A stretch of DNA of 43,081 bases from an uncultured bacterium (GTDB lineage: Bacteria > Patescibacteriota > Minisyncoccia > UBA6257 > UBA9933). Both the position numbers and the translations under genes were made by a program. Below, piece by piece: positions 1-43,081 of this stretch; positions within the stretch are counted from its first letter, which is position 1, and each line of letters starts with the position of its first letter. The DNA lies in NCBI GenBank assembly GCA_913009635.1, contig CAJVXI010000007.1, positions 1 through 43,081 on the forward strand, given 5' to 3'. The notes beneath the pieces were generated by a model. That model was not told where the DNA came from and made no database searches. It saw only the letters and a program-made list of their open reading frames with translations.

Positions 1-150
1 GACTTTATGAGACTTAGTCTCGTAAGATTGGAAAATTTGACAAATTAGGTTGAGGTGTTATCTTAAGATCAGCATCCGAAAAAGATAGAAACCTTAAAAA
101 ATAATGGTTTTGCCGTTTATAAGGAAAAAATTGAAAAGAAAGGAGGCGAG

Positions 151-1425
151 ATGAGAAGAGAAAAATATTTTACTTTGAGCCAAAATTGTCTTCTAGTTAA
201 AGGAACTTCGCGAGGAGCTATATATAACTTAAATTCTGGTAAAGTTTTTTCTGTGAATAGCAAAAGCGTAAAGATAATAGAGCAACTAAATTCAGGAAAA
301 AACTTGAAAGAAATCTTAAGAAAGAGTAGGACCATAACCAAAGAAGAGATTATTGTTTATTTAAACAAACTTGAAGCTCTTAGTTTAGGAAAATGGAATG
401 GGCGTTACAAAAAAGAAATAGTTGATGTTCCAGAACTTGCCAATATATTAAGGTTTGTTCTCCATCTCGAATTAACTACTGGCTGTAATCTTCGTTGCCT
501 CCACTGCTATAATAAAAGTGAAATAATCAAATTTCATGAAAATAATAAGTTATCCATTGATGATTGGAAGAGAGTGATAACAGAGGCTTATAAAATTGGT
601 GCAAGGAGAGTTCAGTTTATAGGAGGAGAGCCATTTCTGAGGCGAAAGTTGATATTTGAGCTTATTCCCTATGTTCGTGATATTGGATATAAATCTCTTG
701 AAGTAAGCTCTAATGGCACATTTATTTCCAATAGCGATCTTAAAAAACTTAAAGAGCACAATGTGGATTTAGCTTTTTCCTTTTATTGTTCTGATCCTAA
801 TATACACGATAGTATTACTACTAAGAGAGGAAGCCAAGAAAAGACATTACGTACAATTAAGAAAGTTTTAGAAATGAATATTTGTCTTAGGGTATCTGTG
901 GTGGCAATGAAACAGAATGAGAAAGAGATTAAAAAGACAGTTGAATCTCTAAAATCTTTTGGAATTCAACACATAAAGACAAATGTCATTGAACCAGTAG
1001 GTAGGGGCTGCGGCGACGATCTTATCACTGCTGACATATTAGAGCAGCAAATCTTGGACAAACCCTCTTTTTTCAAAATTAACTACAATACATTTTGGAG
1101 AAATAGGATGGGACATAATTGTTTTCTGGAACAGATTTGTATCGGAGCAAACGGAGATGTTTATCCTTGTCTTGCGGAGCGAGAAATTTCTTACGGAAAT
1201 GTAAAATCAGCTTCACTGGATAAAATTTTTTCATCAAGAGTGGCGCAAAAATTTCGGAATTTAAACAAGGACAATATTGAAGTTTGTCGAGATTGTGAAT
1301 ATCGGTATTGTTGTTTTGATTGTCGGGTGAAAGCTAAAGATTTTTTAGTTAATAGTTCTCATGCGAAACCATGGTGGTGTTTCTACGACCCGCACAAGGG
1401 ACAATGGAGTAAAAAAATTAATTAA
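151..1425 (+). CDS. Radical SAM/SPASM peptide maturase with PqqD/RRE-like N-terminus
   Basis: CNLRCLHC (CxxxCxxC) motif, GGEPF, C-terminal SPASM-like Cys cluster (CLAERE...CRDCEYRYCCFDC); PqqD-like N-terminal ~90 aa; strong SD aaaggaggcgag before ATG. Confidence 0.88.
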   Translation: MRREKYFTLSQNCLLVKGTSRGAIYNLNSGKVFSVNSKSVKIIEQLNSGKNLKEILRKSRTITKEEIIVYLNKLEALSLGKWNGRYKKEIVDVPELANILRFVLHLELTTGCNLRCLHCYNKSEIIKFHENNKLSIDDWKRVITEAYKIGARRVQFIGGEPFLRRKLIFELIPYVRDIGYKSLEVSSNGTFISNSDLKKLKEHNVDLAFSFYCSDPNIHDSITTKRGSQEKTLRTIKKVLEMNICLRVSVVAMKQNEKEIKKTVESLKSFGIQHIKTNVIEPVGRGCGDDLITADILEQQILDKPSFFKINYNTFWRNRMGHNCFLEQICIGANGDVYPCLAEREISYGNVKSASLDKIFSSRVAQKFRNLNKDNIEVCRDCEYRYCCFDCRVKAKDFLVNSSHAKPWWCFYDPHKGQWSKKIN

Positions 1426-1442
1426 TAAAGGAGGTGAGAATT

Positions 1443-1571
1443 GTGGAAGAGGACATTAAAAAACAAAAAGAGAGTGATGGACTGGAAATTCAGTTGGTGA
1501 CAAGCGAGTCAGCAGTTGATGGTGTCTGTGGGCCGGATACTTGTCCATGGGTTGGTTGTGAGGTGCGTTAA
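1443..1571 (+). CDS. Candidate RiPP precursor peptide, 42 aa: MEEDIKKQKESDGLEIQLVTSESAVDGVCGPDTCPWVGCEVR
   Basis: GTG start preceded by aaaggaggtga; immediately downstream of the rSAM gene; C-terminal C-x4-C-x4-C (CGPDTCPWVGC); followed by a terminator hairpin. Not in the ORF track (short, GTG start). Confidence 0.72.
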   Translation: MEEDIKKQKESDGLEIQLVTSESAVDGVCGPDTCPWVGCEVR

Positions 1572-1580
1572 ATCTTAGTG

Positions 1581-1618
1581 GCTGTCTTAGACTTTTAAGT
1601 CTTGGGCAGCTCTATTTT
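1581..1618. terminator. Probable intrinsic terminator between convergent genes
   Basis: gctgtcttagactt-tt-aagtcttgggcagc imperfect hairpin followed by T-rich tract. Confidence 0.55.
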
Positions 1619-2416
1619 ATTTCGATTTTTAATTAAAAATTTTTTTAACTCCAATATATTTTTTCCTAATTTACCGGCTAAATATTTTTTCCAATATGGC
1701 AATATTTTCTTTTCTAATAGTAAAAAAGTAGGAGATTCAGTACAAATTTTTCCTTCTTCAAAATATTTTCCTTTTTTATTTAATCTAAGTTTTAATTCAT
1801 TATCTATTAACATAATGATAGCGTGAAGAATATTATAATGAGGTTGAAAATGACCGGGCCAAGTTATAATATGTGACAATTCGTGACAAAGAAAAATTGT
1901 TGAATGATTTTTCCATCTTTCTTTGCATCCTCTGGTAATAGTATTTTGATTAAGCGTTTTACAATTAAGGGATTTTGGATGAGTAATAAATACAGTTATT
2001 TTTCGTTTAGGAATTGACAGTCCAGAAATTTCTCGAAGGTTCTTCAGGGCTTTTTTTTCGTTTCTACTCCATTGATTTTCAATAAATATAAGATGTTTTT
2101 TTGTTTCTTTTAATAATCTTCTAAATTCACTGGATTTAAAAATATCTTGATATATTTTTTCTAAAACTAAACCTTGTTTTTTGAAAATTTTTTTAATATT
2201 ACCATTAGAAAAATTTACTTGAATTTTTTCTAGGGCTAAAGAGATATATTTAGGATTTAAAAAATAATAAGATGGTTCATCTCTGTATTTTCGCCAAATA
2301 CGTTCCTCTAATTTTTTCCAAGCCGGAAAAGGCTTATTTTTTGAAGCCATTGTATATCCCGCTAAGTAGTATTTATTTATTTTAAATCTAAATTTCATAC
2401 CTTTTAATCCTACCAA
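1595..2416 (-). CDS. Putative HExxH zinc-metallopeptidase-like protein
   Basis: IFLCHELSHIITWPGH motif; convergent with the rSAM/precursor pair. Confidence 0.5.
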   Translation of the reverse strand: MVGLKGMKFRFKINKYYLAGYTMASKNKPFPAWKKLEERIWRKYRDEPSYYFLNPKYISLALEKIQVNFSNGNIKKIFKKQGLVLEKIYQDIFKSSEFRRLLKETKKHLIFIENQWSRNEKKALKNLREISGLSIPKRKITVFITHPKSLNCKTLNQNTITRGCKERWKNHSTIFLCHELSHIITWPGHFQPHYNILHAIIMLIDNELKLRLNKKGKYFEEGKICTESPTFLLLEKKILPYWKKYLAGKLGKNILELKKFLIKNRNKIELPKT

Positions 2417-2481
2417 AATTCTTTTATTTTGGCTATTTTGGGTTTTGTTATTAAAGCGGATTTTTTGTATAATATTAAAAC

Positions 2482-2532
2482 ATGTCTAAAACATACTTAC
2501 TTACAGGTGGAACGGGTTTTTTGGGAATATGA
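2482..2532 (+). pseudogene. N-terminal remnant of an NAD(P)-binding epimerase/SDR (MSKTYLLTGGTGFLGI*)
   Basis: TGGTGFLG Rossmann signature, then TGA and no continuation. Confidence 0.5.
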
Positions 2533-2555
2533 ATGGTTTGTGATGCCGTTCAATT

Positions 2556-2582
2556 AAAAAACTTGACTAATCAAGTTTTTTT
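2556..2582 (+). terminator. Intrinsic terminator
   Basis: aaaaaacttga-ctaa-tcaagttttttt perfect stem with T tract. Confidence 0.6.
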
Positions 2583-2660
2583 ATTTTATTATTAAAGTAG
2601 TATAGACCTTGAAAAATAACAAAGAAAAATTTTTGTTTACAAGATAGGGAGGTGGAAGAA

Positions 2661-3659
2661 ATGAAACAAGTGGTTCTTGTGCTGACAAATTCCGAAGATG
2701 GGATTCACACCGATATTGTTATTGAAAAACTTAGGAAAAAGGGTGCTTTAGTGTTTCGATTTGATGTGGATAAGCTTGCTAGCGGTGAAATGAAGGTAAA
2801 ATTCTTTTCTACACAAACTGATTTTGGTTTTACGGCGAAGTATCGAAATAAGATTGTTGATTCTAGAGATGTAAAAAGTATCTGGTATAGAAGGCCGCAG
2901 TATTTAAATCTCCAAATTAGCGATCTTGCCCAGAGAGATTTTGCTAAAAATGAGACAAATAGTTTTTTGGAGGGGCTGTGGTTAAGTATGAAAGAAGTTT
3001 TTTGGGTTAATGATTTTCATAATCTAGAGCGAGCTAGAAAGAAGATTCTTCAATTAAGAATTGCGAGAGAAATTGGCTTTAGGGTTCCTAGTACGATTGT
3101 TACAAATAATCCCGTAGAAGTAAAAAACTTTTTTATTGAGTGTGAAGAGAGAATAATTTTCAAAACTCTTAAACAAGGATTTTTAGAGCACGAGGATGGA
3201 GAGTATAATATTCCAACAACGCTTATCGCACCTTGCCACATTGAGCATATTGATTTAGTAAAGCATTTACCGTCTCTTTTCCAAGAATACATCAATAAAG
3301 ATTATGAGTTACGGATTACCGTGGTTGGAGAAAGGATTTTTGCGGTAAAAATTGATTTTCAGATTTATTCTGAAGCGCCGGTAGATTGGCGGCATCCAGA
3401 TATTAGAAAAAAATTGAGTTACAAAGAGGTGTATATTCCAAGTTGGCTTATTGATCTTTGTTTTGTAATGATGAAAAAATTAGGTCTCCAATTTGGTGCT
3501 TTTGATATTGCAGTAGATAAACATGGTCAATATTTCTTCTTGGAAATTAATCCAAATGGTCAGTGGTATTGGCTAGAACGTCTTGCAGGGGTTTGCATAT
3601 CAGATGCTATTTCTGACATACTGTGTATCGGCCTTTGCGGAAAGGAGGTAAGGTTATGA
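2661..3659 (+). CDS. MvdD/graspetide-type ATP-grasp peptide ligase
   Basis: WYRRP near N-terminal third, FQEYI..DYELRITVVGERIFA, FFLEINPNGQWYWLE ATP-grasp end motif; SD gggaggtgg before ATG 2661 (track start 2652 is an upstream GTG). Confidence 0.82.
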   Translation: MKQVVLVLTNSEDGIHTDIVIEKLRKKGALVFRFDVDKLASGEMKVKFFSTQTDFGFTAKYRNKIVDSRDVKSIWYRRPQYLNLQISDLAQRDFAKNETNSFLEGLWLSMKEVFWVNDFHNLERARKKILQLRIAREIGFRVPSTIVTNNPVEVKNFFIECEERIIFKTLKQGFLEHEDGEYNIPTTLIAPCHIEHIDLVKHLPSLFQEYINKDYELRITVVGERIFAVKIDFQIYSEAPVDWRHPDIRKKLSYKEVYIPSWLIDLCFVMMKKLGLQFGAFDIAVDKHGQYFFLEINPNGQWYWLERLAGVCISDAISDILCIGLCGKEVRL

Positions 3660-3772
3660 TTAGTAAAGTAGCTCCTGAAGTATTTGCAGCTGTCTGTGCA
3701 GTTAAATCTGTCAAGACGGCTGACGATGAGAGCTGGACGGGCCAAGGCTCATCCAAACATAGAGATGACTAA
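3656..3772 (+). CDS. Candidate graspetide precursor peptide, 38 aa: MISKVAPEVFAAVCAVKSVKTADDESWTGQGSSKHRDD
   Basis: ATGA overlap with the ATP-grasp stop; aaaggaggtaagg SD; followed by a strong terminator; C-terminal tail rich in T/S/K and D/E. Not in the ORF track. Confidence 0.68.
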   Translation: MISKVAPEVFAAVCAVKSVKTADDESWTGQGSSKHRDD

Positions 3773-3787
3773 AATTTGTTGTTTCCT

Positions 3788-3819
3788 TTAGGGGGATAGA
3801 CATTGTTTATCCCCCTAAA
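3788..3819 (+). terminator. Intrinsic terminator of the ATP-grasp/precursor operon
   Basis: tttagggggata...tatccccctaaa hairpin followed by T-rich sequence. Confidence 0.65.
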
Positions 3820-3862
3820 TTATTTTATTTACTATTTTAAACAATATAGGATTTTATTAAAA

Positions 3863-4606
3863 ATGCACGAATTTAATTTTTTAAAAAACAGAAAAGAAAC
3901 AGCTATTATTCTTGGAGAAACGCACGGCATTAAAGAAAATGTTATTATTTTAAAAAAATTTGTTGAATTTTATTTAAAACAAAATAAGTGTATTATACTT
4001 GCATTTGAATGGCCTAAAAAACTTACTACAGAAATTAACAAGTATCTCTGTGGCAAGAATAAGAAAATAAATTGGGAAAAGTGGGAATTCATAGCTTATA
4101 ATGATGGAAGAATTTCTCGTGAACATATTAAATTTTTGGGGTGGCTAAAAATAAAGAATAAATCGCTTTCTAAAAAATTGAAAGTTCATGTATATTGCTT
4201 TGATGAGAGGGGTAATACTTGGAATAAAAGAGACAAGCAGATGGCCAGAAATCTTTTCTTTTTATTGAAAAAGAATTCTCAATGCAAGATAGTAATGATT
4301 ATGGGGAATTTGCATGCAAGAAAGAAAAAATTCCTCATTGGGAGAGAAAAATATATTCCATTAGCTTCTTATTTACCAGAGAAGTGTGTGATATCTTTTA
4401 AATTGAAATACGTATCTGGATATTTCTTTAACTTTAGTTTAAAAAAAATAAAACTTAATAAAAAAGAGAAATTGATGAAATCTTTTCTTATTAAGCGATC
4501 GAGAGATTTAAATTTTGACTACGAAATTATAATACAAAAAGCGCATCCAATAACAAAATTAAAGAATTCTAATCTAGTAGCTTTAGTGCAGCAAAGGAAG
4601 AACTAA
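3863..4606 (+). CDS. EreA/ChaN-like (Tiki superfamily) protein
   Basis: GETHG, AFEWP and MGNLHA motifs typical of the erythromycin esterase/ChaN-like fold; internal ATG preferred because the track start at 3803 overlaps the terminator. Confidence 0.5.
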   Translation: MHEFNFLKNRKETAIILGETHGIKENVIILKKFVEFYLKQNKCIILAFEWPKKLTTEINKYLCGKNKKINWEKWEFIAYNDGRISREHIKFLGWLKIKNKSLSKKLKVHVYCFDERGNTWNKRDKQMARNLFFLLKKNSQCKIVMIMGNLHARKKKFLIGREKYIPLASYLPEKCVISFKLKYVSGYFFNFSLKKIKLNKKEKLMKSFLIKRSRDLNFDYEIIIQKAHPITKLKNSNLVALVQQRKN

Positions 4607-4810
4607 AGAATTTATTGCCAAAAATGAATTTTATTAAATTATCAGAAGAAAAACAAAAAAAACCCGGAGCAATGGGCCAGGTTAAATTTTGGCATTTAAT
4701 TCAAGGCATTAGCCAACGAAAAGTTTAATTTTTGTGTTATAATATACCTAATGAAAACTTTGAAGCTTATTTTTCATGCGTTTAGGGATTTAATTATTTA
4801 AAAAAATATT

Positions 4811-5689
4811 ATGGAAAATATACCTAAAAATATAAAAATTACAATAGATAATGACCCAAAAGATTACGAAGTTAATAAATTTTTAAGGAAATTTATTAAT
4901 TTCTTTTTAGTTCCGATTTTAAATAGGCTTCCAAGGGGGTTATTTGTTCGTTCTAGTAAAAAGGCTGGAAATGTTCATAAACATGCTACAACTCACAAAG
5001 CATTAGAGATAATTTATTCTTTTGATAATAGTTTTAATTTTAAAAAAGGAATTTTAGATGGTTTTTTTACTTATTTTTGGCAAAAAACTAATAATTGTAA
5101 GGCTTTAAGAAATAGATTGAAATTGGTAAAAAAAGAATTAGATAGAGCGATTCAATCTTTTAATAAAAAAGATATAAAAATATTAAATTTAGCCAGTGGT
5201 TCTAGCGCGGCGGTTATGGATATAATAGTAATGCATAAAAATAATTTTGACTTTGAAGTGCTCGCAGTTGATAAAAACGATTCTGCCATAGAAGATGCTC
5301 AAAAAATGGCTTCTGCACTTGATATATCCCATTTATTTAATTGGAACCAAGATACAATTTCTAATTTTTTTAAGAAATATAATAAAAATATTAAATTTGA
5401 TATAATAGAAATGGTGGGGTTTTTAGATTATCTTAAAGATGATAAAGCTATTTCTTTATTTAATGAAATTCATTCAGCTTTAACAGATGGTGGTATTTTC
5501 ATAACTGGAAACGTAAAAGATAATTCAGAAAAAAGGTTTGCTACCGAAGTTGTTGGTTGGCATAATTTAGTTTTTCGAAATGAATTTGATTTAATGAGAA
5601 TACTTTCAAAGTCAAAATTTAAATCCAGTGATATTAAAATTATTTATGAACCCCAAAATATTCACGGAATAGTTGTGTGTAAAAAATAG
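4811..5689 (+). CDS. Class I SAM-dependent methyltransferase-like protein
   Basis: ILNLASGSSAAVMDI, VLAVDKNDSAI, FDIIEMVGFLDYL motifs. Confidence 0.65.
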   Translation: MENIPKNIKITIDNDPKDYEVNKFLRKFINFFLVPILNRLPRGLFVRSSKKAGNVHKHATTHKALEIIYSFDNSFNFKKGILDGFFTYFWQKTNNCKALRNRLKLVKKELDRAIQSFNKKDIKILNLASGSSAAVMDIIVMHKNNFDFEVLAVDKNDSAIEDAQKMASALDISHLFNWNQDTISNFFKKYNKNIKFDIIEMVGFLDYLKDDKAISLFNEIHSALTDGGIFITGNVKDNSEKRFATEVVGWHNLVFRNEFDLMRILSKSKFKSSDIKIIYEPQNIHGIVVCKK

Positions 5690-5707
5690 TAAATTATTTT
5701 ATTTTTT

Positions 5708-7333
5708 ATGACTTTTTTTATAATTTCAGCAATAATCAACGCATTTATTGCGGGAGTGCTTGGTTTAGTTGTTATTATAAAAAACAGGAAAGAACTCATA
5801 AATAAATTATTTTTTGGCTTAAGTGTTTCAGTTGTTTTTTGGTCTATAGGATATTGGCAATGGTTATCTTCTGGAGATGCTTCTTTAGCGTTGTTTTGGA
5901 CAAGATTTTTTTCTATAGGTTCGCTTTTTATTCCAATCTTTTATTTTCATTGGATATTAGCGTTTACTAATTTACACATAAAAAACAGAAATTTAATTAA
6001 ATTTTTATACTTTTTTGCATTTATTCTTCTTGCTTTTTCTTTTTCTGATTTATTTATTGAAAAAGTGGAACCAAAATCTATTTTCCCTTTTTGGCCTGTT
6101 CCGGGTATTTTGTATCATTTTTATTTAATTTTTATTTATTTGGGATTATCTATTTATTCTTTAATTATTCTTTTTAATCAATATAGAATAAGTACTGATA
6201 TTAAAAAAGCAAACATTAAATATATTATTTTAGGCTCTTTGATTGGTTTTGGCGGTGGCGCTACTAATTTTTTTCTTTGGTATGACATCCCAATTTTTCC
6301 TTATGGAAATGTTTTAATTTCTGTTTATCCAATAGTGCTTGCTATCGCTAGTTTAAGATATCGCCTTTTTAATATTAAAATCATTGTTGCTGAATTACTT
6401 ATTTTTGTTCTTTGGGCAATATTCTTAGCAAGATGTTTTATGGCAGATACTTTACAGCAAAGAATCGTGGAGGGCGGATTTTTTATGGCAATAACTATTT
6501 TTGGGTTTTTGATTATTCGGAGTGTGCTTGGCGAAGTAAGGCGTCGGGAAGAAGTTGAAAGAATTTCCAAGGAGTTGGAAGGCGCCAATGAGCGTCTTAA
6601 AGAGCTTGATAGAACCAAGACGGAGTTTCTTTCTTTTGCCACCCATCAAATTAAGGCGCCGTTAACAGCTGTTAAGGGATTTGCTTCTTTAGTTGGTGGC
6701 GGTAGTTATGGGGCAGTGCCTGAGAAAGTCAAAGAAGTAAATAAAAGAATTGTTAAAGCAGTTGATCGTTTGGTTGATTTGGTTAACAATATTTTGAATT
6801 TGGGACGAATTGAGAGCGGCAGGATGGAATACAATTTTGAAGAGATTAATTTTGTTGATATGGTTTCAGAAGTTGTTGATGAGCTTAAACTTATAGCTGA
6901 TGAGAAAAAACTTGATTTATTGTTTGATGTTGAGGTGAAAGAAACTCCGAAGGGCACCTCGGCAGGCTCGGTGCCTACGGGGCAGGTAAAAATTAAAGCG
7001 GATCCGCAGAAGTTAAGGCAGGTAATTCAAAATCTGATTGATAATGCCATTAAATACACTCCGGATGGTTTTGTTAAAGTGGCGATTACAAGCGAAAAAG
7101 ATTCAGTTTTATTTTCAGTAGTTGATACTGGAGTGGGAATTCTTCCGGAATTTTTACCAAATCTTTTTCAAAAGTTTGTTAGAGAAACCGCTCCCGGACA
7201 AAGAATCCAAGGTACTGGTTTGGGGCTTTATATCGCCAAAGAAATTATTAAAGCTCACGGTGGTGAGATTTGGGCAGAATCCGAAGGAAGAGGATTTGGC
7301 TCGCAGTTTTTTGTGAGGTTGAAGAAAGTTTGA
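5708..7333 (+). CDS. Sensor histidine kinase with N-terminal 7TM domain
   Basis: Multiple TM helices, H-box FATHQIKAPLTAVKGF, N-box LIDNAIKYTP, G-box GTGLGLYIAKEII. Confidence 0.9.
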   Translation: MTFFIISAIINAFIAGVLGLVVIIKNRKELINKLFFGLSVSVVFWSIGYWQWLSSGDASLALFWTRFFSIGSLFIPIFYFHWILAFTNLHIKNRNLIKFLYFFAFILLAFSFSDLFIEKVEPKSIFPFWPVPGILYHFYLIFIYLGLSIYSLIILFNQYRISTDIKKANIKYIILGSLIGFGGGATNFFLWYDIPIFPYGNVLISVYPIVLAIASLRYRLFNIKIIVAELLIFVLWAIFLARCFMADTLQQRIVEGGFFMAITIFGFLIIRSVLGEVRRREEVERISKELEGANERLKELDRTKTEFLSFATHQIKAPLTAVKGFASLVGGGSYGAVPEKVKEVNKRIVKAVDRLVDLVNNILNLGRIESGRMEYNFEEINFVDMVSEVVDELKLIADEKKLDLLFDVEVKETPKGTSAGSVPTGQVKIKADPQKLRQVIQNLIDNAIKYTPDGFVKVAITSEKDSVLFSVVDTGVGILPEFLPNLFQKFVRETAPGQRIQGTGLGLYIAKEIIKAHGGEIWAESEGRGFGSQFFVRLKKV

Positions 7334-7379
7334 TTGGATTGATTTGACAAGATTATAGAAATTAATATCATTATAATAT

Positions 7380-7607
7380 ATGAAAAAGCAATACCATTTT
7401 TCAATAATTATAGAACAGGATGAGAATGGCTATTTTGTGTTTTGTCCCGAGCTGCAAGGCTGTTATAGTCAAGGAATTACTCATGAAGAGGCCGTAGAGA
7501 ATATCAAAGACGCTATTAAGCTTCATTTAGAAGACAGGTTTGCTGCACATGAAAAATTAACAGAAACTAAATCAGTTAGTTTATCAACGGTAGAAGTCGC
7601 TGTTTAA
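7380..7607 (+). CDS. hicB: HicB-family antitoxin
   Basis: IIEQDENGYFVFCPELQGCYSQGITHEEAVENIKDAI signature; paired with hicA. Confidence 0.88.
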   Translation: MKKQYHFSIIIEQDENGYFVFCPELQGCYSQGITHEEAVENIKDAIKLHLEDRFAAHEKLTETKSVSLSTVEVAV

Positions 7608-7613
7608 TTTTAT

Positions 7614-7841
7614 ATGCCAAAAGATTTGCCTAAAATAACCGCTAAAGAAATAATAGCCGTTCTTAAAAAAAGCGGTTTTGTTTTATCTCGTCAAAGCGGC
7701 AGTCATAAAATTTACAAACATCAAAATGGCAAGCGAGCAACAGTTCCTTTTCATAGCGGTAAAATTTTACACCCAAAAGTTCTGAAAAGTATTTTAAGAG
7801 ATACTGATATAAGCATCAATCAATTACATAAATTGCTATAG
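7614..7841 (+). CDS. hicA: HicA-family toxin (mRNA interferase)
   Basis: ITAKEIIAVLKKSGFVLSRQSGSHKIYKH...ATVPFHSGKILHPKVLKSIL. Confidence 0.9.
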   Translation: MPKDLPKITAKEIIAVLKKSGFVLSRQSGSHKIYKHQNGKRATVPFHSGKILHPKVLKSILRDTDISINQLHKLL

Positions 7842-7930
7842 TTATCAAAGCTCACAACGGCGAAATTTAGGCGGAATCCGAAGGTAGAGGATTTGGTTCA
7901 CAGTTTTTTGTAAAATTGAAGAAGGTTTAA
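7841..7930 (+). pseudogene. Decayed second copy of the histidine kinase 3' end
   Basis: Translates VIKAHNGEI*AESEGRGFGSQFFVKLKKV*, versus kinase C-terminus IIKAHGGEIWAESEGRGFGSQFFVRLKKV* at 7244-7333. Confidence 0.85.
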
Positions 7931-7973
7931 TTTATTTTTGCTTTTTTAAATTTATATGCTATAGTTGTCCAAT

Positions 7974-8657
7974 ATGGAACTAGGCGTACAAAAACGAGAA
8001 ATATTCGGGAAAAAGGTAAAAGCATTACGAGAGCAGGAACTAATCCCCGCGGAATTATATGGTCATGGATTTGAGAATTTACATCTTAGTGTTTCAGCTA
8101 AGAATTTTTCGCGCGTTTTTAAGGAGGCCGGCGAGAGTACGGTAATTAAATTAAAAGTGGAAGGGGGAGACGAAAAAGAGAAAAGCAGCGAATTAAATGT
8201 TTTGATTCATGATATTCAGAAAAATGCTTTAACCGATGAAATTTCTCATATTGATTTTTATCAAGTGAGAATGGATGAGAAAATTAAAACCACCGTTCCT
8301 TTGATATTTGTCGGAGAAGCGCCAGGAGTTAAAGAAAAAGGAGGAATTTTAATTAAGGCAGTTAAAGAAATTGAAGTTGAATCCTTACCGGCTGATTTGC
8401 CGAACAATATATCTATTAATATTGATGTGCTTGATGATATTGGTAAGAGTATTCATATGAAAGACATTAAAATTGACGAAAAAGTTAAGGTTTTGATTGA
8501 CGCCGAAACTGTAATAACTACTATTACTGAACCTGCAAAAGAAGAGGAGAAAGCGGAAGAAGTCAGCGTTGAAGATGTTAAGGTTGAAGGCGAAGAAGAG
8601 AAAGAGAAGAAAGAAAGAGAAGAAACAACAGAAGAAAAGAAAAAAGAAGGAAAATAA
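7974..8657 (+). CDS. rplY: 50S ribosomal protein bL25 (CTC form)
   Basis: R..FGKKVKALREQELIPAELYGHG, IDFYQV, charged C-terminal tail. Confidence 0.88.
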   Translation: MELGVQKREIFGKKVKALREQELIPAELYGHGFENLHLSVSAKNFSRVFKEAGESTVIKLKVEGGDEKEKSSELNVLIHDIQKNALTDEISHIDFYQVRMDEKIKTTVPLIFVGEAPGVKEKGGILIKAVKEIEVESLPADLPNNISINIDVLDDIGKSIHMKDIKIDEKVKVLIDAETVITTITEPAKEEEKAEEVSVEDVKVEGEEEKEKKEREETTEEKKKEGK

Positions 8658-8668
8658 CTTTATATAAT

Positions 8669-10183
8669 ATGAGGCCTCGTAATCTAATTGATATTAAATG
8701 CTCGAGGCGTAATCCTGAGCATCTTGGCAAAAAGAGGATTAATCTTAATAGCTCTCAGATAATTTTTATTCCAATTAAATCTTTAATAAGGACAACTCTT
8801 GTTATTTTAGTTGTCCTTTCTTTTGTTTTCGGCTCTGTTATGGCGCCGATTGATAATGATTTTTTGACCCAAGCGGCTCAAAATAACGAAGAAAGAGCTC
8901 AATTAGAAATTCAATTAGCTGACCTTGAAAGCCAGATTTCAGAATATGAAGAAACTATCTTGGGATACAAATCTCAGGGTAAAAATTTAAAGTCAGAGAT
9001 TAGTCGTCTTAACGCTAAGGTTTCTAAAATCAATCTTCAAATAAAAGCCATTAATTTAAGTTTAAAGAAACTTGATCGAAATATTGTTGATACTCAATCT
9101 CAAATTAGTCAGACCGAAATAAATATTAATTTTAATAAAGAAACATTATCACAACTTCTTCAAAATATATATGAAAATGAAGCAGAAAATTTAATTGAAG
9201 TGCTGTTAAAAAATTCAAAGTTGTCAGATTTTTTCGGTAATTTAAATAGCTTACTTGCTATTCAGGATAGTTTAAGAATATCTCTTCAAAAAATAGTTGA
9301 ACTTCATCATGAATTGATTGACCAGAAAGAAATATTGGCTTTAGAGAGGGTTGATGCTATTGCGCTTAAAAATTATCAAGGCGCTCAAAAATCCAATATT
9401 CAAAAGATTAAAACAAAAAAAGACAATCTTCTTGTAATTACCAAAGGAGAGGAATCAAAATACACAGAGCTTTTAGCGAAAACCGAAAAAACAGCGGCTG
9501 AAATACGAAAACAGATTTTTAAATTAATCGGCGGTGGTGAACTGTCTTTTGAAGATGCTTATAATCTTGCAAAATTTGCCGAACAAACAACAAATATAAG
9601 AGCAGCCTTGATTTTAGCGGTATTAGACCAAGAATCCGCTTTGGGACGCAATGTCGGAAGGTGTAAATATGAAATCGCAATGCATCCAACAAGAGATATA
9701 CCGCCATTTTTAGCGATTATAAAAGAATTAAATCTTACGAAAAATCTTGAATCAGGAATAATAAAAGTTTCTTGCGCTATTAGCGCTGATGGCGCGTATG
9801 GAGGAGCAATGGGCCCGGCGCAATTTATTCCTTCAACTTGGGCGATATATGGAGGATACAAGAAAAACAGTTCCGGTATTTGGAAGCATAGCTCCAGCAA
9901 GGATTATATCGGGAAAATTACCGGCAATAAACCATCTTCTCCATGGCGAAATACTGACGCTTTTATTGCTACTGCTTTATATTTGAAAGACGCTTATAAT
10001 TCGAAATCTTGTCGAAATTATAGTCAAAGAATACCGAGTCAATCGCAGATGCTGCAAGAGCGCTGCGCCGCGGCAAAATATTATGCCGGTGGAAGATGGT
10101 ATTATTATCGCTGGGCTTACGGTGAACCAGTAATAGAAAGAGCTGATAGGTTTCAAAAATACATAAACATTTTAAATTCTTAA
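8669..10183 (+). CDS. Coiled-coil peptidoglycan hydrolase with lytic transglycosylase-like C-terminal domain
   Basis: N-terminal TM, long coiled coil, ILAVLDQESALGRNVG...GAMGPAQFIPSTWAIYG. Confidence 0.75.
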   Translation: MRPRNLIDIKCSRRNPEHLGKKRINLNSSQIIFIPIKSLIRTTLVILVVLSFVFGSVMAPIDNDFLTQAAQNNEERAQLEIQLADLESQISEYEETILGYKSQGKNLKSEISRLNAKVSKINLQIKAINLSLKKLDRNIVDTQSQISQTEININFNKETLSQLLQNIYENEAENLIEVLLKNSKLSDFFGNLNSLLAIQDSLRISLQKIVELHHELIDQKEILALERVDAIALKNYQGAQKSNIQKIKTKKDNLLVITKGEESKYTELLAKTEKTAAEIRKQIFKLIGGGELSFEDAYNLAKFAEQTTNIRAALILAVLDQESALGRNVGRCKYEIAMHPTRDIPPFLAIIKELNLTKNLESGIIKVSCAISADGAYGGAMGPAQFIPSTWAIYGGYKKNSSGIWKHSSSKDYIGKITGNKPSSPWRNTDAFIATALYLKDAYNSKSCRNYSQRIPSQSQMLQERCAAAKYYAGGRWYYYRWAYGEPVIERADRFQKYINILNS

Positions 10184-10233
10184 AAATTAATTTTTATTTA
10201 GTATTTTTTAAATATTTATATTATAATTATCAA

Positions 10234-11523
10234 ATGAAGCCGATTATTGAATTAAAGGGTGTTGATTTTTATTATGACAAGGGTAAACCATCAGAAGTTC
10301 ATGCTTTGAGGGATGCTAATTTAGAGATTAAGCCGGGGGAATATATTAGCTTTTTCGGGCCTTCTGGCTGCGGAAAATCAACAATTCTTTACATTATTTC
10401 CGGAGTTGAACAACCGGAAAAAGGAAAAGTTATTGTTAATGGCCAGGATTTAATAGATTTTTCTTTTAAAGAATTGGCTGTTTATCGTCAGCTTGGGATA
10501 GGTATAATTTTTCAAAATTTTAATCTTATTCCTTCAATTAAAAATATTGAAAACGTCGCTTTACCGATGGCTTTTTTGGGTATTTCGCCTAATATAAGGA
10601 AGAAAAAAGCAATGGAAATTTTTGAGCGTTTAGGAATTGCTGATTTAGCAAATCGTTATCCTTATGAGCTTTCTGGCGGTCAACAGCAAAGAGTTGGTAT
10701 TGCTCGGGCTTTAGCCAATGACCCGCCAATTATTTTAGCAGATGAACCAATAGGTAATCTTGATTCAGATAACGCCACCAAAGTTCTCAATCTCTTAAAA
10801 GAATTTAACTTAAAAGACGGCAAAACAATTATTATGGTTACGCACGAAGCATGGAGTTTACGCGATGTTGGAAGAATTTTTTATATGAGAGATGGGGCTA
10901 TTACTAAAGTTGAAACTAGGAAGCCGGAAAAAGTAAAAAAAATCAATTCTTCTTATTATTACAAAAAACTTTTTCCCGAGCTGCCAACTATTGAGACGCG
11001 TTCTAAAACTTTAGCTACCCTTATTCTTAGGGGTTATTCACAACAGGAAATTAAAAGATTGGAGTATTTTCTTACTCAGCGCTTTAAAAATCAGATTGAT
11101 AAAGATTTATTAAGAAGAGTTTTAGACAGGCCATTTAAAGAAAACGGAGTTGGGCTTTGGAAACAAAAAGCCGAGAAAATTGCTGAATACGTTGAAGGAG
11201 TAATTAAAGAAGAGAAAGAATTGGAAATTCTTTACAAAAAACTTGAGAAAAATCCAGAAGAACCTCTTTATGAAGAAGTTCAACGAATTTATAGCTGGCT
11301 GCTTGAAGGTTGCAGTTTTACTTTGACGCCGTTTCAAAAAGAGCGGATGAATGAAGCTATTAATGAACGAATAAGAAATATTATTACTGCTGAGAATTTT
11401 CAAAAGATTCTTGATTTAGCCAAAGACAGAGGAGGAGTTGGCTTAAGAATAAAGACAAGCTTAAAAATAGCTGAAAAATTAGAAACTATTTTAGGAAGAA
11501 GCAAAAGTAATTTAGTAATATAA
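10234..11523 (+). CDS. MacB/LolD-type ABC transporter ATPase with long C-terminal extension
   Basis: GPSGCGKST, LSGGQQQRVGIARAL, ILADEPIGNLDS; ~200-aa extra C-terminal region. Confidence 0.9.
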   Translation: MKPIIELKGVDFYYDKGKPSEVHALRDANLEIKPGEYISFFGPSGCGKSTILYIISGVEQPEKGKVIVNGQDLIDFSFKELAVYRQLGIGIIFQNFNLIPSIKNIENVALPMAFLGISPNIRKKKAMEIFERLGIADLANRYPYELSGGQQQRVGIARALANDPPIILADEPIGNLDSDNATKVLNLLKEFNLKDGKTIIMVTHEAWSLRDVGRIFYMRDGAITKVETRKPEKVKKINSSYYYKKLFPELPTIETRSKTLATLILRGYSQQEIKRLEYFLTQRFKNQIDKDLLRRVLDRPFKENGVGLWKQKAEKIAEYVEGVIKEEKELEILYKKLEKNPEEPLYEEVQRIYSWLLEGCSFTLTPFQKERMNEAINERIRNIITAENFQKILDLAKDRGGVGLRIKTSLKIAEKLETILGRSKSNLVI

Positions 11524-11533
11524 TAAAATAAAT

Positions 11534-12787
11534 ATGGACCCACAAAAACTTCAAGAGCCAAAATATTTTATTAGTGAATCCAAGGGCCATCATTTGAGAA
11601 TGGGCGATCTTTTTCGACTTTCTTTAAGAGTTTTTCGGATACGGCCTTTGAGAACTTTTTTGACGATTTTTGGAATTTCTTTGGGTATTGGCACCGTGCT
11701 TTTCTTGGTTTCTTTGGGATACGGTCTTCAGTATGTTTTAATCGGGAAACTCGCAACTACTGAAGATTCTCTTATTAGTTTGGAGGCTTTTTATCCAATT
11801 GAAAGTGGTTTAAGTATAAGCAGCGATGATATTAATAGTATTATTGATTTAGAAGAAAGCGAAGAAATCAGTCCAGTATCGGAATTCGCAGGCGAGGTAA
11901 CAACAGATTCATTTTCAGGATTTCTTTTAATGAAAATAATTAAACCGAATTACTTTCGGCTTTCCGGCTTAAAACCTGACATTGGTTCGGTCTTTACCGA
12001 AGAAGAAGAGTCAGTGGTTATATCCAATACGGCATTAAAACTACTTGATTTAAAAGAAGATGAGAGTTCTCTTGGAAAGAAACTTTCTTTGAAAATATTT
12101 TATCAAAATGAAGAAGAAATTGACGTAAAAATAGCTGAAGTTTCTTCTGATATTGGTATTAGAGGAATAGTTATTGATGAATTTCAGCCTCCATTTATTT
12201 TTATTCCATTTGATTCTGTCATTGATAAACCGCCTTCTTATCAGCGAGTTCTTGTTAAAGCAAAAGATATTGATAGCGTGGAATTATTAAAAGACAAATT
12301 GATTGAAAAAGGTTTTTTGATTTCCGCGCGTCTTGATTTGGTAAATCAGGCAAAAAAAATAATGAATATTATTACTGTGATATTGGGAATTTTCGGAGTC
12401 GCGGCTTTGGTGGTTTCATCTATCGGAATGTTCAACACAATGATTATCGGTTTTTTGGAAAGAGTGTTTGAAGTTGGTATAATGAAATCAATCGGCGCAA
12501 GCGCTAAAGATATTCGTAATTTATTTTTAATGGAATCTTTGATTATGGGATTGTTTGGCGGGATAGGAGGAATTTTGATAGGGATTTCAGCAGGTGAAAT
12601 TTTTAATTTTGGTCTTAATTTTTTAGCAAAATATCTTGGAGGAAAGCCAGTTGATTTATTTATTTATCCGTTTCAATTTTTAATTTTTATTATAATAGCT
12701 TCGGGAGTTGTGGGAATTTTGTCAGGTTTTTGGCCAGCTCGTCGAGCTGCCAAGTTATCGCCAAGACAGGCATTTATTAGAAAATAA
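11534..12787 (+). CDS. MacB-like FtsX-family ABC permease
   Basis: Four predicted TM segments, GIMKSIGASAKDIRNLFLMESLIMG motif; adjacent to ATPase. Confidence 0.88.
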   Translation: MDPQKLQEPKYFISESKGHHLRMGDLFRLSLRVFRIRPLRTFLTIFGISLGIGTVLFLVSLGYGLQYVLIGKLATTEDSLISLEAFYPIESGLSISSDDINSIIDLEESEEISPVSEFAGEVTTDSFSGFLLMKIIKPNYFRLSGLKPDIGSVFTEEEESVVISNTALKLLDLKEDESSLGKKLSLKIFYQNEEEIDVKIAEVSSDIGIRGIVIDEFQPPFIFIPFDSVIDKPPSYQRVLVKAKDIDSVELLKDKLIEKGFLISARLDLVNQAKKIMNIITVILGIFGVAALVVSSIGMFNTMIIGFLERVFEVGIMKSIGASAKDIRNLFLMESLIMGLFGGIGGILIGISAGEIFNFGLNFLAKYLGGKPVDLFIYPFQFLIFIIIASGVVGILSGFWPARRAAKLSPRQAFIRK

Positions 12788-12801
12788 TAAACATAATACA
12801 A

Positions 12802-12832
12802 ACTATGCGAATGAATGCGAATATTGCGAATA
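12802..12832 (+). repeat. Left inverted repeat (gcgaat units) of GxxExxY element
   Basis: actatgcgaatgaatgcgaatattgcgaata. Confidence 0.75.
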
Positions 12833-13218
12833 AAATAGTTTATCTAGAATTATCCTATAAAATAGTTGGTGTTTCATATAAAATTCAGAATGAATTGGGA
12901 AGATTTTGTACTGAAAAACAATACGCAAATACTTTTGAAAATGAATTAAAAAAATTAAAAATAATATATAAAAGAGAAAAATATCTGCCGATTCAAATAA
13001 ATAATAAGAATATGGGGAAGAATTGGGCTGATTTTATTATTGAAGAAAAAGTCGTTATTGATCTAAAAGCAAAACCATATATTGAGCGATCTGATTATTA
13101 TCAAATGCAAAGATATCTCAATTTAGCTAATATAAAATTAGGATTAATTATTAATTTTCAGAATAAATATTTAAAACCAAAACGTGTTTTAAATTCGCAG
13201 TATTCGCAAAATTCGTAG
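12805..13218 (+). CDS. GxxExxY protein (PD-(D/E)XK-like)
   Basis: YKIQNELGRFCTEKQYANTFENEL, DFIIEEKVVIDLKA; both ORF ends lie in inverted repeats. Confidence 0.82.
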   Translation: MRMNANIANKIVYLELSYKIVGVSYKIQNELGRFCTEKQYANTFENELKKLKIIYKREKYLPIQINNKNMGKNWADFIIEEKVVIDLKAKPYIERSDYYQMQRYLNLANIKLGLIINFQNKYLKPKRVLNSQYSQNS

Positions 13219-13220
13219 TT
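13190..13220 (-). repeat. Right inverted repeat of GxxExxY element
   Basis: aaattcgcagtattcgcaaaattcgtagttt; reverse complement resembles the left arm. Confidence 0.75.
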
Positions 13221-13227
13221 TAGCATT

Positions 13228-13653
13228 ATGTTTATAAAGCCGATTAAAATTTTATCCGTTGAAGACGACGAATTTATCAGAATTTTTTTAAAAGATATTT
13301 TTTGGCTTCATGGCGCCAAAGATAATTATAAACTTCAATTGGTTGATAATCTTAGCGACGCGGAGAAATTTTTAGTTAAACCAGAAACTAAACCAGATTT
13401 AATTTTTTTGGATTTAATGATGCCGGAGCGTAAAAATGAAGGCGTTAATAAAGAAGCAGGTTTTCATTTTCTGAAAAAATTAAAATCTAATCCCCAAACT
13501 AAAGATATTAAAATAGTTATTTTTTCCGCTTATCGTGACAAAAAGATAAGAGATCGAGTTTTAAAATTAGGAGCAGATAGATTTTTAATTAAAGGCGAGT
13601 GTTTACCACAGGGAATAATTAAGGTTGCTAATGAAATATTAGGCAGAAAGTAG
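13228..13653 (+). CDS. Response regulator receiver domain protein
   Basis: VEDDE, DLIFLDLMMPE, IVIFSAY, GADRFLIKG. Confidence 0.88.
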   Translation: MFIKPIKILSVEDDEFIRIFLKDIFWLHGAKDNYKLQLVDNLSDAEKFLVKPETKPDLIFLDLMMPERKNEGVNKEAGFHFLKKLKSNPQTKDIKIVIFSAYRDKKIRDRVLKLGADRFLIKGECLPQGIIKVANEILGRK

Positions 13654-13710
13654 TTATTAACAACGACAAAGCTTTTTAAAAGTAATATAATTAAAGCAAA
13701 CTCTATAAAT

Positions 13711-16700
13711 ATGCTAATTAAGCGTGGACATATGAATAAGATATTGATGTGGGTTTTGGTTTTGGGAATAATCGTGGTTTCTGCGGTGGTTTTTTATCAA
13801 TCAAAAACGCTTTTTGGCGCCAATTATACTTTTACCCAGACAGATTGGTTGGGTAATGCTTCATCAACTGCCACTGCTATTCATTCAACAAACCAAAATA
13901 ATTGGACTTATTTTAAAAACGCTTCTTCAAGTATAAAAATATCGGTTGGTGGAGAAATTTCTTTAGCCACTTCAACTGCGTCATCTACGCAAACTTCTAA
14001 CGCTGATTTTAATGCTGGGACTACCAGCCAGACTCAAGTAGTTAGTAATAGTGTGATATTGGGATCTTCAGGAACTGGTTGGGCAAGGACTAGTATTGAT
14101 GGAACGAGTTTATATTTTTCTACTGCTGTAGGTTCTGACGGTTATGCCAGGATAAGTTATTATAGAAATAGCGGAACCTATTTAAAATTTGTCCGTTGCA
14201 CGAATAGCAGCTGTTCAGCTAAAAATACCACTGCAGTTGATTCAACTGCGAATGTGGGATTATGGACATCTCTTGCTTTGGGTTCTGACGGTTATGCAAG
14301 GATCAGTTATTATGATACAGATAATGACAATCTTAAATTTGTTCAGTGCACTAATGATGATTGTACGGCTAAAAATATAACTACTATTGATTCTACTGGA
14401 AATGTTGGCGAGTATACTGCTCTTGCTATGGGTTCTGACGGTTACGCCAGGATAGCTTATCGTGATGGAACCAATAGTAGTTTGAAATTTGTTCAATGCA
14501 CTAATACTGACTGTTCTGCTAATAATATTACTACAATTACTTCAAGTGCAGGTTATTATAATAGTATCGACATTGGGTCTGACGGTTATGCTAGGATAGC
14601 ATACACTAATAATAGTAGTTCCGTTAAATTTGTTCAATGCACTAATGATGACTGTTCAACAAAAAATATTAATACAGTAGCGAGTATAGACCATAGTGCT
14701 GGAGATACCGGGGTTGTTATGGGTTTAGACGGTTATGCCAGAGTTCTTTTTTCCGGATATAATGGTGGATACCGGGCTTTTTACGTCCAGTGCACCAATA
14801 ATGATTGTTCTACTAAAAATATTACTACTATTGGCAGTTCAGGTCCGACTAGTTTTTATCCCGTTTCTTTTACTTTAGGTACTGACGGTTATGCCAGAGT
14901 TGTTCGTATGAATAATTATAATCTTTACCTTACTCAGTGCAGCGATGATAATTGCTCCACAAAGAGTGACACTACTATTCATACGGGAACTCCTTATGAT
15001 ACTGGTAGATATAGTTCCGTTGCGTTGAATGGTAGTGATTATGGAAGAATAAGCTATTATCGTTCTTCAGGTACTGCATATTTTGCTTACGAATACGCTA
15101 CTTATTACTCCTCCGGTACCTTCATCTCCGATTCTATAAACGTTGGGCAGTCTACGGCTTCCTGGGGCAATCTATCATGGAGTGAATCAGGAACAGGAAC
15201 TACAACCATAAAAGCTCGAACTGACGCGGATGGCGATTTTTCTAACGCTACTGTTTGGGGAAATTGTTCTAATATTGCTAATGGAGCGGCTATTTCTACT
15301 GGGGCATGTTCAACTAATGGACATCAATATATTCAATATCAGGCATCGCTTTCTGGAGACACCTCAAACACTCCTTCTTTGGATGATATAACTATTGAGT
15401 ACAATTATTACGCTACTTCTTCGCAAACTTTAATTTCTTCTCCATACAATTCTTCTGAGAGCACAAACGCAATGGGTTCTATAAATTGGGATGAAGATGT
15501 GAGTTTGCCTTCTGGTACGACTGTAACAGCTTCTTTAAGAACTGCTTCTACTTCAGCTGCAATAAGTTCAGCTACTTGGTTTGATTTTACAAACGGTACT
15601 GCAAATTGTTCAAAAACCATTGGTTCGGTAAGTTGTCCTTCTTCGGCATTGGCAGCTGGGCTAAAGGACTCAACAAATAATCAATGGTTTCAGTATAAAA
15701 CAACTTTAACATCAAATGGCGATAATGCGCCAACAGTTAGTGAGGTAAGAATTCAGTATGTTGTTAATGCTCCGCCGCAATTTGATTCTAGTTTTGGAAC
15801 TAATGGAATTTCTATTTCACAAGTTGCCACTTCTACCGATAATGATTGGGGCAAAGTGAAGATTCAATATTCTATAAGAGATATAGATACTGCAAGTAGC
15901 ACGAATACGCCAGGTTATAATACTCCTTCTTTTGAATACAATACTGGCTCTGGCTGGAAAAATATTACTTCTGAATATTTAGCTGCCGGAGATTTAAATA
16001 ATAAAGCAGTTAATGAAGGCGCTTATAATATTTATACCGCTACTTGGGATGCTCAATCTCAAGTTTCCGGCACTTATACTGCTTCAGCTCAAGTCAGAGT
16101 AACTATGAACGATAATGAAGTAGCTAACAGCACTGCTCAGGCGACTAGCGGAAATTTTGTTTTGGATACTAAAGACCCAATTATTACAACTTTTACAATT
16201 GATTCTTCGGTTGACACTACTTCTATAAATATCTCCGATGATGTTAATATAAATTATCGTCTTTCCAATAATAGCGATTTATCAGCTGATGGTTCCAATG
16301 CTTCCAGTAGCCAATGGCAAAGTGTAGGCGCCGCTAGTTTAGCCACTAGTACTGCATGGGTTTTTACGGGCTCTCCTTCTTTTGAGATTGCTTATTTGGA
16401 AGTCAGAGATGTTTATGGTAATACCAATTTAACTTCAGCTACTGCTCCTTCAACGCCGACAAATGTTGATATTAAAGATACTTCCAATACTCAAAGTGGT
16501 GAATACAGGCAATTTATTTCTTGGAGTGTTTATTCAGCCACTACTTCCGCTCAATTTAGTAATTATAAAATATACCGTTCAACCAATGGTAGCGATTATC
16601 CACTGCTTACCACTATTGGCGATGTTAATACAAATTATCATAGTGATGATACTGTTTCTTCTTCTACGACTTATTATTATAAATTGACAATTATTGATAG

Positions 16701-19050
16701 TAATAGTGATATTTCTAATTATTCCACTATTTTATCAGACATACCAAATGGTCAAGGAGGCACTGATTATACAGCACCGACAATTAGTAATGTTCAATCA
16801 GCTGAAGTTCAAGCCACTTGGGCGAAAATTACTTGGACAACAGATGAAATTTCCGATTCCACTGTTGAATTTTCCACAGCTGCGGTCGGCAATTATGCTT
16901 CAAGCACGACAGTCGTTTCTTTGACAACTAGTCATGAGGTGGTTATTAGCGGTTTAACGCCTAATACCTCTTATATTTTTCGGGTTAAATCTGTGGATAT
17001 TTTTAATAATGAAACAATCGACAATAACAGCGGTTCAGGATATAGTTTTACTACCGAAGGCGGACCGATAATCAGCGATATTACAACTGAATCAGTTGAA
17101 GATCAAAGCGCGACAATAATTTGGAATACTAATGAGAATTCTGATTCTTACGTGGTTTACGCAACCACTCAAAGCAATTGTCAGAATGATACCAACACCA
17201 GTGAAGTGGGTAGCGCTAGCTTGGTTGGCGGCAGTGGTTCATTATATCAGCACAGAGTTGAGCTTACCGGTCTTAATCAAAAGACAAATTATTATTATTA
17301 TGTAAAATCAACTGATAGCAGCAGTGATACAGCTACTGATAAGAATAGTGGCGCTTGTTATTCTTTTATTACTACTTACGACACAAAGGCGCCGGTTATT
17401 TCCAATATTTCAACGCCGGTAATTACCTCCAGTGCAATAATAGTTCTTTGGCAGACAGATGAGTTAGCCGATAGTCAAGTGGAATATGGCACTGTTAGCG
17501 GCAGTTATCCTAATACCACTATTATTGATTCTACTCTTTCCATTAGCCATGCTGTTTCTCTTTCTAGTTTGTCAGCGGAGACCACTTATTATTTTCGGGT
17601 AAAATCTAACGATGCTCAAGGGAATTTAACTACCTCTAGTGAGAATTCAGTGACAACTACGGTATCGGGTCAAGTTGTTCAAATAGTTTATCTTGGTGGA
17701 GGCGGAGGTGTAATAGGAGATACCACTCCGCCGCAAATCTCCAACATTAACGTTTCTGATATTGGCGCTTTTGAAGCAGTGGTTTCTTTTAATACCAATG
17801 AAGCTACTATTGGTTATGTGCTTTATGGTCAAGATTCAAATTATGGCAGTACAGTAGCTAATTCAGAATTTAAAACTCAGCATAGCATTAAACTTTTTGG
17901 ACTTAAACTCGGCACTGAACACCATTTTCAAGTTAAAGCCAATGACAAAAGCGGTAATTTTAGTAAATCCGCTGACCAGACATTTACAACTAAATTTGCC
18001 GCAGAGGCCTTAGAAGAATTAATAACTTTGGAAAACGCGGCACAATTTCAAGAACAATTAGAAGGAATTATTGAATCAGTAATGCCATCTTTAATTCCTC
18101 CTTTCATAAGCAAGGTGGACATTAACGAGATTACAGAGGACTCTGTCGTTATTGAATGGTCTACGAATGTTTCTAGTTATGGTTCGGTGGCTTACGCATT
18201 GGACGCCGAATATAATACTGAACAAGCAAATCCTTATTCTATTGAAATAAGCCAAACAGGAGATAAGGACAGAGAACATTGGGTAGAACTTATAAGTCTT
18301 TTTCCGGGAACCCTTTATCATTTTCAGGCAAAATCTTTTGTCTTCCCTGGAGTTATTGGCAAATCAAAAGACCTTACTTTTTATACTAAAATGTCCGTAG
18401 TTAAACCGGAAATTGTCAAGCTTGGCAATACTCAACTGGAAATAAGATGGATTACTGACGGCGAAACCAGTTCTTTTGTAGAGTATAAGAATTTAATAAC
18501 AGGTAAGATTAACAGGACTGGCGATTCAGAAAAAGTTAAAACACATTCAGTAAGCTTGGAAAATCTTGTGCCAGACAATATTTATGAACTTAGAGTTTTT
18601 GGTTATGATGTTAAGAATAATATTATTGAAGGGAATCCAATTACCGTGAGAACCAAAAAAGATATTGTTCCGCCGATAATTTCTTCAATTAAAATTAATA
18701 ACGCTTTATTGCCTGGTCGAACTGATCGTTTACAAACAGTAGTTTCGTGGCGGACTAACGAACCATCAAACTCTCTGGTTTATTTTAAAGAAGGCGTTGG
18801 CGTGGAAGATATTACAGTCAATAAAGTTGGTCAGGATTACGAATTTACCACTGACCATATAGTAATTATCACAACTTTAAAGCCATCAAAAGTTTATCGT
18901 ATTAAAATTGTTTCTACTGATGAATCTGACAATATAGCAAGTTCTCCAATAAGAACAATATTAACCCCTCATTCAGCAGAATCAGTTTTTGATATTATCA
19001 CCCGAAATCTCCAAGAAACATTCGGTTTCTTAAAGAAGCTGAGACAATAA
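13711..19050 (+). CDS. Large secreted/surface protein: N-terminal Cys-paired GSDGYARISY repeats plus multiple fibronectin III/PAP-N-like domains
   Basis: N-terminal TM/signal anchor; at least five ~48-aa repeats with CTNxDC; recurrent ITWTTDE..DSxVEYG...H.V.L.GL.P.T.YYFRVKS Fn3-like motifs. Confidence 0.82.
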   Translation: MLIKRGHMNKILMWVLVLGIIVVSAVVFYQSKTLFGANYTFTQTDWLGNASSTATAIHSTNQNNWTYFKNASSSIKISVGGEISLATSTASSTQTSNADFNAGTTSQTQVVSNSVILGSSGTGWARTSIDGTSLYFSTAVGSDGYARISYYRNSGTYLKFVRCTNSSCSAKNTTAVDSTANVGLWTSLALGSDGYARISYYDTDNDNLKFVQCTNDDCTAKNITTIDSTGNVGEYTALAMGSDGYARIAYRDGTNSSLKFVQCTNTDCSANNITTITSSAGYYNSIDIGSDGYARIAYTNNSSSVKFVQCTNDDCSTKNINTVASIDHSAGDTGVVMGLDGYARVLFSGYNGGYRAFYVQCTNNDCSTKNITTIGSSGPTSFYPVSFTLGTDGYARVVRMNNYNLYLTQCSDDNCSTKSDTTIHTGTPYDTGRYSSVALNGSDYGRISYYRSSGTAYFAYEYATYYSSGTFISDSINVGQSTASWGNLSWSESGTGTTTIKARTDADGDFSNATVWGNCSNIANGAAISTGACSTNGHQYIQYQASLSGDTSNTPSLDDITIEYNYYATSSQTLISSPYNSSESTNAMGSINWDEDVSLPSGTTVTASLRTASTSAAISSATWFDFTNGTANCSKTIGSVSCPSSALAAGLKDSTNNQWFQYKTTLTSNGDNAPTVSEVRIQYVVNAPPQFDSSFGTNGISISQVATSTDNDWGKVKIQYSIRDIDTASSTNTPGYNTPSFEYNTGSGWKNITSEYLAAGDLNNKAVNEGAYNIYTATWDAQSQVSGTYTASAQVRVTMNDNEVANSTAQATSGNFVLDTKDPIITTFTIDSSVDTTSINISDDVNINYRLSNNSDLSADGSNASSSQWQSVGAASLATSTAWVFTGSPSFEIAYLEVRDVYGNTNLTSATAPSTPTNVDIKDTSNTQSGEYRQFISWSVYSATTSAQFSNYKIYRSTNGSDYPLLTTIGDVNTNYHSDDTVSSSTTYYYKLTIIDSNSDISNYSTILSDIPNGQGGTDYTAPTISNVQSAEVQATWAKITWTTDEISDSTVEFSTAAVGNYASSTTVVSLTTSHEVVISGLTPNTSYIFRVKSVDIFNNETIDNNSGSGYSFTTEGGPIISDITTESVEDQSATIIWNTNENSDSYVVYATTQSNCQNDTNTSEVGSASLVGGSGSLYQHRVELTGLNQKTNYYYYVKSTDSSSDTATDKNSGACYSFITTYDTKAPVISNISTPVITSSAIIVLWQTDELADSQVEYGTVSGSYPNTTIIDSTLSISHAVSLSSLSAETTYYFRVKSNDAQGNLTTSSENSVTTTVSGQVVQIVYLGGGGGVIGDTTPPQISNINVSDIGAFEAVVSFNTNEATIGYVLYGQDSNYGSTVANSEFKTQHSIKLFGLKLGTEHHFQVKANDKSGNFSKSADQTFTTKFAAEALEELITLENAAQFQEQLEGIIESVMPSLIPPFISKVDINEITEDSVVIEWSTNVSSYGSVAYALDAEYNTEQANPYSIEISQTGDKDREHWVELISLFPGTLYHFQAKSFVFPGVIGKSKDLTFYTKMSVVKPEIVKLGNTQLEIRWITDGETSSFVEYKNLITGKINRTGDSEKVKTHSVSLENLVPDNIYELRVFGYDVKNNIIEGNPITVRTKKDIVPPIISSIKINNALLPGRTDRLQTVVSWRTNEPSNSLVYFKEGVGVEDITVNKVGQDYEFTTDHIVIITTLKPSKVYRIKIVSTDESDNIASSPIRTILTPHSAESVFDIITRNLQETFGFLKKLRQ

Positions 19051-19182
19051 TCTAAAAATTACAAATCTCAAATTTCAAATCCTTCAATCCCGAGAATTTC
19101 AGGACCGAGGGGTAAATTCAAAATTCTAAATTTCAATAATTGAAACATATTTGGTTATTATTTGTTGTTTGGTGCTTGGAAT

Positions 19183-19929
19183 TTAAGCTTTTTTAAACGC
19201 TTTTATTATTGGATCCAAGTTGCCATTTAAAATTTCTTCAATGTTATGGAATTTTTTGCCGATTCTGTGGTCGGTTATTCGGTCCTGAGGAAAATTGTAA
19301 GTTCTTATTTTTTCTGACCTGTCAGCTGTGCCAATTTGCTCTCGGCGTAAGGTTCCTAAATTTTTTTGCTCTTCTATTTGTTTTTGTTCGTATATTTTTG
19401 CTCGTAAAATACTCATCGCAGTTTCGCGATTCTTATATTGAGAGCGGCCGGCCTGAGAAGCAACGACAAGCCCGGTGGGTTTATGAAGAATACGAACTGC
19501 TGTTTCCACTTTATTTACATTTTGTCCACCAGGGCCAGAAGAACGGAAAAAAGAAATTTCTAAATCATTATTATTTATTTGAATTTCTTTTGGTTCTATT
19601 TCCGGAATGATTGCTACCGAAGCGGTAGATGTATGAATTCTCCCGGTTTTTTCTGTTTTAGGAATTCTTTGAACGCGGTGAACTCCTGATTCGTTTTTAA
19701 AAATCTCATAAAGATCTTCTTCTGAGTTATTTATTCCAGCAATAAAAGTTTTATAACCGTCAAGAGAGGTTTGGTTAAAGTCAAGAATAGTAAATTTCCA
19801 GCCGTGTTTAGCCGCGTATTTTTGATACATTCTAGCTAAATCGCCGGCAAAAATAGCCGCTTCGTCGCCACCCGCCCCTGCGCGGATTTCTAATATAATT
19901 TTATTAGTAATAGCATTATTCATAGACAA
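19183..19929 (-). CDS. prfA: Peptide chain release factor 1-like protein lacking the N-terminal domain
   Basis: ILEIRAGAGGDEAAIFAGDL, HRVQRIPKTEKTGRIHTS (PxT), SSGPGGQNVNKVETAVR (GGQ), YNFPQDRITDHR; 248 aa. Confidence 0.88.
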   Translation of the reverse strand: MSMNNAITNKIILEIRAGAGGDEAAIFAGDLARMYQKYAAKHGWKFTILDFNQTSLDGYKTFIAGINNSEEDLYEIFKNESGVHRVQRIPKTEKTGRIHTSTASVAIIPEIEPKEIQINNNDLEISFFRSSGPGGQNVNKVETAVRILHKPTGLVVASQAGRSQYKNRETAMSILRAKIYEQKQIEEQKNLGTLRREQIGTADRSEKIRTYNFPQDRITDHRIGKKFHNIEEILNGNLDPIIKAFKKA

Positions 19930-19956
19930 TAAATTTATATTATTATAGATAAAGCA

Positions 19957-19999
19957 GGGGTGAGGTTCGCCGAAATTATATGAAGGCGACCAGCCCCCG
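19957..19999. repeat. REP-like GC-rich palindrome
   Basis: ggggtgaggttcgcc gaaattatatgaa ggcgaccagcccc inverted arms. Confidence 0.55.
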
Positions 20000-20039
20000 C
20001 CCTTATTTCTAAAATTATTTTGTTTGTCATAGCGTTATT
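19989..20039 (-). pseudogene. Diverged duplicate of prfA 5' codons (NNAMTNKIILEIRAGAG)
   Basis: Reverse complement aat aac gct atg aca aac aaa ata att tta gaa ata agg gcg ggg gct matches prfA NNAITNKIILEIRAGAG. Confidence 0.75.
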
Positions 20040-20044
20040 ATTTT

Positions 20045-20112
20045 ACCCCGTTAGAAGTCCGTCATTAGAAGATGGCGGCAGACGCCATAGGCGTCTTATT
20101 TCTAACGGGGTT
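20045..20112. repeat. REP/terminator-like compound palindrome
   Basis: ccccgttagaa...ttctaacgggg with nested agacgcc-ata-ggcgtct. Confidence 0.65.
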
Positions 20113-20160
20113 TTATTTATTGTTTTACCTATAATTTAAATAATAGTATAATTATTACCA

Positions 20161-20556
20161 ATGAAGCAACCTCCTTTAATTTTAATAGCTGACGACGACA
20201 CTGATTTTCAGGAAATCGTTTCAACCAAACTAAAAGAAAGCGGTTTTTCAGTAATACTAGCTTATAACGGAAAAGATGTTATTGAAAAAGCAAAAACATT
20301 ATTGCCGGATTTAATTTTAATGGATATAAAAATGCCGGAAGAAAGCGGCACTGAAGCAGTAATTGATTTGAAAAAAAATTCGTTTGCAAAAGATTTAAAA
20401 ATTATTTTTTTCAGCAATCTTGATATTCCATGGCCAGGCATAAAAGATGAAGAAAAATTAGCCAGAGAATTAGGTGCTATTACTTTTTTAAAAAAGACAA
20501 TTGATTTGGACGAGTTGGTGAAAAAAGCTAAGGAGGTATTAGGAATTAGCCGCTAG
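20161..20556 (+). CDS. Response regulator receiver domain protein
   Basis: IADDD, DLILMDIKMPEESG, IIFFSN, FLKK. Confidence 0.88.
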   Translation: MKQPPLILIADDDTDFQEIVSTKLKESGFSVILAYNGKDVIEKAKTLLPDLILMDIKMPEESGTEAVIDLKKNSFAKDLKIIFFSNLDIPWPGIKDEEKLARELGAITFLKKTIDLDELVKKAKEVLGISR

Positions 20557-20563
20557 TCACTAA

Positions 20564-20818
20564 TCACTTTTTCTTTGCTCTAGTGCGTTTAACCTTCTTT
20601 TTACTGGAGTTGGTTTCGGCCTCGCGAAGGCGGGCTTTAAATTTTTCAATTCGTCCAGCACTATCAATTAATTTTTCTTTACCGGTATAAAATGGATGGC
20701 AATTACCGCAGATTTCAGTTTGAATTTCCTGTTTAGTAGAGCCAATAGTAAAACTATTACCGCAGATACATTTTGTCTTGGTTTTTGGATAATATTGTGG
20801 ATGAATATTAGATTTCAT
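20564..20818 (-). CDS. rpmE: 50S ribosomal protein bL31
   Basis: [11 protein letters not shown]...C.CGNSF....[25 protein letters not shown]. Confidence 0.93.
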
Positions 20819-20905
20819 TGTTAAATTGTTTCATTGTTAAATTGTTAAATGACTAAATTATTGTTTTTATAGCAATTTAGCAGTATAACAATTTATCAAT
20901 ATTAT
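20819..20905. repeat. Palindromic short-unit repeat (attgttaaattgtt family)
   Basis: Left arm attgttaaattgtttcattgttaaattgttaa; right arm reverse complement attgataaattgttatactgctaaattgctat. Confidence 0.7.
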
Positions 20906-20930
20906 AAGTGTAGTATTGTTTTTCGTACTT

Positions 20931-21079
20931 GACCTCGCACTAATAGAAGACTGTGAAGCCAAAAAGAATTTTTTATAATTGTGTCTAATTATAGAAGTTA
21001 ATTCTATCTAAAAAACTTTATTTTGGCAAGGGCTTCACATGAAATAAGAGATACTGTCTTCTATGGGTGCGGGGTTGAC
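20931..21079 (+). ncRNA. Candidate structured RNA (long hairpin, 6S-like architecture?) upstream of 16S
   Basis: Outer stem gacctcgcac-taatagaagac / gtcttctat-gg-gtgcggggtt; perfect inner stem tgtgaagcc/ggcttcaca; inner gccaaaaagaatttttt/aaaaaactttattttggc; asymmetric bulge. Confidence 0.45.
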
Positions 21080-21102
21080 AAGAGCTTATATAGATTTATA
21101 AT
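21075..21102 (+). promoter_or_regulatory. Sigma70-type promoter, likely for 16S
   Basis: TTGACA - 16 nt - TATAAT. Confidence 0.65.
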
Positions 21103-21312
21103 GAAATTAATATGAAACGATGAATGTGAGGTTAAAATTAAAATATTTAATAAAAATGAAGTTAGTATATCCGCCTGACTCTTTTAAAAAAGGAATTAGA
21201 AGAGTGGGGCGGATATGTTATTGTAGTAAATGATTGATAAGATTGATCTTTAATAATATTAATAAAGAGAATTTAAAATTAAACCAAGTTTTTTTTAGTT
21301 GTCCCAATTCTA

Positions 21313-21381
21313 ATCTACGAGTTACGAATTTTTTACGAATATATGAATTTATATGTTCGTATTGATTCGTATTTCGTAGAT
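21313..21381. repeat. Inverted repeat abutting the 16S 5' end (ctacgaattacgaat units)
   Basis: Left atctacgagttacgaattttttacgaatat; right reverse complement atctacgaaatacgaatcaatacgaacatat. Confidence 0.75.
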
Positions 21382-21387
21382 TTATTT

Positions 21388-21427
<40 letters not shown>

Positions 21428-21587
21428 GATAAGGCATGCAAGTCGAACGACCGAGCACATAACTTGTTATGTGCTCGGTAGTGGCGAACGAGTTAGTAAC
21501 ACCTTGGTACATACCCATCACTCAGGCATAACTCGAGGAAACTCGAGCTAATTCCTGATGGTCTGGTGGCTATATCTTTGGTACAAA

Positions 21588-21735
21588 GTTTATAAAATTT
21601 CTAATTTCTAATTTCTAATTTTTAGTCAATTTTTAATGAATTAATGTTTAAAAATTAAAATATTAAAAATTCAATAAAAATTAATAATTAATAATTAATA
21701 ATTAGTCATTAGCAAGCGTCAATTTATAAAAGATT
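21588..21735 (+). repeat. AT-rich short-unit repeat expansion in 16S V2 region
   Basis: ttctaatttctaatttctaatttttagtcaatttttaatgaatta...aattaataattaataattaataattagtc. Confidence 0.75.
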
Positions 21736-21804
21736 TTGTATTAAAGATTTAGTCGTCAGTAAAGGATACAGCAATGTATTCGGTGTCGGAATGGCCTAGG
21801 TCTG

Positions 21805-21839
<35 letters not shown>

Positions 21840-22033
21840 TATGACCAGTAGGGGGGGTGAGAGCCCGGTCCCCAACGACGTAACTGAGACACGGTGCGTA
21901 CACCTACGGGTGGCAGCAGTCGAGAATATTCCACAATGGGCGAAAGCCTGATGGAGCGACGCCGCGTGCAGGAGGAAGGCCTTCGGGTTGTAAACTGCTT
22001 TTAACTGGGAGAAAGGCGTGCTTCACTATTGTT

Positions 22034-22126
22034 CAGCACTACACAGACTTATACAGACTAGACACGGACTAATACGGAAATTTCAGTATAAGTCAGTTAA
22101 AGTCAGTATAAGTCAGTGAGTGCCGA
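22034..22126 (+). repeat. Palindromic short-unit repeat expansion in 16S V3 region
   Basis: cacagacttatacagactagacacggactaatacgg / reverse complement of cagtataagtcagttaaagtcagtataagtcagtg. Confidence 0.8.
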
Positions 22127-22458
22127 GTGATAGTGAGGCACGTTTGATAGTACTAGTTGAATAAGAGGTTGCTAACTCTGTGCCAGCAGCAGCGGTAATA
22201 CAGAGACCTCAAGCGTTATCCGGATTTATTGGGCGTAAAGGGCGCGTAGGAGGATTGGTAAGTCTAATGTTAAATCCCAGGGCTCAACCTTGGAACCGCA
22301 TTGGATACTATCAAACTAGAGGACGTTAGAGGCAGATGGAACACACGGTGTAGGGGTGAAATCCGTTGATATCGTGTGGAACACCAAAGGCGAAGGCATT
22401 CTGCTGGGGCGTTCCTGACTTTAAGGCGCGAAAGCGTGGGGAGCAAAAAGGATTAGAT

Positions 22459-23459
22459 AAATCCTTGCCTGCCAAAATTTTACTAAATAGTAGAAGTTAG
22501 GCGGGCGAATGGTGTCCCTTCCGACGGCGACGTCGGAATGCGCATCTAGCTGTATCGGGGAAACCCATTTAATCAAATGGGCAATCCCGAGGGAAGTCGC
22601 CGTCCAAAATTTAGGGCGGATTGACCCCGTAGAGACTATGTAAATTAATAAAGATAGAAAATGACTAATTCATTTTTGTCAAAACAGTGCAAAGAAGTTA
22701 TTTTAGGTTCTTTACTTGGCGATGGATCATTAAAAATTCATCATCAATATAAGAATGCGCGTTTTTCATTTCGTCATTCAATTAAACAAAAAGAATATTT
22801 TTTCTGGAAATTAAAACAATTAAAAGAGATTTCCGGAGAAAAATGTTGGTGGATTCAGAGTAATAATGAATTAGGCGGCGATAAACTTCGTTACCAAAGT
22901 TTAGCTCTTAAATCTTTAACCGACTTGTATCAATTGACGCACAAAAGACAAAGGTTGCGTATTCGCCGTAAATGGCTAAATATGCTTACACCTCTTTCAT
23001 TGGCCGTATGGTGGTTAGATGATGGTTCATTAATCACAAATGGTCGGCGAGGCGTTTTGTGTACAGATTCTTTTTCTTATGAAGAGCAAAAACTTATAGC
23101 TCGTTACTTATATAAAATATGGGATGTAAAAGTTGCTATAGGGAAAATTCATAGAGAATGGAATGGGAAACTAGCCGAATATTATCGGTTATGGATTCGA
23201 TCAAGCAAAGAATTACAAAAATTGTTGCGGATTATCTTGCCGTACATCAAAATAGTTTCAATGCTGCCGAAAGTATTACTAATGTATAAAAACATTAATT
23301 TACAACAACGCTGGATCTCTGAAGTTAGTAAAACAACAGGCTTTTCTCAAACAGTTATTGAAAAGTATCTTAATGAGAAAAAATCTCGTTGGAAAAAATT
23401 CAGAGAATGATATAGTCCGATCCTTCAAGTAATTGGAGTAAAGTAAAATCTACAAGATG
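22459..23459 (+). mobile_element. Group I intron in 16S (near E. coli 793/794) encoding a LAGLIDADG endonuclease
   Basis: Splits universally conserved ATTAGATACCC; R/S-like P7 elements gtagagactatg and gatatagtcc; 5' exon ending T and intron ending G; HEG between R and S. Confidence 0.82.
22661..23410 (+). CDS. LAGLIDADG homing endonuclease (two-motif)
   Basis: ILGSLLGDGSL and LAVWWLDDGSL motifs; inside group I intron. Confidence 0.9.
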   Translation: MTNSFLSKQCKEVILGSLLGDGSLKIHHQYKNARFSFRHSIKQKEYFFWKLKQLKEISGEKCWWIQSNNELGGDKLRYQSLALKSLTDLYQLTHKRQRLRIRRKWLNMLTPLSLAVWWLDDGSLITNGRRGVLCTDSFSYEEQKLIARYLYKIWDVKVAIGKIHREWNGKLAEYYRLWIRSSKELQKLLRIILPYIKIVSMLPKVLLMYKNINLQQRWISEVSKTTGFSQTVIEKYLNEKKSRWKKFRE

Positions 23460-23819
23460 ACCCTTGTAGTCCACGCCCTAAATGATGTTCACTAGCTGTT
23501 TCGAGTATCGACCCTCGGAGTGGCGAAGCTAACGCGTTAAGTGAACCGCCTGGGAAGTACGGTCGCAAGACTAAAACTTAAAGGAATAGACGGGGACTCG
23601 CACAAGCGGTGGAGCATGAGGTTTAATTCGATAATAAACGAGGAACCTTACCAGGGCTTGAAATTCTAATGAAAGCTTTCCGAAAGGATTGCCTTCTCTC
23701 AAGGACATTAGGACAGGTGCTGCACGGTCGTCGTCAGCTCGTGATTTGAATTGTTCCCTTAAGTGGGGTAACGAGCGCAACCCTTACTGAATGTTATATG
23801 TGTCATTCGGGACTGCCCC

Positions 23820-23872
23820 CTCCTAAGTTTTTGAAAAATTTTAAAAGTTCAAAAATTTAGGAGGGGGAGGAA
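23820..23872 (+). repeat. Expanded 16S helix (around h39) with AT-rich arms
   Basis: ccccctcctaagtttttgaaaaattttaaaagttcaaaaatttaggaggggg replaces a normally short hairpin before aggaaggtggggatgacg. Confidence 0.65.
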
Positions 23873-24095
23873 GGTGGGGATGACGCCAGATCAGCGTGGC
23901 CCTTTGATGCCCTGGGCTACACTCATGCTACAATGGATAATACAATGGGCTGCGAAGTCGCAAGACGGAGCCAATCCCATCAAAATTATTCTCAGTTCGG
24001 ATTGAGGGCTGCAATTTGCCCTCATGAAGTCGGAATCGCTAGTAATCGTGCATCAGCTATGGCACGGTGAATACGTTCTCGAGTCCTGTACTCAC

Positions 24096-24988
24096 AATGA
24101 ACGCGCCTGGCAGATTATTTTGTCCCGATGTAAAAATCGGGATCTCGACCATTGCGTCGGGGCTAAATGGTTAAAATCCATTCCCCCGTTAGATAAGCTA
24201 TCCGTTATGCTATTTAATGGGGCGTAGTTGAAAGACAGTTGGTTGTCGCGAGGCAATCGGCGGAGGGTCTGGAAACAAAAAGTAGCCCGAACAAAAACAA
24301 GAGTTAATCGATTTATGATTGGGTGGTGAGCATAGAGAAGATTATTTAAAAGCTCGTTCGGGATGTTTTAGAAAAGTAAAATAGTTGACCCAGGGAGATC
24401 TGATGCAGTATAATGAAACTAACGCTGCGTCAGAAGTCAGCTGGATCATAGTAGTTCGACGTCACGTCGGACAAAGGATCCACTCTAATGTAATACTTAA
24501 TTCAAACTATATTATTGGCTTAGTAGATGGCGAAGGCAGTTTTACTCTTTATATAAGAGACCCAGATGTGCCTAAAAAGGTCAAAAGACGCGTAAAGATA
24601 AAACCGAGATTTTATATTAAACTTATAGAGAAAGATAAAAAAATTCTTTATAAGTTAAAGGATTTTTTCGGTTGTGGTAATGTTTATTTTCAGAGAGATA
24701 AACGTCTTAATCATCAAAATTGTTATCGTTACGAAATAGCCAATAGGAAAGATTTAGAAAATGTAATTATTCCGTTTTTTAAGAAACATAAATTATAGAT
24801 AGATTCTAAAAGAAAGGATTTTAGAATTTTCTGTGATTTGATGAAAAGAATTAAAAAAGGAGAACATTTAATTAAATCAGGATTAAGAAATCTTTATAAA
24901 ATCAAAGGAAAGATGCATTAGAGCTCGTCGCGTGCGGGAAATCCGCAGGCGCGATGGGAACGCCAATGTTGAGTTTCCAACAAGCAGT
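24096..24988 (+). mobile_element. HEG-bearing intervening sequence in 16S near E. coli 1399/1400; intron class unresolved
   Basis: Interrupts conserved gtactcac//cgcccgtcacacc decoding-site sequence; carries LAGLIDADG ORF. Confidence 0.82.
24385..24921 (+). pseudogene. LAGLIDADG homing endonuclease with in-frame amber codon at 24796-24798
   Basis: YIIGLVDGEGSFTLYI...FFKKHKL*IDSKRKDFRIFCDLMKRIKKGEHLIKSGLRNLYKIKGKMH*: same frame continues with family-like sequence after TAG. Confidence 0.75.
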
Positions 24989-25200
24989 CGCCCGTCACAC
25001 CAAGGGAGCCGGGAGTAGGTGAAGTTTCACTTTTGTGGAATCAGCCTAAGCTCGGTAACACGGGTGAAGTCGTAACAAGGCACGCGTAGCGGAAGCTGTG
25101 CGTAGATCAATTAAATTAAAAATTTTTGTCGATTCCGCTTTTGGCGGAAAAGGTGTTGACCGAGGAGCCTAAAGTTTCGGTTTTGTCTTGTTGAAGACAA

Positions 25201-25289
25201 GACTCACGGACTGATACAGACTATACACAGACCTATACGGAAAATTTTCTGTATGAGTCTGCGTTGAGTCAGTATAGGTCAGTGGTCTC
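25201..25289 (+). repeat. Palindromic short-unit repeat just 3' of 16S, same family as the V3 insertion
   Basis: gactcacggactgatacagactatacacagacctatacgg / reverse complement of ctgtatgagtctgcgttgagtcagtataggtcagtggtct. Confidence 0.78.
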
Positions 25290-25359
25290 GTCTTCGGCGA
25301 GACAGTGGGGCAACTAAAAAAGTTTTGGTTTTTTTAATTTTTAAGTTATACTTGCAATA

Positions 25360-25764
25360 ATGGATTCTAAAAAAATTCTCCTTATTGAAGATGATATTTT
25401 TTTGTCGTCTTTGTTAAAAAATCGTTTTCAAAAAGAAGGAGTTAAAATAATTTATTCTAAAGACGGTGAAGATGTAATAAAAATTTTAACCGAAACAAAA
25501 CCGGACTTAATTTTATTAGATATAATGCTTCCAAAAAAGTCCGGATTTGAGATAATGGAAGAGATTCGTTCTGATCCTCAATTGCAAATTCAAAATGTTC
25601 CAATAGTTATTATTTCAAATTTGGGGCAGCCGGAAGATATTTCAAAAGGAGAGCAACTTGGAGCGGCTGGTTATCTTATTAAAGCTAAAACATCAATTGA
25701 TGATTTAATTAAAAAAGTTAAAACTTTTTTAACTAACAACCTACAACCTACAACTAATAACTAA
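25360..25764 (+). CDS. Response regulator receiver domain protein; C-terminal residues encoded by a flanking repeat
   Basis: IEDD, DLILLDIMLPKKSG, IVIISN, GAAGYLIKAK; tail TNNLQPTTNN lies in the repeat. Confidence 0.88.
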   Translation: MDSKKILLIEDDIFLSSLLKNRFQKEGVKIIYSKDGEDVIKILTETKPDLILLDIMLPKKSGFEIMEEIRSDPQLQIQNVPIVIISNLGQPEDISKGEQLGAAGYLIKAKTSIDDLIKKVKTFLTNNLQPTTNN

Positions 25765-25765
25765 T
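25731..25765 (+). repeat. Left inverted repeat of four-helix-bundle element 1
   Basis: aactaacaacctacaacctacaactaataactaat. Confidence 0.72.
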
Positions 25766-26126
25766 ATGGATAAGTTTAGGTTTCTAAAATGGAAGGATTA
25801 CAAAGAAGCAAAAGAGTTGCTTTTTTTTGATATTGAAAATCGTTAAAAATTTACCAAAAGAATATCGTTATGAATTGGGTAGTCAAATTATTAGGTCAAC
25901 TTTTTCTATAATCTTGAATATTGCCGAAGGAAGCGGCAAAGCGTCTGACAAAGAATTAAATAGATTTATAGAAATTGCTCTGGGCTCCGTAAACGAAACA
26001 CTCGCGGGAGTTGATGTTTTAAAAGACAATGGATTTATAATGAATAATGAATTCAGCGAAGTTTATCAAAAGTTAGATAGTATTTCTAGTCAATTAGGCG
26101 GTTTTAAAAAGCAGTTAGATAAGTAA
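25766..26126 (+). pseudogene. Four-helix-bundle (S23/23S IVP) protein, frameshifted at a T8 tract
   Basis: MDKFRFLKWKDYKEAKELLF (frame A) then LILKIVKNLPKEYRYELGSQIIRSTFSIILNIAEGSGK (frame B, track ORF 25827-26126); one fewer T restores one ORF. Confidence 0.78.
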
Positions 26127-26129
26127 TTT

Positions 26130-26171
26130 AGTGGTATGTTGTAGGTGGTTAGTGATAGGTTGTAGGTTATT
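26130..26171 (-). repeat. Right inverted repeat of four-helix-bundle element 1
   Basis: agtggtatgttgtaggtggttagtgataggttgtaggttatt; reverse complement resembles left arm. Confidence 0.72.
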
Positions 26172-26250
26172 CAGGTTATCCACATCCTACTATTGTTGTA
26201 GTGATTGAAATTGGTATAATTAATAAAATTAGACAAAGGTCGATGATTTA

Positions 26251-26326
26251 TACTGTTAAACTGTTGCAATGTTAAATTGTTAATTGAATTAACAATAATT
26301 TGACAATGTAACAATATAGCAATGAA
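26251..26326. repeat. Palindromic short-unit repeat, second copy of the attgttaaattgtt family
   Basis: actgttaaactgttgcaatgttaaattgttaatt / reverse complement of aattaacaataatttgacaatgtaacaatatagcaatga. Confidence 0.72.
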
Positions 26327-26879
26327 ACGAGGTTTTACTTTACTTGAACTTTTAATTGTTATTGGTATTTTGGCGATTTTAGCCGCTACCACGGTTTTGG
26401 TTTTGAACCCAGCTGAGCTTTTAAAGCAGGCAAGAGATTCACAAAGAGTTTCGGATTTGGCAACATTAAACAGCGCTTTGGGAATGTACGTTACTGATGT
26501 TTCCAGCCCTGATTTAGGTACTAGTGCTAATTGTGATGTTTATAATGATGGCACTAATGAGATAATTGCTAATTGTGGTGGCAGGCATGTGGGCACAACT
26601 GTTTCTAGCACTCTTAGAACTGTTGATAATACTGGCTGGTTGCCGGTTCCTTTTAGCGGCATTTCCGGCGGTTCTCCTTTGCCAGTATTGCCAATTGATC
26701 CGTCGCATAATAGCACTTATTTTTATTCTTATGCTTGCAATACCGGCAGCACAACTTACGAATTAAATACTGTATTTGAAAGCGCTAAATATATGACTGA
26801 TTTGGATCTTGATGGTAAGGATGGTGGTAATAAACCTGCTGTTTATGAAATCGGCACTGACCCAGGATTAGATCTATAA
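26322..26879 (+). CDS. Type IV pilin/pseudopilin-like protein
   Basis: MKRGFTLLELLIVIGILAILAATTVLVLNP class III signal peptide. Confidence 0.88.
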   Translation: MKRGFTLLELLIVIGILAILAATTVLVLNPAELLKQARDSQRVSDLATLNSALGMYVTDVSSPDLGTSANCDVYNDGTNEIIANCGGRHVGTTVSSTLRTVDNTGWLPVPFSGISGGSPLPVLPIDPSHNSTYFYSYACNTGSTTYELNTVFESAKYMTDLDLDGKDGGNKPAVYEIGTDPGLDL

Positions 26880-26895
26880 ACTTAACAAACAATCA

Positions 26896-27495
<600 letters not shown>

Positions 27496-27520
27496 TTTAG
27501 CGGGTTGATATACGGCATCC

Positions 27521-27563
27521 AATTTTCAATTTCTAATTTCTAATTTTCATTAAATTTTTAATG
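27521..27563 (+). repeat. Left inverted repeat of four-helix-bundle element 2
   Basis: aattttcaatttctaatttctaattttcattaaatttttaatg. Confidence 0.75.
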
Positions 27564-27959
27564 GAACAATTTTCAAACAATAAAAACAGAGAATACGATT
27601 TAGAAGAAAGAACGGCGAAATTTAGCGAGGATATAATAGAATTTGTGAGAAATATTAAAAGAGATGATATTAACCGCAATATTATTGTTCAATTGGCGCG
27701 AGCAGTTACTTCTATTGGCGCTAATTATTGCGAAGCCAACGCATCCAGCTCTAAACGAGATTTCAGAAATAAAATTTATATCTGCAAAAAAGAAACTAAC
27801 GAAGCAAAATATTGGTTAAGAATATTAGCCAAACACCACCCAGAATTAAAAGAAAAAATAAGAAATTTTTGGAAAGAAGCTCACGAACTGCATCTTATTT
27901 TTCAGAAAATCACCAACACCTTGGATAAAAAGCGAAAAAGATTAGAAATTGAAAATTAG
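27561..27959 (+). CDS. Four-helix-bundle (S23/23S IVP) protein
   Basis: LARAVTSIGANYCEANASSSKRDFRNKIYICKKETNEAKYWLRIL signature. Confidence 0.88.
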   Translation: MEQFSNNKNREYDLEERTAKFSEDIIEFVRNIKRDDINRNIIVQLARAVTSIGANYCEANASSSKRDFRNKIYICKKETNEAKYWLRILAKHHPELKEKIRNFWKEAHELHLIFQKITNTLDKKRKRLEIEN

Positions 27960-27998
27960 AAATTCAATAGAAATTAAAAATTAGAAATTGAAAATTAT
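27941..27998 (-). repeat. Right inverted repeat of four-helix-bundle element 2
   Basis: attagaaattgaaaattagaaattcaatagaaattaaaaattagaaattgaaaatta. Confidence 0.75.
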
Positions 27999-28611
27999 TA
28001 TCTTTATGCCAAAACCCTACAAACTTACAATAGCAATAATATCATCTCTACTGATTTTAACAGCCATGTACTACGGTTCTTTTTTGCCATTCAGAAAATC
28101 ACAGCTTTATATTAACGCGCAAATCGGCTTAAGTAGAGGCGTCAGTTCTTTGCAAGAATTCAATAATTTATTTGAACCGGCTTTGGATTTTTATTCGCCA
28201 GTTGGCCAGGATGAAATAGTTTCGGGTTATTTGCGAGTTTTAATCAGTTTATTAGAACAGCAATCTAATAAGGAGATAGTTGATATTTTGACTAAACAGG
28301 CTGAAACGCGAATGGCGCCGATTTTAGAAAAAGAAAAAGGATTCGGCTTAAGTCAGAATATTTACAATCTTGCTTCAATTTACGCGATATCAGCGATTAG
28401 ATTTAATGATGATATTTATTATGAGAAAGGCGTTGAAATGTTTAAATTGGGATTAAAGCATAGTCCGAATAGGGCAATGTTTTTGTATGGACTTTTAAAT
28501 CTTTATCAGTTTAAGAATAACAAAAAAGGAATTAGAGAAGTTGGTGAAATTATTTTGAAATATTGGCCAGGAGATGAACAAGTAAAACAAATTATTAAAT
28601 TAACAAAATAA
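27988..28611 (+). CDS. Conserved-looking hypothetical protein, possible TPR-like helical repeats after one TM
   Basis: N-terminal hydrophobic segment then helical sequence (EKGVEMFKLGLKHSPNRAMFLYGLLNLYQFKN). Confidence 0.5.
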   Translation: MKIIIFMPKPYKLTIAIISSLLILTAMYYGSFLPFRKSQLYINAQIGLSRGVSSLQEFNNLFEPALDFYSPVGQDEIVSGYLRVLISLLEQQSNKEIVDILTKQAETRMAPILEKEKGFGLSQNIYNLASIYAISAIRFNDDIYYEKGVEMFKLGLKHSPNRAMFLYGLLNLYQFKNNKKGIREVGEIILKYWPGDEQVKQIIKLTK

Positions 28612-28623
28612 TTAAATAAATAT

Positions 28624-30480
28624 ATGTGTGGTATTTCAGGAATTTATCAAATTAAGGATGTTAATAATAAATTAAAGCAAGCGGTTGATTTTATGAATCA
28701 ATCGCAGATTAATCGCGGTCCTGATGACTCCGGTATTTTTATTAATGAAAAGCGTGGCATCGGACTCGGCCATCAGCGTCTTTCAATTATTGATTTGTCA
28801 AAAAAAGGAAAACAGCCGATGGGATTTAATGATATTTGGATTACTTATAATGGGGAGATTTATAATTTTTTAGAGCTTAAACAGGATTTAAAGGAAAAAG
28901 GTTATAAATTTAAGACTAAAACTGACACTGAGGTAATTTTAGCTTTATATTCTGAATACAGCGAAATGTCATTTTCAATGCTTCGCGGGATGTTTGCTTT
29001 TGGGCTTTGGGATGGCAAAAAGCAAAAGTTATTTTTAGTTAAGGACCGTTACGGCATTAAACCCCTCTATTATTATTCCGATAAAGAAAAATTAATTTTT
29101 GCTTCAACAGTTAAAGCGATTACAAAAAGCGGATTGGTTTCGGTTAAAAATAATCCTCAAGCGTTAATCGGCTTTCTACTTTTCGGCTCGGTGCCATTGC
29201 CAATGACAACAGTTAGGGATGTTTTTGCTGTGCCAGCGGGACATTATTTAGTTAGAAATGCCGACGGGCAGCAGAAAATTATTCAGTATTACGACCCGCT
29301 AGTTTTTTATCAGCATAAATCAGCTGAAAATCAGCATGAATCAGCGCCTATAGAAATTCGTCAATTACTTGAAGAATCTGTCAATCTTCATTTAATTAGC
29401 GACGCGCCGCTTGGAATTTTTCTAAGCGGGGGATTGGATTCTTCAGCTCTAGCAGCTCTGGCTGCTCAAATAATTCGTAATCAGCATAAATCAACTAAAA
29501 TCGGCGTCAATCAGCGTCTTACAACACTTTCAGTTGTTTTCAAGGAAAAAGAATTTTCTGAAAAAAAATATCAGGACTTAGTAGTAAAAAAAATAGGAAG
29601 CGAGCATAGAGAAATAAAAATTACATCAAAAGATTTTTTTGATTCTTTCGGCGAAATTTTTGAAGCAATGGATCAGCCGACAATTGACGGAGTTAATAGT
29701 TTTTTTATTGCTAAAGCCGCTAAGCAAGCTGGCTTGAAAGCCGTACTTTCGGGTCTTGGAGCAGACGAGATTTTTTGCGGTTATGCACATTTTCAAAAAG
29801 CGGAATTAATAAAAAGTGTTCAAAAGTTGCCGAGATTTTTAAAATCCCCGCTTAATTTAGCTTCTTTATTAGGTGATCGTTATTCTAAATTAAATTATCT
29901 TGCAAGTAGTAATGCCTTAGGTTTTTATTTGGGGATTAGGGGGTTATTTAGTCCGCAAGAAATTGCGAAGATTTTAGATATAAATTTAAGTGAGGTTAAT
30001 AATTTTATAAATGAATTAGCGCAATTACAGCAATTAGAATATACAAAACAATTAGAGCAGCTTCATCCCGTTGATTTACTTTCTTACTTAGAGTTAAAAT
30101 TTTATCTTCAAAATCAATTACTTAAAGACACGGACTTTATGAGTATGCATCATTCTATTGAAGTTCGTGTTCCATTTTTAGACCATAAAGTGGTAGAATA
30201 TTTAAGTAGTTTGCCGCCAGAATTGAAATTAAATCAGCATAAATCAGCCACAATCAGCATTAATCAGCGTCATAAAATAAACAAACCGCTTTTGGTTGAG
30301 GCGGTTCGTGATTTGTTGCCAAAAGAAATCTTGAGCAGAAAAAAAATGGGATTTACTTTTCCTTTTGAAAAATGGCTCCGCGAAGCGCCTAATAACTTAA
30401 TAACTAACAACTCAATAATTCATTCAAAAACACATTGGTCAAAATTTTGGGCTACAACAGTTGCATCTAAGTGGTATTAG
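28624..30480 (+). CDS. asnB: Asparagine synthase (glutamine-hydrolysing)
   Basis: MCGISGIY N-terminal Cys, FLSGGLDSSALAAL, GLGADEIFCGY. Confidence 0.92.
   Translation: MCGISGIYQIKDVNNKLKQAVDFMNQSQINRGPDDSGIFINEKRGIGLGHQRLSIIDLSKKGKQPMGFNDIWITYNGEIYNFLELKQDLKEKGYKFKTKTDTEVILALYSEYSEMSFSMLRGMFAFGLWDGKKQKLFLVKDRYGIKPLYYYSDKEKLIFASTVKAITKSGLVSVKNNPQALIGFLLFGSVPLPMTTVRDVFAVPAGHYLVRNADGQQKIIQYYDPLVFYQHKSAENQHESAPIEIRQLLEESVNLHLISDAPLGIFLSGGLDSSALAALAAQIIRNQHKSTKIGVNQRLTTLSVVFKEKEFSEKKYQDLVVKKIGSEHREIKITSKDFFDSFGEIFEAMDQPTIDGVNSFFIAKAAKQAGLKAVLSGLGADEIFCGYAHFQKAELIKSVQKLPRFLKSPLNLASLLGDRYSKLNYLASSNALGFYLGIRGLFSPQEIAKILDINLSEVNNFINELAQLQQLEYTKQLEQLHPVDLLSYLELKFYLQNQLLKDTDFMSMHHSIEVRVPFLDHKVVEYLSSLPPELKLNQHKSATISINQRHKINKPLLVEAVRDLLPKEILSRKKMGFTFPFEKWLREAPNNLITNNSIIHSKTHWSKFWATTVASKWY
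29309..29346 (+). repeat. In-frame aatcagcataaatcagc repeat in asnB, copy 1 (QHKSAENQHESA)
   Basis: atcagcataaatcagctgaaaatcagcatgaatcagcg. Confidence 0.8.
29478..29518 (+). repeat. In-frame repeat in asnB, copy 2 (NQHKSTKIGVNQR)
   Basis: aatcagcataaatcaactaaaatcggcgtcaatcagcgtc. Confidence 0.8.
30231..30272 (+). repeat. In-frame repeat in asnB, copy 3 (NQHKSATISINQRHK)
   Basis: aatcagcataaatcagccacaatcagcattaatcagcgtca. Confidence 0.8.
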
Positions 30481-30520
30481 ATGTGACTTAATAAGATTAT
30501 TATAATATTAAAATAAATAT

Positions 30521-31684
30521 ATGATTAAACTTATAAAATCATCTTTTTATAATGAAGAAAAAACAAAAAAAGAACTTGCTAAGTTTATAATACAGGCAGA
30601 AATTTTAAGTATGTCTAGCGAATGCAAGAAATTTGAAGAAAAATTTGCCAAAAAACAGGAAAGGAAATTCGCGGTTTTTGTTAGCAGCGGCAGCAGCGCA
30701 AATTTAGCACTAATTCAGGCATTATTAAATCTTGGAAAATTAAAAAAAGGCGACAAAATTGGAGTTTCTGCTTTGACTTGGCCTACTAATATTATGCCAA
30801 TTATTCAACTAGGATTAACTCCGGTTGTCATAGATTGCGAACTGACTTCTTTAAATATATCAGGTAATTCTTTTAAAAAGCACCTTAATGAATTAGATGG
30901 TTTATTTTTAACTAATGTATTGGGCTTTAGCGATAAGATAGAGGAAATAAAAACTATTTGCATAGAAAAGAATATTATTTTTATAGAAGACAATTGTGAA
31001 TCATTAGGGTCTAAAGTTAATGGAAAATTACTCGGCAATTTCGGACTAGCTTCTACTTTTTCATTTTTTGTCGGGCACCATCTTTCAACAATTGAAGGAG
31101 GAATGATTTGTACTGATGACGAGGATTTATATGATATACTTGTTATGGTAAGGGCGCATGGCTGGGATAGAAATCTATTTATTACTAAACAACAAGAATT
31201 AAGAAAGAAAAATAATATTAATAAATTTTTTTCAAAATATACATTTTATGATTTAGCTTATAATGTTAGGCCAACTGAGATAAGTGGTTTTTTGGGGAAT
31301 TCACAGATTAAATATTGGGATGAGATTGTGGACAAAAGAGCTAAAAATTTTAACAGATTTCAGAAAGAAATAGAGAATAATGAAGATTTTATTTCTTTAA
31401 ACGTTAGTCATATGGATTTAATTTCAAATTTTGCTATGCCGATTATTTGTAAAAATAAAGAAATTTTTGAAAAATATAAAAAAAGGTTTGAAGAAAATGA
31501 TGTTGAAATTAGGCCGATTATTGCAGGCGATTTAACCCAACAACCTTTTTATAAAAAGTATATAAAAAATAATATGAATTGTGAAAATGCGAGTTTTATT
31601 TATCAAAACGGTTTTTACTTTGCTAATAATCCTGAATTATCTGATGAGGAAATTAATTTTTTGTGTCAATTATTAAAAATATAA
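30521..31684 (+). CDS. DegT/DnrJ/EryC1/StrS-family PLP aminotransferase
   Basis: [39 protein letters not shown] (His in place of the usual PLP Lys, as in the RfbH-like dehydrase subgroup). Confidence 0.8.
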
Positions 31685-31688
31685 AACT

Positions 31689-32735
31689 ATGAAAAAGAAA
31701 AAAGCGTTAATTACTGGCATAACTGGACAAGACGGTTCGTATTTAGCTGAATTATTATTAGAAAAAGGATATGAGGTTCACGGAATAGTTAGGAGAGTTA
31801 GTACTTTTAATAGAGAAAGAATTGAGCATTTATTTCACGATCCTCATGAAAGAAAATACGACATAATGCTGCATTACGGAGATTTAACCGATTCAAGTTC
31901 TCTTCATAGAATTATTCAAATATTAAAACCAGATGAAGTTTATCATTTGGGCGCTCAGAGTCATGTTAGAATTAGTTTTGATATTCCTGAATTTACGGGC
32001 AATGTTACTGGACTTTCTACTACAAGATTATTAGAAGCTATAAGACATGACAGTCCAGAAGCAAAATTTTATCAGGCATCAAGCTCTGAAATGTTCGGGT
32101 TTGCTCAAGAAGTTCCTCAAAAAGAAATTACGCCATTCCATCCAAGAAGTCCCTATGGTGCTGCAAAGGTTTATGCGTATTGGATGGCTGTAAATTACAG
32201 GGAAAGTTATGGCATGTATGTTTGTAATGGAATTTTATTTAATCATGAATCGCCGCGTCGAGGTGAAAATTTTGTCACCAGAAAAATTACAATTGGTTTG
32301 GCAAATATTATTAGCGGTAAAATGGAAAAATTATATTTAGGAAATCTTGACGCTAAGAGAGACTGGGGATATGCAAAAGACTATGTTGAAGGAATGTGTT
32401 TAATGCTTCAACAGGATAAGCCGGATGATTATATATTAGCAACCAATGAGACGCATTCGGTAAGAGAATTTGTTGAAGAAGCGTGTAAGCTAATTGATAT
32501 AGATTTGGTTTGGCAAGGCAAAGGAGTGGACGAAAAAGGAATTGATAGAAAGACAGGAAAGGAAGTTATTGAAATTGACCCAAGGTATTTTAGGCCTACT
32601 GAAGTTGATTTACTCAAGGGAGATTATTCAAAAGCAAAAAAACAGTTAGGTTGGGAGCCAAAAACGAAATTTAATGATTTGGTAAAAATGATGCTCAAAA
32701 GCGATTTAGAGAAAGTAGGTATCAAGCTGTTTTAA
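31689..32735 (+). CDS. gmd: GDP-mannose 4,6-dehydratase
   Basis: [63 protein letters not shown]. Confidence 0.95.
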
Positions 32736-32736
32736 A

Positions 32737-33672
32737 ATGAGTAATTTTTGGAAAGCTAAAAAAATTTTAATAACCGGAGGGGTTGGTTTTATAGGGAGTT
32801 TTGTGGTTGAAGAGTTAATTAAGAGAGGCGCTTTAATAACCGTACCAATTCGGTCCGAAAAAAAGATTAGGAATATAGAACATTTATCCGATAAGATAAA
32901 TTTAATAAAGGGGGATTTATTAAATAGCAATTTTGCTGATTCAGCGACAAAAAATCAAGATATTGTTTTTCATTTAGCGTCGTTTAAAAAAAACATAGAA
33001 TTTCATAAAAAATACCCAGCTGACATTTTAAGAATAAATATATTATTGACCATCAATGTTTTAGAAGCGACAAGAAAGAATAATATAGAAAGATTATTAA
33101 TAATGAGTTCAGGAATCGTTAGTGACAATGGATTTCAAAGCTCTAATTCTCCTCATTTTGGTTACGGTTGGTCAAAGAAATTTTCCGAAATTTTATCAGA
33201 GGCATATAGTTCTCAATATGGTATGAAAATTGTTATTGCCAGACCATATAATATTTTTGGTCAAAGAGATGATTTTAATAAAGAATCCGCGCAGGTAGTT
33301 CCCGCCTTAATAAGAAGAGTATTGGCAAAAGAAAATCCTTTTTTAATTTGGGGAGATGGTAGTCAGGAAAGGTCTTTTTTATATGTTGAAGATTTAGCAA
33401 GAGGATTAATTGATTTATTAGAAAAATATCCAGAAAGCGACCCTATTGATTTTTGCGGCGATGAGGTGGTGAAGATTAAGGATTTGGCTAAAATGATTAT
33501 GAGTATTGAAAATGTTAATTTAGAAATTAAATTTGATTTATCCAAACCAAAAGGTTCTGAATTTAAGAATTGCGATAGTAATAAAAGTTTTGAGAAATTG
33601 AAATTTAAACCAGAAATTTCATTAAAAGAAGGGCTAATAAAAACCATTGAATGGTATAAAAATAATATTTAA
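32737..33672 (+). CDS. NAD-dependent epimerase/dehydratase (GDP-L-fucose synthase-like)
   Basis: ILITGGVGFIGSFVVEEL, YGWSKK, NIFGQRDDF. Confidence 0.8.
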   Translation: MSNFWKAKKILITGGVGFIGSFVVEELIKRGALITVPIRSEKKIRNIEHLSDKINLIKGDLLNSNFADSATKNQDIVFHLASFKKNIEFHKKYPADILRINILLTINVLEATRKNNIERLLIMSSGIVSDNGFQSSNSPHFGYGWSKKFSEILSEAYSSQYGMKIVIARPYNIFGQRDDFNKESAQVVPALIRRVLAKENPFLIWGDGSQERSFLYVEDLARGLIDLLEKYPESDPIDFCGDEVVKIKDLAKMIMSIENVNLEIKFDLSKPKGSEFKNCDSNKSFEKLKFKPEISLKEGLIKTIEWYKNNI

Positions 33673-34889
33673 TGAATAGCTTAATAATTTTAAGGCACAA
33701 ACTTACAGTTTTTGGCGGCGCTGAATTGATTTTACTTAAAGAAGCGGAATATTTTGCGAAACATGGATATGATGTTACAGTAGTTGTTTTTGAGATAAAT
33801 TATGAAGTATTTAAAAATAGAATAAAATCATTGGATTTGATTGTTTTAGACAAGAAAGGATTTTTTGGGCAAGTTTATGCTTTAAGAAAATTAATAAAGA
33901 AAATTAGACCCCAAGCAATTATTGCCCATGAAAATGGGCATATTCACTTTCTTTTAAGTAAATTATTCCTTCTTAAAAAACCTTTTTCCTTAATTCATAT
34001 GTATGGCAGTTTTGTTTGGTTGGTTGGTTCAAAGCTTAACAACTCTTTTTTTTACCGCCGGGTAATTAAAAATATACATTCAACTTTACCTGGTCATAAA
34101 ATATTCAATAAAGATTTTGATAAAAAATTAGATTTTTTTAAACGTTTAAAATCAGAAGTTCACGCAATTATTGATTTTTTCGCCGTTAGGAGTTTTGATA
34201 AAATTTTAACTTGTTCTAAAAGAACTGCTTGGGAAATTGAGAAACTATATAATAAAGCTCCACTTATTATTCCCGGAGGCGTTGATACAGATTTTTTTAA
34301 TCCTGAAAAAGAAAATATAAATGAAATAAAATCTAAATTTGGTTATTCTATTGATGATAGAATAATCATGACTATTAATAGGTTAGATCCGAGAAAAAGA
34401 ATAGATTTATTAATAAAGTCATTTCTGATAGCCGTAAAAAAAATTAAAAACCTTAAATTGGTTATTATAGGAAGTGGACCGGAGGAAAAAAAATTACGCC
34501 GTCTTATTAATAGCATTCACGGAAAAGATATTTTTTTGTTAGGTTTTATGGATGATGCAGAACTTAGACAGTATTATCTAATTTCGGAGATTATTACTTA
34601 TCCTGCCTGGTGTGCTTGGGGTCTTGTGCCCTTAGAGGCGTTATCAATGAATAAGAAAATTGTTTTATCTGATGACGCAATGGTTCAGGAAGCTATCAGT
34701 GATTTTGACAATGTTTTTGTTTCAAGGCCCAGCGTGGAAGATTTTGGCATTAATTTAATTAAAGCATTAAATTCACCATTCAAAGAATCAAGAGAAAGAG
34801 TAATAAAGGAGTTTAATTGGCCAGTCTATTTCAATAAAATTCATAAAACAATAATTAATTATAACGGAGTTGATAAAGATAGGCAGTAA
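33672..34889 (+). CDS. GT4-family glycosyltransferase
   Basis: IPGGVDTDFFNPEK, NRLDPRKRIDLLI, YPAWCAWGLVPLEAL. Confidence 0.85.
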   Translation: MNSLIILRHKLTVFGGAELILLKEAEYFAKHGYDVTVVVFEINYEVFKNRIKSLDLIVLDKKGFFGQVYALRKLIKKIRPQAIIAHENGHIHFLLSKLFLLKKPFSLIHMYGSFVWLVGSKLNNSFFYRRVIKNIHSTLPGHKIFNKDFDKKLDFFKRLKSEVHAIIDFFAVRSFDKILTCSKRTAWEIEKLYNKAPLIIPGGVDTDFFNPEKENINEIKSKFGYSIDDRIIMTINRLDPRKRIDLLIKSFLIAVKKIKNLKLVIIGSGPEEKKLRRLINSIHGKDIFLLGFMDDAELRQYYLISEIITYPAWCAWGLVPLEALSMNKKIVLSDDAMVQEAISDFDNVFVSRPSVEDFGINLIKALNSPFKESRERVIKEFNWPVYFNKIHKTIINYNGVDKDRQ

Positions 34890-34913
34890 TAATGTTTTGG
34901 ATAAATTTTAAAA

Positions 34914-36086
34914 ATGCGAATTCCTTTTATAAAGAAATTTCAATTATGGCTTGTCCGCCAAATTATAAACTGGCTAAATTTTGTTTTAGATATTTTTAAT
35001 GAAGTTTTATTCGCCAAATTAAAATCAGCTCCCCGAAATATTTTAATTTACAGAATCGGCAATGTCGGTGATACTACTTGCGCCATTCCCTCTTTTATTG
35101 CTATTCGCAGAATGTATCCCAAAGCGAAAATTACCTTACTCACTTCTCCGAGTATAAAAAGATTGTCAGGGGCAAAAGAATTATTGGACGGCGCCTGGTA
35201 TCTTAACGAATTTAAAGTATATTATACTGATGAAATCAGTTCTTGGCGGGAAAAAATAAATTTTATCCGTAATTTAAAAAAGGAACGTTATGATTTATTT
35301 ATTCAGTTTCCCGATGATTTAGCAAGATTCAGAACAGTTTTGAGAAATATGTTTATGGCTAAATTTATAGGAGCAAAATCAGCCATTGGTTTCAGGATAA
35401 GGACAGTCAAACTTTTTTGGAAAACCCAAATTGATTATTTAATTGAAAAGAACGAGGCGGAGAACTTGCTTGAAATTTTAGAATCCTACGGTATTAAAAA
35501 GAGTGGGAAAATTGAATTTAGCTTTAATATTCCTAAGGAATTTGAGGAAAATGCCGGAAAGATATTAAAAAAGAAATGGGGGCGTTACGGAGGCGGCGGC
35601 GGAATGGTCGCGGCGATTTGTCCAGGAAGTAATCATAAAGAAAAAAAATGGCCAGCGAAAAGATTTGCAAAGGTAGCGGAATATTTAAATAGTCATTATA
35701 GCGCTAAAATTGTAATATTAGGCGGAGAAAAAGACATTCAGGACTCCGAAGTTATTAAAAAACATTTGTCTTCGCAGCGTTGCCTTTCTTTGGTCGGAAA
35801 ATTGAATCTTTTGGGAAGTTTAGCAGTATTAAAAAAATGCGATTTTTTATTGTCAAACGACAGTGGTTTAATGCATATTGCAGCAGTTATTGGAAAGCCG
35901 GTTGTAGCATTATTTAGTATTAGGAATATTTTAGGAAGATGGTTTCCATATGGACAAAAACATAAGATTTTGTATTATAAATTTATTAGTTGTGATTATA
36001 ATGAAGAAAAATGTATTAAAAAAAGTATTGATTTAATTTCAATTAAAGAAGTAATTAGTGCTTGTGATAAATTAATTAGCAAATAA
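34914..36086 (+). CDS. GT9 (heptosyltransferase-like) glycosyltransferase
   Basis: ILIYRIGNVGDTTCAIPSF, AICPGSNHKEKKWPAKRFAKVAEYL, SNDSGLMHIAAVIGKPVVALF. Confidence 0.85.
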   Translation: MRIPFIKKFQLWLVRQIINWLNFVLDIFNEVLFAKLKSAPRNILIYRIGNVGDTTCAIPSFIAIRRMYPKAKITLLTSPSIKRLSGAKELLDGAWYLNEFKVYYTDEISSWREKINFIRNLKKERYDLFIQFPDDLARFRTVLRNMFMAKFIGAKSAIGFRIRTVKLFWKTQIDYLIEKNEAENLLEILESYGIKKSGKIEFSFNIPKEFEENAGKILKKKWGRYGGGGGMVAAICPGSNHKEKKWPAKRFAKVAEYLNSHYSAKIVILGGEKDIQDSEVIKKHLSSQRCLSLVGKLNLLGSLAVLKKCDFLLSNDSGLMHIAAVIGKPVVALFSIRNILGRWFPYGQKHKILYYKFISCDYNEEKCIKKSIDLISIKEVISACDKLISK

Positions 36087-36099
36087 ATAATAATATTTT

Positions 36100-36837
36100 A
36101 TGGATTATCGCAATAAATTTTATTCAAAATATATTTCCAGCCATACAGCTTGTCTTTATTCCAAGCCGACTTTAAAGGAAATTAAAAAACAATTTCCAAT
36201 ATGGCAGAAATATTTTGGAAAATTTTTGCCGGAGAATAAAGACGCAAAAATTATTGAGCTTGGCTGCGGCAGTGGAGGATTTATTTATTGGTTTAAGCAG
36301 ATTGGTTATCAAGTTGCCGAAGGCGTAGATATTAGTATTGAACAAGTTGAAATAGCAAAAAAATTGGGAATTAAAAATATCTATCAAGCCGATATCAAAA
36401 ATTTTTTGAATAACTCAATAACCAATAACTCAATAACTAAATATGATGTTGTTATTATGAGAGATATTCTTGAGCATTTCACTAAAGATGAAATTCTTGA
36501 TATTTTAGAGCTTGTTTATAAATCTTTAAAAAACAATGGCATAATAATCATTCAAGTTCCAAACGCTGAAAATCCATTCAGCGGCCGTTTAAGATACGGC
36601 GATTTCACGCATGAAATTGGCTTTACCGCTAATAGCGTTCGTCAAGCGCTGCTTATTTTCAGTTTTGAAAATATCGCGGTTTATGGAACGCCGCCCGTAA
36701 TTCACGGAATAAAATCATTCATCCGTTTTATTTTATGGAAAATCATTGAATTTTGTTTGCGTTTTTATGTCATAATTGAAACAGGCAGCGGCAAAATGAT
36801 TTTTACTCAAAATATTATTGTGATAGCTAAAAAATGA
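36100..36837 (+). CDS. Class I SAM-dependent methyltransferase
   Basis: IIELGCGSGGFIYWF, VEGVDIS-type motif II, IMRDILEHF; in-frame NNSITNNSITK repeat. Confidence 0.82.
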   Translation: MDYRNKFYSKYISSHTACLYSKPTLKEIKKQFPIWQKYFGKFLPENKDAKIIELGCGSGGFIYWFKQIGYQVAEGVDISIEQVEIAKKLGIKNIYQADIKNFLNNSITNNSITKYDVVIMRDILEHFTKDEILDILELVYKSLKNNGIIIIQVPNAENPFSGRLRYGDFTHEIGFTANSVRQALLIFSFENIAVYGTPPVIHGIKSFIRFILWKIIEFCLRFYVIIETGSGKMIFTQNIIVIAKK

Positions 36838-37997
36838 AAAAACATAAATTAGCCATCTTAACTTCGCATCCAATCCAATACCAGGCGCCGCTTTTCAAGA
36901 AAATTGCCGAACATCCGAAAATTAATTTGACGGTTTATTTTTACAGGGACATTGGAATAAAAGGGGCTCAATTTGATTCAGAATTCGGAAAGAAAATTAG
37001 GTGGGACATTCCTTTGCTGGAAGGATATAATTATATTTTTCTGAAAAATAGTTTTGATGTTATCGGGAAATTAAAAAAACAGGATTATGACGCTATTTTA
37101 GTTCATGGCTGGAATTATTTTTCAAGCTGGCTGGCGTTCATAGCGGCTTTTATCGCCAAAACGCCTGTTTTTCTGCATGGTGAAAATCCGTTGAATCAGG
37201 AAGTGCTTAAAAGCGGTTTCAAAAGGAAAATCAAAAAAGTTATTTTAGGGCGGCTTTTTAAGCGAATCAGCGCTTTTTTATATATTGGCGAAGAAAATAA
37301 GAAATTCTATGAATATTACGGCGTTCCCGAGAAAAAATTATTTTTTGCGCCTTATGCGGTTGATAACAGTCGTTTTATGGCAGCGAATAAAGAATTAAGA
37401 ATTAAGAATTATGAATTAAGGAAAAAATTGGGCATTAAGAAAGATGATACTGTAATTTTATTTGTCGGGAAATTTATAGAGAAAAAGAGGCCAATGGATT
37501 TGTTAAAAGCGTATAAAAAACTTAAAAACTTAAAAACTGAAAAACTTAAAAACGAAATTACCTTAGTTTTCGTAGGCAGTGGTCAATTAGAAAAACATCT
37601 TAGGAAGTACGTTAAAGAAAATAATCTTCAAGATATTCATTTTATCGGGTTTAAAAATCAGACCGAATTGCCGGAATATTACGCTATGGCAGATATTTTC
37701 GTTCTTCCTTCCGGAGCCGGCGAAACTTGGGGCCTGGTTGTGAACGAAGCGATGTGTTTTGGTTTGCCGGTGATTGTTTCCGATTTGGTCGGTTGCGGTT
37801 CGGACTTGGTAAAACAAGGGGAAAATGGTTATATTTTTCAATTAGGGGATGTTGACGGATTGGCGCGGCGTCTTGAAGAATTAATTAAAGATTCTAAAAA
37901 AAGAGCCCTGTCCGGCAAAAAATCTTTTGAGATTATCCAAAATTACAGCTATGAAAAAGATATAGAAGGCATTTTAAGAGCTTTTAATTTATTATGA
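36834..37997 (+). CDS. GT4-family glycosyltransferase
   Basis: LFVGKFIEKKRPMDLL, HFIGFKNQTELPEYYAMADIFVLPSGAGETWGLVVNEAM; ATGA coupling. Confidence 0.87.
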   Translation: MKKHKLAILTSHPIQYQAPLFKKIAEHPKINLTVYFYRDIGIKGAQFDSEFGKKIRWDIPLLEGYNYIFLKNSFDVIGKLKKQDYDAILVHGWNYFSSWLAFIAAFIAKTPVFLHGENPLNQEVLKSGFKRKIKKVILGRLFKRISAFLYIGEENKKFYEYYGVPEKKLFFAPYAVDNSRFMAANKELRIKNYELRKKLGIKKDDTVILFVGKFIEKKRPMDLLKAYKKLKNLKTEKLKNEITLVFVGSGQLEKHLRKYVKENNLQDIHFIGFKNQTELPEYYAMADIFVLPSGAGETWGLVVNEAMCFGLPVIVSDLVGCGSDLVKQGENGYIFQLGDVDGLARRLEELIKDSKKRALSGKKSFEIIQNYSYEKDIEGILRAFNLL

Positions 37998-38839
37998 ATA
38001 AAGAATTGAAAGATCAAAAAACAGTCATTGTTTTGGGTAGTCCTCGTTCCGGCACTTCAGCGACTTCCGGGATATTGAAGATTTTAGGCGTGGCAATGGA
38101 TACCGGTTTTGACTCCACGGAAGACGAATACAGAAATTTTAACAATCCGAAGGGATTTTTTGAAAGCAAAAACGTCAATAATCTCAACGAAAAATTATTT
38201 AATTTAATCGCGGGGAAAAAAGATTTTCATATGGAGTATTCATTTTTGGTGAACTGTGATAGTATTGACAAATATGGGAATAAAATTGAAAATGATATAG
38301 AAAAATTCGTTTTAGAAGCGTCAAAGAACTGGGGAATATGGGGCTGGAAAGACCCCAAAACATCTCTGACAATGGAATTGTTTTTGCCGTATGTAATAAA
38401 TCCGTATTTAGTTATAGTGCGCAGGGCTTCCGTGAAAACAGCTGAATCTATGGCGGATTCAAAAATGACAAAGAATTTGCAGGAAGGGGTTAAATTGGCA
38501 GATTTTTACGATAAAAGCATTAAAGAATTTTTAAGCAATCACGTTGATTTGCCTAAGATTTTTGTAGATTACGAAACACTTATTAAATTTCCCATTCAAG
38601 AATCAAAAAAATTAGCTGATTTTTTAGAATTGCAATTAGACAATAAAAAAGAAAAAGAGATTAGAAATTTTGTTATACAGTCTGACCAAATAGACAAAGA
38701 AAAACAAAAAGTGAAATTCAAAATGCTTATTCTCGGTTTTTTGAGTTTCGTCAAAAAGGTTGTTCAAGAACCGACAAAAGTTTTTCATTATATTAAGCGG
38801 GCAATCAGGGCGTTTATCGGCATAATTTTTAATAAATAA
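37994..38839 (+). CDS. Sulfotransferase-family protein
   Basis: VIVLGSPRSGTSATSGIL PAPS-like 5' loop; WGWKDPKTSLT; ATGA coupling. Confidence 0.75.
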   Translation: MNKELKDQKTVIVLGSPRSGTSATSGILKILGVAMDTGFDSTEDEYRNFNNPKGFFESKNVNNLNEKLFNLIAGKKDFHMEYSFLVNCDSIDKYGNKIENDIEKFVLEASKNWGIWGWKDPKTSLTMELFLPYVINPYLVIVRRASVKTAESMADSKMTKNLQEGVKLADFYDKSIKEFLSNHVDLPKIFVDYETLIKFPIQESKKLADFLELQLDNKKEKEIRNFVIQSDQIDKEKQKVKFKMLILGFLSFVKKVVQEPTKVFHYIKRAIRAFIGIIFNK

Positions 38840-38844
38840 ACAGG

Positions 38845-39900
38845 ATGAAAAACAATATTCAAAAAGACAGAATAAAAATTTTTTTAGTTGGCGACGCCAT
38901 AGAATATGGAAGATTAATTTCTTATAGAAGAGGCTTTGAGGAGCTATATTGCAGGACAAAAATTTTAGACATAAGAAGTTATTATAAAATAAATATTTTT
39001 AACAGAATTATAAACATATTTAGAAAAATTCCAATTTATTTCGGAGTTAAAAAATTAAATTTGGCTGTTTTGAGGGATGTTTTAGAATTTAAGCCCAATT
39101 TTGTTTTATTTTTTAAGCCAACTCTTATTTTGCCTAATGTTCTTTTTGAAATAAAAAAGGAAAATATTAAGATATTTTCTTGGTGTGGCGATTCCGTTTT
39201 TTTTCCAAAAAATTTAAGCGGATATTTTTTAAAGGCAATTCATTTATATGATTATCATTTTACTATAAATTTTTTGAATGTTGGTGAATTATTAAAAAAG
39301 GGGGCAAGAAAATCAATTTTTCTTCCGCCGGCGGCAGATTCAAGAATTCACTATCCTACCAAACCGAATCCCGATGAAATTAAAACTATTGGAGCGGATA
39401 TAGTTTTTGTGGGAACATACGAAAAAGACAGGGCTTGGCATTTAGAACAATTATGCAAGGCGGGGTATAATATCAAAGTATACGGCAATAGATGGGAAAG
39501 GTGCTTGAAATACAGTTGTTTAAAAAGAAGTGGATTTATAACGCGCAATGATGTTTATTGCGAAGATATGTCAAAAGTTTTCAATTCAAGTAAAATAGTT
39601 TTGGCTTTCCTTAGGAAGCACAACCGTGATTCTCAAACCGGAAGAACTTATGAGATACCAGCTTGCGGCGCTTTTATGTTACATGAAAGAACTGACGAAG
39701 TTAAAGGGATTTTTCAAGAAGGAAGAGAGGCGGAGTTTTTCGGTTCGTTTGAAGAATTAAAAAAGAAAATAGATTTTTATCTTTCTCATCCTTTTGAGAG
39801 AAAAAAAATAGCAAAAGCGGGATACGACAGAATTATTAAATCCGATTATTTTTATAAAAATAGGGCTGAGAAAATTTTAGCGGTCTACAATTTTTTATGA
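38845..39900 (+). CDS. CgeB-like glycosyltransferase
   Basis: DIVFVGTYEKDRAWHLEQL, SKIVLAFLRKHNRDSQTGRTYEIPACGAFML. Confidence 0.75.
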   Translation: MKNNIQKDRIKIFLVGDAIEYGRLISYRRGFEELYCRTKILDIRSYYKINIFNRIINIFRKIPIYFGVKKLNLAVLRDVLEFKPNFVLFFKPTLILPNVLFEIKKENIKIFSWCGDSVFFPKNLSGYFLKAIHLYDYHFTINFLNVGELLKKGARKSIFLPPAADSRIHYPTKPNPDEIKTIGADIVFVGTYEKDRAWHLEQLCKAGYNIKVYGNRWERCLKYSCLKRSGFITRNDVYCEDMSKVFNSSKIVLAFLRKHNRDSQTGRTYEIPACGAFMLHERTDEVKGIFQEGREAEFFGSFEELKKKIDFYLSHPFERKKIAKAGYDRIIKSDYFYKNRAEKILAVYNFL

Positions 39901-40649
39901 TTGAATTTTATAAAAAGTTATTCAGGAAATTATTTTTTGTTAAAACGCAAACGGACTTTCCGGGCGGTTATATTTCGAACAGATTTTTTTTGGAGCAAAT
40001 TGATTTTGGTCCGATTTTAGTTATAGGAGATTATACAGGACGGGATTATCCGGCAATAAAAGAAAAAATCAGCGAGACATATCTTTTGGATGTTGTTGAC
40101 AATAAAATCGTGAACAAGAAATTTTTTATTCAGCAATCCATTACCGAGAAAACTGATTTTCCGGATGGTTATTTTAGGTATATAATTATGGCTGAGGTGA
40201 TTGAGCATCTTTGGGAAGATAAAAAAGCACTAGAAGAAGTTAACAGGATTTTATCAGCGGACGGAAGACTTTTATTAAGCGTCCCGTTCTTTAATGATGT
40301 TCCCGAACATCATTACCATATCTATTCTCCAAGAACAATCAGTATTTTATTAAAACACAGCGGCTTTTCAATAGTCCAGTTTAATTATCGCGGCCTGGTT
40401 ACTTCCATACCAAATGAATTAGTAGCTTTTTTGGCTATTTTATTAATGCCTGTTTACAAAAGAAGAGCGTTGTCAATCGTGAATAAATTTTTATACGGAA
40501 TTCATAAAAACGTAAATAATTGCAAAAGATTAAATCAGTTTTTTGGCAGTTACGGCGTTGCCATTATAGCCAAGAAAGGGCATCCAAAAATTGACCCAAT
40601 AGAAGTTCAAAGAAAAAGTTTTGCTTATTTACGGGAAGGAGAAAAATAA
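39897..40649 (+). CDS. Class I SAM-dependent methyltransferase
   Basis: FPDGYFRYIIMAEVIEHLWEDKKALEEVNRILSADGRLLLSVPF. Confidence 0.8.
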   Translation: MIEFYKKLFRKLFFVKTQTDFPGGYISNRFFLEQIDFGPILVIGDYTGRDYPAIKEKISETYLLDVVDNKIVNKKFFIQQSITEKTDFPDGYFRYIIMAEVIEHLWEDKKALEEVNRILSADGRLLLSVPFFNDVPEHHYHIYSPRTISILLKHSGFSIVQFNYRGLVTSIPNELVAFLAILLMPVYKRRALSIVNKFLYGIHKNVNNCKRLNQFFGSYGVAIIAKKGHPKIDPIEVQRKSFAYLREGEK

Positions 40650-41475
40650 GATTTTTACTAATCATACAAGCAGTTTCCTAGAATTATTTGACAGCAAGCG
40701 AAAGAGCAGATTTTTAAAATTACTTTTTCGGCGTGCAAAAAAAATTATTGGTCCGTCTCGTGAACTGGCCGATAAATCCAGAATATTCTTCGGAAAATCT
40801 CGAGAAGACGTTTATTATATACCAAACGGAGTTAATGTTAAGTTTTTTTATCCGATTAACGATAAACAAAAAAACAATATAAAAAACATCTTTTTAGAGA
40901 GCCATGGATACGACAAGGACAGGACAATAATTTTATGCCCGAGAAGGTTAGAGCCAAAAAATGGGGTAGAATTTTTAATATCAGCTATCCCATCTGTCAT
41001 TAAAAGAAATCCAAAAATTCTATTTTTAATTGCTGGCAATGATGTTGACAAGCAATATTCTGACTCTATCAGGAACTTAATTAAAGAATTAAATATCAGC
41101 GGTTTTATAGATTTACTCGGCCCAATCTCCAATAAGAATATGGTAGATTATTATCAAATATCTGATATTGTAGTTTTACCTTCTTTAATGGAAGCCACTT
41201 CAATTGCCGGACTGGAGGCGATGGCTTGCGGTGTTTCAGTTATAGGCACGAATGTTGGGGGAATCCCTGAGATTGTCAGTGATGGCGTAAATGGCATTAT
41301 TGTGCCCAAGAAAGACTCAAGCGTCATAAGCGCGGCAATTATAAAATTGCTCTCTAATAGAAACTTGTTGAGAAAATTCAGCAAGGCGTCAAGAGAAATC
41401 GCAGTAAATAAATTTTCTTGGCTTACTATTACTAAAGAAACAGTTAAAGTTTATAAATCAGTAAAAAATGAATAA
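40621..41475 (+). CDS. GT4 glycosyltransferase, apparently lacking most of the N-terminal GT-B domain
   Basis: FTNHTSSFLE near residue 12, IPNGVNVKFFYP, VLPSLMEATSIAGLEAMACGVSVIGTNVGGIPEIV. Confidence 0.75.
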   Translation: MLIYGKEKNKIFTNHTSSFLELFDSKRKSRFLKLLFRRAKKIIGPSRELADKSRIFFGKSREDVYYIPNGVNVKFFYPINDKQKNNIKNIFLESHGYDKDRTIILCPRRLEPKNGVEFLISAIPSVIKRNPKILFLIAGNDVDKQYSDSIRNLIKELNISGFIDLLGPISNKNMVDYYQISDIVVLPSLMEATSIAGLEAMACGVSVIGTNVGGIPEIVSDGVNGIIVPKKDSSVISAAIIKLLSNRNLLRKFSKASREIAVNKFSWLTITKETVKVYKSVKNE

Positions 41476-42391
41476 TCAAAATCTTTCTTTAATTTATATT
41501 GTCAGTAATGGTCGTTCCGGTTCCACCTTGCTAGATTTATTATTAAATGGCTTTGATAATGTTTGGACAATAGGAGAAATTAATGTATTGCCGTTTGAAT
41601 TAAAGTATAATATAAAAGAATGCGGTTGCGGGCAGAAAATATTAAGATGCAATTTTTGGTCGTCAATAAAAAAAACAGTTGGTAAAATTTTAGAAATTAA
41701 CGGAAATATAGACTTATTTCGTGAAAGCCATACAGCTGGCAAGGTGTTGAGACCAAAAGAGCTACTGCGCATTTTCTTTGGGGTAGCATTTCCTAAAAAC
41801 AAGTTATTTAAGTTTTGCAAGGATAACGAAACGTTGTTTTCTGAAATTAAGGGGAAAGCGCAATCAATTAAAAAGAAAGAAATAGAATATTTAGTGGATG
41901 CATCCAAAAGTCCATATAGGCTTTTTTGGCTGTCAGCGTGTTGCGACTTAAATTTAAAAACAATACATATTATTAAAGATCCGCGAGCTTTTGTGTATTC
42001 AATGACAAAAACTGATAAAAATTTTTTAATATCTTTTACTAAAACAATTAGAATGAGTATAAGATATATTGTTGAAAATTTTTTAATGGAGAAGATGGGA
42101 AAAAAATTTTCAAAAAAGAATTTTTTATTTATTCGCTATGAAGATTTGGCTTCTCATCCTGAAAAAACCTTAAAGCAAATTTCCAAATGGCTCAATCTTC
42201 CTTATCAAGAAGACATTATTTCTTCTTTTAGATTAAAGGAAAATCATGGTGTTGCTGGTAATATAATGCGTCTCCAGTCTGATGGTATCATTTTAGATGA
42301 GAAGTGGAAAACAGAATTAAATTTTTTAAATAAAATAATTACTATAGTTTTAACTTATTTCTGGGCGAGAAGATATGGATATTTTAAATAA
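41468..42391 (+). CDS. Sulfotransferase-family protein
   Basis: IYIVSNGRSGSTLLDLLL, HIIKDPRAFVYS, FIRYEDLASHPEKTLKQISKWLNLP. Confidence 0.82.
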   Translation: MNNQNLSLIYIVSNGRSGSTLLDLLLNGFDNVWTIGEINVLPFELKYNIKECGCGQKILRCNFWSSIKKTVGKILEINGNIDLFRESHTAGKVLRPKELLRIFFGVAFPKNKLFKFCKDNETLFSEIKGKAQSIKKKEIEYLVDASKSPYRLFWLSACCDLNLKTIHIIKDPRAFVYSMTKTDKNFLISFTKTIRMSIRYIVENFLMEKMGKKFSKKNFLFIRYEDLASHPEKTLKQISKWLNLPYQEDIISSFRLKENHGVAGNIMRLQSDGIILDEKWKTELNFLNKIITIVLTYFWARRYGYFK

Positions 42392-42932
42392 TACTTCACG
42401 AACAACATCTTATCCTTCAGATGGCGTTACAAAAAGAGTAGCAGCAGGTAGCTTTATAACATTTTTAGGAGAAGCTATCGGAGCCTTAAAGCATATTTTA
42501 CTTGTTCCTTTATTTTTGTGGGCGTGGGGAGAGGCGCTTTACGGCGAATGGCTGATTCTTTTTTCTTTAGTGGCTTATCTTTCTTTAGGTAGTATTGGAA
42601 TGCAAACCTTTGTTGTTAACCGATTGACTCAATGTTATACAAAAGGGAATTTAAGAGAATACGTTAAAACCTTTCGCAGCGCTTTGAGCTTATATTTAAT
42701 TATAGTGATTTTACTGCTGTTATTATTGGTAATTTTTGTCTTTTTTGCTCCTTTTTCTGATTGGTTAAATATTGAAATGTCCATTAATAGTGTAGCGAGA
42801 ATTACGATTTTGATTTTGGGTGGATATATTTTATTCAGCATTATTTTTGGCTTGATAGTCGGTTTATATGATAGTACGGGAGATTATTCACGAAGAACTC
42901 TTTTGATTAATATTCGTGAAATTATTTTAATA
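42375..42932 (+). CDS. Polysaccharide flippase/export protein, partial (3' end lost at adapter junction)
   Basis: Hydrophobic Wzx/MATE-like N-terminus; ORF after 42932 is adapter-encoded. Confidence 0.65.
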
Positions 42933-42990
42933 AGATCGGAAGAGCGTCGTGTAGGGAAAGAGTGTAGATCTCGGTGGTCGCCGTATCATT
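42933..42990. other. Illumina TruSeq adapter sequence (artifact)
   Basis: AGATCGGAAGAGCGTCGTGTAGGGAAAGAGTGTAGATCTCGGTGGTCGCCGTATCATT, 58 nt, followed by poly-A and low-complexity bases. Confidence 0.98.
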
Positions 42991-43081
42991 AAAAAAAAAA
43001 AAAATGAAAAAAGTAAAAAATAAGAAATAAAAGTAAGAGAACGTAGATAGTTTGTACTCTGCAGCATAGATCGTGACAGGT

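Follow-up and report, generated by a model that had tools for sequence, protein, structure and literature searches.

The DNA analyzed here, hereafter the window, is 43,081 nt long and constitutes the entire contig C7 of a 713-kb genome (98% complete) from an uncultured CPR bacterium of the Parcubacteria type, in which two peptide-modification modules adjoin each other at positions 151–4606. Since the first base of the window is also the first base of the contig, the radical SAM (rSAM) gene lies only 150 bases from the contig end, and the sequence upstream of it is unseen. The only Rfam matches across the window are to 16S rRNA. The following features were identified:

151–1425, forward strand: rSAM/SPASM peptide maturase of 424 residues with a predicted N-terminal PqqD-like RRE at about residues 5–76 (Pfam, PDB, structural model); module B
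1443–1571, forward strand: putative 42-residue Cys-rich precursor, VEEDIKKQKESDGLEIQLVTSESAVDGVCGPDTCPWVGCEVR (GTG start, Shine–Dalgarno sequence AAGGAGG, homologues beside the rSAM family); module B
1576–1614, forward strand: hairpin after the module B precursor (minimum free energy −18.7 kcal/mol, z −4.7)
1595–2398, reverse strand: HExxH protein, candidate gluzincin-like metallopeptidase (HELSH at residue 172, followed at a distance by a conserved DNEL); module B
2661–3659, forward strand: graspetide-type ATP-grasp ligase of 332 residues (PF21068, TIGR04187 and PDB profile matches); module A
3656–3772, forward strand: putative 38-residue graspetide precursor, MISKVAPEVFAAVCAVKSVKTADDESWTGQGSSKHRDD (start overlapping the end of the ATP-grasp gene by ATGA, Shine–Dalgarno sequence AAGGAGG, homologues); module A
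3787–3819, forward strand: terminator hairpin after the module A precursor (15-bp stem, U-tract in a consensus scan, z −4.8 versus shuffles)
3863–4606, forward strand: Tiki/ChaN/EreA-like protein, candidate peptidase or hydrolase (GETHG at residue 18, GNLHA at residue 148, co-occurrence); module A
4811–5689, forward strand: SAM methyltransferase that may be an accessory to the island discussed below (PF13847 above cut-off, related protein in genome G018)
5708–7333, forward strand: 7TM histidine kinase, possible regulator of that island (HisKA_7TM, HisKA, HATPase_c)

All of the genes described in the original prediction (rSAM, 42-residue ORF, HExxH, ATP-grasp, 38-residue ORF, EreA/ChaN-like) were found in place, and its assignment of both enzymes to RiPP maturase types is borne out by Pfam, NCBIfam, and PDB profiles. 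The rSAM protein carries the CxxxCxxC motif at C112/C116/C119 together with a complete set of SPASM cysteines, matches Radical_SAM and SPASM in Pfam with 80 and 47 bits, respectively, and has SkfB as its best PDB profile match (3e-23). Its AlphaFold model (mean pLDDT 78.7) contains an N-terminal β4–α3 unit, and a Foldseek search with this model returned SkfB, CteB, and SuiB at the top with nearly full-length alignments; both results are consistent with an RRE-bearing maturase. Eleven members of the family occur in the order to which the window belongs (E ≤ 1e-30).

The ATP-grasp protein scores 62.2 bits against PF21068, the MvdD pre-ATP-grasp domain (Pfam cut-off 27), and 246 bits against TIGR04187, which is under the cut-off of 350; no single NCBIfam model reached its cut-off. 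PDB profile matches comprise the ATP-grasp ligases 5ig8/5ig9, AMdnB, and CdnC, and NPNGQW is invariant, in line with the ATP-grasp signature expected of the MvdC/MvdD group. The profile search proposed in the original prediction thus found Radical_SAM, SPASM, and PF21068, whereas PqqD was matched weakly (E 4.5e-4) and at the N-terminus of a relative, the RRE of the window's own rSAM protein being seen only in the model. Related ATP-grasps were collected by searching the genomes of the order, with the exception of REEB144, which came from a scan of public contigs. In the resulting tree, the window groups with G012, REEB144, G232, G236, G026, and G176 in a seven-genome clade with support values of 100/98. 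A plasmid origin was rejected, as a plasmid scan matched only ATP-grasps at about 34% identity or less, as was a phage origin, for which viral single-protein scans gave no close relative and profile scans only distant ones.

Each maturase gene is followed by a short ORF preceded by AAGGAGG, in agreement with the strong Shine–Dalgarno sequences originally claimed. Across the 43 kb, only three intergenic ORFs of 30–60 residues have a Shine–Dalgarno match of at least 6 nt: the two precursor candidates and one located inside the 16S gene. The prediction of a terminator behind each small ORF also holds in that both are followed by a strong hairpin (z −4.7 and −4.8), with a terminator-like U-tract only at the second; the consensus scan found none after the module B precursor, where the convergent HExxH gene terminates within the hairpin.

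Homologues of the 38-residue peptide accompany the ATP-grasp gene in all seven members of the clade; their cores contain Ser/Thr and Asp/Glu, and they share a plan consisting of an [EQ]-x-F-A leader and an S/T-W/Y...DD end. The peptide is MSPEIFAAICAVESSEQLSEVTASWTGQGSFKHQDD in G012 (Ca. Wolfebacteria, the window's family), MKKAETFAFTCIVESAVDPVEHTSWTTGSDTGSDADD in REEB144, and MDPAQVFAALIATPPLDQCPLGGKATLTTWKGTDPDD in G232, and those of G236 and G026/G176 likewise resemble that of the window (window versus G012, shuffle p 5e-4). Such a peptide is also present, along with a Tiki-like gene, in G049, which lies outside the closest ATP-grasp relatives. When the 13,762 small ORFs of the fetched loci were compared with a motif derived from these precursors, eight matched, each of them flanking an ATP-grasp; the match in G020 is independent, the G020 peptide having been unused in motif building. 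The graspetide leader motif Phhx(1,2)h is absent from seven of the eight precursors, including that of the window.

The 42-residue peptide ends in CGPDTCPWVGCEVR, and Cys-Pro-rich peptides lie beside most rSAM loci of the order, namely seven besides the window (G020, G021, G136, G191, G047, G098, and G087), for example, ...KLKLEIKEVTRGGLVGASQCPVMGCTPNDPTQGCPPDPCNPR in G021, ...MELTKVTSDLNQELGRCIPQCGPDCSPACSPFVD in G136, MELIKVTS...CNPDIVPCNPEVCGPYTFP in G191, and ...SQCCKPGPCSPKW in G087. The flanks of the rSAM genes in G100, G112, and G195 yielded no recognizable Cys-rich precursor. Relatives at the class level (G369, G329, and G375) encode peptides ending in QCCKPGPCSPK or QCCNPGPCSPKW and also have the HExxH gene. 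The best alignment of the window's peptide is with that of G020 (LEIxxVT...AVxGxCGPxTC, shuffle p 5e-4), which is interrupted by an in-frame TAG and was read past it. The comparison with G021 gives p 1.5e-3, and the homologues overall range from 5e-4 to 0.015, while alignments to the most distant precursors did not reach significance.

Neither precursor family has a model in Pfam or NCBIfam, so that membership in a known precursor family was rejected; a variant_MftA match in the precursor search reached 13 bits, far under the cut-off of 30. The reading that the small ORFs are spurious could appeal to their shortness and to the strong divergence of the C-termini between genera, where several distant pairwise comparisons are not significant. 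We nevertheless regard it as scarcely credible: apart from the one in the rRNA gene, the 43 kb contain no further ORFs of this kind, relatives carry homologues in the corresponding position, and there is a codon-position bias. The window and G012 precursors differ at 11, 8, and 22 first, second, and third codon positions, respectively, and the G369/G329 pair has dN 0.10 and dS 0.68. These substitution patterns point to purifying selection on the precursors, which counted in favor of the explanation preferred below. The original prediction was to be abandoned if related maturases lacked conserved small ORFs; such ORFs are conserved beside them, and the comparisons support the view that both behave as dedicated, conserved precursors.

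Each maturase also has its own partner gene. The HExxH gene, which had been described as lying between the modules, does so in position, but in terms of partnership it goes with the rSAM gene, beside which it is found at all 11 loci of the order and at three class-level loci; in G476, no HExxH gene was seen. HELxH and DNEL are conserved. The predicted structure (pLDDT 89.5) retrieves by Foldseek almost exclusively zinc metallopeptidases, chiefly gluzincins (thermolysin-type and M1), but with weak scores (E 0.35 or worse), making a peptidase a reasonable call rather than a proven one. The family is found without rSAM in about half of its genomes, on which ground a strict two-way bond was rejected; its role may therefore be broader.

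The EreA/ChaN-like protein predicted to follow is indeed present and goes with the ATP-grasp. Its Pfam matches are sub-threshold (ChaN, 20 of 27.7 bits; EreA, 15.6 of 26.4 bits), and in the family alignment the GNxHA core is invariant, with GExHG present in the full-length rows. Only seven of the 244 genomes of the order encode such a protein, and each of the seven also encodes an ATP-grasp accompanied by a module A-type precursor. The two genes are adjacent in six; in G176 they lie at the ends of different contigs. REEB144 has the precursor, and no Tiki gene was seen within the approximately 850 nt downstream.

Whether these genes form a single system or two, a choice left open in the original prediction, is answered by their distribution. 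Module A occurs without module B in G232, G236, and G026, and module B without module A in G136, G047, G087, G369, and G329, which argues for two adjacent systems rather than one hybrid. In a hybrid pathway, a single peptide would be the substrate of both maturases, or both peptides would act jointly as one product, similar to the grasp-with-SPASM systems of Bacteroidetes. Proximity speaks for this: a SPASM rSAM gene lies within about 8 kb of seven of the nine ATP-grasp loci in the window's family versus none of ten elsewhere in the order (Fisher p 7e-4, a count that ignores shared ancestry and includes some short non-family contigs), and SPASM genes are found in many branch 2 CPR loci, according to Makarova 2022 (PMC8939145). 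Each maturase, however, is paired with a precursor of its own and is also found where the other is missing; TIGR04192 and TIGR04193 score 103.9 of 230 and 91.4 of 175, far under their cut-offs; and the co-located partners in relatives belong to unrelated ATP-grasp clades and to different rSAM and peptide families. We therefore consider a hybrid improbable, and the locus probably comprises two adjacent, separable RiPP modules that operate as follows.

In module A, the ATP-grasp ligase would bind the [EQ]-x-F-A leader of the 38-residue precursor and link the side chains of Ser/Thr (or Lys) to Asp residues at the C-terminus (S-W-T-G-x-G-S...D-D) through esters or amides, after which the Tiki/EreA-like protein would trim or further process the peptide. 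In module B, the leader L-E-I-x-x-V-T of the 42-residue precursor would be held by the RRE-bearing rSAM/SPASM enzyme, which would introduce cross-links at the cysteines of this precursor, most likely thioethers, and the neighboring HExxH metallopeptidase would remove the leader. For the chemistry of module B, there is a serious competing option, to which we give somewhat less than even weight, in which the enzyme forms something other than sactipeptide-type thioethers, i.e., a C–C cross-link, an epimerization, or a ranthipeptide bond between Cys and Asp/Glu. The precursors are rich in C-x-P with Asp/Asn between the cysteines, and the C–C bond former SuiB is among the structural neighbors; on the other hand, multiple cysteines are conserved, and the thioether formers SkfB and CteB rank first.

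The partner proteins could alternatively serve in immunity or quality control instead of acting as leader peptidases. HExxH paralogues do exist without rSAM, and resistance is offered as one option for the erythromycin-esterase homologues in graspetide loci in Makarova 2022 (PMC8939145), where leader cleavage is suggested as well. We find such a role unlikely, given that each of the two proteins is near-perfectly linked to one type of maturase and that no C39 peptidase was found in the genome. This absence fits dedicated peptidases without proving them, and it led us to reject a C39 exporter-peptidase. The locus contains no dedicated exporter, and linkage data do not support the MacB-type transporter at 10234–12787 in that capacity.

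The two separable modules nevertheless do not lie together at random in the window's family, given the seven of nine versus none of ten loci, subject to the above limits of that test, and the genes they share as neighbors. A HisKA kinase is located less than 7 kb from the RiPP locus in five of six genomes of the family; and rplY and a transglycosylase-like gene are common to the surroundings of the window and G020 loci. A protein related to the window's methyltransferase adjoins an ATP-grasp/rSAM pair in G018. The ATP-grasps at these rplY/kinase sites fall in different clades of the tree, which suggests, from few genomes, an island with exchanged cassettes. We tentatively propose, as an idea that may well prove wrong, that the family maintains, next to the histidine kinase and rplY, a conserved RiPP island into which self-contained maturase–precursor–peptidase triads are swapped, with a zincin or Tiki-like protein replacing the C39 transporter-peptidase. 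If so, these tiny episymbionts would obtain a changing set of cross-linked peptides. Very little is known about the weapons and signals that CPR bacteria direct at their hosts and rivals, and with the precursors and separate modules identified, the products are directly accessible to heterologous expression.

The original prediction held such loci to be surprising in a CPR genome, a view that is outdated: other CPR RiPP clusters were reported in 2020 (PMC7298704) and CPR graspetide loci in 2022 (Makarova 2022, PMC8939145). The latter describes branch 2 loci that resemble the present one in having a graspetide ATP-grasp with SPASM rSAM, zincin, Tiki/TraB-type, and methyltransferase neighbors. 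Most of those loci have no confident precursor, with small ORFs perhaps missed, and precursors are given for only a few, whereas both are identified here; the text consulted gives neither a zincin–rSAM pairing nor a separate rSAM precursor; and the Phhx(1,2)h leader it reports is the one missing from seven of our eight precursors. The present analysis thus supplies missing precursors of CPR graspetide loci and indicates that SPASM and zincin genes adjoining such loci can form a second, separate peptide system. What is new are the two precursor families and the matching of each maturase to its own precursor and candidate peptidase, along with indications that modules are exchanged at one syntenic site.

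Among better-known systems, the microviridin and MvdC/MvdD-type enzymes (MdnC, AMdnB, CdnC, and PsnB) share with module A the ATP-grasp fold and signature and a short precursor with an N-terminal leader and a core containing Ser/Thr and Asp, but the leader of module A is of the [EQ]-x-F-A rather than the PFFxxFL type, and a dedicated Tiki-like neighbor is present without a C39-type exporter. The sactipeptide/ranthipeptide maturases SkfB and CteB likewise combine RRE, radical SAM, and SPASM domains with an adjoining Cys-rich precursor, but are only about 20% identical to the module B enzyme in structural alignment, and module B differs in its C-x-P-rich precursors and adjacent HExxH peptidase-like gene. 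The grasp-with-SPASM systems of Bacteroidetes (TIGR04192/TIGR04193) also place an ATP-grasp beside a SPASM protein; here, in contrast, there are two separate precursors, both models score far under cut-off, and the modules are separable.

The 16S rRNA gene in the window is intron-bearing, with a homing-endonuclease-like ORF inside it; the 16S rRNA match covers 2772 bases (21382-24153), the model itself having 1533 positions. A second such ORF directly follows the gene. These ORFs are listed here with other genes of the window:

7380-7841, putative HicB/HicA-like toxin-antitoxin pair, named from its sequence alone
10234-12787, ATPase and permease of an ABC transporter of the MacB type; the ATP-grasp module lies ~6.5 kb upstream
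22661-23410, homing-endonuclease-like ORF of 249 aa, within the 16S rRNA match
24403-24798, second homing-endonuclease-like ORF

A pair related to the HicB/HicA-like genes also lies near the locus of the Ca. Wolfebacteria genome G012 (L057 14569-15078).

A third module type, comprising a radical SAM (rSAM) enzyme, a Trp-rich peptide and another HExxH protein, is present in genomes G009 (L060 9747-12035) and G012 (L057 3030-5304). Its peptides share the motif ...WPDWxNxxDF... (shuffle p 2e-4), and the rSAM gene in G012 looks frameshifted.

Departures are also seen in the rSAM/SPASM modules of relatives. In G020, an in-frame TAG (L053 ~15242) separates the leader of the precursor from its Cys-rich core, although the rSAM reading frame is open, and in the G136 rSAM (L091 6675-7952) Arg replaces the first Cys of CxxxCxxC.

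HExxH proteins occur elsewhere too. The window's genome encodes a second paralogue on contig C5 (L250 6329-7105), without an rSAM gene and adjoined by a TraB/PrgY-looking ORF, and in G235 a Cys-rich peptide (L255 4359-4508) adjoins an HExxH gene, with no rSAM recognised nearby.

Finally, graspetide-type ATP-grasps are encoded on 14 IMG/VR viral contigs (L176-L189), at 28-36% identity.
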